Source: Phaeobacter sp. HF9A (GTDB lineage Bacteria > Pseudomonadota > Alphaproteobacteria > Rhodobacterales > Rhodobacteraceae). Taken from it: a stretch of DNA of 50,178 bases. Below are positions 1 to 50,178 of the stretch, in pieces. A program made the translations under genes and the position numbers. The number at the start of each line of letters is the position of its first letter. The stretch's first letter is position 1. The notes below the pieces were generated by a model that worked only from the letters and a program-made list of their open reading frames with translations, ran no database searches and had not been told where the DNA came from. The DNA is taken from positions 1 through 50,178 of the forward strand of contig NZ_JAATOX010000018.1 of NCBI RefSeq assembly GCF_011806385.1, given 5' to 3'.

Positions 1-12
1 AAAGGAACCGCT

Positions 13-150
13 ATGGCGGATCAATTGTTCTGCGAAAAACGGCTTGACTGGGACGCCCCCGTTACCGAAGTCCAGACGCTGGATTCTGTGCAGGCTTCGT
101 CAGAAAAAGTGATCCGGGACGCAGGCTTTGCCGTAGCCGGGGTATGCTGA
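13..150 (+). CDS. possible 45-aa small ORF upstream of rpoE
   Basis: This is an open frame from ATG at 13 to TGA at 148-150, preceded by a good Shine-Dalgarno sequence (AAGGA at 2-6, six bases before the ATG). The product starts MADQLFCEKRLDWD and has no signal peptide, membrane segment or motif that I recognise. The candidate sigma-E promoter of rpoE lies inside its 3' end. It could be a real small gene, a leader peptide, or chance; its only support is the ribosome binding site and the uninterrupted frame. Confidence 0.3.
   Translation: MADQLFCEKRLDWDAPVTEVQTLDSVQASSEKVIRDAGFAVAGVC
110..137 (+). promoter_or_regulatory. candidate sigma-E promoter of rpoE-chrR
   Basis: TGATCC at 110-115 is followed, after exactly 18 bases, by TAGCC starting at 134. 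The same TGATCC-N18-TA geometry occurs at 3119-3148 in front of the FAD-enzyme operon, which supports both as sites for the RpoE encoded here. RpoE-ChrR pairs of this type usually autoregulate. The -10 is GC-rich, so the call is moderate. Confidence 0.5.
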
Positions 151-218
151 ACGAAATTCTTGACACAAGATACGCCGAACGGCGGCCTGGGCTGGCGCAA
201 CGTCATGAAAGAATACCT

Positions 219-779
219 GTGTCGAAAAGCAAGATCGAGATTTCGCAGCAGACCCGATGGATGATTGCCGTGCGGGACAATCGGGACCGCGCCGCATTTG
301 CCGCTCTATTCGATGCCTTTGCGCCCAAGCTAAAAGGCTTCATCATGCGCTCTGGAGCCTCCGCACATCAGGCCGAAGAAATCGTGCAGGACGTGATGCT
401 GACAATCTGGCGCAAGGCAGCGCAGTTCGATCCGCATCGCGCTCAGGTCTCGGCCTGGATCTATCAGATCGCCCGAAACCGTCAGATTGACATCGCCCGC
501 AAGGAAAACCGCCCCATGCCCGAGGAGCTGAAGGAAGAGCCGGGGACGGAACCCGACGCCAGCCAGATCCTCGGCCTGGAACAGGAAGCCGGGCAGTTGA
601 GGCACGCGCTTGCCGCGCTCAAGCCCGAACAACGCGAGATCATTGAACAGGCCTATCTTGGCGAGCTGACTCATCAGGAGATCAGTGCGCAGACCGGTCT
701 GCCGCTTGGAACAATTAAGTCGCGCATCCGGCTTGGACTGGAGCGCCTCAGACACGAGTTAAAGGACCTCAAATCATGA
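219..779 (+). CDS. rpoE: ECF RNA polymerase sigma factor (RpoE, ChrR-partnered)
   Basis: An ECF sigma factor of about 186 aa. Region 2 contains the helix around EEIVQDVMLTIWRKA and region 4 carries the helix-turn-helix around LTHQEISAQTGLPLGTIKSRI. The GTG at 219 is preferred because the 25 residues available upstream do not look like a sigma factor; an ATG at 144 is the alternative. The stop overlaps the ATG of the chrR-like gene by 4 bases, so the pair is translationally coupled. In Rhodobacter sphaeroides the homologous pair controls the singlet-oxygen response. Its neighbours here, a fatty acid methyltransferase and a flavoenzyme, fit that regulon. Function is inferred from family and context. 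Confidence 0.9.
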   Translation: MSKSKIEISQQTRWMIAVRDNRDRAAFAALFDAFAPKLKGFIMRSGASAHQAEEIVQDVMLTIWRKAAQFDPHRAQVSAWIYQIARNRQIDIARKENRPMPEELKEEPGTEPDASQILGLEQEAGQLRHALAALKPEQREIIEQAYLGELTHQEISAQTGLPLGTIKSRIRLGLERLRHELKDLKS

Positions 780-1411
780 GTGCCATAACCCATCATGTCC
801 CCGATGCCATGTTGGCCTCCTATGCGGCCGGCACCCTTCCGCATGCCTTCGCGGTCGCTGTGGCCAGCCATGTTTCAATGTGTGAGCAGTGCCGGGCGGC
901 TTTGGGCGCGCATCAGGCGGTTGGCGGTGCCATTCTTGAAGAGACACCTTCTGTCGCGGTTTCCCCTGCGTTGAAGCGCGACCTGCTGGCACGGCTGGAC
1001 GCGCCGTTCACACCAGAGCCGGTGTTTGAGCGAAAAGGCATCTTTCCCGGCCCGGTCATGGAAGCATTGAGAGGCCGTGCACTGCGTTGGAAAACACTGG
1101 GCATGGGGGTCCGTCAGGATATCCTGGCCGCGGACCCGAGCGGCTCTGTCCGACTGCTCTACATCCCGCCGGGACAGGCGGTGCCCGATCACGGCCATAA
1201 CGGGTTGGAACTGACGTTGGTGCTGCAAGGCAGCTTCAGCGACGAAACCGGCCGATTTGGCGTTGGCGATGTCGAGATTGCCGACGAACACCTAGAGCAT
1301 ACGCCGGTTGCCGACGATGGAGACCCCTGTATCTGCCTGGCGGCAACGGACGCGCGATTGCGTTTTCGTGCGCTGGTGCCACGGCTGTTGCAGCCGCTGT
1401 TCCGAATTTAG
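776..1411 (+). CDS. chrR: ChrR-family zinc anti-sigma factor with cupin domain
   Basis: A 211-aa protein with two parts. The N-terminal anti-sigma domain has the zinc-site pattern His6 (or His7), His32-x3-Cys36-x2-Cys39. The C-terminal cupin (about 105-205) has a second likely metal site: His139, His141, Glu145 and His172 or His175. This matches ChrR, which holds RpoE inactive until singlet oxygen or organic hydroperoxide triggers its release and proteolysis, with the cupin needed for signalling. It overlaps rpoE by ATGA. A terminator-like hairpin follows, so rpoE-chrR is probably a closed two-gene unit. Confidence 0.92.
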   Translation: MSAITHHVPDAMLASYAAGTLPHAFAVAVASHVSMCEQCRAALGAHQAVGGAILEETPSVAVSPALKRDLLARLDAPFTPEPVFERKGIFPGPVMEALRGRALRWKTLGMGVRQDILAADPSGSVRLLYIPPGQAVPDHGHNGLELTLVLQGSFSDETGRFGVGDVEIADEHLEHTPVADDGDPCICLAATDARLRFRALVPRLLQPLFRI

Positions 1412-1436
1412 CCCCAGCCGCACGTGACCTGTGTCG

Positions 1437-1464
1437 GAAGCCGTCCCTTTGGCGGCTTTCTTTT
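1437..1464 (+). terminator. Rho-independent terminator after chrR
   Basis: AAGCCG (1438-1443) pairs with CGGCTT (1453-1458) around a 9-base loop and is followed by TCTTTTC. It is correctly placed 26 bases after the chrR stop. Confidence 0.65.
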
Positions 1465-1559
1465 CGTCGGGATGTGTTGGACATGAGGAGGAGCTCCCCA
1501 CGCGCGCCGCGCCTTCGGACCAATCTTGCGCTGGGTTCCAGCACGTTGTGGTGAAGGCG

Positions 1560-2285
1560 CTATTTGCCGCGATACACCAGCCAGTCCGGCAGCATCGCCA
1601 GCGCGCGGATCGCCCAGGAAAAAGGCGCCGGGAAATCGGTGCGAAAACGGCGCTTCGACATCGCCTTTATCACGCGGTCCGCCGCATCCTCGGGCGTCAT
1701 CAGCATGGGCATGCGAAAGGTGTTTTTTCGCGTGAGGCGGGTCTTGATAAAACCGGGGTTGACCAGGCGCACCACGATGCCCGTTCCCCTGAGGTCAAAG
1801 CGCATGGTTTCGGCAAGGCTCACCACTGCGGCCTTGCTGGCGGCATATCCGATCGACGCGGGCAAGCCACGATAGCCGGCAAGCGAGCCGATCAGGGTGA
1901 TATCACCGCGATCCCGCGCGACCATTGCAGGCACCACTTCCCCCAGGACACGCATCGCACCGGTGAAATTGACATCGGCCATGGTCAACGCGGTTTCGCT
2001 GTCCCAGGCCGTTGTGCGCATGGGCTCGTAGGTGCCGACATTGTAGATCCCCCCATCCACATCTCCCGCCACTTGGGCCGCCTGCCGCACCTCATCAACA
2101 TCGGTCACATCCAGTGCAAGCACGGTCGCATTGCTCAACTCCGCCCGCAGGGAGTCCAGCCGCTCTGTATTGCGTGCCGACAGGATCAGATGGGCGCCTT
2201 GCGCGTCCAACCGTTTCGCCAGCGCCCGCCCCAGGCCCTCGCTTGCCCCGATGAGCCAGTAAGTCTTGCCGAAAAAATCATTCAT
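1560..2285 (-). CDS. short-chain dehydrogenase/reductase (SDR)
   Basis: A 241-aa classical SDR. The cofactor-binding Gly motif is IGASEGLG (about 12-19) and the catalytic Tyr-Lys pair is in YAASK. The substrate is unknown. Its ATG overlaps the stop of the DUF1365 gene (ATGA), so the two are coupled and probably driven by the leftward promoter at 3061-3089. An SDR gene occupies an equivalent place in the R. sphaeroides rpoE-neighbour cluster (RSP_1087-1091, from memory). A role in lipid or membrane repair is inference from context. Confidence 0.85.
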   Translation of the reverse strand: MNDFFGKTYWLIGASEGLGRALAKRLDAQGAHLILSARNTERLDSLRAELSNATVLALDVTDVDEVRQAAQVAGDVDGGIYNVGTYEPMRTTAWDSETALTMADVNFTGAMRVLGEVVPAMVARDRGDITLIGSLAGYRGLPASIGYAASKAAVVSLAETMRFDLRGTGIVVRLVNPGFIKTRLTRKNTFRMPMLMTPEDAADRVIKAMSKRRFRTDFPAPFSWAIRALAMLPDWLVYRGK

Positions 2286-3052
2286 TTGCTGACCTCACCC
2301 AAAGGTTGGCTGTCGCTCATCAAGACCGACGGCGCAGGTTGTTTCCGAAGAAATGGCGCGCGTTTCAGATAGAGGATCGCGGCCTGCCAATGAATCAGCG
2401 TCAAGACCCGGACCGCGCCCAAGGGGCGGCGAAGCGCGGCCCACAGAAGTGAGCCGTTTGTCGCCACATGCCGGTTTCCTGACAAGGTCGCCAAGACACC
2501 TTGATCCTCATTTTCAAAGACAATGCGAATATCTATCCGCGCGTCGCTGAAACCGAAATGAAACCGGTAGTGACCGGCGATTTCCTGAAAGGGCGAGACA
2601 TGCATCAGCTTCTCGGCGATCAGCGCGTCGCTGCGTTCGATCGGGCGAAAATCCTCATGGGCGCAGAAATAGCAGTGCCTCTGGCCGAAGGTGCTGTTCA
2701 CCTCCGCAACAAAGGCCCGTGGCCTGCCATCCACCAGCGCAATCCAAAAGCTGACTGGGTTGAAATGGAACCACAGGAAGCTGGGCTGGGTCAGCAACAA
2801 AAGCTCTGCGCCCTTGGTGTCGAAACCGCGCTCTTGCAGAACCTGCTCAAACCACGCCAGACCACGCCCGCCGCCCCGCGCTCCGCCGTGCTGACGATCC
2901 CACAGTGACCAGAGATTGAACCGGTTGCGCGACATCAGCCACGGGGTCTTGGCACTGAGATCGGTCAACACGAAATCAACGCCATAGCTGAATGTGTTCT
3001 TCAGCTTTCCGCGCCGGGCATGAAGGGTTCGGGCCTGTATATGTTCGAGCAT
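2282..3052 (-). CDS. DUF1365 family protein
   Basis: About 256 aa. The family pattern is visible: an N-terminal stretch around ARTLHARRGKLKNTFSYGVDFVL, then NPVSFWIAL and the central HVSPFQEIAGHYRFHF. DUF1365 genes are commonly next to an FAD amine oxidase and a CFA-type methyltransferase, exactly as here; the biochemical role is not established to my knowledge. ATG at 3052 is chosen because homologous sequence begins there; ATG at 3055 is adjacent. The candidate -10 is only 6-9 bases upstream, so the message may be leaderless. Confidence 0.85.
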   Translation of the reverse strand: MLEHIQARTLHARRGKLKNTFSYGVDFVLTDLSAKTPWLMSRNRFNLWSLWDRQHGGARGGGRGLAWFEQVLQERGFDTKGAELLLLTQPSFLWFHFNPVSFWIALVDGRPRAFVAEVNSTFGQRHCYFCAHEDFRPIERSDALIAEKLMHVSPFQEIAGHYRFHFGFSDARIDIRIVFENEDQGVLATLSGNRHVATNGSLLWAALRRPLGAVRVLTLIHWQAAILYLKRAPFLRKQPAPSVLMSDSQPLGEVSK

Positions 3053-3060
3053 CATACCTT

Positions 3061-3089
3061 CTATACGCCAGCGCGCCGCTTTTGGATCT
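3061..3089 (-). promoter_or_regulatory. candidate sigma-E promoter of DUF1365-SDR operon
   Basis: Read on the minus strand, AGATCC (3089-3084) is followed after 18 bases by TATAG (3065-3061). It matches the TGATCC-N18-TA elements at 110 and 3119 except for the first -35 base. The -10 lies almost on the start codon, which implies a leaderless or very short leader. Confidence 0.45.
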
Positions 3090-3118
3090 GAAAAGACTGG
3101 CGATCTTTCGGGTTTTAT

Positions 3119-3148
3119 TGATCCGACCTGACGCCCCCAGCGTAACAG
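3119..3148 (+). promoter_or_regulatory. candidate sigma-E promoter of the rightward fatty acid operon
   Basis: TGATCC (3119-3124), an 18-base spacer, then TAACAG (3143-3148). The expected transcript start near 3154 leaves a short leader containing the GAGGA ribosome binding site at 3169-3173 before ATG 3178. Confidence 0.6.
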
Positions 3149-3177
3149 CTTCATTACGCTGCAAAGTTGAGGACGGT

Positions 3178-4509
3178 ATGTTCGATCAGACCCACGGCCC
3201 AAGAAAGAAGATCGCAATTGTTGGCGGAGGGATCTCCGGCCTGTCGGCGGCCTATTATCTGGCCCCCTTCCACGACGTCACCCTTTTCGAAGCGGCACCT
3301 CGATTGGGTGGGCACGCCCGCACCGTGATGGCAGGCAAGAACGGCGACCAGCCGGTCGATACCGGGTTCATCGTTTTCAATTACGTCACCTATCCTTTCC
3401 TGACGCGGCTGTTTCGTGATCTCGACGTCCCGGTGATCAAAAGCGAAATGAGCTTTGGCGCCAGCATCAACGACGGTCAGCTGGAATACGGGCTGAGCAG
3501 CATGGGCGCCATCACTGCCCAAAAGAGCAACTTGATGCGGCCACAGTTCTACAAGATGATCGCGGACATCATCCGTTTTGGAAAACGCGCCGAAGCTGCC
3601 GCCACCGATGATGAAAAGACCATCGGTGAACTGGTCGAGGAGCTCGGCCTCGGCACGTGGTTCCGCAACAACTATTTGATGCCAATGTGCGGTGCGATCT
3701 GGTCAACACCGGTTGAGGATGTGGACCGTTTCCCGGCGAAATCGCTGGTGCGGTTTTTCCGAAATCATGCGCTCTTGGCCGGTTCGGGCAAACACCAGTG
3801 GTGGACGGTGAAGGGCGGCAGCATCGAATATATACGCCGCCTGGACGCCGCGCTTCGCGCCCGGGGGTGCATCATTCGCACCGATACGCCGGTGCGCCAT
3901 GTCCAGCGCGACGCCCAGGAGGTACGCCTCTTTGCTGACCATGGCCTTTCGGCCTCCTTTGACGAGATCATCCTGGCCTGCCACTCGGATCAGGCGCTGC
4001 AAATTTTGGGCAAAGACGCCACGCAAGCCGAAACCGACGCGCTGGGCAGTATTCGGTATCAACCAAACACCGCTGTTTTGCATTGTGACGCAAATCAGAT
4101 GCCCCGGCGTCGTGCCTGCTGGTCGAGCTGGGCCTATCGCTCGCAAGACGGCAATATCGGCCTGACCTATTGGATGAACCGCCTTCAAAGCATCCCGGAG
4201 TCGGACCCGCTTTTCGTCACCCTGAACCCGTCCACCGAAATCCCGCAGGACATGGTCTATGACGTGGCGCATTTTGCGCACCCGATGTTTGACAAGGCTG
4301 CCATCAAGGCACAGCGCGACATTCGCGACATGCAGGGACGCAACCGGACGTGGTTTGCCGGCGCGTGGAACCGGCACGGATTTCACGAGGATGGGATCGC
4401 CAGCGCGATGCGCATCGTGCGCGCCCTGAATGACCGTCGCCAATTCAAAGGAATGGAAAATGCGTTTAACCAACAAAGCCCTGAAATCGAATTTCCTGTC
4501 CACTTGTGA
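3178..4509 (+). CDS. FAD-dependent amine-oxidase-like enzyme (fatty acid modification)
   Basis: 443 aa. The N-terminal dinucleotide-binding motif is IAIVGGGISGLSAAYYL, followed by a FEAAPRLGGHARTV stretch typical of the amine oxidase/phytoene desaturase flavoprotein superfamily. The C-terminus has the FAD-contacting WFAGAWNRHGFHEDGIASA region. The family is the one found next to CFA-type methyltransferases. In R. sphaeroides the neighbour of rpoE (RSP_1091) is linked to furan fatty acid synthesis, where a desaturase UfaD acts on methylated phospholipid acyl chains. Assignment of this protein to a particular step is inference. It overlaps the next gene by 50 bases. GAGGA at 3169 sets the start. 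Confidence 0.85.
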   Translation: MFDQTHGPRKKIAIVGGGISGLSAAYYLAPFHDVTLFEAAPRLGGHARTVMAGKNGDQPVDTGFIVFNYVTYPFLTRLFRDLDVPVIKSEMSFGASINDGQLEYGLSSMGAITAQKSNLMRPQFYKMIADIIRFGKRAEAAATDDEKTIGELVEELGLGTWFRNNYLMPMCGAIWSTPVEDVDRFPAKSLVRFFRNHALLAGSGKHQWWTVKGGSIEYIRRLDAALRARGCIIRTDTPVRHVQRDAQEVRLFADHGLSASFDEIILACHSDQALQILGKDATQAETDALGSIRYQPNTAVLHCDANQMPRRRACWSSWAYRSQDGNIGLTYWMNRLQSIPESDPLFVTLNPSTEIPQDMVYDVAHFAHPMFDKAAIKAQRDIRDMQGRNRTWFAGAWNRHGFHEDGIASAMRIVRALNDRRQFKGMENAFNQQSPEIEFPVHL

Positions 4510-5617
4510 ACGGCTGCGTGACGGGCAACTGACGCTGCGCACCCCGGAAGGCGAGCGATATCACTTTGGGCACTCCGGCCCCGAGGCGGAAATGGTTATC
4601 CGCGACTGGTCTGCGGTCTCGGCCCTGGCCGCCCATGGCCAGGTGGGTCTTGGCGAAACCTATGTTCAGGGTCTCTGGGATACGCCCTCGGTCGAAGCGC
4701 TGGTGGCCCTTGCCATGCGCAACCGCGATTATCTGGGCACATTCGATCAGGCCAACCCATTCAACAAGGCCAAGTTCCGCCTGGTCGATACCGTGTTGCG
4801 GGCCAATTCACGTCGCGGTTCCCGTAAGAACATCCGCGCCCATTACGATGTGGGCAACGAGTTTTACGCACTGTGGCTGGACGAAGGAATGACATATTCC
4901 TCCGGCCTCTATGAACAAGCCGATGACGATCTGAACCGTGCGCAAACCCGCAAGAACGCGCGCGCGCTGTCGCGGCTCGGGAGCGGAGAGCGCACGCTCG
5001 AAATCGGCTGCGGATGGGGCGGATTTGCGGAACATGCCAGCGAAGAAGGGCGTGACGTGACCGGCGTAACCATATCGCGCACTCAGCATAGCTATGCCGA
5101 GTGCCGACTTGATGGCCGCGCCGATATCCAGCTGCGCGACTACCGCGACATAAATGGCCAATACGACAACATCGTTTCGATCGAGATGATCGAAGCGGTC
5201 GGAGAGCGCTATTGGCCCAGCTATTTTGCCACCCTCAAGCGCAACCTCGCAGAAGGCGGGCGCGTTCTTTTGCAAGCGATTACCGTCAAAGACAGTTTCT
5301 TTGACACCTACAAATCCTCCTCCGACTACATCCGCCAATACGTCTTTCCCGGTGGCATGTTGCTGTCTGACAGTGTGATCGCCGCCCAGGCCAAGACCGC
5401 GGGTTTCACCGTTCGCGACAGCTTTGCCTTCGGCCGGGACTATGCCCGAACCTGTCGCACCTGGGCCGAGCGTCTCGCCGCGCAGAAGCATCGCATTTCA
5501 GAAATGGGATATGACGAGCGCTTCTTTCGCAACTGGCAATATTATCTGGAGATTTGCGCGGCCTCCTTTGCCGTGGGTCACACCGATGTCGTTCAGGTGG
5601 AGTTGGCCCATGCCTAG
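4460..5617 (+). CDS. CFA-synthase-family SAM methyltransferase (UfaM/CfaA-like)
   Basis: 385 aa, typical for cyclopropane-fatty-acyl-phospholipid synthases. The SAM-binding motif LEIGCGWGGFAEHAS is about 175 residues in. The conserved YDVGNEFYALWLDEGMTYSSGLY segment before it is also diagnostic (positions about 132-154). These enzymes methylate unsaturated acyl chains of phospholipids at the membrane. In this context, beside rpoE-chrR and the flavoenzyme, methylation towards furan fatty acids (UfaM) is as likely as cyclopropanation. ATG 4460 is preferred over one at 4430 because of AAAGGA at 4448-4453. Its stop lies inside the start of the next ORF. Confidence 0.9.
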   Translation: MRLTNKALKSNFLSTCERLRDGQLTLRTPEGERYHFGHSGPEAEMVIRDWSAVSALAAHGQVGLGETYVQGLWDTPSVEALVALAMRNRDYLGTFDQANPFNKAKFRLVDTVLRANSRRGSRKNIRAHYDVGNEFYALWLDEGMTYSSGLYEQADDDLNRAQTRKNARALSRLGSGERTLEIGCGWGGFAEHASEEGRDVTGVTISRTQHSYAECRLDGRADIQLRDYRDINGQYDNIVSIEMIEAVGERYWPSYFATLKRNLAEGGRVLLQAITVKDSFFDTYKSSSDYIRQYVFPGGMLLSDSVIAAQAKTAGFTVRDSFAFGRDYARTCRTWAERLAAQKHRISEMGYDERFFRNWQYYLEICAASFAVGHTDVVQVELAHA

Positions 5618-5750
5618 CTTTATCTGCCCGTCTGCATGGCTTGCATTGCCCATGGGGGCAGGCCTCTGGGGCAAGACCCGCGCCCGGGCGCTCTCTTGGG
5701 GCGACGCCAGCGAGTCGAACGCCTTTAGCCGCACGCCGAAAGACGCATGA
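5610..5750 (+). CDS. 46-aa small protein coupled between CFA and MFS genes
   Basis: The ATG at 5610 overlaps the methyltransferase stop by 8 bases. It has a strong Shine-Dalgarno sequence (AGGTGGAG, 5595-5602) 7 bases upstream. Its TGA (5748-5750) overlaps the ATG of the permease (5747). The N-terminus (MPSFICPSAWLALPMGAGLWG) is hydrophobic and Gly/Pro-rich, and the C-terminus is hydrophilic. I recognise no family. Without it there would be a 129-base gap in an otherwise gapless operon, which supports translation. It could be a membrane microprotein or a coupling ORF. Confidence 0.5.
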   Translation: MPSFICPSAWLALPMGAGLWGKTRARALSWGDASESNAFSRTPKDA

Positions 5751-6976
5751 TGCTGTATCCGCGTGTCAGCCTCTATGCGCTGATGCTGGCCGCGGCTGGC
5801 ATTCCGCTCTATATCCATTTGCCGCGATTTGCGTCGATCGAGCTTGGGCTCGGTCTGGGCGTGATCGGCACCATCCTGTTTGCAATCCGGCTGGTCGATC
5901 TTGTGCAGGACCCGCTGATCGGCTGGGCAATCGACCGCTGGCCGCGTGCACAAAGCCTGTTTGCAAGCATCGCAGCACTTGGGTTGGCGATCGGCTTTCC
6001 GTTGCTCTTTACCGCCCAGCCCGGACCACAGGTGGTGCCACGCCTGGTCGTCATCCTCGTGCTGCTCTTCTCCGCCTACAGCCTGGGCATGATCCTCCTC
6101 TATGGGCGCAGCGCCACTCTGGCAGCCTCGCCGACACCCCAGGCCCTGATGACGCTGGCATCCTTTCGCGAGGGGGGCATGCTTGCCGGCGTGGTGATTG
6201 CGGCCATTGCCCCGGCCATCTTCGTCGCCCTCGGGGCTGGCGGACAAGGATACCAGGCCTTCGGTCTGTTTCTTGGCGCCATGGCCCTTGGCATTGCCGC
6301 GATCACCTTGCCGATCTGGCGCCGTCCTGTCGTCCTGGGAGACAGGCTTTCCATGGAGGGCCTGCGCCAGGCTGGCGCGCTACGGCTTCTTATTCTGGCG
6401 TTGGTCAACAGCCTGCCCGTGGCGATCACATCAACCTTGTTCTTGTTCTTCGTCGAAGACCGTCTTCTGCTGCCAGGCAAGGCCGGCCCCCTTTTGGTGC
6501 TGTTCTTTCTCAGCGCAGGGCTCAGCGTGCCGCTCTGGACCCGGCTGAGCCAGAAGATGGGCCCCAAGACCACGTTGCTGATCGCGATGCCTCTGGCAAT
6601 CCTCGGTTTTGTGGGGGCGGCGTTGCTGGCACCCGGCAATCTGGCAGGATTTGCGCTGATCTGCCTGGCCTCCGGTGCCGCCTTGGGGGCCGATATGGTC
6701 ATCCTGCCCGCAATGTTCTCTGTGGCCCTGACCCACGCGGGTCTCAAGGCCTCGCTGGCGTTCGGCATCTGGTCCTTTGCGGGCAAACTTGGTCTTGCCC
6801 TGGCGGCTTTCGCGGTTCTTCCCGTTCTTGAACACAGTGGCTTCATTCCTGGCGGGACAAACAGTGCCGAAGCCTTGAAGACATTGAATATCTCCTACGC
6901 CGTCATTCCCTGCATCCTGAAACTCGGCGCCCTGGCACTCGTCATGGCGCTTCCCACCGAGGAGCCAACCAAATGA
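5747..6976 (+). CDS. MFS permease, GPH (MelB-like) type
   Basis: 409 aa with about 11-12 hydrophobic segments throughout. The motif RLVDLVQDPLIGWAIDRWP (about 45-63) is the characteristic loop of the glycoside-pentoside-hexuronide:cation symporter branch. The substrate is unknown. Given an operon devoted to fatty acyl modification under a stress sigma factor, a lipid-related cargo is possible, but that is inference. The start overlaps the small ORF and the end overlaps the DUF3833 gene (ATGA). Confidence 0.85.
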   Translation: MMLYPRVSLYALMLAAAGIPLYIHLPRFASIELGLGLGVIGTILFAIRLVDLVQDPLIGWAIDRWPRAQSLFASIAALGLAIGFPLLFTAQPGPQVVPRLVVILVLLFSAYSLGMILLYGRSATLAASPTPQALMTLASFREGGMLAGVVIAAIAPAIFVALGAGGQGYQAFGLFLGAMALGIAAITLPIWRRPVVLGDRLSMEGLRQAGALRLLILALVNSLPVAITSTLFLFFVEDRLLLPGKAGPLLVLFFLSAGLSVPLWTRLSQKMGPKTTLLIAMPLAILGFVGAALLAPGNLAGFALICLASGAALGADMVILPAMFSVALTHAGLKASLAFGIWSFAGKLGLALAAFAVLPVLEHSGFIPGGTNSAEALKTLNISYAVIPCILKLGALALVMALPTEEPTK

Positions 6977-7533
6977 AACTCATTACGGCCCTGCTTCTGC
7001 TTGTCATCTTGGTCATGGCGGCAAAGTCCATGTTCTTCAGCTTTCGCGCGCAGACCCCGGCAGATTACGCCGATACCAGCCCTGCCTTCTCCTTGCAGAC
7101 CCACCTGAACGGTGAAATCCGGTCCGAAGGTGTGATCTTCGGTCCAACCGGCAAGATGACGAACAGTTTCGTTGCCAGAATGGTCGGCGAATGGGACGGC
7201 GACACGGGCACCCTGAGCGAGGAGTTCACCTATTCAAACGGCAAACAACAACGTCGTGAATGGTCCCTGAAAATGGGCGCTAACAACACCTTCACCGGCA
7301 CGGCTGATGATATCATTGGCGAGGCGCAGGGCGTGGTTTCGGGATCGACGATCAGAATGGACTACCAGATCGTTCTGCCAAAGGAGTCAGGCGGTCATAC
7401 GCTGACAGCAACCGACTGGCTGTATCTGACCGAAAGCGGCGTCATCATGAACAAGTCAGAGATGCGCATGTTTGGCATCAAGGTGGCGGAGCTGATCGCA
7501 ACCATGCGCCCGGATCCCGAGGCCCAGCGCTGA
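6973..7533 (+). CDS. DUF3833 family protein, membrane-anchored or exported
   Basis: 186 aa. The N-terminal hydrophobic helix (about 2-17) has no cysteine lipobox, so it is a signal anchor or uncleaved signal. The rest is a beta-rich domain with DUF3833 features: GEIRSEGVIFGPTGKMTNSF near the start and the closing WLYLTESGVIMNKSEMRMFGIKVAEL. Its role is unknown. It is the last gene of the rightward stress operon, coupled to the permease by ATGA. Its last 56 bases overlap the convergent hydrolase gene. Confidence 0.8.
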   Translation: MKLITALLLLVILVMAAKSMFFSFRAQTPADYADTSPAFSLQTHLNGEIRSEGVIFGPTGKMTNSFVARMVGEWDGDTGTLSEEFTYSNGKQQRREWSLKMGANNTFTGTADDIIGEAQGVVSGSTIRMDYQIVLPKESGGHTLTATDWLYLTESGVIMNKSEMRMFGIKVAELIATMRPDPEAQR

Positions 7534-8383
7534 GCCAGGCCGCGACCTCTTCCCAAAGCCTCTCTCGCCCCGGCAGAAAGCCCCCCGCGTGGCCGATGCG
7601 GCGCAGGCCGAGGTCGCGTGGCCTGCGAAAGGCGAGCTCGCTCGATGCATTGGGATAGAGGGCGAGCAGGTCTGGGGCGCTTTTGCGCGTGGCGATGGGA
7701 TCGTCGGAGAAGACCCAGGAGCGGATCGGGGCCGTGACCTCGGCATAGGATTGCAGCTGCGATGCTGATGCAAGGTCGCGGCGCAAATACCCGGGACGCT
7801 GGCACCACCGCCGCCAGGTGCGAAACAGGCGCGGCGGCAAGGCTTCGCCGCTCCAGCCTCCGATCGGCATTATCTGCTTGTATCGCAACAGCGAATAGGG
7901 CCCAAGCCCCCACCAGAAATACAGCTCCAGTGGAATGTACCACAGATGGTGCGCGCCCCAATAGCCGCTGCCGACACCGATAAAAGCATGTCGCGATAAT
8001 TCAATTTGATTGGCGGCAAGACCCAGGAAATGGCCACCGACACTATGCCCGATATGTGTCAGCGGCAGCCCCTTGGCCTGGTGGCGCAGCGTGTCAATCG
8101 CGCTGGGCAGGTCAAGGCTTCCCCAATCGGTGTAGTCGATCTGATCAAAGCCCTCGTCGCCGTTGCGCGACTCGGCGATGCCCCGATAATCATAGGTCAG
8201 CACCATCGCACCCCGGGCGGCGAGGTAGCCCGCGATGTGGCGGTAAAACCGTCGTGGAAAACCGGTTCCAGCGGATATCAGCACCCCATAGTGCGGCACA
8301 TCCCGCCCCCGGTAGAGCGTGCCCACCAGAGGCCAGCCGTCGCGCGCGGCGAACTGAATATCCTCTGCGTGAACCTCCGTCAT
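7478..8383 (-). CDS. alpha/beta hydrolase
   Basis: 301 aa from ATG 8383 (an ATG at 8395 would add 4 residues). The nucleophile elbow is GHSVGG (Ser about 114), with a likely acid in FSDDPIAT and a catalytic His in RIGHAGGF. It is a soluble serine hydrolase, probably acting on an ester or acyl substrate, of unknown specificity. A Trp/Tyr-rich insert (LWYIPLELYFWWGLGPYSLL) may form a hydrophobic lid. The 17-residue tail past the fold overlaps the end of the DUF3833 gene. It lies 116 bases downstream of the ligase gene on the same strand, so co-transcription with the beta-oxidation operon is possible. Confidence 0.8.
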   Translation of the reverse strand: MTEVHAEDIQFAARDGWPLVGTLYRGRDVPHYGVLISAGTGFPRRFYRHIAGYLAARGAMVLTYDYRGIAESRNGDEGFDQIDYTDWGSLDLPSAIDTLRHQAKGLPLTHIGHSVGGHFLGLAANQIELSRHAFIGVGSGYWGAHHLWYIPLELYFWWGLGPYSLLRYKQIMPIGGWSGEALPPRLFRTWRRWCQRPGYLRRDLASASQLQSYAEVTAPIRSWVFSDDPIATRKSAPDLLALYPNASSELAFRRPRDLGLRRIGHAGGFLPGRERLWEEVAAWLSAGPRDPGAWLRSAPPP

Positions 8384-8499
8384 CGGGCGTGCCACTGTCC
8401 TGTTGCTGGTCAGCTGTGCGTTTCCTTGTCAGGAGGCGCACAGCCGGTTTGCATTGCATGGGTGATGCCTGACCGGCCAAGGCGCGGCGGCATCTTGCG

Positions 8500-10005
8500 T
8501 CATGCCTCGCTGCTGTCCAGAAGCGCGGCGAACCGGGTCAGCAGCTGATGTTTCAGGATCTTGCCGGTGGCCGCAGCCGGGAGGGTCTCGACAACAAAGA
8601 TGCGTGACGGGCGTTTATACCCGGCCAGGCGTTCGGCGACAAAAGACCTTAATGTCGCAGCATCCGTGGCTCCGGGGGCTGTTGGCTGAACAAAGGCCAG
8701 GATCTCCTCGTCGCCATGCGCGGGGCGTCCGATCACGGCGCATTGCACCACGGCGGGGTGATCGTTCAGCGCCGCCTCCACCTCGGGGGGGTAGACATTG
8801 AACCCGCCGCGGATGATCAGCTCCTTTGAGCGCCCAACGATGTGCAGACGCCCCTGATCGTCAAACCGTCCCAGATCACCGGTGCGCAGCCAGCCATCCG
8901 TGATCGCTTGCGCGGTGGCCTCGGGGTTGCGGAAATAGCCGGTCATCACATGCGCACCACGGGTCAGCACCTCGCCGACCTCCGGGTCTTCGCCGAGGGC
9001 CAGGTCCAGCGTGACCTCGACACCTGGCAGCGGCGGCCCGACCGAGGTATCAGGATCGCCAATGGCGTTGCGCGTGCCAGAGACACCGGCGGTGCTTTCG
9101 GTCATGCCATAGCCGTTCTGCAACGGCAGCCCGTAAAAGGCCTCGGCCTTGCGCTTCCAGGCTGGATCAAGCGGGGCCGCGCCGGAGGAGACATAGCGCA
9201 GTTTGGCGTTTTCCAGCCGCGAAATACCCTGCTTCTCGGCATAGGCCATCAACAGCGCATGCATCTGAGGCACCGCAGGCAGCACGGTCACCCCGTCCAG
9301 CAGCGCGGAATAGAGCCTGGCCGGATCAAACCGCGTCACCAGCTCCACCATCGCGCCGACCTGGGCAGAGGCCATCAGCATGGAGGCAACGCCAAACACA
9401 TGGGTTAGGGGCAGCCCGCCATAAACGTGATCCTCGGCGGTGAGATCCCGCAGCCCAACCGACGCCTGCGCGGCAAACAGCAGGTTGGCGTGGCTGAGCA
9501 TCACGCCCTTGGGATCGCCGGTGGTCCCGGTGGTATAGAGCAGGATCGCAGGGGCGTCGGCCTCATCCGGGATCGGCTCGGGGTCGGGCGTGCCGGGTTC
9601 AAACCGGAGCCTGCCAAAGCCGGTGTCCAGAGCCTCGGCCGATCCTGCATGGGCGGCCGCCTCGGGCGAAATATGCGAGGTATAGAGCGTGAGCACGGGC
9701 CGCGCGTGGGTCTTGATCCGGGCGATTTCGGCGCTGGACATGCGCGCGTTGACCGGCACGGCCCAGACGCCGATGCGCGAACAGGCGTTGATCAGAACCG
9801 GCAGGGAGAGGCAGTTTTCCCCCACGACCAGCACCCGCTCGCCCGGGGCGGCGCCACGATCACGCAGCAGGGTCTCTGCCTCCTGCACGAGGGCGGCATA
9901 GGCGCCCCAGCTATAGGTTTCACCGTCGCAATCCCGGATTGCGGGGCGTTCTGAGCGCGTGGCCAGGTTCTGGTCCAGCAGGTGGTGAATACGGGATGGC
10001 GTCAT
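8500..10005 (-). CDS. AMP-dependent acyl-CoA ligase (adenylate-forming)
   Basis: 501 aa, ANL superfamily class I. The P-loop-like motif [13 protein letters not shown] (about 152-164), the GYGMTES aromatic/ATP motif, WLRTGDLG, and the C-terminal catalytic Lys in TGKILKH are all intact. It activates a carboxylic acid to its CoA thioester in the cytoplasm. As the last gene of the operon with a TRAP importer and beta-oxidation enzymes, it most likely activates the imported acid; it may be the counterpart of PimA, though it is short for that enzyme. The start overlaps the thioesterase stop by 4 bases. Confidence 0.88.
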
Positions 10006-10421
10006 GCGTCGCCTCCTTTCTGAAGCCGCGCGCGTTTGAACACGCCGGTGGCCGAGGCGATCAGCACGCCGGTTTCATCCACCAGATCCGCCGCCAGGAA
10101 CAGGATGGACCGACCGCCGCCGGTGATGCGCGCGGTGGCGGTGACACGGGTGCCGGCCATGACGGGCGCCATGAACTGCGTCGCCATCGAGATGGTCAGG
10201 AACGGTGTGCGGGCGCTTTCATCGACGGTCAGCGAACAGGTGGCGCCCATGGCATTGTCCAGCAGCGTCGCGGCAATGCCGCCATGCAGCACATCGTGGC
10301 GGTTGGTATGCGCCCCGGTCACGTCCAGATGGCAGCGGGCGCAGCCATCCTCGTGACCGATGGTGAGCACATAGCCAAGCGTCTGCTGGGCGCCGGTCTC
10401 GTTGCGGATCTCCTCGATCAT
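10002..10421 (-). CDS. PaaI-type hotdog thioesterase
   Basis: 139 aa, a single hotdog domain. The family signature HGGIAATLLDNAMG is at about 48-61, followed by TISMATQFMAPV and a C-terminal beta-strand region. It probably hydrolyses a stalled or dead-end acyl-CoA to free CoA during the neighbouring beta-oxidation. It overlaps both neighbours by 4 bases, indicating tight coupling. Confidence 0.85.
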   Translation of the reverse strand: MIEEIRNETGAQQTLGYVLTIGHEDGCARCHLDVTGAHTNRHDVLHGGIAATLLDNAMGATCSLTVDESARTPFLTISMATQFMAPVMAGTRVTATARITGGGRSILFLAADLVDETGVLIASATGVFKRARLQKGGDA

Positions 10422-11521
10422 GCGGCGCTCTGTGCCAGGGCGATGAAGCGCTCAAGGTGGTAATCCGCGTCGCCAAAGCGATGATCAACCATGCTGAGGC
10501 GTTTGGCGAAATGGCCAAGGGCGTATTCCATCGTCATGCCGATACCGCCATGCATCTGGATCGACTCTTCGACCACCAGCCGCGCGGTGCGGCCAACAAG
10601 GTTCTTGGCAGCCGAAACATGCAGCTCGCGCTCGGGGGCGTCGAGGTGACCACAGAGGTTGATGACAGCCGAACGGACCTGCTCGATCTCGATCAGCACA
10701 TCCGCCATACGGTGTTGCAGGGCCTGGAATTTGCCGATGGGCTGGCCGAACTGGCGACGCTGGCGCAGGTAATCGACGGTCAGGGCCTTGATGGTTTCCA
10801 TCAGGCCAAGCGCCTCGGCGCATTGCGCGGCACTGGCGCGGGCCTGTGCGGTCTGGATCAGGGCAAAGCCGTCCTCCGTCAGCCGCGCGTCGGCGTCGAG
10901 CGTGACATCCAGCACCAGTTCCGCGGCACGGCCACCGCCATGCAGGGGATAGTCGCGCATCTGCATGGCGTCGGTCGGCACCAGGAAGAGGCCGATGCCC
11001 TCGGCGGCGTCCGTCGCGCCAGCGAGGCGGGCGCTGACAATGCAGGTCTCGGCGGCGGCGGCATTGTGGACCACGGCCTTGCTGCCCTTCAGCACCCAGC
11101 CATCGCCGCTCTGCTGCGCGGTGGTGGACACCTGTGACAGCTCATAGCGCGAGTCGGGCTCGGCATGGGCGAAGGCGATGATACGGCCCGCGATGATCTC
11201 CTCCACCAGCGCGGGGCGGGTGGAGGCAAGGACGGTGCCAGACAGCAGCGCGCTGTCGATCAGCGGCGACGGCAGGCCGGCGCGGCCCAGTTCCTCGGCC
11301 ACGACCATGATGTCAAAACCAGCACCGCCAAAGCCTCCCTCGTCCTCGGTGAACATCGCGCCGGGCAGGCCCATCTCCACCAGCTGTTCCCAGAGCTCCG
11401 GGTCGAGACCGGTGATGCTGTCGGTCGCCTTGGCAATGCTTTCATGGTCGGTGGTGTCCGACAGGATGCGGCGCAGGCTGTCCTGCAACATCTGGCGTTC
11501 TTCGGTGAGTTTGAAATCCAT
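10418..11521 (-). CDS. acyl-CoA dehydrogenase, small partner subunit
   Basis: 367 aa. It has the acyl-CoA dehydrogenase fold with an N-terminal helical domain, a central beta domain, and the C-terminal FAD-contact motif QMHGGIGMTMEYALGHFAKR. It is one of two adjacent, diverged dehydrogenase genes (3 bases apart). Such pairs are common as heteromeric enzymes, for example PimC/PimD for pimeloyl-CoA or the steroid-side-chain dehydrogenases. It probably forms a complex with the product of the gene at 11525. The substrate is not determined by sequence. Confidence 0.87.
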   Translation of the reverse strand: MDFKLTEERQMLQDSLRRILSDTTDHESIAKATDSITGLDPELWEQLVEMGLPGAMFTEDEGGFGGAGFDIMVVAEELGRAGLPSPLIDSALLSGTVLASTRPALVEEIIAGRIIAFAHAEPDSRYELSQVSTTAQQSGDGWVLKGSKAVVHNAAAAETCIVSARLAGATDAAEGIGLFLVPTDAMQMRDYPLHGGGRAAELVLDVTLDADARLTEDGFALIQTAQARASAAQCAEALGLMETIKALTVDYLRQRRQFGQPIGKFQALQHRMADVLIEIEQVRSAVINLCGHLDAPERELHVSAAKNLVGRTARLVVEESIQMHGGIGMTMEYALGHFAKRLSMVDHRFGDADYHLERFIALAQSAA

Positions 11522-11524
11522 CGG

Positions 11525-12721
11525 TCAGAGCTCCAGAATGGCTTTGGAAATGATCGCGCGCTGCACCTCGTTGGAGCCGCCGTAGATCGAGAGTTTCCGG
11601 TTGTTCAGATAGGCCTGGGTGGCAGGCAGCGCATAGTCCGGGCCGATGGGGTCCAGATTGCTGCCCTCGTCCAGCTGTTCCGAGACAAAGGGCGCGGCGT
11701 AGGGGCCAACCGCCTGTTTGGTCAAGGCATTGATTTGCTGGCGAATAACCGTGCCCTTGACCTTCAGCATCGAGCTTTCGGCCCCCGGTGCCTGACCGGA
11801 TGCGGCGGCGGCGATGGTGCGCAGGTTTGTGGTGGCCATGGCCATCAGGTCGATTTCCACCTCGGCAAGTTTGGCGGCGAAAAACGGGTTTTCGATCAGC
11901 GGCTTACCATGGTGGGTTTGCTCGCCCGCGATGCGTTTCAGTGCCGCCAGCCCGGCGCGGGCAAAGCCGACACCGGCGATATTGGTGCGCTCGTGTGTCA
12001 GCAGGTATTTGGCATAGGTCCAGCCCATGTTTTCGGTGCCGACAAGGTTTTCGGCGGGCACGCGCACATCTTTGAACCAGACCTCGTTTACCTCCGGTTC
12101 GCCGTCGATCAGCACGATGGGGCGGACCTCGATGCCGGGGGTGTTCATGTCGATCAGCAGGAAGGAAATCCCCTCTTGCCGCTTGCCCTCGCGCGAGGTG
12201 CGCACCAGGCAGAAAATCATGTTGGCATGCTGGCCAAGGGTGGTCCAGGTCTTCTGGCCGTTGACGACGTAGTGATCGCCGTCCCGCACCGCGCTGGTCT
12301 GCACATTGGCCAGATCCGATCCGGCGCCCGGTTCGGAATAGCCCTGGCACCACCAGTCATCACCGTTGAGGATGCGCGGCAGGTAATGCGCCTTTTGTGC
12401 GTCGGAGCCGAATTTCATCAGCACCGGACCCAGCATCGCAACGCCAAAGGGCACGATGCGCGGGGCGTTGGCGCGGGTGGTTTCCTCTTCGAAGATATGG
12501 CGCTGCACCGCGTCCCAGCCGGTGCCGCCATGCTCTGTCGGCCAGTTGACACCGAGCCAACCCTGCTGGTTCAGGATCGCGTGCCACTCTTCAAAATCCT
12601 GCTTTGTCAGGCGTTTACCAGAAGCCACCTTCAGCGACAGGCGCTCTGGCAGCTTGTCGCGCAGGAAAGTGCGGACGGTCTCGTGAAAGGCGAGTTGTTC
12701 AGCGGAATAGCTAAGATCCAT
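11525..12721 (-). CDS. acyl-CoA dehydrogenase, large partner subunit
   Basis: 398 aa. The FAD/substrate motifs are WCQGYSEPGAGSDLA (about 122-136) and NGQKTWTT, and the C-terminal IYGGSNEVQRAIISK region is present. It introduces the alpha-beta double bond of the acyl-CoA and passes electrons to ETF. It is encoded directly before the smaller paralogue, and the pairing resembles PimC-PimD of Rhodopseudomonas palustris. It is separated by 3 bases from the thiolase gene. Confidence 0.9.
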   Translation of the reverse strand: MDLSYSAEQLAFHETVRTFLRDKLPERLSLKVASGKRLTKQDFEEWHAILNQQGWLGVNWPTEHGGTGWDAVQRHIFEEETTRANAPRIVPFGVAMLGPVLMKFGSDAQKAHYLPRILNGDDWWCQGYSEPGAGSDLANVQTSAVRDGDHYVVNGQKTWTTLGQHANMIFCLVRTSREGKRQEGISFLLIDMNTPGIEVRPIVLIDGEPEVNEVWFKDVRVPAENLVGTENMGWTYAKYLLTHERTNIAGVGFARAGLAALKRIAGEQTHHGKPLIENPFFAAKLAEVEIDLMAMATTNLRTIAAAASGQAPGAESSMLKVKGTVIRQQINALTKQAVGPYAAPFVSEQLDEGSNLDPIGPDYALPATQAYLNNRKLSIYGGSNEVQRAIISKAILEL

Positions 12722-12724
12722 GGG

Positions 12725-13903
12725 TCAGGCTCCGAAAATTTCAAACAGGCCAGCGGCACCCTGGCCGCCGCCCACGCACATGGTGACAACGCCGAGCTTG
12801 GCCCCCCGGCGACGGCCTTCGCGCAGCAGATGCCCGGCCATACGGGCGCCGGTCATGCCAAAGGGGTGACCGATCGAGATGCCGCCGCCGTTGACGTTGA
12901 GGCGGGCATTGTCGATGCCGAGCTGGTCGCGGCAATAGATCACCTGCGAGGCGAAGGCCTCGTTCAGCTCCCAAAGGTCGATATCATCCACCGTCAGGCC
13001 GTGGCGCGCCAGCAGCCGGGGGATGGCAAAGACCGGACCGATGCCCATCTCGTCGGGCGCGCAGCCCGCGACGGCATGACCGAGATAGCGGCCAAGCGGC
13101 GCGAGCCCGGCCTTTGCGGCCTCGTCTTCATGCATCATGACCAGCGCGGCGGCGCCGTCCGACAGTTGCGAGGCATTGCCGGCGGTGATGAACTTATCCT
13201 CTCCCCGCACCGGTTTCAGGCTGGCCAGCCCTTCGGCGGTGGTGCTCGGACGGTTGCATTCATCCTGCGCAATGGTCAGCGTCTGATGCGAAACCTCGCC
13301 GGTTTCCTTGTCTTTTACGGCCTTGGTGACCTCCATCGGGACGATCTCATCCGCATAGAGACCTGCGGCCTGGGCGGCGGCGGTACGGCGCTGGCTTTCC
13401 AGCGCCAGCTCGTCCTGCGCCTCGCGGCTGATGCCATAGCGTTCAGCGACATTATCGGCGGTTTCGATCATCGTCACATAGAGATCGGGGCGATGGGCCT
13501 CGACCCAGGCTTCGCGCGCATGCCGGGGCGTTGGCTGGTTCAGCGAGATGCTCTCGACCCCGCCAACGAGCATCGCCCGCGCGCCCTCGTTGATGGCCTG
13601 TCCGCCCATGGCGATGGCCTGAAGCCCCGAGGCACAAAAGCGGTTGACGGTGGTGCCGGCAACGGTGTCAGGCAGCCCCGCGCGGATCACCGCCTGGCGC
13701 GCAACATTGCCGCCGGTGGCATGTTCGGGATAGCCGGTGCCCCAGATGGAATCCTCCAGCAGCGCCGGATCCAGCCCGGCGCGCTCCACCGCGTGACGGG
13801 CGACATGGCCCGCCATTGTGACACCATGGGTCATGTTGAAAGCCCCCCGCGCGGCTTTGCCGATTGCGGTGCGGGCGGTTGAAACGATTACGGCACGCGA
13901 CAT
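12725..13903 (-). CDS. acetyl-CoA acyltransferase (thiolase)
   Basis: 392 aa, full-length type II thiolase. The acylated Cys is in [11 protein letters not shown] (about 89), the His in [14 protein letters not shown] and the proton-shuttling Cys in [13 protein letters not shown]. It performs the last, thiolytic step of beta-oxidation. The start shares one base with the stop of the upstream hydratase/dehydrogenase gene. The position matches PimB in the pim-type gene set. Confidence 0.9.
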
Positions 13904-15990
13904 TATGCGGCTCCTTCGTTGAGGTCGCCAAAGGTCTTACCCTCGGCGACGAGACGTTCAAGCAGGGGGGCGGGGGTCCAGAACCAGGGGTCTTCGCGCG
14001 CCCAGTCCTGAATATCGGCGAGCAGACCCGGCAGGCCCTCGCGGTCGGCCCAGAGCATCGGGCCGCCGCGCCAGCGCGGAAAGCCGTAGCCATAGAGCAG
14101 CGTGACGTCGATATCGAGCGGCCGGGCGGCGATGCCATCTTCCAGCACTTTCGCCGCCTCATTGACCATGGCCGCCATGTAGCGGCGCTGGATCTGTTCA
14201 GGCTCCAGCACCTGTTGCGATTGATCCCCCCGGGCGGCGTCGATCAGGGGCTGCACCTCAAGGTTCGGCGTCGGGCTGCCCTCGCCATAGCAATAATACC
14301 CGCTGCCGGATTTTCGGCCGAGCCAGCCCCGGTGATACATCTCATCCGCCCAGGTCGGCACGATGTCACGCGGGTCGCGGGTGGCGGCTTTGCGCTGGCG
14401 GGTCATATAACCGATGTCGAGTCCGGCCAGATCGCTCATCTCAAAAGGCCCCATCGGCAGGCCAAAGGCGCGGATCGCCTCGTCGATCTGCCAGGGCGAG
14501 GTGCCCGCAAGGATCATCCGGTCGGCGGCGGCGCGATAGGTGGCGAGGATACGGTTGCCGATAAAGCCGTCACAGACGCCCGCTTTCACGGCGGTCTTGC
14601 CGAGCCGCTTGGCCAGGGCAAAGGCCGTCGCCGTGACCTCGGGCGCGGTCTGATCTGCGACCACCACCTCCAGCAGCTTCATGACATGCGCGGGCGAGAA
14701 GAAATGCAGGCCGATCACATCGCCGGGACGGCTGGTGGCCTGCGCGATTTCGTTCACATCGAGGTAGGAGGTGTTGGTGGCAAGGATCGCGCCCGGTTTC
14801 ATCACCGCATCAAGGCAGCCAAAGACCTGTTTCTTGACGTCCATATTCTCGAAAACGGCCTCGATTGCCAGATCGGCATCGGCAAGCGCCGCGTAATCGG
14901 TGGCAAGGCTCAGGCGCGCAAGTGCCGGGGCGCTGTCTGCCAGCTTGCCACGTTTCACGGCGGCGTCGAGATTGCCGGTGATGGTCTGCCGCGCGCGGTC
15001 AAGGCCCGCGTCATCCTGTTCGATCAGCGTGACGGTGAGACCACGCAGCAGGCAGGCGGTGGCGATCCCGGCCCCCATGGTGCCGCCGCCGATCACCCCG
15101 ACATGATCCAGCGAACGGGCGGCAATGCCCTGAAGCTCGGGCAGTTTGGCGACCTTGCGGTCGTTGAAAAACGCATGGATCATCCCGGCGCGCTGCGGCG
15201 TCTCCATCAGCTCCAGGAACAGGCGGCGTTCCTCGCGGATGCCCTCTTGCAGCGGCAGGGTGCAGGAGGCTTCGACCGCGTCGATGGCGCGCAGGGGGGC
15301 CACCTGTCCCCGGGATTTCGCGGCCCAGCTTTTGCGGGCGCTGGCAAAGAGGTCGGCGTCATGCGCGGGCGCAGGCAGAGCGCCGGTGCGCCGGGTCGGA
15401 GCGCTCTGCGCCAGCAGCTCCTGCGCATAGGCCAGCCCCTCGGCGCGGGGATCGCCCTCGACCAGACGGTCGATCAGGCCGATTTTCAGCGCCTTTTCGG
15501 CAGAAAGAGGCGCGCCGCTGCACATGGCGTCCAGCGCCGGGCCAACACCCGTCAGCCGGGGCATGCGCTGCGACCCACCCGCGCCGGGGATCAGGCCAAG
15601 CGCCACCTCGGGAAAGCCAAAGCGCGCGCCGCTCACCGCAAGCCGGTAATGGGCACCAAGTGCGATCTCGCAGCCGCCGCCCAGGGCGGGGCCGTGAACG
15701 GCAGCGACGACGGGCTTGGTTGCATCCTCAATCCGGGTGCAGAGGTCGGGCAGGTAGGGCTCCACCGGCGGTTTGCCGAATTCGGTGATATCCGCGCCGC
15801 CCAGGAACAGGTTGCCGTCGCCGACAATCAGCGCGATGCGCGCGTCCGCGTCTGCGTCAAAACGGTCGATCGCCTCCCACAGGCCCTGCCGCACGGCCTG
15901 GCCGAGGGCGTTCACCGGCGGATTTGCGATGGTGATGATCGCGACCGCACCGTCGCGGTCGTAGCGGATGGGATTGCTGGCCTGGCTCAT
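13903..15990 (-). CDS. enoyl-CoA hydratase / 3-hydroxyacyl-CoA dehydrogenase fusion (FadB/PimF-like)
   Basis: 695 aa. The N-terminal crotonase domain (about 1-190) keeps both catalytic glutamates, in GGGCEIALG and FPEVALGLIPGAGG. The central Rossmann domain opens with VIGGGTMGAGIA (about 297), and the C-terminal dehydrogenase domain has the catalytic His in GLHFFSPAHVMKLLEVV. It hydrates enoyl-CoA and oxidises the 3-hydroxyacyl-CoA. Its place between an IclR regulator and a thiolase agrees with PimF of the dicarboxylate pathway; FadB is the generic alternative. Confidence 0.9.
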   Translation of the reverse strand: MSQASNPIRYDRDGAVAIITIANPPVNALGQAVRQGLWEAIDRFDADADARIALIVGDGNLFLGGADITEFGKPPVEPYLPDLCTRIEDATKPVVAAVHGPALGGGCEIALGAHYRLAVSGARFGFPEVALGLIPGAGGSQRMPRLTGVGPALDAMCSGAPLSAEKALKIGLIDRLVEGDPRAEGLAYAQELLAQSAPTRRTGALPAPAHDADLFASARKSWAAKSRGQVAPLRAIDAVEASCTLPLQEGIREERRLFLELMETPQRAGMIHAFFNDRKVAKLPELQGIAARSLDHVGVIGGGTMGAGIATACLLRGLTVTLIEQDDAGLDRARQTITGNLDAAVKRGKLADSAPALARLSLATDYAALADADLAIEAVFENMDVKKQVFGCLDAVMKPGAILATNTSYLDVNEIAQATSRPGDVIGLHFFSPAHVMKLLEVVVADQTAPEVTATAFALAKRLGKTAVKAGVCDGFIGNRILATYRAAADRMILAGTSPWQIDEAIRAFGLPMGPFEMSDLAGLDIGYMTRQRKAATRDPRDIVPTWADEMYHRGWLGRKSGSGYYCYGEGSPTPNLEVQPLIDAARGDQSQQVLEPEQIQRRYMAAMVNEAAKVLEDGIAARPLDIDVTLLYGYGFPRWRGGPMLWADREGLPGLLADIQDWAREDPWFWTPAPLLERLVAEGKTFGDLNEGAA

Positions 15991-16030
15991 GGGTGAAGGC
16001 TCCGTTTCGTTTCGGGCAAGGGGGTCTCGT

Positions 16031-16840
16031 TCAACTGCGCAGGGTGATGGAGGGCGGCTGTCCCATCATGCGCTCAAGCTCGCTGACCGCATCGTTGAGA
16101 CGCGGACCGACTTCGTTCTCCATGCGCGCGACGCTCAGGTCGGCGGGCATCGCACCGGCGGTAAACACCACCGGTTCGGCAAAGTCGCGGGCGTGGAAGG
16201 GTTTGCTGACGGCGTGGATGTCAGCGGCGAAATACTGGTCCGGCGGGGTGATGGCAAAACCGCGGGTGATAAGCTGGTCATGCGCCGTGCGGCGGACGTC
16301 CTGCGCGCGTTCCACCGTGAGGCCGCCGTCGTTCAGCGCATTGGCGACGGTGGTGGCAAACAGCTCGTCGCTCATTGCCGCCAGCATCGTATGCCCCGAG
16401 GAGGTGCCATGAAACGGCAGGCGGTGACCGGCCTCCAGCCAGAGGGAGGAGACCCCGCGCGGCCGCCAGGTGCGCAGGATCAGGAGCTTGGCATTGTCAC
16501 GCACCAGAAGCAGCGCCAGGGTGCCGGTCTCATCCGCCAGCCGCTGCATGATCGGGCTGCTGACATCCACAAAGGACACCGAGGCCTGCGCCACATTGCC
16601 AAGCGCAAGCAGCGCCGGGCCGGGGCGATAGCGGTCATTGCGGCGGGCGTGGGTCAGATAGCCAAGCGAGCGCAGGGTGAAGGTCAGACGCGAGACCGTG
16701 CTCTTTGGCAGCCCCGTGCGCTCGGCGATTTCGGCATTGCCGAGCCCGTCATCCGAGGCGCGGAAGGCGCGCAGCACCATCAGCCCCCGGGCGAGGGTGG
16801 TGGCGAAGCGGCGGTCATTGGTGTCTGGAAGCGAGGTCAT
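16031..16840 (-). CDS. IclR-family transcriptional regulator
   Basis: 269 aa. The N-terminal winged helix-turn-helix contains RTGLPKSTVSRLTFTLRSLGYL (about 41-62). The C-terminal IclR effector domain includes HGTSSGHTMLAAM. It is embedded in the operon between dctM (9 bases) and the hydratase/dehydrogenase gene (40 bases), so it very probably controls this operon and senses the imported acid or its CoA ester. The palindrome at 19844-19869 is the best candidate operator. Confidence 0.9.
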   Translation of the reverse strand: MTSLPDTNDRRFATTLARGLMVLRAFRASDDGLGNAEIAERTGLPKSTVSRLTFTLRSLGYLTHARRNDRYRPGPALLALGNVAQASVSFVDVSSPIMQRLADETGTLALLLVRDNAKLLILRTWRPRGVSSLWLEAGHRLPFHGTSSGHTMLAAMSDELFATTVANALNDGGLTVERAQDVRRTAHDQLITRGFAITPPDQYFAADIHAVSKPFHARDFAEPVVFTAGAMPADLSVARMENEVGPRLNDAVSELERMMGQPPSITLRS

Positions 16841-16849
16841 TGGCGGGCC

Positions 16850-18187
16850 TTACATGGAGTTCGGGATCAACAATGACAGTATCGGGAAGGCCATGATCAG
16901 CGCCAGAACGATAAAATCGACCGACAGGAACCGCACGATGCCCGAGAAGATCTGGTTGCTCGGCACCTCTTTGCCCACCACCGAGGCGATGACAAAGACA
17001 TTGAGCCCCACGGGCGGCGTGATCAGCCCGATCTCCAGCAGCTTGATCACCACAACGCCGAACCAGATCAGGTTCAAACCGTAGCCTTCGACCAGCGGCA
17101 CCAGCAGCGGCAGCGTCAGCACCATGATGCCGATCGGATCCAGGAACATCCCCAGGATCAGATAGATCGCGGCAATCGCCAGCATCAGCAGGACCACGTT
17201 CAAATCAGCCGCCTGCACCGCGCCGACGATATCCCCGGCAACACCGGTGAGGGCGATAAAGGCGACAAAGATCTTGGCGCCAGCCGCGATGATAAAGATC
17301 GAGGTGGTCTGGATCACCGTATCGCGCAGCGCGTCAAAGACCGCCCGCAGGGTCAGCGTGCCCTGGGCAAAGCCGATCAACAGGGTGGTGCTGACGCTGA
17401 TCGCTGCGGCCTCGGTCGCCGTGAACAGCCCACCATAGATACCGCCAACGATGATGACGAAGAGCATCGCGGCAGGCCAGGCATCGGCGGCGGCACGCAG
17501 ACGCTCGCGGCGCGTGATGATCCCCGGGGCAACCGGCGCGGCGGCGGGGTCGCGACGGACCCAGAGCCAGATCACCAGAAGAAAGCCGATCAGCGAAATC
17601 AGCCCCGGAAGCACGCCCGCAAGAAACAGCGAGGAGATCGAGGTCTCGGTGAAAATACCGTAGATGATGAACAGCACCGACGGCGGGATCAGGCTGCCAA
17701 GCGTGCCGCCCGCGGCGACCGAGGCCGTCGCCAGGCGCTTGTCATAGCCCATGCGCAGCATCTCGGGCGCGCAGATGCGGCCCATCGTCGATGCACAGGC
17801 AATCGAGGAGCCGGTGATCGCCGAAAATCCGCCGCAGCCCACCACCGAGGCCATGGCGACGCCGCCGGGGATACGGGTCAGCCAGACCCGGGCGGCGTGA
17901 TAGATCCTTGTGGTGATCTCGGCCTTATAGGCGATATGCCCCAGCGCCACGAAGAGCGGGATCATCGACAGATCATAGCTGTGGATCAGATCAAAACTGT
18001 TGGAAAACACCAGGCTGGAGGTCGGGCGCCAGGCTCGGTCGGGGTTGAAGGCCCCGGTGCGGAAGGCAAAGATGACAAAGCTGCCAAGCGTCGCCACTCC
18101 GGTCAGTGCAAAAGCGATCGGGACGCGCAGGGCCAAGAGGCCAATCAACGCGGCAAAGGCGATCAATCCGATCAGTGTTCCGTCCAT
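16850..18187 (-). CDS. dctM: TRAP transporter large permease subunit DctM
   Basis: 445 aa from ATG 18187, with about 12 membrane segments. The sequence around VGCGGFSAITGSSIACASTMGRI and GGTLGSLIPPSVLFIIYGI is typical of DctM, the Na+-driven channel subunit of tripartite ATP-independent periplasmic transporters. The reading frame stays open upstream into the dctQ region, but that extension is antisense-like noise; the real start is 2 bases after the dctQ stop. The substrate is probably the carboxylate handled by the downstream ligase and beta-oxidation enzymes. Confidence 0.93.
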   Translation of the reverse strand: MDGTLIGLIAFAALIGLLALRVPIAFALTGVATLGSFVIFAFRTGAFNPDRAWRPTSSLVFSNSFDLIHSYDLSMIPLFVALGHIAYKAEITTRIYHAARVWLTRIPGGVAMASVVGCGGFSAITGSSIACASTMGRICAPEMLRMGYDKRLATASVAAGGTLGSLIPPSVLFIIYGIFTETSISSLFLAGVLPGLISLIGFLLVIWLWVRRDPAAAPVAPGIITRRERLRAAADAWPAAMLFVIIVGGIYGGLFTATEAAAISVSTTLLIGFAQGTLTLRAVFDALRDTVIQTTSIFIIAAGAKIFVAFIALTGVAGDIVGAVQAADLNVVLLMLAIAAIYLILGMFLDPIGIMVLTLPLLVPLVEGYGLNLIWFGVVVIKLLEIGLITPPVGLNVFVIASVVGKEVPSNQIFSGIVRFLSVDFIVLALIMAFPILSLLIPNSM

Positions 18188-18189
18188 AT

Positions 18190-18696
18190 TCAGTGACCTC
18201 CGATGCCGGGTTCGGACAGGCGCTCGTTGCGCAGAAGGCAGCGCAGGTCGGTGGCTGTCATCACCAGAAGGCGCAGCCAGCAGATGACCATTCCGGCCAG
18301 GAAAATCAGGCGTCCCGGCCATTTCGGCACTGCCAGCTCGCCAAAGTAAAAAGAGGATTTCTCGATCGCGCCGGCGGTTTCGCGCCAGCCCGCCCAGATC
18401 AACGGCAGGAGCGCCAGCAGGCCGAAGATGGATCCGAAGATGATCAGCGCATCCGACAGCCGCGCCGGGATGCGGTTCGCCAGGAACTCCACCGCGATAT
18501 GCGCCCGGTTGGCGGTGGTGGCGGCCAGCGGCAGTACCACCGCCGCGACCATGAGATCCGCCACCACGATGGTGCTGTCGGGCACGCCCGAGTTGAACAG
18601 GGCCCTGAGCAGGACATTGGCCGTGATGACCAGGCCAAGCGCAAGGACGGCACAGATGGAAAGATCGACGAGCAGGCGCTCGATCCGGCGCAACAT
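18190..18696 (-). CDS. dctQ: TRAP transporter small permease subunit DctQ
   Basis: 168 aa with four predicted membrane helices (about 9-32, 45-62, 84-103, 128-148). HIAVEFLANRIPARLSDAL is typical of the DctQ loop. It bridges the periplasmic binding protein and DctM. It is separated by 87 bases from dctP, and that gap contains a strong hairpin. Confidence 0.88.
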   Translation of the reverse strand: MLRRIERLLVDLSICAVLALGLVITANVLLRALFNSGVPDSTIVVADLMVAAVVLPLAATTANRAHIAVEFLANRIPARLSDALIIFGSIFGLLALLPLIWAGWRETAGAIEKSSFYFGELAVPKWPGRLIFLAGMVICWLRLLVMTATDLRCLLRNERLSEPGIGGH

Positions 18697-18736
18697 GGGA
18701 CACCTATCAGCTAGGGGATAACGGTCGGAGCAGAGG

Positions 18737-18766
18737 ACCGGGCCAGCCGCCAGGGGCCGGCCCGGT
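18737..18766 (-). terminator. intercistronic hairpin between dctP and dctQ
   Basis: ACCGGGCC (18737-18744) pairs perfectly with GGCCCGGT (18759-18766) around a 14-base loop, with no U-run. It probably stabilises the dctP message or lowers transcription of dctQM relative to the binding protein. It is the only large gap inside this operon apart from the one before fadB. Confidence 0.45.
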
Positions 18767-18783
18767 GAAAGAGCAGTCTGGGA

Positions 18784-19824
18784 TCAGCGCGTCCAGGGAT
18801 AGCCTTGTTCGTCCCGCTCCGCGGTGAATTTCGCCAGCAGGTCCTTGTATTCCGCCAGCATGGCCTCGCCATCCAGGCCAACCGCATTGGCGCGCTCGAT
18901 CCAGGCCGCGACATAGGGCGCACCGCCCTCGACCAGCTTGGCGCGGTCCGCATCAGGCAGGGTGATGATCTCGACGCCAGCGTCCTTCATGGTCTGCAGG
19001 GCCCGGTCATTGTCAGCGATGATCAGGCGACCGAGCTCGTCCGCCATGCCTTCGCCCGCGGTCAGAAGCGCATTTTGGTCGGCTTCGGACAGGCTGTCGA
19101 ACATGTCCTTGTTCATCAGGATGCCCAGCGCGCCGACCTGACCCCAGTTCAGCAACGTATAGCTGTCGATCACCTCGTGTTGCTTCAGCGCGGCGGTGGC
19201 GTAGCTGTAGCCCTGCGAACAATCGAGCAGGCCGGAATCCAGCCCCTGATAGGCATCATAGACCGACATCGGCACCATATTGGCCCCAAGATCCCGGAAG
19301 GTGTCGCCATAGGCGCCAACGCCCCGCACCTTGAGCCCGCTGATATCCTCGACCGAACGGATCGCCGCGCCTTTGCAGCCGATGTGAACGGCCGATGTGG
19401 TGAAGGTGCCGATATAGACCAGGTTCATCTCGGCCAGGTTGGCGCGGACGCTCTCGTTGGTGCGCATAAGCGTGTCGGTGGCCTTCATGCCGACCCAGGC
19501 GTCATCGTTCTGAAGCGGCAGATCGGCGATGCCATAGGCAACCATCTCCTGCGGGAAGTAGACCGAAATGACGGTGCCGAGATCGGCAACACCATCCGCA
19601 ATGCCGCCCAGCGCCGCGCCTGCCTTAAAGAGCGCACCACCCCATTGGATATCGAAGTTCAGATCGCCCGACAGCGTCGTGGCTTCCTCAGCAAACCAGT
19701 TCAACGCGGCGGCACGGGCGCCCCGGTTGGGACCAGCTTCGGCCAGAATCAGTGTTGTGTCGGCCTGCGCAACAGGCGCGACCGCCATCAGCCCGCAAAG
19801 CGTTGCTGCCTTGAAAAACGTCAT
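18784..19824 (-). CDS. dctP: TRAP transporter periplasmic solute-binding protein DctP
   Basis: 346 aa from ATG 19824, preceded by a strong GGGAGGA ribosome binding site. The signal peptide is MTFFKAATLCGLMAVAPVAQA with cleavage before DTTL. The DctP fold is visible, including the carboxylate-binding Arg region in ISGLKVRGVGAYGD and the DAYQGLDSGLLDCSQG stretch. It captures an organic acid in the periplasm. It is the first gene of the ten-gene operon; its substrate is predicted to be a dicarboxylate or similar acid that is then CoA-activated. Confidence 0.9.
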   Translation of the reverse strand: MTFFKAATLCGLMAVAPVAQADTTLILAEAGPNRGARAAALNWFAEEATTLSGDLNFDIQWGGALFKAGAALGGIADGVADLGTVISVYFPQEMVAYGIADLPLQNDDAWVGMKATDTLMRTNESVRANLAEMNLVYIGTFTTSAVHIGCKGAAIRSVEDISGLKVRGVGAYGDTFRDLGANMVPMSVYDAYQGLDSGLLDCSQGYSYATAALKQHEVIDSYTLLNWGQVGALGILMNKDMFDSLSEADQNALLTAGEGMADELGRLIIADNDRALQTMKDAGVEIITLPDADRAKLVEGGAPYVAAWIERANAVGLDGEAMLAEYKDLLAKFTAERDEQGYPWTR

Positions 19825-19843
19825 AGTTTCCTCCCTTAATTCC

Positions 19844-19869
19844 ACTATGCAGAATTATATTCGCATAAT
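19844..19869 (-). promoter_or_regulatory. palindromic operator candidate upstream of dctP
   Basis: The arms are ACTATGC-A-GAAT and ATTCGCATAAT around TAT. Ten of 11 paired positions match once the single inserted A is bulged. It lies 20-45 bases before the dctP start codon in an AT-rich pocket, where a repressor or activator would meet RNA polymerase. The IclR protein encoded in the operon is the likely ligand (inference). Confidence 0.5.
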
Positions 19870-19976
19870 TGATCTGAAATCAGGTCAGAAGGCAAGACAT
19901 TTTTGGATCCGATCATCCGGATAGGGATTTCGGGAGAAGCAGATGGAACTGTCGGGAGGCAAGACGCGAGGTCTTG

Positions 19977-20783
19977 CTATGATGCGAGCTGTGCGGTCTC
20001 GGTCAGGGGCGTGATGTCGCTTGTGAACTCATGCTGAATGACCGCCTCTGGCGTGACCTCGATGGCGGTGCCCGGCTTGACCTCAATCCAGGTGTCGCGC
20101 CCATCGTCCAGCGGTTCGGAGGAAACGATGTGACCCTCCGCGCAGGGGCGCACGTAAAGGCTTGGCGCGAACCCATCAGAGGCCATTCTCGCAGCAAAGA
20201 GCCGTGTGCCATCGGACCAACAGGCCGCGAAGCGCATGAAGGGGGTTGTTCCGTATCGCTCGGCCATGGATTGCACATCATTGACCGCCCGCGCCATCGC
20301 GCCGATCGGATCGGTCTGCAACCCGTGCCCCAGAGCAATCAGAAAAATCGCCTCGCTATCCGTCGCGCCAAAGCGCGATCCATAGAGATCGGACGGAATC
20401 AAGGCGTCCAGAGCCTGCCGAAAGCGCTCGTGCCCGCCCGCCTGGCCATTGTGCATGAAACACCAATTGCCCACCGCGAACGGGTGGCTGTTGTTGCGCG
20501 AGGTCGCCATCCCAGTGGAGGCCCGGACATGCGCCAAGAACAGCCCGGACTTGATATGACCGGCGAGCTGCTTGAGGTTGGGATCGGACCAGGCGGGATG
20601 GGTATCCTTGTACAGACAGGGCGTTTCACGATGCGCATACCAGGCCAGCCCAAACCCATCCGCGTTGATCGGGGTCTTGCCGATCAGCGCGTTGCGGCTC
20701 TGCGCCACGAGGGATTGTTTTTGGTCGAGCACAAGTTCGTCGATAAATCGCGGCGCGCCGACCCAGGCAAGAAATCTACACAT
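19977..20783 (-). CDS. class II glutamine amidotransferase (YafJ/EgtC-like)
   Basis: 268 aa. Cys2 directly after the initiator Met is the N-terminal nucleophile. NADGFGLAWY, HVRASTG and NNSHPF are the glutaminase-site motifs of the Ntn-type GATase-2 fold. There is no synthetase domain, so it is a stand-alone amidohydrolase like YafJ, Dug3 or EgtC, which act on glutamyl amides. Its start codon adjoins the class V PLP gene stop (1-base overlap), so both form one operon. The substrate is unknown. Confidence 0.85.
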   Translation of the reverse strand: MCRFLAWVGAPRFIDELVLDQKQSLVAQSRNALIGKTPINADGFGLAWYAHRETPCLYKDTHPAWSDPNLKQLAGHIKSGLFLAHVRASTGMATSRNNSHPFAVGNWCFMHNGQAGGHERFRQALDALIPSDLYGSRFGATDSEAIFLIALGHGLQTDPIGAMARAVNDVQSMAERYGTTPFMRFAACWSDGTRLFAARMASDGFAPSLYVRPCAEGHIVSSEPLDDGRDTWIEVKPGTAIEVTPEAVIQHEFTSDITPLTETAQLAS

Positions 20784-22237
20784 TATGCAGCCACCATTGA
20801 AAAGCGCGCGGTCTTTGTGTCAGCGCGATACAGCATGCGTTGCTCGCGCGAATTGCGGGCCACATCCCTGACAGCCTCTATAATCCGATCTGCTTTAGAA
20901 TTCGTCATCAGCACAGAGAACCCGAGCCGGGTCCAACCGGGCTTCTCGATCTCCCGGCCCTCCAGGATATCCGCACGCAGCGCCTCGGAGCGGCTCTGGT
21001 CGATCCCGAGCAGGCGATGCGCATAGGGGCCGGCACAGGCACAGCCACCCCGCGCCTGCACCCCATGCAAATCTGACAGCATCCGGGTGACCAATTGCTG
21101 ATGCACGGGCGCCCCATCCGGGTCGGTGACGGTAAAGGAAAAAATCGGCATGCGGCGCGCACGCGGCTGGCCAAGGATCTGCAAGCCGGGAAAATCCGCC
21201 CAGGCCGCCTCGGCCCGTTGGCGCAGCTCTTGCAGGCGGGTCGCGGTATACTCCGGGCCGATCGCATCCTTGACGATGAAGCAAAGTGCGGCCCGCAAAT
21301 CGCCGACAACGTTCGGCGTGCCCGCCTCTTCGCGCGCGACAACATCGTCGGAGTAATCATGCCCCCAGGGCGACACAAAGCGGACAGTGCCGCCACCGGG
21401 CAATGTCGGCCTCATGGCCTTTACCGCTTCACGGCGCAGGATCAGAACGCCGGACGCTCCAGGCCCGCCAATGAACTTATGGGGGGACAGCACCACGGCA
21501 TCAATCTGGGCCTGCGCGTCGCCGGCCAGATCAATCGGCAGATAGGGCGCGCCGCCGGCATAGTCCCAGATGCTGATGGCACCATGCGATTTGAGCACCG
21601 CCGTGACCTGCCGGACGTCCGTCACGATGCCGGTCACATTCGACATGGCGGAGAAAGCCCCGATGACGCGGCGCCCCTTATGGGCGCTCAGGGTGGCGCG
21701 CAGGATGTCCATATCCGGGCCGCCCGCCTCTGCCTCGGGGATTTCAATGACCTCTGCGCCGCTCTCGCGCCAGGGAAGGATATTGGAATGATGCTCATAG
21801 GGCCCGATCAGCACCACGGGGGATTGCGCCCCCTGCCCCGCCGCCTCAACGCCCAGCAGACCGACCAGACGATTGATACCCGCGGTCGCGCCGGAGCCGG
21901 TGAAGATGACATCATATTGGTCATTGCCGCCGCAGCTCTTCAGGATGATCTGGCGCGCCCGTCGCCGCAGCCGCGTCATCATCTGCCCGCAGAAGGAAGC
22001 CTCGGTATGACTATTGGCATAGATCGGCAGAATGTCCTCGACCACGAAGTCTTCGACCTGGCGCAATCCCCGGCCCGAGGCCACATAATCCGCGTATATC
22101 AAAGGGTTCGACCCATTGGGGCCTGGCACGTCGATGCCATCTCCGATCAATCCACGGCGCAGGTTTTCGATCAGATTCGCCTGCCCCAAGGAAGCCTTGA
22201 AACGATCAAATTGGTCCAATTGTGCTGCGCCAGTCAT
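20783..22237 (-). CDS. class V PLP-dependent enzyme (cysteine-desulfurase-like)
   Basis: 484 aa, longer than typical SufS/IscS (about 400). YADYVASGR, GSGATAGINRL and EHHSN mark the fold. The PLP Lys is in VLSPHKFIGGPGASG. A Cys-containing loop, QARGGCACAGPYAHRLLG (about 402-419), is placed like the desulfurase active-site Cys. It could be a desulfurase, a C-S lyase or an aminotransferase. It is co-operonic with a class II amidotransferase and divergent from an Lrp-type regulator, suggesting an amino acid or thiol substrate. No suf or isc genes are nearby. Confidence 0.8.
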   Translation of the reverse strand: MTGAAQLDQFDRFKASLGQANLIENLRRGLIGDGIDVPGPNGSNPLIYADYVASGRGLRQVEDFVVEDILPIYANSHTEASFCGQMMTRLRRRARQIILKSCGGNDQYDVIFTGSGATAGINRLVGLLGVEAAGQGAQSPVVLIGPYEHHSNILPWRESGAEVIEIPEAEAGGPDMDILRATLSAHKGRRVIGAFSAMSNVTGIVTDVRQVTAVLKSHGAISIWDYAGGAPYLPIDLAGDAQAQIDAVVLSPHKFIGGPGASGVLILRREAVKAMRPTLPGGGTVRFVSPWGHDYSDDVVAREEAGTPNVVGDLRAALCFIVKDAIGPEYTATRLQELRQRAEAAWADFPGLQILGQPRARRMPIFSFTVTDPDGAPVHQQLVTRMLSDLHGVQARGGCACAGPYAHRLLGIDQSRSEALRADILEGREIEKPGWTRLGFSVLMTNSKADRIIEAVRDVARNSREQRMLYRADTKTARFSMVAA

Positions 22238-22336
22238 CGCCTGTAACCCTTATCCATGCCTTCGCAGATTGATACCACCGCCGATGCGTGGAATACTTCA
22301 CCAAAATATCACCTAGATCTGCGGATTTTCTATCAA

Positions 22337-22801
22337 ATGACCACACGAGACCTGGATTCCATCGACAAATCCATCTTGCGCTGTCTTCAGCGCGACGCGT
22401 CGCTCTCGCAGCGCGATCTTGCAGACAAGGTTGGGCTGTCGCAAAATTCCTGCTGGCGTCGTTTGACCCGCCTGCGTGAAGAAGGGGTGATCAAGGGGCA
22501 GACCATCCGTGTGGATATGCAGGCGCTTGGCCTGGGCCTGACTGTCTTTGCAATGGTCAGGACCCGGCACCACACGGCTGAATGGCTGGACCGTTTCCGC
22601 AAATCCGTTCTGGCGATTGAAAATGTGGTCGATTTCTTTCGGATCGCCGGGGACTACGACTATATGATCAAGATCGTCGCCAAGGACATGAATGATTTTG
22701 ACCGGGTCTATCAAAAACTCATTGGCACGACCGAACTTGAAACGGTCACGTCCTATATCGCCATGGAGGCCATCGCCGATGGCAGAGACGCGCCAGCCTA
22801 G
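22337..22801 (+). CDS. Lrp/AsnC-family transcriptional regulator
   Basis: 154 aa from ATG 22337. The N-terminal helix-turn-helix is LSQRDLADKVGLSQNSCWRRLTRLREEGVI (about 22-51), and the C-terminal RAM ligand domain ends with YDYMIKIVAKDMNDFDRVY. It is divergent from the class V PLP/GATase operon with a 99-base AT-rich interval, so it is probably the amino-acid-responsive regulator of that operon. An ATG at 22256 would add 27 unrelated residues and is less likely. Confidence 0.88.
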   Translation: MTTRDLDSIDKSILRCLQRDASLSQRDLADKVGLSQNSCWRRLTRLREEGVIKGQTIRVDMQALGLGLTVFAMVRTRHHTAEWLDRFRKSVLAIENVVDFFRIAGDYDYMIKIVAKDMNDFDRVYQKLIGTTELETVTSYIAMEAIADGRDAPA

Positions 22802-22870
22802 AGACTGAGAAGGGCTCCTCGCCCGCGGAAAATCTGTCGAGTGTGCCTCGCGACCTGTCGCGCCCCGCGC

Positions 22871-23764
22871 CTAGGCAAGTTCTCCGCGCTCACGGGCGAG
22901 ACGGATCTGCTTTTGCCGCTCCCGAAAGCGGTTCTTGTCGTCCTCGGAGGTCTCGGCGACGCATTGATGGCAGGAGACCCCTTCCTCGTATTCCGCGCGC
23001 GCCTTGTCTTCGGGCAGAATCGGGCGGCGACACCCGTGGCAGAGCTCATGCGGGCCTTCCTTCAGCCCGTGGCCAACCGACACCCGATTGTCGAACACGA
23101 AGCATTCGCCCTGCCAGGTGCTGTCCTCGGCGGGCATTTCTTCCAGATAGCGCAGGATACCGCCCCTGAGGTGATAGACATCCTCTACCCCTTGAGAGAG
23201 CAGATAGTTCGTCGATTTCTCGCAGCGGATACCGCCGGTGCAGAACATCGCGACGCGTTTGTTGTGAAACCGGTCCTTGTTTTCCTGCCACCAGGCCGGA
23301 AACTCGCGAAAGCTCTCGGTCTCGGGATCGACCGCGCCTTCAAAGGTGCCGATGGCGACCTCGTAATCATTGCGGGTGTCGATCACCACCACATCATCGG
23401 AGCGGATCAGCTCGTTCCACTCCTGCGGTTCCACATAATTGCCCACCGAGGCGCGCGGATCGACATCCGGCTGCCCCATTGTCACGATCTCTTTTTTCAG
23501 GCGCACCTTCATGCGGCCAAAGGGCGGATGATCGGCGGTTGCCTCTTTCCACTCCAGCCCGGCACAGCCCGGCAGGGACTTGAGATGCGCCAAGACAGCG
23601 TCAATCCCGTCCCGCGGCCCGGCGATGGTGCCATTGATCCCCTCTTGCGCCAGCAGCAGCGAGCCTTTGACATCCTGCGCCAGACACAGGTCCAGAAGCG
23701 CCGGTTTCAGGGCGGCGGGATCAGCGAAACGGGTGAACTGATAGAGAGCGGCAATTGTGTACAT
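22871..23764 (-). CDS. trhO: tRNA uridine(34) hydroxylase TrhO (rhodanese domain)
   Basis: 297 aa from ATG 23764. The N-terminal YceA-type domain contains LLLAQEGINGTIAGP (about 36-50). The rhodanese domain has the catalytic Cys175 in FCTGGIRCEKS, followed by a Cys pair near the C-terminus (CHGCRRPI, and CHQC further on). TrhO performs O2-dependent hydroxylation of U34 in tRNA. It is divergent from pncA with a 198-base promoter interval. Confidence 0.92.
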   Translation of the reverse strand: MYTIAALYQFTRFADPAALKPALLDLCLAQDVKGSLLLAQEGINGTIAGPRDGIDAVLAHLKSLPGCAGLEWKEATADHPPFGRMKVRLKKEIVTMGQPDVDPRASVGNYVEPQEWNELIRSDDVVVIDTRNDYEVAIGTFEGAVDPETESFREFPAWWQENKDRFHNKRVAMFCTGGIRCEKSTNYLLSQGVEDVYHLRGGILRYLEEMPAEDSTWQGECFVFDNRVSVGHGLKEGPHELCHGCRRPILPEDKARAEYEEGVSCHQCVAETSEDDKNRFRERQKQIRLARERGELA

Positions 23765-23962
23765 GCCCCGGCGCATAGAGCGAAGCGGGTATTTTTGCAA
23801 GCGCGGAAAACACCGCAAAACGCCTTTAAAATATGCAAATAAGATGGATCAAAAGCCACATGCACGAGCTTGGGGCCGGACCCATCAAATGCAATGGATT
23901 GCGTTTTGCCCGAAAAGTCGCGCAGTATTTTCCGACGACAGAATACCCGCAAAGGAACGGTG

Positions 23963-24556
23963 ATGACAAAAGCGCTTTTGGTGATTGATGTGCAAAATGA
24001 TTTCTGCACCGGTGGCGCATTGGCGGTGCCGGATGGCGATGCCGTGGTGGCCCCGATCAATGCGATGATGGATCATTTTGACACCGTCATCCTAACACAG
24101 GATTGGCACCCTTCCGGGCATTCCTCCTTTGCCAGTTCCCACCCCGGACGCGGGCCCTTTGACACCGTAGAGATGCCATATGGCACGCAGGTGCTCTGGC
24201 CTGATCACTGTGTGCAAGGCAGCACCGGCGGCGCCTTTCATCCAGACCTGCGGGTGGACGGCGATCTGATCCTGCGCAAGGGCTTTCGCCGCGATATCGA
24301 CAGCTACTCCGCCTTTTTTGAAAACGACCAGACCACACCGACCGGGCTGGACGGCTATCTGGGCAGCCGCGACATTACCGATCTGACGCTGGTGGGGTTG
24401 GCGCTGGATTTCTGCGTCGCCTTCTCCGCCCTGGATGCGCGCCGGCTTGGCTATGCGGTGACAATCGCCAGCGACGCCTGCCGCGCGATTGATCTTGACG
24501 GCTCATTGGAGACACAGCTCGCAAACATGCGTCAACGCGGCGTGAACTTTACATAA
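23963..24556 (+). CDS. pncA: nicotinamidase PncA
   Basis: 197 aa. The catalytic triad Asp9, Lys106 and Cys151 (in LALDFCVAF) is intact, and the metal site Asp48-His50-His53 with His82 is visible. It deamidates nicotinamide to nicotinate for NAD salvage. AAAGGA at 23951-23956 supports ATG 23963. pncB, the next enzyme of the route, lies downstream on the same strand with a histidine kinase between them. Confidence 0.95.
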   Translation: MTKALLVIDVQNDFCTGGALAVPDGDAVVAPINAMMDHFDTVILTQDWHPSGHSSFASSHPGRGPFDTVEMPYGTQVLWPDHCVQGSTGGAFHPDLRVDGDLILRKGFRRDIDSYSAFFENDQTTPTGLDGYLGSRDITDLTLVGLALDFCVAFSALDARRLGYAVTIASDACRAIDLDGSLETQLANMRQRGVNFT

Positions 24557-24644
24557 TAGCGCAGGCTAATTTGTTAAGCTAATCCCGATACCAGTTCTAT
24601 TGATAGCACTCAAAAAGCAAAAGGCGCACGCAGGTTTACACCGA

Positions 24645-26918
<2,274 letters not shown>

Positions 26919-26980
26919 ACGACTTGCCCGGGGGGCGGGGCTGTCCTATCAATCCCTGAACAACCGCAAGAGGCCCGCCC

Positions 26981-28270
26981 TTGGATATCGCCACCCGCGT
27001 CTACAATCACAAGTGGAAGATCGACCCGATCATTCGGTCCCTGATCGACACGGATTTTTACAAGCTGCTGATGTGTCAATCGGTGTTCCGCAACAAGCCG
27101 GACACGCAGGTGACCTTCTCCCTGATCAACCGCTCCACCTCGGTGCCGCTGGCCAGGCTGATCGACGAAGGCGAGCTGCGCGAACAGCTCGACCATATCC
27201 GCTCGCTGTCGCTCAGCCGTGGCGAGAGCACCTGGCTGCGCGGCAACACATTCTACGGCAAACGCCAGATGTTCCGCCCCGACTTTATGGAGTGGTTCGA
27301 AAACCTGCGCCTGCCGCCCTATCACCTGGAGCGCAAGGGCGATCAATATGAGCTGACCTTCGAGGGCAGCTGGCCCGAGGTCATGCTCTGGGAGATCCCG
27401 GCGCTGTCCGTGTTGATGGAGCTGCGCTCCCGCGCCGTGCTCAATGACATGGGCCGGTTTGAACTCCAGGTGCTCTATGCCCGCGCCATGACCAAGGTCT
27501 GGGAAAAGATCGAAAAGCTGCGCGAGATTCCGAACCTCGGCATCGCCGATTTCGGCACCCGTCGGCGGCACAGCTTCCTGTGGCAGGATTGGTGCGTGCA
27601 GGCGATGATGGAGGGGCTGGGCAATGCCTTCAGCGGCACCTCCAACTGCCTGATCGCGATGCGCCGGGAGGTCGAGGCAATCGGCACCAACGCTCATGAG
27701 CTGCCGATGGTCTATTCCGCCCTGGCCGAGGATGACGCCGCTCTGGCGCAGGCGCCCTATAACGTGCTGTCCGACTGGCATGACGAACACGAGGGCAACC
27801 TGCGCATCATCCTGCCCGATACCTATGGCACCCAGGGCTTTCTCGACCATGCGCCGGATTGGCTGGCCGGATGGACCGGGATCCGGGTCGACAGCGGCGA
27901 TCCGGCGGCTGCCGCCGAAATCGCCATTCGCTGGTGGCAGGACCGCGGCGAGGATCCGCGCCAGAAGCGGGTGATTTTCTCCGATGGGCTTGATGTCGAC
28001 AAGATCGCAGAGCTTCAGGCGCAATTTGCCGGCCGGGTCAAAGCCTCCTTCGGCTGGGGCACGCTTTTGACCAATGATTTCCGCGGCTTGGTGCCCGGTG
28101 ATCGGCTGGCGCCCTTCTCGCTGGTCTGCAAGGCGATCTCTGCCAATGGGCGCCCGACGGTCAAGCTCTCGGATAACCCGGAAAAGGCCATGGGCCCGGC
28201 AGACGAGATCGCCCGCTACAAACGGGTGTTTGGCGTGGGCGAACAGGACTCCGTCGAAGTGATCGTCTGA
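26981..28270 (+). CDS. pncB: nicotinate phosphoribosyltransferase PncB
   Basis: 429 aa, typical length. The N-terminus SLIDTDFYKLLMCQSVFRN is diagnostic, followed by FGTRRRHS, the GTNAHELPM motif with the catalytic His region, and GVRVDSGD-like phosphate binding (IRVDSGDPA). It converts nicotinate and PRPP to nicotinate mononucleotide with ATP use. The start is a TTG at 26981 with AAGAGG upstream; no ATG fits the conserved N-terminus. It is on the same strand as the kinase, with 62 bases between. Confidence 0.94.
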   Translation: MDIATRVYNHKWKIDPIIRSLIDTDFYKLLMCQSVFRNKPDTQVTFSLINRSTSVPLARLIDEGELREQLDHIRSLSLSRGESTWLRGNTFYGKRQMFRPDFMEWFENLRLPPYHLERKGDQYELTFEGSWPEVMLWEIPALSVLMELRSRAVLNDMGRFELQVLYARAMTKVWEKIEKLREIPNLGIADFGTRRRHSFLWQDWCVQAMMEGLGNAFSGTSNCLIAMRREVEAIGTNAHELPMVYSALAEDDAALAQAPYNVLSDWHDEHEGNLRIILPDTYGTQGFLDHAPDWLAGWTGIRVDSGDPAAAAEIAIRWWQDRGEDPRQKRVIFSDGLDVDKIAELQAQFAGRVKASFGWGTLLTNDFRGLVPGDRLAPFSLVCKAISANGRPTVKLSDNPEKAMGPADEIARYKRVFGVGEQDSVEVIV

Positions 28271-28277
28271 TCGGGTC

Positions 28278-28301
28278 GGGGAGAGCGCAACCGCCCTCCC
28301 C
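28278..28301. terminator. hairpin between convergent pncB and thiolase genes
   Basis: GGGGAG (28278-28283) pairs with CTCCCC (28296-28301). It lies in the 39-base gap where the two transcripts meet and could end either. It has no clear U-run. Confidence 0.4.
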
Positions 28302-28309
28302 CGCTCCCT

Positions 28310-29485
28310 TCAGAGCCGCTCGATCGCAAGGGCAATCCCCTGACCGCCACCGATACACATGGTGATGATCGCGCGCCGCCCGCCGCTGCGTTCCAGTTCA
28401 TAAAGCGCCTTGACGGTGAGGATCACGCCCGTGGCGCCCACCGGGTGGCCCAATGCGATGGCGCCGCCATTTGGGTTCACCTTATCGGCATCAAGGCCCA
28501 GCGCCTTGTTCACCGCCAGCGCCTGCGCAGCGAAGGCCTCGTTGGATTCGATCAGGTCAAAATCGCCAATGCCCATGTCGATCCGCTCCAGCAGCTTCTC
28601 GACCGCCGGGATCGGCCCGATGCCCATGACCTCCGGGCGCACGCCCGCATGGGCATAGCCAAGCACACGCGCCCGAGGTTTCAGGCCGGCCTTTTCCGCC
28701 GCCTCACCGCGCGCGAGCACCAATGCCGCCGCGCCGTCGTTGATGCCCGATGCATTGCCCGCCGTCACCCGACCGTCCTTTTGAAACACCGGCCGCAGGC
28801 CCGCCAGCGCCTCCAGCGAGGTGGCCTTGGGGTGTTCATCCACCGCAAAAGGCACCAGATCACGTTTGACCCTGACCTCGACCGGGACGATCTCGTTTTT
28901 GAAATATCCCGCCTCGATTGCCGCCGCAGCGCGGGTCTGGCTGGCGAGGGCAAAGGCGTCCATCTCTTCGCGCGAGATATCATACTCCTGCGCGACGTTT
29001 TCCGCCGTCACCCCCATATGGCCGGTGCCAAAGGGGCAGCTCAGCGCGCCCAGCATCATGTCGAGCGAGGTCACATCGCCCATCTTCTGGCCCCAACGGG
29101 TCGACGGCGTGATGAAGGGGCTGCGCGACATGCACTCGGCACCTCCGGTCAGGGCGAAATCCGCATCCTCCAGCATCAGCGCCTGAATGCTAGAGACGAT
29201 GGCCTGCGCGCCCGAGCCACAGAGCCGGTTCACATTCATCGCCGGGGTGCTCTCCGGCACGCCCGCCTGCATCGCCGCCACCCGCGACAGATACATGTCG
29301 CGGGGTTCGGTGTTGATCACATGGCCATAGACCACCGAGCCGATCTGCCCGGGCTCCACCCCGGAGCGCTCCATCGCGGCCTTGGCGACCACGGTGCCAA
29401 GGTCGATGGGCGCCACGCCCGCCAGCGCGCCGCCAAAGGTGCCAATGGCCGTGCGTGCCCCATCCAGAATCACAATATCGGTCAT
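28310..29485 (-). CDS. acetyl-CoA C-acetyltransferase (thiolase)
   Basis: 391 aa. The nucleophilic Cys is in NRLCGSGAQAI (about 89), the His in NGGAIALGHPVGATG and the second Cys in TMCIGGGQGIA. Its length and motifs fit the biosynthetic PhaA/AtoB-like group or BktB. It is a second thiolase in this window and is not linked to the operon at 8500-19830. GGAGAG upstream sets ATG 29485. It is divergent from the XRE-cupin regulator gene. Confidence 0.9.
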   Translation of the reverse strand: MTDIVILDGARTAIGTFGGALAGVAPIDLGTVVAKAAMERSGVEPGQIGSVVYGHVINTEPRDMYLSRVAAMQAGVPESTPAMNVNRLCGSGAQAIVSSIQALMLEDADFALTGGAECMSRSPFITPSTRWGQKMGDVTSLDMMLGALSCPFGTGHMGVTAENVAQEYDISREEMDAFALASQTRAAAAIEAGYFKNEIVPVEVRVKRDLVPFAVDEHPKATSLEALAGLRPVFQKDGRVTAGNASGINDGAAALVLARGEAAEKAGLKPRARVLGYAHAGVRPEVMGIGPIPAVEKLLERIDMGIGDFDLIESNEAFAAQALAVNKALGLDADKVNPNGGAIALGHPVGATGVILTVKALYELERSGGRRAIITMCIGGGQGIALAIERL

Positions 29486-29592
29486 GTTGCTCTCCTTATT
29501 TCCGTTGCCGCGACTATGCCGTGGCACTGCTCCGCTGTCGCCCGCAACGTCCCGTCATTGACAGCGCCGCGCTGCCGCGCCATCACTCCGTT

Positions 29593-30159
29593 ATGACGGA
29601 CACAACAGACGATATCCTGTCCCTCCTGCCCAGCCGCCTGAAAGAGGCGCGCCGGGCACAGGGATTGAGCCTTGAGGCGGTCGCCAATCTTTCCGGCGTC
29701 AGCCGCTCCATGGTGAGCCAGATAGAACGTGGCGAAAGCTCGCCCACCATTGCCACGCTGTGGAATCTCACCCGCGCCTTGCAGGTGGATTTTGCCGGTT
29801 TGCTGGATGCGCGCGCCGCCGAGGACCGTATTGATGTGCTGCGCGCACGCGAGGTTCCGGTGATCGACAACAAGAGCGCCAAATGCAGCATCGCCATCCT
29901 GTCGCCGCCCGAAGACGTTGGCGGGCATGAGGTTTACGACATCCGCTTTGCCCCGCAAGGCGCGCTGGTCAGCGCGCCGCATGGCGCGGGCACGGTGGAG
30001 CAGTTGACCGTATTGGACGGCAGCGTGGAGGTGACCTCCGGCGCGGCGCAAGACCGGCTCTTGCCGGGGGACACCGCACGATACCCGGCCGATGTGGCCC
30101 ATGCGATCACCGCAACCGAAGGCGCAGCGCGGGTGTTTCTGATCGTGAAATCCGGCTGA
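29593..30159 (+). CDS. XRE-family regulator with cupin domain
   Basis: 188 aa. The N-terminal helix-turn-helix is SLEAVANLSGVSRSMVSQIERGESSPT (about 28-54), and the C-terminal half is a cupin (about 95-185) that would bind a small effector. It is upstream of kbl-tdh and divergent from the thiolase gene. Regulators of this architecture often control adjacent amino acid catabolic genes, so control of kbl-tdh is the best guess. Inverted repeats at 30243-30295 are candidate operators. Confidence 0.87.
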   Translation: MTDTTDDILSLLPSRLKEARRAQGLSLEAVANLSGVSRSMVSQIERGESSPTIATLWNLTRALQVDFAGLLDARAAEDRIDVLRAREVPVIDNKSAKCSIAILSPPEDVGGHEVYDIRFAPQGALVSAPHGAGTVEQLTVLDGSVEVTSGAAQDRLLPGDTARYPADVAHAITATEGAARVFLIVKSG

Positions 30160-30173
30160 ATTGGGGGCGCAAC

Positions 30174-30235
30174 GAGGGGCGCTGCCCCTCTGGCCCTGCG
30201 GGCCATTCACCCCGGGATATTTTCGGTTAGAAGAA
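30174..30235 (+). repeat. intergenic repeat, copy 1 (hairpin plus conserved 24-base tail)
   Basis: A perfect GAGGGGC / GCCCCTC hairpin with GCT loop (30174-30190) is followed 21 bases later by a 24-base sequence, CCGGGATATTTTCGG through TTAGAAGAA (30212-30235). The same 24 bases recur exactly at 39645-39668, again after a 7-bp hairpin. It may be a lineage-specific dispersed element, terminator or processing site. Confidence 0.6.
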
Positions 30236-30242
30236 AGAGGTG

Positions 30243-30295
30243 ATATCCATAATAACGGATATTTTTCCGTGAAAGTGAATTTTCTGCTTTACGGA
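30243..30295. promoter_or_regulatory. operator-like inverted repeats upstream of kbl-tdh
   Basis: ATATCC (30243-30248) and GGATAT (30257-30262) form one inverted repeat. TCCGTGAAAG (30266-30275) and CTTTACGGA (30287-30295) form another with one inserted base. This AT-rich stretch ends 46 bases before kbl. Binding by the XRE-cupin protein encoded just upstream is inferred. Confidence 0.4.
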
Positions 30296-30341
30296 TGCCG
30301 TTCTGCCGTGACAGACTTCGCAAAACAGCGGGAGTCTTGTC

Positions 30342-31526
30342 ATGTCGAATGCATTCCTAGATCACATCAGCGAGGTCCTGACCCAGATCGAGGCGGATGG
30401 GCTTTATAAGCGCGAACGTCTGATCACCTCGCCGCAGGCGGGCGAGATCGAAGTCGCCGGGCGTCGGGTGATCAATCTCTGCGCCAATAATTATCTGGGT
30501 CTGGCGGATCACCCGGAGCTGATTGCCGCCGCCAAATCCGTGATGGACGAGAAGGGGTATGGCATGGCCTCCGTCCGTTTTATCTGCGGCACGCAGGATC
30601 TGCATCGCGCCCTGGAAAAGCGGCTCGCGCGGTTTCTGGGCAAAGAGGATTCGATCCTGTTTGCCGCCTGTTTTGACGCCAATGGCGGGCTGTTTGAGCC
30701 GCTGCTGAGCGCCGAGGATGCGGTCATTTCCGACAGTCTGAACCATGCGTCGATCATCGACGGCATCCGGCTGTGCAAGGCGCAGCGCTACCGCTATGCC
30801 AACAATGATATGGCCGATCTGGAGGCCCAGCTGAAGGCCGCCCGCGCGGCGGGGGCGCGCCATATCATGATCGCCACCGATGGGGTGTTTTCCATGGATG
30901 GCACCCTGGCCAATCTGCCGGCGATCCGCGAGATTGCCAGCCGGTATGAGGCCTTGGTGATGGTGGATGACTGCCATGCCACCGGGTTTATGGGACCACG
31001 CGGGGCGGGCACGCCGGATCATTTTGGCGTTGAGGTTGATATCCTCACCGGCACGCTCGGCAAGGCGCTGGGTGGGGCGCTTGGCGGCTATATTGCCGGG
31101 CCGCAGCCGGTGATAGACCTGCTGCGCCAGCGTGCCCGGCCCTATCTGTTTTCGAATGCGCTGCCGCCTTCTGTGGTTGCTGCCGGATTGGAGGCCATCC
31201 GGCTGGTCGAGGCGGGCGGGGAGCTGCGCGCGCAATTGTTTGAAAACGCCCGCTTCTGGCGCGCGGGGCTGAGCGATCTGGGCTTTGACCTGCTGCCGGG
31301 CGAGCACCCGATCATCCCGGTGATGCTGGGGGATGCAAAGCTTGCGCAGGCGATGGCGGCCAAGCTGTTTGACGAAGGCGTCTATGTGTCCGGCTTTTTC
31401 TTTCCCGTGGTGCCCAAGAGACAAGCGCGCATCCGCACCCAAATGAATGCGGCCCTGACCCGCGATGAGTTGACCCGGGCCCTTGGCGCGTTTGAGCGCG
31501 CGGGCAAAGCCTGCGGGGTGATCTGA
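30342..31526 (+). CDS. kbl: glycine C-acetyltransferase (2-amino-3-ketobutyrate CoA ligase)
   Basis: 394 aa, alpha-oxoamine synthase family. [17 protein letters not shown] near residue 50 and the PLP Lys in [16 protein letters not shown] are present. The C-terminus closes with [18 protein letters not shown]. It cleaves 2-amino-3-oxobutanoate with CoA to glycine and acetyl-CoA, completing threonine breakdown started by Tdh. It is followed by tdh with a 1-base gap, the usual kbl-tdh order. Confidence 0.95.
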
Positions 31527-31527
31527 G

Positions 31528-32574
31528 ATGCTGCCCAACACGATGAAAGCGCTGGAGAAATCCAAACCCGAAGAGGGGCTCTGGATGGTGCAGGCCCCGG
31601 TGCCAGAGATCGGCCCGGACGAGGTGCTGATCAAGATCAACAAGACCGGCATCTGCGGCACCGATATCCACATCTGGAACTGGGATGACTGGGCCGCGCA
31701 TACGGTGCCGGTGCCGATGATCACCGGCCATGAATTCGCCGGAGAGATTGTCGAACTCGGTCGCAATGTCACCGGGCTTTCGGTCGGGCAGCGCTGCTCT
31801 GGCGAGGGGCATCTGATCGGCACCGACAGTCGGCAATCGCGCGCGGGCAAGTTCCATCTGGACCCGGGCACCCGTGGCATCGGGGTCAATGAACTGGGGG
31901 CTTTTGCGCAGTATCTGCGTCTGCCTGCCTTCAATGTGGTGCCCCTGCCCGATGACATCCCGGACGAGATCGGCGCCATTCTCGACCCGCTTGGCAATGC
32001 GGTGCATACGGCGCTGAGCTTTGATTTGCTGGGAGAAGATGTCCTGATCACCGGCGCGGGCCCCATCGGCATCATGGCCGCTGCCGTCGCCCGCCACGCC
32101 GGAGCGCGCAACGTGGTGATCACCGATATCAACCCGGACCGTCTGGCGCTGGCGGAACATGTCGCCCGGGTGCGGGCCGTGAATGTCGCCAAGGAAGACC
32201 TGAACGACGTCAAACATGAACTCGGCCTGAAACAGGGCTTTGACGTCGGGCTGGAGATGTCCGGCAGCCAGGCCGCGCTCGATCAGATGGTCGAAGCGCT
32301 GGTGATGGGCGGCAAGATCGCGCTGCTTGGCATTCCGCCGGGCAAATCGCCGGTCGATTGGTCGCGTATCGTGTTCAAGGCGATCACCCTGAAAGGGGTC
32401 TATGGCCGCGAGATGTTCGAGACCTGGTACAAGATGATCGCCATGCTGCAAAACGGTCTGGATGTCAGCCGGGTAATCACCCACCGCTTTGCGGTTGCGG
32501 ATTTTGCCGAGGGTTTCGCCGCGATGAAATCCGGCCAGAGCGGCAAAGTGGTCCTGGACTGGACCGACGCCTGA
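31528..32574 (+). CDS. tdh: L-threonine 3-dehydrogenase
   Basis: 348 aa, zinc-dependent medium-chain dehydrogenase. The catalytic zinc Cys is in [16 protein letters not shown] and the His in GHEFAGE. The Rossmann motif is [19 protein letters not shown]. It oxidises threonine to 2-amino-3-oxobutanoate. ATG 31528 is used; ATG 31543 (MKALEKSK) aligns better with the Escherichia coli N-terminus and is a real alternative. A terminator hairpin follows at 32631. Confidence 0.95.
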
Positions 32575-32630
32575 AGGCCCCCCTCAGCGCATGCGCGCGC
32601 CAAGGCCCGAGACCAGACCAGAGAAAAGAA

Positions 32631-32658
32631 GCGGGCTCTCCGATCATCGGGAGCCCGC
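32631..32658 (+). terminator. terminator hairpin downstream of tdh
   Basis: GCGGGCTC (32631-32638) pairs with GAGCCCGC (32651-32658), extended inward by CCGAT/ATCGG with one bulged T. This is a 13-bp stem with a single-base loop, so in practice the loop opens to several bases. No U-run follows, so it may act with Rho or as an mRNA 3' stabiliser. Confidence 0.55.
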
Positions 32659-32679
32659 CTTAGTGAAGGACAACGTGAC

Positions 32680-32800
32680 GCATGGCCGGGCGCCAATGAC
32701 GATGGGGAGACCGACTGCTAAGGGGATGCAGTTGGGCCATGGCGCCGGCCATGCAGTTCAAGATACAACCATTGCGAGTGAAATCGCAATGGATTTCTAT
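32680..32800 (+). ncRNA. candidate structured small RNA with terminator
   Basis: Three nested or adjacent stems fill this non-coding stretch. The outer stem pairs 32680-32694 with 32741-32754 (14 bp, one bulged G). An inner hairpin pairs 32711-32718 with 32728-32735 (8 bp, one G-U) and has a loop containing AAGGGGA. A perfect 9-bp hairpin pairs 32769-32777 with 32784-32792 and is followed by ATTTCTATCT, terminator-like for rightward transcription. No known family is recognised. It could be an independent sRNA or a tdh 3'-UTR-derived RNA. A promoter is not obvious. Confidence 0.4.
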
Positions 32801-32820
32801 CTCAAGAGACGCTAAGGCGC

Positions 32821-33564
32821 TTACAGGGCCTGCGCATCGGGCTGCAATCTCTGGCGGCCCTCAGGGGTCAGGCACCAGGCCTCCTCGCCCTCAAACACCA
32901 CCGGAACCAGCGTCCGCCCGTAGCCTGCCCCGCAGTCAATATCGACGCGATTGCCATAGTGGACGGGGTGCTTCTCGGCGGTGTGGCCATGCACGATCAG
33001 CTTTGGGTGCACCGTGGCGTCATCCAGAAACCCCTGGCGGATCCAGATCAGGTCATCCTCCTGCTGCTCGGCCAGCGGCACCCCGGGCCGGATGCCCGCG
33101 TGCACAAACATCAGTGGGCCAACCTGATGCGACAGCGGCAGCGCGTCTATCCAGTCGAGATGCGCGCGGGGGACCGCCGCGCGGGCCTCGGCGTGGACGG
33201 CATATTTGCGGTCACGCGGGCCGCAGGCGACCCCGTAAGAGGCCAGCGTCTCGACCCCGCCGATCCGTTCGTTCAGGTAATAGAGCTCCACCGGCAGGAA
33301 CGGATCCTCGCGGGGGAAATCCTCCATGAACCAGCTGAACATGCGGTCGTGGTTGCCCTTGAGGCAGGTCCAGTTGCGGCCCGTGGCCTGCCCCTCCATC
33401 AGGCGCTCGATCACGCCACGGCTGTCCGGGCCACGGTCCACGTAATCGCCGACAAAGACCACTTCGGCGTCCGGCCCGCCATCTGCGGCGACCAGCTCCA
33501 GCGCGCGCTCCAGCTGGGCGGTTTGTCCGTGAATGTCACCAATGGCGTAAATGGGCTGGGTCAT
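32821..33564 (-). CDS. PPP-type serine/threonine phosphatase (metallophosphoesterase)
   Basis: 247 aa. The metal-binding motifs of the lambda-phosphatase/PrpA type are all present: GDIHG (8-12), GDYVDRGPDS (about 39-48), GNHDRM and the distal HGHTAEKHP. It is a cytoplasmic two-metal phosphatase. A protein or small-molecule substrate cannot be told from sequence. It is a single gene, convergent with tdh and the candidate RNA, and divergent from the small membrane protein gene. Confidence 0.9.
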   Translation of the reverse strand: MTQPIYAIGDIHGQTAQLERALELVAADGGPDAEVVFVGDYVDRGPDSRGVIERLMEGQATGRNWTCLKGNHDRMFSWFMEDFPREDPFLPVELYYLNERIGGVETLASYGVACGPRDRKYAVHAEARAAVPRAHLDWIDALPLSHQVGPLMFVHAGIRPGVPLAEQQEDDLIWIRQGFLDDATVHPKLIVHGHTAEKHPVHYGNRVDIDCGAGYGRTLVPVVFEGEEAWCLTPEGRQRLQPDAQAL

Positions 33565-33708
33565 TTCTCATCTTCTTTCGGTTTTTCGGCATGCAGAGCG
33601 CAGTATCCGGCTATGATGACAAACCAATAACGCCTTGCCCGAGCAACAGAACCAATCGGGGCACCAGAGGCAAGGCCAAATGCCCCGGCATCAGGGAAGG
33701 GAAACAAA

Positions 33709-34077
33709 ATGAAGGGACTCGCATTCGGCTTCATGGCGCTGGCAGTCTGTCTGGGCATTCTGGGGATGCTCTGGGGGATCCACATGGCCGCATCCAAGGA
33801 TCATACGCTGTCCATCGCCCATGCCCATCTCAACCTGATCGGCTGGGTCGGATTTTCGATCTTCGGGATTTATTACCACGTGGTCCCGACGGCGGCGCAG
33901 GGGCGGCTGCCGCGCCTGCATCTGGCGCTATCGATCCTGGCTGTGGGCAGCATCGTGCCGGGCATCGTGAGTGTCAAAAATGGTGGCAGCGATACGCTGG
34001 CCATTCTTGGCAGCCTCTTGACCGTCGGCAGTATGGTCCTGTTCCTGCTGACGGTGCTGCGCAGCCGGGCGCGCTGA
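33709..34077 (+). CDS. four-helix His-rich membrane protein (oxidase-subunit-like)
   Basis: 122 aa with four membrane segments (about 4-26, 37-59, 70-87, 94-116). The stretch SIAHAHLNLIGWVGFSIFGIYYHVVP has intramembrane histidines (38, 40, 57) in a pattern reminiscent of heme-copper oxidase subunit I (CcoN/NorB-like), but it is far too short to be an oxidase. It could bind heme or simply be a relic-like family of unknown function. ATG 33709 follows AAGGGAAACAAA. It is monocistronic, ending at a shared terminator with serA. Confidence 0.75.
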   Translation: MKGLAFGFMALAVCLGILGMLWGIHMAASKDHTLSIAHAHLNLIGWVGFSIFGIYYHVVPTAAQGRLPRLHLALSILAVGSIVPGIVSVKNGGSDTLAILGSLLTVGSMVLFLLTVLRSRAR

Positions 34078-34084
34078 TCTGAAT

Positions 34085-34113
34085 TGCGGGCCCGCTCAAT
34101 CAGTGGGCCCGCA
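34085..34113. terminator. bidirectional terminator hairpin between 122-aa gene and serA
   Basis: TGCGGGCCC (34085-34093) pairs with GGGCCCGCA (34105-34113), 9 bp with an 11-base loop, placed in the 55-base gap between convergent genes. Confidence 0.6.
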
Positions 34114-34132
34114 GGATTTGGGGTCAAAGACC

Positions 34133-35728
34133 TCAGGCGACGTCGAAAACCAGCGGCTTGATCTGGGTGAACAGACCGGTTTCGGCCAGCTTGGCGCGCG
34201 CCTCCGCCGGCACCGGCGCATCGACATAGAGCAGCGCGATCGCCTCGCCACCAGCTGCGGCACGGCCCAACGTAAAGTTGGCGATGTTCACGTCCATGCT
34301 GCCCATGGTCTGGCCCAGCGCACCAATGATGCCCGGCACGTCGTTGTTGGTGGTATAGAGCATATGCGCCCCCACCTCGGCGTCGATATTGATGCCCTTG
34401 ATCTGGATGAACCGCGGCTTGCCATCCGAGAACACGGTGCCCGCCACCGAGCGCTCGCGCTTGGCGGTGACCACGGTCACCTTGATATAGCCGTCAAAGG
34501 TGCCGGATTTATCCTGATTGGTGGTGGAAATCTTGATGCCGCGTTCCTTGGCCACCACGGGTGCCGAGACCATGTTCACATCCGGGTTCACCTTTTTCAT
34601 GATCCCGGCAACCACGGCGCAGTTCAGCGCCTCAAGGTTCATCTCGGACGCAACCCCGTCATAGAGCACGTTGATCGCCTGGATCGGCTCATCGGTCATC
34701 TGCCCGGCAAAGGCACCGAGATGTTCGGCAAGCTTGATCCAGGGGCCCATGACCTTGGCTTCTTCGGCGGTCACCGACGGCATGTTGAGCGCATTTTCCA
34801 CCGCGCCGGTCAGCAGGTAGTTGGCCATCTGCTCGGCCACTTGCAGGGCCACGTTTTCCTGTGCCTCGGTGGTGGCAGCACCCAGGTGCGGTGTGCAGAC
34901 CACATTGGGCAGGCCAAACAGCGCGTTCTCCTTGGCCGGCTCGACCGAGAAAACGTCAAAGGCCGCACCGGCGACATGGCCGGATTTCAACAGATCCGCC
35001 AGCGCCTCTTCATCGACCAGACCGCCACGCGCGCAGTTGATGATCCGCACGCCTTTCTTGGTCTTTTCCAGGTTCTCGCGGCTCAGGATGTTCTTGGTCT
35101 GCTCGGTCAGCGGAACATGCAGGGTGATGAAATCGGCGCGAGTCAGCAGCTCTTCCAGCTCGACCTTCTCAACACCCATCTTGTCGGCCTTTTCCTGCCC
35201 CAGGAAGGGATCATAGGCGACAACTTTCATTTTCAACCCACGGGCCCGGTCGCAGACGATACCACCGATGTTGCCCGCGCCGATCACGCCCAGCGTCTTG
35301 CCGGTCAGCTCGACCCCCATGAATTTGGATTTCTCCCATTTCCCGGCATGGGTCGAGGCGGAGGCCTCGGGCAGCTGGCGCGCGACCGCGAACATCATGG
35401 CGATCGCATGTTCGGCAGTGGTGATCATGTTGCCAAAGGGCGTGTTCATCACGATCACACCTTTTTTCGACGCCGCGTCCTTGTCCACGTTGTCGGTGCC
35501 GATCCCGGCACGGCCGATGACCTTGAGGTTGGTCGCGGCCTCAAGGATCGTCGGTGTCACCTTGGTGGCGGAGCGAATGGCAAGGCCGTCATATTGACCG
35601 ATGATCTCGGCCAGTTTCTCTTTGTCCTTGCCCACGTCGGGCAGGAAATCAACGTCGATGCCGCGATCGCGAAAGATCTGAACGGCGGTTTCCGAGAGCT
35701 TGTCGGAGACGAGTACTTTGGGAGCCAT
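34133..35728 (-). CDS. serA: D-3-phosphoglycerate dehydrogenase
   Basis: 531 aa, the long (type 1) form. The substrate domain contains RAGIGTDNVD, the NAD-binding motif is VIGAGNIGGIV (about 145), and the catalytic His is in HLGAATTEAQENVA. An intervening ASB domain and a C-terminal ACT domain (about 455-531) follow. It starts the phosphorylated serine pathway from 3-phosphoglycerate; the ACT domain suggests allosteric control, probably by serine. It is the second gene of the serC-serA operon (99-base gap). Confidence 0.95.
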   Translation of the reverse strand: MAPKVLVSDKLSETAVQIFRDRGIDVDFLPDVGKDKEKLAEIIGQYDGLAIRSATKVTPTILEAATNLKVIGRAGIGTDNVDKDAASKKGVIVMNTPFGNMITTAEHAIAMMFAVARQLPEASASTHAGKWEKSKFMGVELTGKTLGVIGAGNIGGIVCDRARGLKMKVVAYDPFLGQEKADKMGVEKVELEELLTRADFITLHVPLTEQTKNILSRENLEKTKKGVRIINCARGGLVDEEALADLLKSGHVAGAAFDVFSVEPAKENALFGLPNVVCTPHLGAATTEAQENVALQVAEQMANYLLTGAVENALNMPSVTAEEAKVMGPWIKLAEHLGAFAGQMTDEPIQAINVLYDGVASEMNLEALNCAVVAGIMKKVNPDVNMVSAPVVAKERGIKISTTNQDKSGTFDGYIKVTVVTAKRERSVAGTVFSDGKPRFIQIKGINIDAEVGAHMLYTTNNDVPGIIGALGQTMGSMDVNIANFTLGRAAAGGEAIALLYVDAPVPAEARAKLAETGLFTQIKPLVFDVA

Positions 35729-35827
35729 GAGATAAGGTCCTTATCTGCGGGGGCCGCTGGGCGGCCTGAATTTACAACAAGAGGGGAGAGCGCAGCCCGG
35801 CGGTCTCTGCCGGGCCGTCTTGTGTCA

Positions 35828-36973
35828 TCAGCCTTGTGCGGCGATCTCGGCCTCAAAGGCATGGGCCAGCCACGGCAGAAGCGCCTCGATATCGGCGGTT
35901 TCCACCGTTGCACCACACCAGATCCTGAGACCGGCAGGCGCATCGCGATAGGCGCCGATGTCATAGGCGATATCTTCGGCCTCAAGCCGTTTCGCCACCG
36001 CCTTGGCAAAGCTCGCACCGTCCTTGATGCGGGCGTCGGTGAACTTCAGGCAGACAGAGGTATTGGACCGCGTCGCCGCATCCACCGCCAGATTGTCGAT
36101 CCAGTCATTGGCCGTGGTAAAGGCGTGGATCGCCTCCGCATTGGCATCGGCCCGGGCAATCAGCCCCTCAAGTCCACCAACAGAACGCGCCCAATCCAGC
36201 GCAAACAGGTAGTCCTCAACCGCCAGCATCGAGGGCGTGTTGATCGTCGCACCGGTAAAGATCCCGTCGATCAGCTTGCCGCCCTTGGTCAGGCGGAAGA
36301 TCTTCGGCAGCGGCCATGCGGGGGTGTAGCTTTCCAGCCGCTCTACCGCGCGGGGGCCGAGCACGATGACGCCATGCGCCGCCTCGCCGCCCAGCACTTT
36401 CTGCCAGGAGAAGGTCGTCACATCAAGCTTGTCCCAGGGCAGCTCCTGCGCGAATGCGGCAGAGGTCGCATCACAAATGGTCAGCCCCTCGCGGTCATCC
36501 GCGATCCAGTCGCCATTGGGCACCCGCACGCCAGAGGTGGTGCCGTTCCAGGTGAACACCACGTCGTTGTTGGTATCCACCGTGGCCAGATCGACAATCT
36601 CGCCATAGTCAGCGGTCTTCACCTCGGCGTCCAGCTTGAGCTGTTTGACAACATCGGTCACCCAGCCTGCGCCAAAGCTTTCCCATGCGAGCATCTCAAC
36701 CTTGCGGGCGCCAAGAAGGTTCCACATCGCCATTTCAACCGCGCCGGTATCCGAGGCGGGCACAATGCCGATCTTGTAGTCTGCGGGGATGCCCAGAACT
36801 TCGCGTGTGCCTTCGATGGCGGCAAGCAGCTTGGCTTTGCCGACGGCAGCGCGGTGGCTGCGACCCAGAGGCGCATCCGCGAGTTTGGACAGATCATATG
36901 TAGGGGGTTTGGCACAGGGGCCGGAGGAAAAACGCGGATTACCCGGCCGCGTTGCCGGTTGTTCAATAGCCAT
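35828..36973 (-). CDS. serC: phosphoserine aminotransferase
   Basis: 381 aa from ATG 36973. The N-terminus [12 protein letters not shown] and GRSHRAAVG are typical, and the PLP Lys is in [17 protein letters not shown]. It belongs to the alphaproteobacterial SerC type, somewhat longer than the 362-aa E. coli enzyme. It converts 3-phosphohydroxypyruvate to phosphoserine. The frame is open far upstream, but conserved sequence and the GGAAGGG ribosome binding site fix the start. That ribosome binding site is part of a switchable leader. Confidence 0.95.
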
Positions 36974-37053
36974 TGCTGCTACCCTTCCAGATAAGCGCCC
37001 TTCGTTAGGGAAGGGTGTCCTGCCGCCAGTGCTATGCGGCGGCGCAGCGCCGC
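36974..37053 (-). promoter_or_regulatory. serC-type RNA leader with SD-sequestering switch
   Basis: On the minus strand, segment A (37016-37008, ACCCTTCCC) can pair with B just downstream (37003-36998, GAAGGG; 6 bp, loop of 6). It can instead pair with C (36988-36981, GGAAGGGT; 8 bp), which contains the serC ribosome binding site. The two pairings exclude each other. Further upstream, GCGGCG (37053-37048) can pair with CGCCGC (37044-37039), and alternative GC stems are possible. A serC RNA motif upstream of serC is known in alphaproteobacteria (Corbino et al.); membership is inferred from position and architecture. Confidence 0.6.
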
Positions 37054-37207
37054 GCAACAGGAAAAATCGCCCAATTGCGGCGTTCTGGAAAATAACGCGA
37101 CACATTTCGTCGCGGATCGGAAACTTTCGCCGCCTGCGGGTTCGGCGCTGGCGCCCCCGGCAAGGCCCCGCTAAGACATGCAGAGCCGCATGAACCGGAG
37201 ATCCCAG

Positions 37208-38083
37208 ATGTATGTCGCGACGATTCTTGTGAACCCTGCTCAGCCGACGCTGGAGCCCAGCCTTGTTGACTCGCTCAGGAACGCCTGGGGCGGCGGCGAG
37301 ACCAAATGGCTGAACCCCGGCGTTGCTGCCGAATTCCCCCTGCCCCGGCGCCCCGACAACCAGTGGCAGGTCTGGGCCGACCTGCAAGCCATCGGGGTCG
37401 ATCTGGTGCTGCAACCCGCTGACGGGCGGCGCAAGAAGATGCTGCTGGCGGATATGGACAGCACCATGATCCAGCAGGAATGCATCGACGAGCTGGCCGA
37501 GGAGGCCGGTGTCGGCGCGCACGTCAAGGATATCACCGCCCGCGCCATGAATGGCGAGCTGGATTTTGACGGCGCGCTGACCGAGCGTGTCGGCCTGCTG
37601 AAAGACCTGCCCGAGGGCGTCATCGCTCAGGTGCTCGACACGCGCATCACCTATATGCCCGGCGGCAAGACCCTGCTGGCAACGATGAAGGCCAATGGCG
37701 CCTATGCGGCACTGGTTTCGGGCGGCTTCACCGCCTTTACATCCCGGGTCGCGGCGGAGCTGGGCTTCGACGAGAACCGCGCCAACACGCTGATCACCGC
37801 CGAGGGCAAGCTGACCGGCACGGTTGGCCAGCCCATCCTGGGCCGCGAAGCCAAGGTGAAGGCGCTGGAGGAGATCACCGCCCGGCTTGGTCTTTCAGAG
37901 GCGGATGTGATCGCGGTCGGCGACGGGGCCAATGACCTCGGGATGCTGAAACGGGCGGGCGCGGGCGTGGCGCTGCATGCCAAACCCTCGGTCGCGGCGG
38001 AATGCGAGATCCGCATCAACCACGGCGACCTCACGGCGCTGCTTTATGTGCAGGGCTACGCCCACAGCGACTTCAAAGGATAG
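37208..38083 (+). CDS. serB: phosphoserine phosphatase
   Basis: 291 aa. The HAD motif I is [17 protein letters not shown] (about 79-95), followed by the Ser motif in [10 protein letters not shown] and motif III/IV in [16 protein letters not shown] short N-terminal domain of about 75 residues precedes it. It hydrolyses phosphoserine to serine. It is divergent from serC-serA, so all three pathway genes sit together. ATG 37208 has GGAG upstream. A TSUP permease gene follows after 7 bases. Confidence 0.95.
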
Positions 38084-38090
38084 CCTGCAG

Positions 38091-38849
38091 ATGTTCGAGG
38101 TCGGGTTTGAAACGCTGCTGCTGTTGGTGGGGGCGGGCTTTGCCGCTGGTTTTATTGATGCGGTGGCGGGCGGCGGTGGGCTGATCACCGTGCCGATGCT
38201 GCTGATCGCCGGCGCCAACCCTGTGACGGCCCTGGCCACCAACAAGATCCAGGGGCTGTTTGGGGCGGCCACCGCGGCAATCACCTATGCCCGCGGCGGT
38301 CATGTGGATTTCCGCAGCCAGTGGAAATCCGCCGTCATCGCGTTTTTTGCCTCCATCGGCGGCGCGCTTCTGGTCTCGGTGCTGCCGGTGGAGCTGATCC
38401 GCTACGCGCTGCCGGTGCTTTTGATCGGGATTGCGCTGTTCTTTGCCACCAAGAAGGGGCTCGATGACACCGATCGTGCCCGCCGCCTGACGCCCGCGCT
38501 GTTTGCCGCCAGCATGGTGCCGCTCTGTGCCGCCTATGACGGGCTTTTGGGGCCGGGAGCGGGCAGTTTCTACATGCTCGCCTTTGTCGGCCTTGCGGGC
38601 TATGGCATTCTCAAGGCCACCGCCCATACCAAACTGTTGAATTTCGCCTCCAACGCTGGCGCGCTGGCCGCCTTTGCGGTGGTGGCAACACCCTGGTGGT
38701 TCACCGGGCTCGCCATGGGCTGCGCCCAGATCGCAGGCGCTCGGGTGGGCGCCGGGCTGGCGCAGAAACAGGGCGCGCGGGTGATCAAGCCGCTCTTGGT
38801 GCTGACCTCACTCACCCTGGCGCTGAAGCTGATCTGGGATTTGCTGTAA
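38091..38849 (+). CDS. TSUP-family permease (TauE/SafE-like)
   Basis: 252 aa with about 7-8 membrane segments. The family repeats are AAGFIDAVAGGGGLITVPMLL near the N-terminus and YDGLLGPGAGSFYMLAF in the middle. The family exports sulfite, sulfoacetate or other sulfonate-related anions. Its close linkage to serB (7 bases) suggests co-transcription, but the cargo is unknown. Confidence 0.88.
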   Translation: MFEVGFETLLLLVGAGFAAGFIDAVAGGGGLITVPMLLIAGANPVTALATNKIQGLFGAATAAITYARGGHVDFRSQWKSAVIAFFASIGGALLVSVLPVELIRYALPVLLIGIALFFATKKGLDDTDRARRLTPALFAASMVPLCAAYDGLLGPGAGSFYMLAFVGLAGYGILKATAHTKLLNFASNAGALAAFAVVATPWWFTGLAMGCAQIAGARVGAGLAQKQGARVIKPLLVLTSLTLALKLIWDLL

Positions 38850-39030
38850 CCGCTCACGGCATTTTCAGGGAAAAGACGGCAGAAACCCGCCAAAGCGGCC
38901 ATTTGCGCATGGCCCTTGTGTCGCGAATATGTTTTTGTCAAGGATCATAAGGCACGGGCAAAGACGATGTGCAAAACATCGCAAAGAGCCCTCGGACAAT
39001 TGAGGACACGAAGTCTTGGAGGCGGGACGC

Positions 39031-39564
39031 ATGGCATTGAAACTCCGTCGCTTGGCAGGCGCGCTTATGCTGGTTGGCATGGCCACAGCCGCAAGCGCAC
39101 AGCAAGCAACAACAGAAAACCGCGTCGGCGCGCATGTGGATTGGAGCGTTTTTGAGGAAACCTCTCCGCGTGAATGCATCGGCGTCTCCCGCCCGAAGGA
39201 AACGGTCAACACCCGCGACGGCCGGGTGGTCGCCGTGCGCCGCAGCGAAATCCGCCTGTTCGTGTTCTACCGCCCGGACAATGGCAACAAGGGTCAGGTG
39301 ACCTTTACCGGCGGCTATCCCTTCGCGCCCGGCTCCACCGTCAATATGAAAATTGGCGATTCGGAGTTTGAGCTCTTTACCGAAGGCGAATGGGCCTGGC
39401 CGGCAACGCCCACCGATGACGCCAAGATCATCACCGCGATGAAACGGGGCACCGATGCGGTGCTGACCGCCCGGTCCTCGCGCGGGACGCAAACCCAGGA
39501 CAGCTTCTCCCTGCTGGGCTTTACCGCCGCCATCGAGGATGCAGAAAAGCGCTGCGCTGGCTGA
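39031..39564 (+). CDS. invasion-associated locus B (IalB) family exported protein
   Basis: 177 aa. The signal peptide MALKLRRLAGALMLVGMATAASA is cleaved before QQ. The mature domain contains ECIGVSRPKETVNTRDG and GYPFAPGSTVNMKIGDSEFELFTEG, typical of the IalB family found widely in non-pathogenic Rhodobacterales. Two mature cysteines (in ECIG and EKRCAG) may form a disulfide. The function in free-living species is unknown. ATG 39031 is set by GGAGG at 39019-39023. A terminator follows. Confidence 0.85.
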   Translation: MALKLRRLAGALMLVGMATAASAQQATTENRVGAHVDWSVFEETSPRECIGVSRPKETVNTRDGRVVAVRRSEIRLFVFYRPDNGNKGQVTFTGGYPFAPGSTVNMKIGDSEFELFTEGEWAWPATPTDDAKIITAMKRGTDAVLTARSSRGTQTQDSFSLLGFTAAIEDAEKRCAG

Positions 39565-39589
39565 ACTTGGCCGAAGGTGCGGGATTTTC

Positions 39590-39620
39590 AACGGCGGGGT
39601 CGCAGGGCGCCGCCGTTTTT
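39590..39620 (+). terminator. Rho-independent terminator after the IalB-like gene
   Basis: AACGGCGG (39590-39597) pairs with CCGCCGTT (39610-39617), loop of 12 bases, running into TTTTT (39616-39620). Confidence 0.75.
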
Positions 39621-39624
39621 CTAT

Positions 39625-39668
39625 GCGAGGCTCTGCCTCGCGCTCCGGGATATTTTCGGTTAGAAGAA
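39625..39668 (+). repeat. intergenic repeat, copy 2 (hairpin plus conserved 24-base tail)
   Basis: GCGAGGC / GCCTCGC with TCT loop (39625-39641) is followed 3 bases later by the same 24 bases as at 30212-30235 (39645-39668). Hairpin sequence and spacing differ between copies, but the tail is identical. Confidence 0.6.
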
Positions 39669-39797
39669 GGGGGAAGGCGGCGCCTTGAACGGCCCAGCGC
39701 ATAGCGGGGTTGAGCGAGATTCCTTTTGATCTCGGGGGGAAACCCTATATAGAGCCGCATCCAACCTAGATCCGTTCCCAGCCAGAGAGTTTGTCTC

Positions 39798-40988
39798 ATG
39801 ACCGCCTCCGCGCCGATTACCCAAGATGTTCTGACGCTGCCCCGCAAACTGCCAGAGGGCGGCAAGATCAACCTTGTCGGCCTGACCCGCGCGCAGATGC
39901 ACGACGTGCTGATTGAAAACGGCACGCCGCCGAAGCAGGCCAAGATGCGGGTGGGGCAGATCTGGCAGTGGATCTATCAATGGGGTGTGCGCGATTTTGC
40001 GTCGATGACCAACCTCGCCAAGGCCTATCGCGCCCAGTTGGAAGAGCTGTTTGAAATCACCATCCCCGAGGTGGTGAGCCGTCAGGTCTCCAGCGACGGC
40101 ACCCGCAAGTATCTGGTGCGCATCGCCGGTGGCCACGAGGTCGAGGTGGTCTATATCCCCGAAGAGGATCGCGGCACCCTGTGTATTTCCTCGCAGGTGG
40201 GCTGCACGCTGACCTGCACCTTCTGCCACACCGGCACGCAAAAGCTGGTGCGCAACCTGACTCCGGCGGAGATCATCGGCCAGGTGATGATGGCGCGCGA
40301 CGATCTGGAGGAATGGCCCACCCCCGGCGCGCCGAAGGATGAAACCCGCCTGCTCTCGAACATCGTTCTGATGGGCATGGGCGAACCGCTTTATAATTTC
40401 GACAACGTGCGGGATGCGATGAAGATCGCCATGGACCCGGAAGGGATCTCCCTGTCGCGCCGCCGCATTACCCTCTCGACCTCTGGCGTGGTGCCGGAAA
40501 TCGCGCGCACCGCCGAAGAGATCGGCTGCCTGCTGGCGATTTCCTTTCACGCCACCACCGACGAGACCCGCGATGTGCTGGTGCCGATCAACAAGCGCTG
40601 GAAAATCGACACGCTTCTGCAAGCGCTGGCCGACTACCCGAAGGTGTCGAATTCCGAACGGATCACCTTTGAATATGTGATGCTGGACGGGGTGAATGAC
40701 AGCGATGAGGACGCGCACCGCCTGCTGGATTACATCAAGCGCTACAAGATTCCGGCCAAGATCAACCTGATCCCCTTTAACGAATGGCCCGGCGCGCCCT
40801 ACAAGCGCTCGTCAAACAACCGCATTCACGCCTTTGCCAATATCATCTACCAGGCAGGCTATGCCTCGCCCATCCGCAAGCCCCGCGGCGAAGATATCAT
40901 GGCGGCCTGCGGCCAGCTGAAATCGGCCACCGAGCGCGCGCGCAAAAGCCGCAAGCAGATCGAAGCCGAGGCCGGCGTCAGCAAGTAG
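39798..40988 (+). CDS. rlmN: 23S rRNA/tRNA adenine-C2 methyltransferase RlmN
   Basis: 396 aa, radical SAM. The cluster motif C-x3-C-x2-C is in [14 protein letters not shown] (about 136-143), the region [12 protein letters not shown] follows, and the second catalytic Cys is in IMAACGQL near the C-terminus. It methylates A2503 of 23S rRNA and A37 of some tRNAs. It is a single gene. The 132 bases upstream hold the tail of the repeat and a likely promoter. Confidence 0.95.
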
Positions 40989-41248
40989 GCAGCGCCAGAA
41001 CTGACCACCAATGCAGCGTATCCGGTGATAGGACATCATCTACGCGCCGTGGCGTGCGGTGTCGTGCATATATCATTCGGTGCTGTCCTCGAACAACGCG
41101 CCCGGTGACACGTGGTGGCTGCGAGGTCTGCCTTCGCGCCATCACATTTTCACATTTCCGCAAAATTCCTGCCCCAACTCGCCGACAGTCTCTGACCTGG
41201 AAACAATGATCCGCAAGGGATCACCGACAAACAACGAGGCAGAGACCC

Positions 41249-41449
41249 ATGGGACAGCAGATGACGACGATGGACGAAGGGATTTTGACGCTGCTGCGCG
41301 AGGAGCGGCTCAAGGCTCTGAGCGCAAGGGAATGGCAGTTTCGGCTGCGCGGCTACGGCTTTGGCATCCGCGATGAAGCCGGAACGCAGATCCTGACCCG
41401 GCTGCCCCGCGGCGAAGCCCTTGGTGCGCTGCCCGCGGATATGGCGTGA
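41249..41449 (+). CDS. small conserved-looking hypothetical protein (66 aa)
   Basis: A basic and acidic helical N-terminus (EGILTLLREERLKALSAREWQF) is followed by a beta-like stretch (RLRGYGFGIRDEAGTQILTRLP). It has no membrane segment. I believe similar short REWQ-x-RL-x-GYG proteins occur in other Rhodobacterales, but cannot check. GAGG at 41236-41239 supports the start. The 260 bases upstream (40989-41248) show only a perfect TGATCC / GGATCA hairpin (41207-41223) and no other gene. Confidence 0.65.
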   Translation: MGQQMTTMDEGILTLLREERLKALSAREWQFRLRGYGFGIRDEAGTQILTRLPRGEALGALPADMA

Positions 41450-41460
41450 GCCGAGTTTAG

Positions 41461-41543
41461 GAAGCGCAGCTTCGCCCCAACAAACCCCAATATCTGAAAG
41501 ATATTTCCGCCCGTTCCGCGCGGGTCGGACGCGTCAGCGTCCG
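41461..41543. terminator. three consecutive perfect hairpins between convergent genes
   Basis: GAAGC-GCA-GCTTC (41461-41473), AATATCT-GAA-AGATATT (41489-41505) and CGGACGC-GTCA-GCGTCCG (41526-41543) follow one another between the 66-aa gene and the LOG gene. Each is a perfect inverted repeat. At least one probably terminates in each direction. Confidence 0.5.
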
Positions 41544-41573
41544 AAACACCTCATTTAACATAGGAAAGAACAC

Positions 41574-42422
41574 TCAGCGGTCGCGCCCGGGCAGGTTCTG
41601 CCGCGCGGGGGCGGGATTCCAGCTGTCGATCACCTTGATCGCCTCATCGGCGCTTTCGACAAATTTGAACAGCTCAAGATCCTGATCCGAGATGGTGCCC
41701 GCATCCGCCAGCGCGTCCCAATTGATGATCTTCTCCCAGAAGGACCGACCAAACAGCAGGAAGGGCACTGGCTCCATCCGGCCGGTCTGGATCAGTGTCA
41801 GCGCCTCGAACATCTCGTCCAGGGTGCCAAAACCGCCGGGAAAGACACAGATCGCCTCGGCGCGCATCAGGAAGTGCATCTTGCGGATCGCAAAATAGTG
41901 GAAGTTGAAGCAAAGCTCCGGCGTGACATATTCATTCGGGGCCTGCTCATGCGGCAGCACGATATTGAGCCCGACCGAGACGCCTTCGGCCTCCACCGCA
42001 CCGCGGTTGCCCGCTTCCATCACACCGGGACCGCCGCCGGTCACCACCACGTGACGCCGCCCGCCCGTGGCCTTGGATTTCTCCGTCATCTGGCGATCAA
42101 ATTCGCGGGCCTCGTCGTAGAAATGGCTCAGATCCGCAAGCGTCTGGGTGCGCGCCTTGTCCTTGTCGGCGGGTGCCGGAATACGCGCGCCGCCAAACAT
42201 CACCACGGTGCTCTCGACGCCGGCCTCATCCAGCATCAGCTGCGGTTTCAGCAGCTCCAGCTGCAAGCGCACCGGACGCAGCTCCTCGCGACAGAGGAAG
42301 CCATCATCCGCAAAGGCAAGCTGATAGACCGGCGATTGGGTCTGTGGTGTTACCGGGATATGCTCCACCCGGCTACGGTCAACGCGCGCGTCGGGAAAAC
42401 GGCTGTGGCGGTCGTCACTCAT
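41574..42422 (-). CDS. LOG-family protein (Rossmann fold, TIGR00730-like)
   Basis: 282 aa. The signatures are VVTGGGPGVMEAGNRGA (about 126-142) and PGGFGTLDEMFE (about 196-207), which form the active site of cytokinin riboside 5'-monophosphate phosphoribohydrolases and related nucleotide hydrolases. An extra N-terminal region of about 65 residues precedes the domain, as in the longer bacterial group. It probably cleaves a nucleoside monophosphate; a true cytokinin role is not implied. It is divergent from the dehydratase gene. Confidence 0.87.
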   Translation of the reverse strand: MSDDRHSRFPDARVDRSRVEHIPVTPQTQSPVYQLAFADDGFLCREELRPVRLQLELLKPQLMLDEAGVESTVVMFGGARIPAPADKDKARTQTLADLSHFYDEAREFDRQMTEKSKATGGRRHVVVTGGGPGVMEAGNRGAVEAEGVSVGLNIVLPHEQAPNEYVTPELCFNFHYFAIRKMHFLMRAEAICVFPGGFGTLDEMFEALTLIQTGRMEPVPFLLFGRSFWEKIINWDALADAGTISDQDLELFKFVESADEAIKVIDSWNPAPARQNLPGRDR

Positions 42423-42582
42423 ATCAATTCTTGCCTGTCTACTGTCTCAAAGGTCAGCTCCCCTCATACATTGCTTCCCAGGACGGAGCCAGCGCTGATC
42501 CCGATGCGCCCTTGCCTCTCGTCAGGAAACCCCTAGGCTATGCTGCAACTGCAAACACACGATGGACACACAAGGCGAAACG

Positions 42583-43536
42583 ATGGACTGGAAGCCCCTG
42601 ATCTCCGGCGCGCATAGCCGGATCTCCCCCTATGTGGTGCAAACCCCTGTGCTGGATGTGCAAAGCTTCGGCCTCGGTTGTCCGGTGGCGCTGAAGCTGG
42701 AGCAGATGCAGCACGCGGGCAGTTTCAAGGCCCGTGGCGCCTTCAACACCCTGCTCTCGGAACCCGTGCCCGAGGCCGGAGTGGTGGCCGCATCCGGGGG
42801 CAATCACGGGGCCGCCGTGGCCTTCGCCGCCCGTGCCCTGGGCTATCCTGCGAAAATCTTCGTGCCCGAGATCGCCGGCGACACCAAGATCAACCTCATT
42901 CGCACCACCGGAGCCGATCTGGAGGTGGTGCACGGCGCCTACGCCAATGCGCTGGAGGCGGCGCAGTCCTGGGAACGCCAGAGCGGCGCCATGCAGATCC
43001 ATGCCTATGACGCCCCCGCAACCGTGGCCGGACAGGGCACCCTCTTTGCCGAATGGGAACAACAGGGGCTGGAGGCCGACACGGTACTGATCGCGGTTGG
43101 CGGCGGCGGGCTGATCAGCGGCGCGCTTGGCTGGTTCCAGGGCCGCCGAAAGGTGGTCGCGGTGGAGCCCGCGACCTCCTGTGCGCTCAAATCCGCCTTG
43201 CTGGCGAATGCCCCGGTCGACGTTGAGGTCAGCGGCATCGCCGCCAACGCGCTTGGCGCCAAACGGATCGGCAATATCTGCTTTGAGCTCGCACAAGACC
43301 AGCGCACCCCCAGCGTGGTGGTTCCCGATGCCGCCATCGAGGCGGCCCAGCACGCGCTCTGGCGTGACCATCGGCTGTTGGTGGAACCGGCTGGCGCCAC
43401 CGCGCTGGCCGCCCTGATGTGCGGCGCTTACCTGCCCGAACGCGGCGAGAAGGTCGCGGTGCTGCTCTGTGGTGGCAATATCGCCCCGGACCCGCTCAGC
43501 GATCCCGCCACGCAGCTGGAGGCCGCCTTCGCCTGA
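42583..43536 (+). CDS. PLP-dependent threonine/serine dehydratase
   Basis: 317 aa, fold type II. The PLP Lys is in HAGSFKARGAFNTLL (about 51), the phosphate-binding loop is AVGGGGLISGAL (about 175), and ASGGNHGAAVAFAA contacts the substrate carboxylate. There is no C-terminal regulatory domain, so it is a short, probably catabolic enzyme of the TdcB/serine racemase type. Deamination of threonine or serine is likely; another hydroxyamino acid is possible. ATG 42583 follows AAGG at 42571; ATG 42562 is an alternative. Confidence 0.87.
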   Translation: MDWKPLISGAHSRISPYVVQTPVLDVQSFGLGCPVALKLEQMQHAGSFKARGAFNTLLSEPVPEAGVVAASGGNHGAAVAFAARALGYPAKIFVPEIAGDTKINLIRTTGADLEVVHGAYANALEAAQSWERQSGAMQIHAYDAPATVAGQGTLFAEWEQQGLEADTVLIAVGGGGLISGALGWFQGRRKVVAVEPATSCALKSALLANAPVDVEVSGIAANALGAKRIGNICFELAQDQRTPSVVVPDAAIEAAQHALWRDHRLLVEPAGATALAALMCGAYLPERGEKVAVLLCGGNIAPDPLSDPATQLEAAFA

Positions 43537-43582
43537 TCACGCCCCTCTTGCGATATCGGCGCCCGCACCCTATCGAACAGGG

Positions 43583-44182
43583 ATGAATGAAACCGCAGCC
43601 GATAAGATCTTTCACGCCGTAATGGAGCGGATCGTCACCGGCGATCTGCCGCCCGGCGAAAAGCTGCGCCAGGATTATATCGCTCGCGACTACGACACCT
43701 CTCATGTGCCGGTGCGCGAGGCCTTTTTGCGGCTGGAGGCCAAAGGGCTCGCGAAGTCCATTCCGCACAAGGGCATGCGCGTCACATCGCTGGAGCCGAC
43801 CGAAATCCGTGAGGTGATCGAGATGCGGGTGGCGCTGGAGGTGCTGGCCCTGACCCACGCCCTGCCGCACCATGATGCGGATAGCCTCGCCACGCTGGAG
43901 GCTGCGCGCCTGGCCTGTGACGGCGCTGCGGATATCCTCGCCTGGAATCGTGGCAACCAGCAGTTTCATCGCGCCTTGCTGGCGCCCTGCGCCATGCCGC
44001 GCCTGCTGGCCACCATCGAGGATCTGCACATCACCGCCGCGCGCCACCTCTTTGCCTATTGGCGCGACCGCTGGGTGCCCCGGCCCGATGCCGATCATGC
44101 CGCGCTGCTGGATGCGGTCCGCGCGCAGGACACCACAGGCGCCTGCGATCTGTTGCGACGCCACCTGCGCCGGGTCGCCTGA
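43583..44182 (+). CDS. GntR-family regulator (FadR/FCD type)
   Basis: 199 aa. The N-terminal winged helix is IVTGDLPPGEKLRQDYIARDYDTSHVPVREAFLRLEAKGL (about 17-56), and the all-helical FCD effector domain carries the metal-site histidines (for example in NQQFHRALL and HITAARH). It starts 47 bases after the dehydratase gene on the same strand, so it may control it or act on a distant target. Confidence 0.87.
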   Translation: MNETAADKIFHAVMERIVTGDLPPGEKLRQDYIARDYDTSHVPVREAFLRLEAKGLAKSIPHKGMRVTSLEPTEIREVIEMRVALEVLALTHALPHHDADSLATLEAARLACDGAADILAWNRGNQQFHRALLAPCAMPRLLATIEDLHITAARHLFAYWRDRWVPRPDADHAALLDAVRAQDTTGACDLLRRHLRRVA

Positions 44183-44308
44183 CCCCCACCCGCCGGGCGC
44201 GCACCGATCACGCCGTATCGCCGATGCAGGAGGCCGCGTTCGGGGCATGACCTGCCCGGAGTTTGTCGCTATAAGCGCCCGAATCCAACCTGAAACCGGA
44301 GCCCAAAC

Positions 44309-45136
44309 ATGTCCAACGCGCAGCTTGAAACCGCAATCGAGGCCGCCTGGGAGGCCCGTGACACCATCACCTCCGCCACCACAGGCGAAACCCGCGACGC
44401 CATCGAGGACACGCTGAACGCCCTCGACAGCGGCACGCTGCGGGTTGCCGAAAAACAGGAAAACGGCGACTGGCACGTGAACCAATGGGCCAAAAAGGCG
44501 GTTCTGCTCGGTTTTCGCATCAAGGACATGGAACAGCACGACGGCGGCCCGCAGGGGGCCGGCTGGTGGGACAAGGTCGACAGCAAGTTCAAAGGCTGGG
44601 GCGACAACCAGTGGAAGGCCGCGGGCTTTCGGGCCGTGCCGAACTGCGTCGTGCGCAAATCCGCCTTCATCGCACCCGGCGTGGTCTTGATGCCCTCCTT
44701 CGTGAACCTCGGCGCCTATGTGGACGAGGGAACCATGGTTGACACCTGGGCCACCGTCGGCTCCTGCGCCCAGATCGGCAAGGGCGTGCACCTCTCCGGC
44801 GGCGTCGGGATCGGCGGCGTTCTTGAACCGATGCAGGCTGGCCCGACCATCATCGAGGACAACTGCTTTATCGGTGCCCGCTCAGAGGTGGTCGAAGGCT
44901 GCATCGTGCGCGAAGGCTCGGTTCTGGGCATGGGCGTGTTCATCGGCAAATCGACCAAGATCGTGGATCGTGAAACCGGCGAAGTGATGTATGGCGAAGT
45001 GCCGCCCTATTCCGTGGTTGTGGCAGGCTCCATGCCCTCAAAGAATGGCATCAACCTCTACTGCGCCGTGATCGTGAAACGGGTGGACGCCCAAACGCGC
45101 TCCAAAACCGGCATCAACGAACTGCTGCGCGATTGA
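44309..45136 (+). CDS. dapD: tetrahydrodipicolinate N-succinyltransferase
   Basis: 275 aa, the normal length. The C-terminal left-handed beta-helix has hexapeptide repeats (for example [36 protein letters not shown] region, positions about 138-172). [13 protein letters not shown]-like sequence precedes it ([17 protein letters not shown]). It succinylates tetrahydrodipicolinate in lysine/diaminopimelate synthesis. The desuccinylase gene dapE is 3.3 kb away on the same strand. Confidence 0.95.
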
Positions 45137-45148
45137 TACGCTCCGGCA

Positions 45149-45170
45149 GCGCGCCCCTGACGGGGCGCGC
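45149..45170 (+). terminator. terminator hairpin after dapD
   Basis: GCGCGCCCC (45149-45157) pairs perfectly with GGGGCGCGC (45162-45170) over a TGAC loop. It is followed by CTTGGGG with no U-run. Confidence 0.55.
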
Positions 45171-45341
45171 CTTGGGGCGCTGCCCGCGATCTGCTATCCC
45201 GCAAACACTGCTCTAGGGATCATTTCACAGATCCCGCGAATGGGCCGCTCTCATAGGCTCAGGCCCCCGCCCATTGGGATTTCGCGCGCTGCGGGGCAAA
45301 TTGGTTTGACCTCCCCCGTCCCAGCCGTCTAAGGCAGGCGC

Positions 45342-45710
45342 ATGACACAGAAGAAACCCTCTCGTCAGCAGGTCTATACGCTGCTGGTTCAAATCGGTCG
45401 CAAAGACGGCGACGGCCTGCCCGACGGTGCGACCGGCGCGGCGCTGATGATCTATGCCTCCGGCGTGGACGAGGCCGAAGCGGTGCGCGAAACCGTGGCG
45501 ATCCTGAAACAGGCGGACACCGCGCCGCTGGATGTCACCGGCTATGGCACCCTGGCCGAGCGCGAGGACGAAGGCCATGAGATCGGCGAAGAGGAACGCA
45601 GCCTGATGCAGCGTGCCCTGGACGAAAACGCGGTGATCGTGGCCCAGATGACGCCTTTCTTCGGCGATGAGCTGAGCGCCTCAGACGACGACAGCGGCGT
45701 CCTGCACTAA
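45342..45710 (+). CDS. hypothetical protein (122 aa) of unknown function
   Basis: A small acidic cytoplasmic protein with a basic start (MTQKKPSRQQVYTLLVQIGRKDGDGLPDGATGAALMIY) and a helical, Glu/Asp-rich second half (EREDEGHEIGEEERSLMQRALDENAVIV). It has no membrane segment and no motif I recognise. The balanced codon use and central position between dapD and dapE suggest a real, conserved gene. It converges on the receptor-like gene with only 2 bases between stops. Confidence 0.7.
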   Translation: MTQKKPSRQQVYTLLVQIGRKDGDGLPDGATGAALMIYASGVDEAEAVRETVAILKQADTAPLDVTGYGTLAEREDEGHEIGEEERSLMQRALDENAVIVAQMTPFFGDELSASDDDSGVLH

Positions 45711-45712
45711 CA

Positions 45713-46780
45713 TCAGTAGCGGCTGCCGAACCACTTGCGATACAGGGTTTCATAGCTGCCGTCTTCGCGCATCTCCAGCAGGATGCGGTTGACCGGCTCC
45801 ACCAGCTTTGACCCCTGCGGCAGGATGATTCCGTAATTCTCCGTCAGGAAGGTCCGCCCCATCACCTGGCCGATCCCGGCCCCGGTTGTCTTGACATAGT
45901 GGTTCAGAACCGGCGCATCAAAAACCACGATCCGGGTCCGGCCGGTTTCAAAATCGGTCAGCATCGTGCCCAGATCGGGAAAGGCGGCATATTCGATCTC
46001 GCGCCGGTCCAGGAAACCGGCGGCGGTAGAGCCCTGAATGGTGCCCACGTCCTTGCCGTATAGATCATTGATCGAGTTCACCGAGCCGTTGATCGCCTCC
46101 ACCGTCATCGCTGCGGTGATCTTGGCAACAAAGATCGACACCACGAACAGCGAGGACAGCACCAGCGTCACCCCAAAGACCCGCCCCATGATGCTGCGCG
46201 GCACCCGCTCCTCGAACCCGCCGTTCACCACCAGATTGAGCGCCCACCAAAAGGACGGAAACCAGGCTTCGCGCAGGGGGCGGTCAAAATAGGGCTGGGC
46301 CCGGCGTTCAAAAACCCACATCAACATGCCGCCGCCCAGCAGCAGCACAAAGGCGATACCGATCGCCACAAGCAGATCCCAGGACAGCAGCGCCGCCAGC
46401 AGGCTCGGCTCCGAGACATCTTCGGCCCGCAGCATGATCTGCAAACCGCTCTCAAAAATCGGCTGGCTGAAATCCATCGCCGCCTCGCGCTCTGCGGTGA
46501 TCGAGATATTGGCCGCCGCCATATCCGCCGTGCCCGCTTCCACATGCTCCAGCATCTGGGCAAAGCTCTCGACCCGGTTGATGCGCATGTCCCAGCCAAG
46601 CCGCTTGGCCACCTCCCGCATCAGGTCGATGCTGAAGCCGGTGTCATAGCCGCCCACCGACATCGAAAACGGCGGGCGGGTCACAGTGTCGACGACAATC
46701 TGCTGCTCCGCGCGCAGCGGCAGGGCGGAGAGGCTCACGAGGAGGAAAAACAGGCTGAGGCAAAAGGAACGCAGGGTCAT
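45713..46780 (-). CDS. prokaryotic ionotropic glutamate receptor-like protein
   Basis: 355 aa. The signal peptide (1-24, cleaved before EQQ) is followed by lobe 1 of a bacterial extracellular solute-binding domain (26-120), with the ligand Arg98 in [13 protein letters not shown]. Then comes a transmembrane segment (133-156), a re-entrant loop candidate (about 172-190, including [14 protein letters not shown]), a second membrane segment (200-228, including [10 protein letters not shown]) and the second lobe (235-355). This interrupted order is that of GluR0-type ligand-gated channels, not of ABC binding proteins. The potassium filter TVGYG is absent. Ligand and ion are unknown. Confidence 0.8.
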
Positions 46781-46853
46781 TTCCGAGGTCTCATTGGCGG
46801 TAATTCGCTCTGCCTTAGAGGGGAAACCCCTTGTTTATCAAGTCCCAACACGC

Positions 46854-47954
46854 TCAGGCCAGACGTTGACCCGCAAGAACGATGGCATCATGGGCGCGCA
46901 GCACAGGATAGCAGGGCTCTGCGTGTTCCGGCAGGTCATTGCGGTCGATCCCGGCGGCGATGCTCGCTGCCAGCGCAGATCGGTCCCGCCGAAGCCGTCC
47001 GAGGAACAGGCTCGCCACGCCGAGACCCGCCGCCAGCGGCACCTCGTGGCCGGGCAGGATCACCTGACCATAGCGGATCAGCGGCCCGCCCGGGTGGTCG
47101 CGCTCGGCAACCCGGCTGCCGGTCAGCATCGCCGTCGGAGCCAGCACCGCCTCGCGGCCGAACTGGTATTCCACCTCGGATCCGGTCAGCGCGATTCGCT
47201 GATAGGGCGCGAGAATCAGATCCTGCGTCAGGCCCAGATAGGGCGCCCGCAACCGCACCGGCGCAAAGCTGCCCCGCGCCGGCAGCTCGCGTCGCAACAC
47301 ATGCAGCACCGGCACCAGGGCACCGCTGGCACAGCGCAGCAGATCCCCCCGCCGCAGCGCCGAGAGCGGGCGTGGCCCCTGATCCGTCAGCATTGGCGTA
47401 TCCAGCGCCAGCCCCGGCGCCGGCCCCACCGGCTCGCAGCGCGCCGAGAGGGCGAGATATTCCACACTTGTGGCGATAAAGCTCTGCGGCGCCTGGGTCA
47501 GAAGCGCCTGAAGATCGACCAGCCGCCAGGGGCGCGGGGCTGTGATTTCGGTGATGCAGGCGCGATCCCCGTCCAGCCGTTCCACCGCCAGGCGCCCCTG
47601 AAACGCCGGCGCATCCCAACTCAGGGTCAGCCGCAGTTTATCGGCCCGCCCGGCCGCTGGCAGGGTGACCGCCAGCCGTTGCACATCCCCGCCATATTGC
47701 GCCAGCTCCAGCTCGATGCCACCCTCGGGCGTTGCGGTCAGGACAAAGCGGATCGGCCAATCGCCGGACTGGTCAAAGCGGATCAGGGTTTCCGGCTGGC
47801 CCGCATCCGGCAAACGCGCCTCCAGCACCAGGGAGCCCCGCGCCAGCAGTGCATTTTCTTCGCGCAGCAACAGGCAGCTGTGCTCGCCCTCCGGCGTCAG
47901 CCCGGCAGGATCGAAATACCGACCATCGCAATCCCACAGCCCCAGCCAGCTCAT
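46854..47954 (-). CDS. Hint-domain (Hint_2) protein, probably inactive
   Basis: 366 aa from ATG 47954 (ATG 48014 is possible). The N-terminal region (about 1-185) is of unknown beta-rich type. The C-terminal part aligns with Hint_2: DTPMLTDQGPRPLSALRRGDLL, then LAPYQRIAL, VILPGHEVPLAAGLGVASL and YPVLRAHDAIVL. The usual block-starting Cys is replaced (LALDTP), and the usual PQHR is APYQR, so autoproteolysis is unlikely. Such proteins are common in Rhodobacterales; the function is unknown. Confidence 0.75.
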   Translation of the reverse strand: MSWLGLWDCDGRYFDPAGLTPEGEHSCLLLREENALLARGSLVLEARLPDAGQPETLIRFDQSGDWPIRFVLTATPEGGIELELAQYGGDVQRLAVTLPAAGRADKLRLTLSWDAPAFQGRLAVERLDGDRACITEITAPRPWRLVDLQALLTQAPQSFIATSVEYLALSARCEPVGPAPGLALDTPMLTDQGPRPLSALRRGDLLRCASGALVPVLHVLRRELPARGSFAPVRLRAPYLGLTQDLILAPYQRIALTGSEVEYQFGREAVLAPTAMLTGSRVAERDHPGGPLIRYGQVILPGHEVPLAAGLGVASLFLGRLRRDRSALAASIAAGIDRNDLPEHAEPCYPVLRAHDAIVLAGQRLA

Positions 47955-48394
47955 CGCCGCGCCCTGCTGTGTTGCCTCTTGCCTGCCATCCTGCACCTCG
48001 CCGCGCGTCGTCATGTCTGGCCCCGGGCGGCACGTTGATCGGCCTTTTGTGCCCGGGGCGTCCCTCAGTTTCAGTCCCGAAGTTCCCGGTCGGGGAGCTG
48101 CGCGGCGCAAGACGTTGAAACATCTGCCATATCCCACCGGGAGCCTATGGCTCGACAGGAAATGAAATCTGGTTTTGCTAGTCCTGCTCGTCGCATATGC
48201 GGGCGATCTTGGCGCCGCCCCGGTCCCATGCTTCGGTCTGTTATAGGGGCATGTTAGCACGGCGCGTGGCCCCTGTCAGGACCACAATCACCGCCGCTCC
48301 CCTCGCCCCGGTATTTCCGCCACAGCACGGCTGCCAATTGCACCCACCCCGCAAACCGCGCTAGGTCAGGGCAGAGCAATACAGGAGCCCGCCG

Positions 48395-49540
48395 ATGACC
48401 GCCACCGATCCCGTCCAGCTGACCGCCGATCTGATCCGCTGCCCCTCGGTCACGCCCGAGGAGGGCGGCGCGCTGGTTCTGCTGGAGGGGCTGCTGAGCG
48501 CGGCGGGCTTTCACTGCACGCGGGTGGATCGCGGCGGGGTGAGCAACCTCTTTGCGCGCTGGGGCGACAAGGGCCATGCCCGCAGCTTTGGCTTTAACGG
48601 CCATACCGACGTGGTGCCCATCGGCGATGCCACCGCCTGGACGCATGATCCCTTCGGCGCTGAGGTGGTGGATGGGGTGATGTATGGTCGCGGCGCCACC
48701 GATATGAAATCCGGCGTCGCCGCCTTTGTCGCCGCCGCCATTGATTTCACCCGCAACACGCCGCCGGATGGCGCGATCGTCCTGACCATCACCGGCGACG
48801 AGGAAGGCCCCGCCGAGGACGGCACCACCGCGCTGCTGGACTATATGGAGCGCGAAGGCGAGGCCATGTCTGTCTGCCTGGTGGGCGAGCCCACCTGCCC
48901 CAACCATATGGGCGAGATGATCAAGATCGGGCGGCGCGGCTCCATGACCGCCTGGTTCACGGTGACCGGCGTGCAGGGGCATTCCGCCTATCCGCATCGC
49001 GCCAATAACCCGCTCAACGGCATGGCGCGGCTGATGGACCGGCTTGCCAGCCACCAGCTGGACGAGGGCTCCGAGCATTTCGACGCCTCGACGCTGGCGA
49101 TTGTCACCATCGACACCGGCAACCCGGCGACCAATGTGATCCCGGCGCAGGCGCGGGCAGCGGTCAATATCCGATTCAACGATCTGCACTCCGGCGCGGC
49201 GCTCAGCGACTGGCTCCGGGGCGAGGCAGATAAGGTCGCGCAGGAGTTCGGCCTCAGGATCGACACGCAGGTGAAAATCTCCGGCGAGAGCTTCATCACC
49301 CCGCCCGGGGCGCTCTCGGCGCTGGTGGCGCAGGCGGTGCAGGTCGAAACCAACCAGCAGCCCGAGCTTTCGACCACCGGCGGCACCTCGGATGCGCGCT
49401 TTGTGAAATCCCATTGCCCGGTGGTCGAGTTCGGCCTGGTCGGCAAGACCATGCATCAGGTCGATGAATGCGTCGAGGTGGCGCAGATCCACCAGCTGAA
49501 ATCCATCTATACCCGCATCCTCACGGATTATTTCGCATGA
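48395..49540 (+). CDS. dapE: succinyl-diaminopimelate desuccinylase
   Basis: 381 aa, M20 metallopeptidase family. The metal and catalytic motifs are [12 protein letters not shown] (His about 69), [20 protein letters not shown] (catalytic and ligand Glu) and MHQVDECV near the C-terminus. The dimerisation domain has [15 protein letters not shown]. It removes succinate from N-succinyl-LL-diaminopimelate. The stop overlaps the ATG of the acetyltransferase gene, so the two are coupled. Confidence 0.95.
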
Positions 49541-49965
49541 GCGCGCTGCGGATTGACGTCACCGATGATCTCGACAGCTGCCTGAAGCTGCGCTTTGAGG
49601 TTTTTGTCGAGGAACAGGGCGTGCCGGTGGAAGAGGAGCGCGACGCGCTGGATGACACCGCGACTCATCTGATCGCCACGCAGGACGGCGTGCCGATGGG
49701 CACCGCGCGTGTGGTGTTTCAAGGTGACACCGCCAAGATCGGCCGCGTCTGTGTGCTGAAATCCACCCGCGGAACGGGCCTGGGCGCCAAGCTGATCGAG
49801 GCCTGCGTCGCCGAGGCCGCGCGGCATGAGGGCGTCACCAGGGCCAAGCTCGGCGCGCAGACCCATGCGCTGGGGTTTTACGAAAAACTCGGCTTCACCG
49901 CCTATGGCCCGATCTATCTCGATGCCGGGATCGAGCACCGCGATATGGCCAAATCGCTGGGCTAA
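49537..49965 (+). CDS. GNAT-family N-acetyltransferase
   Basis: 142 aa. [17 protein letters not shown] near the start and the acetyl-CoA loop [17 protein letters not shown] (about 77-93), then [15 protein letters not shown], place it in the ElaA/YjcF-like GNAT group. The substrate is unknown. The ATG overlaps the dapE TGA (ATGA), so it is in the dapE operon. Confidence 0.87.
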
Positions 49966-50052
49966 GCCGTTGCGCTATCAGGAGCTTACGCCAGATCTAT
50001 GCGCGCGCTGCCCTCGCAACGCCCATAAAAAGTGGCAATACCCCTGCCCCAT

Positions 50053-50094
50053 TGTTTCGTGCGCGAAACATTAGGTCAGCACAGCTGACCTAAT
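50053..50094. terminator. two abutting perfect hairpins
   Basis: TGTTTCG-TGCG-CGAAACA (50053-50070) directly abuts ATTAGGTCAGC-ACA-GCTGACCTAAT (50070-50094), sharing one A. The second is an 11-bp perfect stem with a 3-base loop. It lies 88 bases past the acetyltransferase stop. It may be a terminator for dapE-GNAT or an operator for a gene beyond the window; the remaining 84 bases show no gene. Confidence 0.5.
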
Positions 50095-50178
50095 GCCACG
50101 CCCCACGACCGGCGCGCTCCCGCGCGTCTGCTTTGCATCACAGATACAAATCATTCCCTTGGGCCCAGCAGCGCACCT

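Follow-up and report, generated by a model that had tools for sequence, protein, structure and literature searches.

The analysed window, a 50,178-nt stretch of DNA from Phaeobacter sp. HF9A, carries near its beginning a locus in which matches to Pfam and TIGR profiles identified the following gene families: ECF sigma, ChrR, SDR, DUF1365, FAD amine oxidase-like, CMAS methyltransferase, MFS_2 and DUF3833. The features of the locus are as follows.

110..135, forward strand: predicted sigma-E promoter of rpoE-chrR (TGATCC-N16-CGTA, 8 nt before the ATG at 144)
144..779, forward strand: rpoE, ECF11-type sigma factor (Pfam Sigma70_r2/r4)
776..1411, forward strand: chrR, zinc anti-sigma factor with a cupin domain (TIGR02451, over the cut-off)
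1560..2285, reverse strand: SDR oxidoreductase, RSP1087-type (Pfam adh_short; ATGA overlap with ufaO)
2282..3055, reverse strand: ufaO (DUF1365), homologue of the furan-ring-forming monooxygenase (Pfam DUF1365, 7.3e-61)
3064..3089, reverse strand: predicted sigma-E promoter of ufaO-SDR (AGATCC-N16-CGTA, 8 nt from the ATG)
3119..3144, forward strand: predicted sigma-E promoter of the ufaD operon (TGATCC-N16-CGTA)
3178..4509, forward strand: ufaD, homologue of the flavin-dependent acyl desaturase (Pfam Amino_oxidase; RSP1091 is UfaD)
4460..5617, forward strand: ufaM-like SAM-dependent methyltransferase of the CMAS family (Pfam CMAS, 4.2e-76)
5610..5750, forward strand: ORF of 46 codons, read as what remains, at the 3′ end, of a chalcone-isomerase-like gene that was deleted
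5747..6976, forward strand: MFS_2 (GPH-type) transporter, RSP1089-type by order and length (Pfam MFS_2, 1.1e-39)
6973..7533, forward strand: DUF3833 protein, RSP1088-type by order and length (Pfam DUF3833, 2e-53)

The gene and family content that an earlier note had proposed was borne out by these profiles, except for the small ORF, and its RpoE-ChrR, UfaD and UfaM-type assignments were supported. The ECF sigma gene adjoins a gene for a ChrR-type zinc anti-sigma factor with a cupin domain, the pairing that defines ECF11. ChrR scored 200.4 bits against TIGR02451 (cut-off 124.5) and could be aligned along 196 residues with the R. sphaeroides ChrR structure 2z2s (phmmer 1.9e-65); the two proteins are identical at the eight zinc-ligand residues that PMC6852236 names. 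RpoE matched R. sphaeroides RpoE from residue 35 (phmmer 2.3e-59). The UfaO-type DUF1365 gene lies beside the UfaD-type flavoenzyme gene under predicted sigma-E promoters, the arrangement by which the furan pathway is recognised. The locus represents, in a Rhodobacteraceae species, the furan fatty acid locus already known to be governed by ECF11 sigma-E/ChrR.

The motif that had been reported before each unit, at 110 and 3119 on the forward strand and at 3089 on the reverse strand, was found at exactly these positions. The window has three copies of its fuller form, (T/A)GATCC-N16-CGTA, one ahead of each unit; first-order Markov simulations gave a mean of 0.06, and none of 200 reached three. 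The looser form TGATCC-N18/19-TA showed no significant excess in the window (2 sites versus 1.15 expected, with 29 of 100 shuffles reaching 2) and occurs 131 times genome-wide. Predicted ECF11-type promoters precede both rpoE and its targets, one of the three sites having a single −35 mismatch. The R. sphaeroides promoter, published as TGATCC-N15-GCGTA (PMC5036791), is of the same type; the 3089 site differs from it at the first base, and the 110 site has C rather than G before CGTA.

A strong footprint of the motif is also seen in relatives. Among distinct relatives with the divergent layout, the strict motif precedes rpoE in 30/34, ufaD in 30/36 and ufaO in 30/36, and it was found before rpoE in 64/67 colinear relatives. 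None of 72 colinear relatives, where ufaO lies inside the operon, has the motif before ufaO. These results support the proposal of one regulon read from three sigma-E-type promoters. Taken whole, the best explanation, which we regard as very likely, is that one sigma factor drives rpoE-chrR, ufaO-SDR and the ufaD operon. Counting against it, even the loose motif is absent before ufaD in 21/70 colinear relatives. Elsewhere in the genome there are five strict matches, none of which precedes a recognisable gene, and the photolyase-family and RpoH/RpoD-type loci (3.3–3.8 kb) showed no motif when up to two mismatches were allowed with GAT and TA kept.

The spacing between the motif and the start codons suggests a further feature. 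Before rpoE, an ATG stands exactly 8 nt after CGTA in 92/96 relatives and 9 nt after it in 3 more; the 8-nt position is in phase with rpoE in 93/96. In ufaO, an in-frame start lies 8–11 nt after CGTA in all 31 divergent loci with the motif (8 nt in 21, 9 in 1, 10 in 1 and 11 in 8), the window having 8 nt. At the same place before ufaD there is mostly A and not ATG (AAA 26, ATA 10, ACA 7; n = 81), and the ufaD start has no fixed phase relative to the motif. Judged from spacing and phase only, the rpoE and ufaO messages are probably leaderless, starting at or a few bases from the ATG.

Because the ATG 8 nt after CGTA is in phase, RpoE would gain an extension of 23–51 residues. In the window, the probable start is ATG 144 (211 aa), and GTG 219 (186 aa) is an internal alternative. 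The solved R. sphaeroides RpoE has just 8 residues before the aligned core. GC at the three codon positions is 0.61, 0.52 and 0.59 in the extension versus 0.66, 0.42 and 0.70 in the rpoE body; the extension is coding-like in part only, which counts against an extended RpoE. Across Rhodobacteraceae its sequence and length show little conservation, yet the phase is kept.

Our tentative reading is that a leaderless rpoE message made by sigma-E may yield an extended RpoE whose extra residues are missing from the solved protein, that a short form could use the internal start, that in one clade ufaO would also have its own leaderless transcript, and that the ufaD operon would keep a normal leader. 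Alternatively, RpoE could be translated only from an internal start near GTG 219, with the in-phase ATG serving as an upstream start that is coupled to it but yields no stable product. The poor conservation of the extension, its weakly coding-like codon-position GC and its absence from the solved R. sphaeroides RpoE are in line with this alternative. We nevertheless find it somewhat unlikely: the phase is kept in the 93/96 relatives, and the rpoE frame is stop-free from the 8-nt position in 92/96, versus 15 and 24 for the other two frames, so that ribosomes starting at the ATG would continue into rpoE.

As for the enzymes, the earlier note listed the MFS, DUF3833, DUF1365 and SDR proteins as members with no assigned step. 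This does not hold for DUF1365, since R. sphaeroides RSP1090 is UfaO, a DUF1365 protein for which PMC7380195 reports genetic and in vitro proof that it forms the furan with oxygen from O2. The genes ufaD, ufaO and the methyltransferase gene are adjacent in many relatives.

The label "furan/cyclopropane" given to the locus survives in its furan part; the cyclopropane part is doubtful for the methyltransferase because a bicarbonate-ligand His is Gln. The bicarbonate ligands of cyclopropane synthase are Glu239, His266 and Tyr317 in E. coli numbering (PMC11387697). In methyltransferases of related loci, the His266 position is Gln in 69/69, while the Glu239 position keeps Glu in 68/69 and the Tyr317 position Tyr in 69/69; two of the three ligands are kept. 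The change would fit an 11-methyl product instead of cyclopropane. An ordinary cyclopropane synthase at a locus that mainly hardens membranes with cyclopropane lipids, ufaD and ufaO acting elsewhere, would agree with the best solved-structure matches, which are cyclopropane synthases (E. coli 6bqc, 1.4e-48), and with the fact that this gene is the sole full-length CMAS match found in the genome. We consider this highly improbable in view of the invariant Gln and of the adjacency of the three genes, which matches R. palustris RPA2571-2569, reported to suffice together for furan acid synthesis (PMC7380195).

The small ORF, previously counted as an operon gene, is not conserved as a gene and, judged by alignment with relatives, is a remnant of a chalcone-isomerase-like gene. 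Among 50 relatives having both the methyltransferase and MFS genes, 43 keep this gene of ~160 aa between them, and the other 7 have gaps of 9–87 nt; the gap between these two genes in the window is 354 nt shorter than the gap most often seen in relatives. In relatives, the gene's match to Chalcone_3 (PF16036; gathering cut-off 27 bits) reached 30.2 bits in locus L071 and 20.3 bits in L036, 20/35 members match at E ≤0.001, and the protein has no solved relative by sequence. Anchored at the stop codon, the last 75 nt of the ORF show an identity of 0.445 with the end of this gene versus a null of 0.271, and 0/2874 null pieces reach that value. It could be argued that the ORF encodes a functional leader or regulatory peptide: its 46 codons are open, it overlaps the stop codon of the gene before it and the start codon of the gene after it, and free local alignment with the full chalcone-isomerase-like gene is no better than shuffles. 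The stop-anchored match and what relatives carry at this site leave such a peptide very little probability.

The remaining accessory genes, MFS, DUF3833 and SDR, were equated with RSP1089, RSP1088 and RSP1087 on the basis of their order and lengths; PMC5507510 names RSP1087 as an SDR. The MFS protein has weak phmmer matches to MelB (6.4e-06) and a lysophosphatidylcholine symporter (0.0011). The predicted DUF3833 structure (AlphaFold2 pLDDT 94.7) consists of an N-terminal helix and a ten-stranded calycin barrel, a closed antiparallel beta-barrel of the nitrobindin/fatty acid-binding/lyase type. Its best natural Foldseek matches are OssO (E 5.5e-05) and BFA1 (E 8.2e-05), and VIA-align 2 gave Z 14.2 for nitrobindin (rmsd 2.7, 135 aligned) and Z 10.5 for FABP3. 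A designed barrel is the top row in both match lists. At fold level, the prediction for DUF3833 is a calycin barrel anchored in the membrane. UfaO matches calycins weakly (best Z 6.8 for a designed barrel and 6.6 for nitrobindin, rmsd >4; best Foldseek E 2.9e-03).

According to PMC7380195, deletion of RSP1089, RSP1088 or RSP1087 in a chrR mutant left the fatty acid profile without detectable change, and ufaD plus ufaO alone are reported to restore singlet-oxygen resistance to an operon deletion (PMC3818230). MFS, DUF3833 and SDR would therefore perform no ring-synthesis steps under those conditions. The same results would suit hitchhikers co-transcribed with the furan genes and having no lipid role, as would the absence of the neighbouring chalcone-isomerase-like gene in several lineages. 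Against this stands retention despite reordering, in clusters over 17 kb, of SDR (94/96), DUF3833 (72/96) and MFS (70/96); the core regulon as published lists RSP_1087 and RSP_1088 but leaves out RSP_1089 (PMC5507510, Table 2), and the fold predicted for DUF3833 often binds hydrophobic ligands. We judge hitchhiking unlikely. The chalcone-isomerase-like gene co-occurs with MFS in 38/38 loci over 17 kb. MFS, the membrane-anchored DUF3833 barrel and, where kept, the exported chalcone-isomerase-like protein may form an optional lipid-handling set of the envelope, although the unchanged fatty acids of the deletion strains count against such a role.

In the mechanism that we propose, ChrR, with its zinc anti-sigma and cupin domains, would hold sigma-E until singlet oxygen triggers ChrR turnover, perhaps via an acyl-lipid oxidation product. 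Freed sigma-E would transcribe rpoE-chrR, ufaD-ufaM-(decayed chalcone-isomerase-like gene)-MFS-DUF3833 and, from its separate promoter, ufaO-SDR. The rpoE message would be translated from the ATG at the transcript start, giving RpoE with its N-terminal extension. UfaM would methylate the cis-vaccenoyl chain in place, UfaD would then desaturate the methylated chain, and UfaO would insert O2, closing the furan. The furan acids would be consumed by singlet oxygen, and the furan synthesis genes would be needed for ChrR turnover. Both the furan chemistry and the ChrR feedback, reported for R. sphaeroides (PMC7380195, PMC6852236, PMC3818230), are carried over here by analogy. A reaction-centre gene was not found in the 94.8% complete genome, which counts against the proposal as regards a source of singlet oxygen.

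The interest of the locus lies in the requirement of furan enzymes for ChrR breakdown by singlet oxygen. For the window, the analysis mainly gives a clean annotation of a system already known and corrects which genes lack an explanation; the DUF3833 fold and the chalcone-isomerase-like partner offer handles for testing the SDR, DUF3833 and MFS neighbours. Should the rpoE message prove leaderless and its product longer, laboratory constructs may not use the start that is active under stress, and leaderless translation could help stressed cells to respond. If ufaO is leaderless as well, the enzyme that forms the furan and is needed for ChrR turnover would share this unusual translation mode with the sigma factor.

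The core of the system has already been described. The ECF11 sigma-E/ChrR core regulon (Dufour 2008, as cited in PMC6852236 and PMC5507510) has counterparts here of rpoE, chrR, RSP_1087, RSP_1088, RSP_1090, RSP_1091 and RSP_2144, whereas the photolyase-family genes of this genome lack the motif at ≤2 mismatches. What is new is the rearranged layout, the probable leaderless messages, the proposed RpoE extension and the remnant of a lost accessory gene; the leaderless rpoE and ufaO, the meaning of the methyltransferase Gln and the DUF3833 calycin barrel are read from sequence and predicted structure. R. sphaeroides (Cereibacter) rpoE-chrR and the RSP1091-1087 operon share the regulators, the promoter motif and, by order and near-equal length, the genes: UfaO has 250 aa there and 257 here, RSP1088 and DUF3833 both have 186, RSP1087 has 245 versus 241 for SDR, and RSP1089 has 402 versus 409 for MFS. 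Unlike in R. sphaeroides, ufaO and SDR form a separate divergent unit with a predicted promoter of its own, and the ufaM-like gene lies inside the ufaD operon, while R. sphaeroides ufaM (RSP2144) is unlinked. Relatives with the window's layout also carry the chalcone-isomerase-like gene, in contrast to R. sphaeroides; the window genome has lost it. In Rhodopseudomonas palustris, ufaD, ufaO and ufaM (RPA2571, RPA2570 and RPA2569) carry consecutive numbers, a neighbourhood also seen in many colinear loci of Rhodobacteraceae, and their colinear order differs from the divergent layout found here.

The sigma-E/ChrR locus at the start of the window carries the following genes:

144-779 (or from GTG 219), plus strand, rpoE, sigma factor
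776-1411, plus strand, chrR
1560-2285, minus strand, SDR
2282-3055, minus strand, DUF1365 (ufaO)
3178-4509, plus strand, FAD amine-oxidase-like enzyme (ufaD)
4460-5617, plus strand, CMAS methyltransferase
5610-5750, plus strand, 46-codon ORF
5747-6976, plus strand, MFS_2 transporter
6973-7533, plus strand, DUF3833

Stop/start overlaps between neighbouring genes point to operons. The window is one contig (C87) of an assembly of 262 contigs, which is 94.8% complete. Judged by UfaO, the nearest named relatives in our scan are Aliiroseovarius, Shimia species and one Rhodobacteraceae isolate, followed by Leisingera, Roseovarius and others. An alpha/beta hydrolase (Hydrolase_4) ORF on the minus strand (7478-8395) lies tail-to-tail with the DUF3833 gene and overlaps it by 56 bases; tblastn at 1e-5 found no counterpart of this ORF among the 39 loci of the first comparison.

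For comparison, 119 related loci were collected (39 stretches and 80 named contigs). The 109 that are distinct by ufaO sequence underlie the motif, leaderless and presence counts, with gene presence counted in the 96 loci longer than 17 kb. Thirty-six of the distinct loci are divergent, as in the window, and 72 are colinear, with ufaD followed by ufaO in the same direction; L106 fits neither layout.

The earlier note had placed a matching motif before each transcription unit, and this observation was upheld. The form (T/A)GATCC-N16-CGTA is present at only three sites in the 50,178 bases, namely 110 and 3119 on the plus strand and 3089 on the minus strand, and is kept in relatives. First-order Markov simulations of the window yielded a mean of 0.06 such sites, and none of 200 reached three. 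A looser form, TGATCC-N18/19-TA, did not hold up, as it is not significant in the window and occurs at 131 places in the genome; as evidence it was replaced by the fuller motif and footprinting. In R. sphaeroides, the RpoE promoter of one target reads TGATCC-N15-GCGTA (excerpt of PMC5036791).

Among divergent loci, the strict motif TGATCC-N16-CGTA precedes rpoE in 30 out of 34 cases and ufaD and ufaO in 30 out of 36 each. Among colinear loci, it is found before rpoE in 64/67, before ufaD in 39/70 and before ufaO in 0/72. The motif thus shifts with the start of the transcription unit, a pattern that is difficult to account for unless the motif is a working promoter. Two Shimia loci of divergent layout (L091 and L114) have neither the methyltransferase nor the chalcone-isomerase-like gene described below, and in both the motif is missing before ufaD and ufaO.

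The position of the motif bears on where translation of rpoE begins. We analyzed 96 distinct relatives with TGATC(C/T)-N16-CGTA, a different set from the 96 loci longer than 17 kb. In 92 of them an ATG follows CGTA at a distance of exactly 8 nt, and in three more the distance is 9 nt. Phase with rpoE is kept at the 8-nt position in 93/96 relatives, and the frame read from this position is stop-free in 92/96, compared with 15 and 24 for the other two frames. In the window, this position is occupied by ATG 144. Our tblastn query for rpoE was taken from the GTG 219 start. The spacing between the promoter and the codon that aligns with GTG 219 changes in steps of three, which points to ATG 144 as the probable start. 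Between the ATG and that codon lie 23 to 51 codons, depending on the relative. An internal start at GTG 219 is possible; R. sphaeroides RpoE (PDB) aligns with the long form only beyond its first 34 residues, and the extension is weakly coding-like (codon-position GC of 0.61, 0.52 and 0.59 vs 0.66, 0.42 and 0.70 in the rpoE body).

For ufaO, CGTA is followed by an open start in frame in all 31 divergent loci that carry the motif; the distance is 8 (21 loci), 9 (1), 10 (1) or 11 nt (8), and 8 nt in the window. UfaO residues Thr10, His12 and Arg14 are invariant in 25 family members, colinear ones included, and the window sequence offers no ATG, GTG or TTG in frame from residue 2 to residue 10, which together make a later start unlikely. 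In one related locus, L048, the ufaO motif is 136 nt before the aligned start, and an open frame there would be longer.

The same place before ufaD mostly holds an A and not an ATG (AAA 26, ATA 10, ACA 7, GAA 6, AAC 5 and CAA 3 lead among 81 sequences); the phase varies, and in most loci the first open start in frame comes about 25–34 nt after CGTA. Transcription directed by sigma factors of this class usually starts about 9 nt after CGTA. If it starts at that A, the leaders of rpoE and ufaO would be about 0–3 nt long, and ufaD would have a normal leader. We therefore predict from spacing and phase that the rpoE and ufaO transcripts are leaderless, a term absent from the literature matches listed.

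Genome-wide, the strict motif occurs at seven places, two of them in this locus; by-eye inspection of the ORFs downstream of the other five recognised no core-regulon gene. With at most two mismatches allowed and GAT and TA required, no motif was found at the photolyase-family loci (L031, L032) or at the RpoH/RpoD-type loci (L163, L164). RpoHII, the second heat-shock sigma factor, is sigma-E-controlled in R. sphaeroides and may be absent or unassembled in this genome. A search of the whole genome with an RpoH model returned one 297-codon and one 665-codon frame, neither over the model cut-off, and the latter is probably rpoD. No reaction-centre gene was found in the 94.8% complete genome, so the strain is probably a non-phototroph; this result and those on the motif outside the locus weigh against the singlet-oxygen regulon reading.

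The furan pathway itself is known from R. sphaeroides. As described in excerpts of PMC7380195, UfaM (RSP2144) carries out the methylation of cis-vaccenate, UfaD (RSP1091) desaturates the UfaM product and UfaO (RSP1090), a DUF1365 protein, forms the furan with oxygen from O2. The same excerpts report no detectable effect of RSP1089, RSP1088 and RSP1087 deletions in a chrR mutant. By order and length we equate these three with the MFS, DUF3833 and SDR genes, and RSP_1087 is termed an SDR in PMC5507510. Furan-synthesis genes are required for ChrR turnover under singlet oxygen and are part of a core regulon of about eight genes (review PMC6852236), ChrR proteolysis depends on RSP_1090, and RSP_1091 together with RSP_1090 restores resistance (both from excerpts of PMC3818230). 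The assertion in the earlier note that the DUF1365 member lacks an assigned step is thus out of date, UfaO being the furan-forming protein; for the SDR, DUF3833 and MFS members it stands.

Folding of UfaO, which drew on 42 of the 80 named loci, gave a model with a pLDDT of 92.4 and only weak barrel matches, and no solved relative was found by sequence. These fold matches are too weak to point to a heme or metal cofactor.

The methyltransferase was compared across 69 sequences without internal stops (63 distinct, window included). At the position of His266 in E. coli Cfa (6bqc), one of three bicarbonate ligands (excerpt of PMC11387697), all 69 have Gln. The Glu239 position is Glu in 68/69 and the Tyr317 position Tyr in 69/69. 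The altered residue would be consistent with an enzyme whose product bears a methyl group and no cyclopropane ring. The genome contains no second full-length CMAS match.

Of 50 related loci in which the methyltransferase and MFS genes lie close by (not de-duplicated, window left out), 43 have a gene of roughly 160 codons in between, and the other seven have gaps of 9–87 nt. Its product has a signal-like N-terminal stretch, as judged by eye, and weakly matches Pfam Chalcone_3 (20 of 35 members at E <=0.001, best 4.8e-10). The window gap falls short of the common 486 nt by 354 nt (118 codons). Aligned backwards from the stop codon, the final 75 nt of the 46-codon ORF show a mean identity of 44.5% to the genes of 44 relatives; coding pieces of the window average 27.1%, and 0/2874 score as high. 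Free local alignment of the remnant to full genes did not outperform shuffles (270/500 as good for relative L036, 43/500 for L037), so the claim rests on position and anchored identity. On these grounds, the best reading of the ORF is a remainder of the chalcone-isomerase-like gene after an in-frame deletion. The gene is also absent from loci L087, L089, L110, L055, L119, L120 and L155, which suggests that it was lost repeatedly. Where present in loci longer than 17 kb, it is accompanied by MFS in 38/38. No convincing solved relative was found by sequence for the chalcone-isomerase-like protein (best 0.88), and no literature match combined chalcone isomerase and fatty acid binding with bacteria and the periplasm.

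DUF3833 folding drew on 47 of 58 usable sequences and predicted an N-terminal helix (2-21) followed by a ten-stranded barrel (pLDDT 94.7, pTM 0.85). The top-listed fold match is a designed barrel and the others are calycins, including BFA1 (Z 15.1), nitrobindin (Z 14.2, rmsd 2.7, 135 aligned), the fatty acid-binding protein-like Ycf58 (Z 12.2) and human FABP3 with palmitate (Z 10.5, rmsd 2.9, 114 aligned). The likeness of the predicted model to calycins is one of fold only and implies no function. No convincing solved relative was found by sequence (best 0.58), and none of the papers found to mention DUF3833 deals with its function, as far as titles and the opening lines of abstracts show. In sequence, the MFS protein weakly resembles melibiose permease (6.4e-06) and the lysophosphatidylcholine symporter (0.0011). 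We tentatively consider that the accessory set might handle envelope lipids, a role which the R. sphaeroides deletion data neither demand nor probe.

Some divergent-layout relatives, e.g., Aliiroseovarius, carry a second, divergent DUF3833 after the first (10 loci, not de-duplicated), 29–31% identical to that of the window and over the Pfam cut-off in 3/3 tested:

L036, 2984-3487, second DUF3833
L037, 14298-14801, second DUF3833
L097, 4536-5030, second DUF3833
7 further loci, second DUF3833

Overall, this is a known system, rightly spotted in the earlier note. What is really added to it is a layout variant, the loss of a chalcone-isomerase-like gene and, most importantly, an ATG in phase with rpoE where the rpoE transcript is predicted to start.
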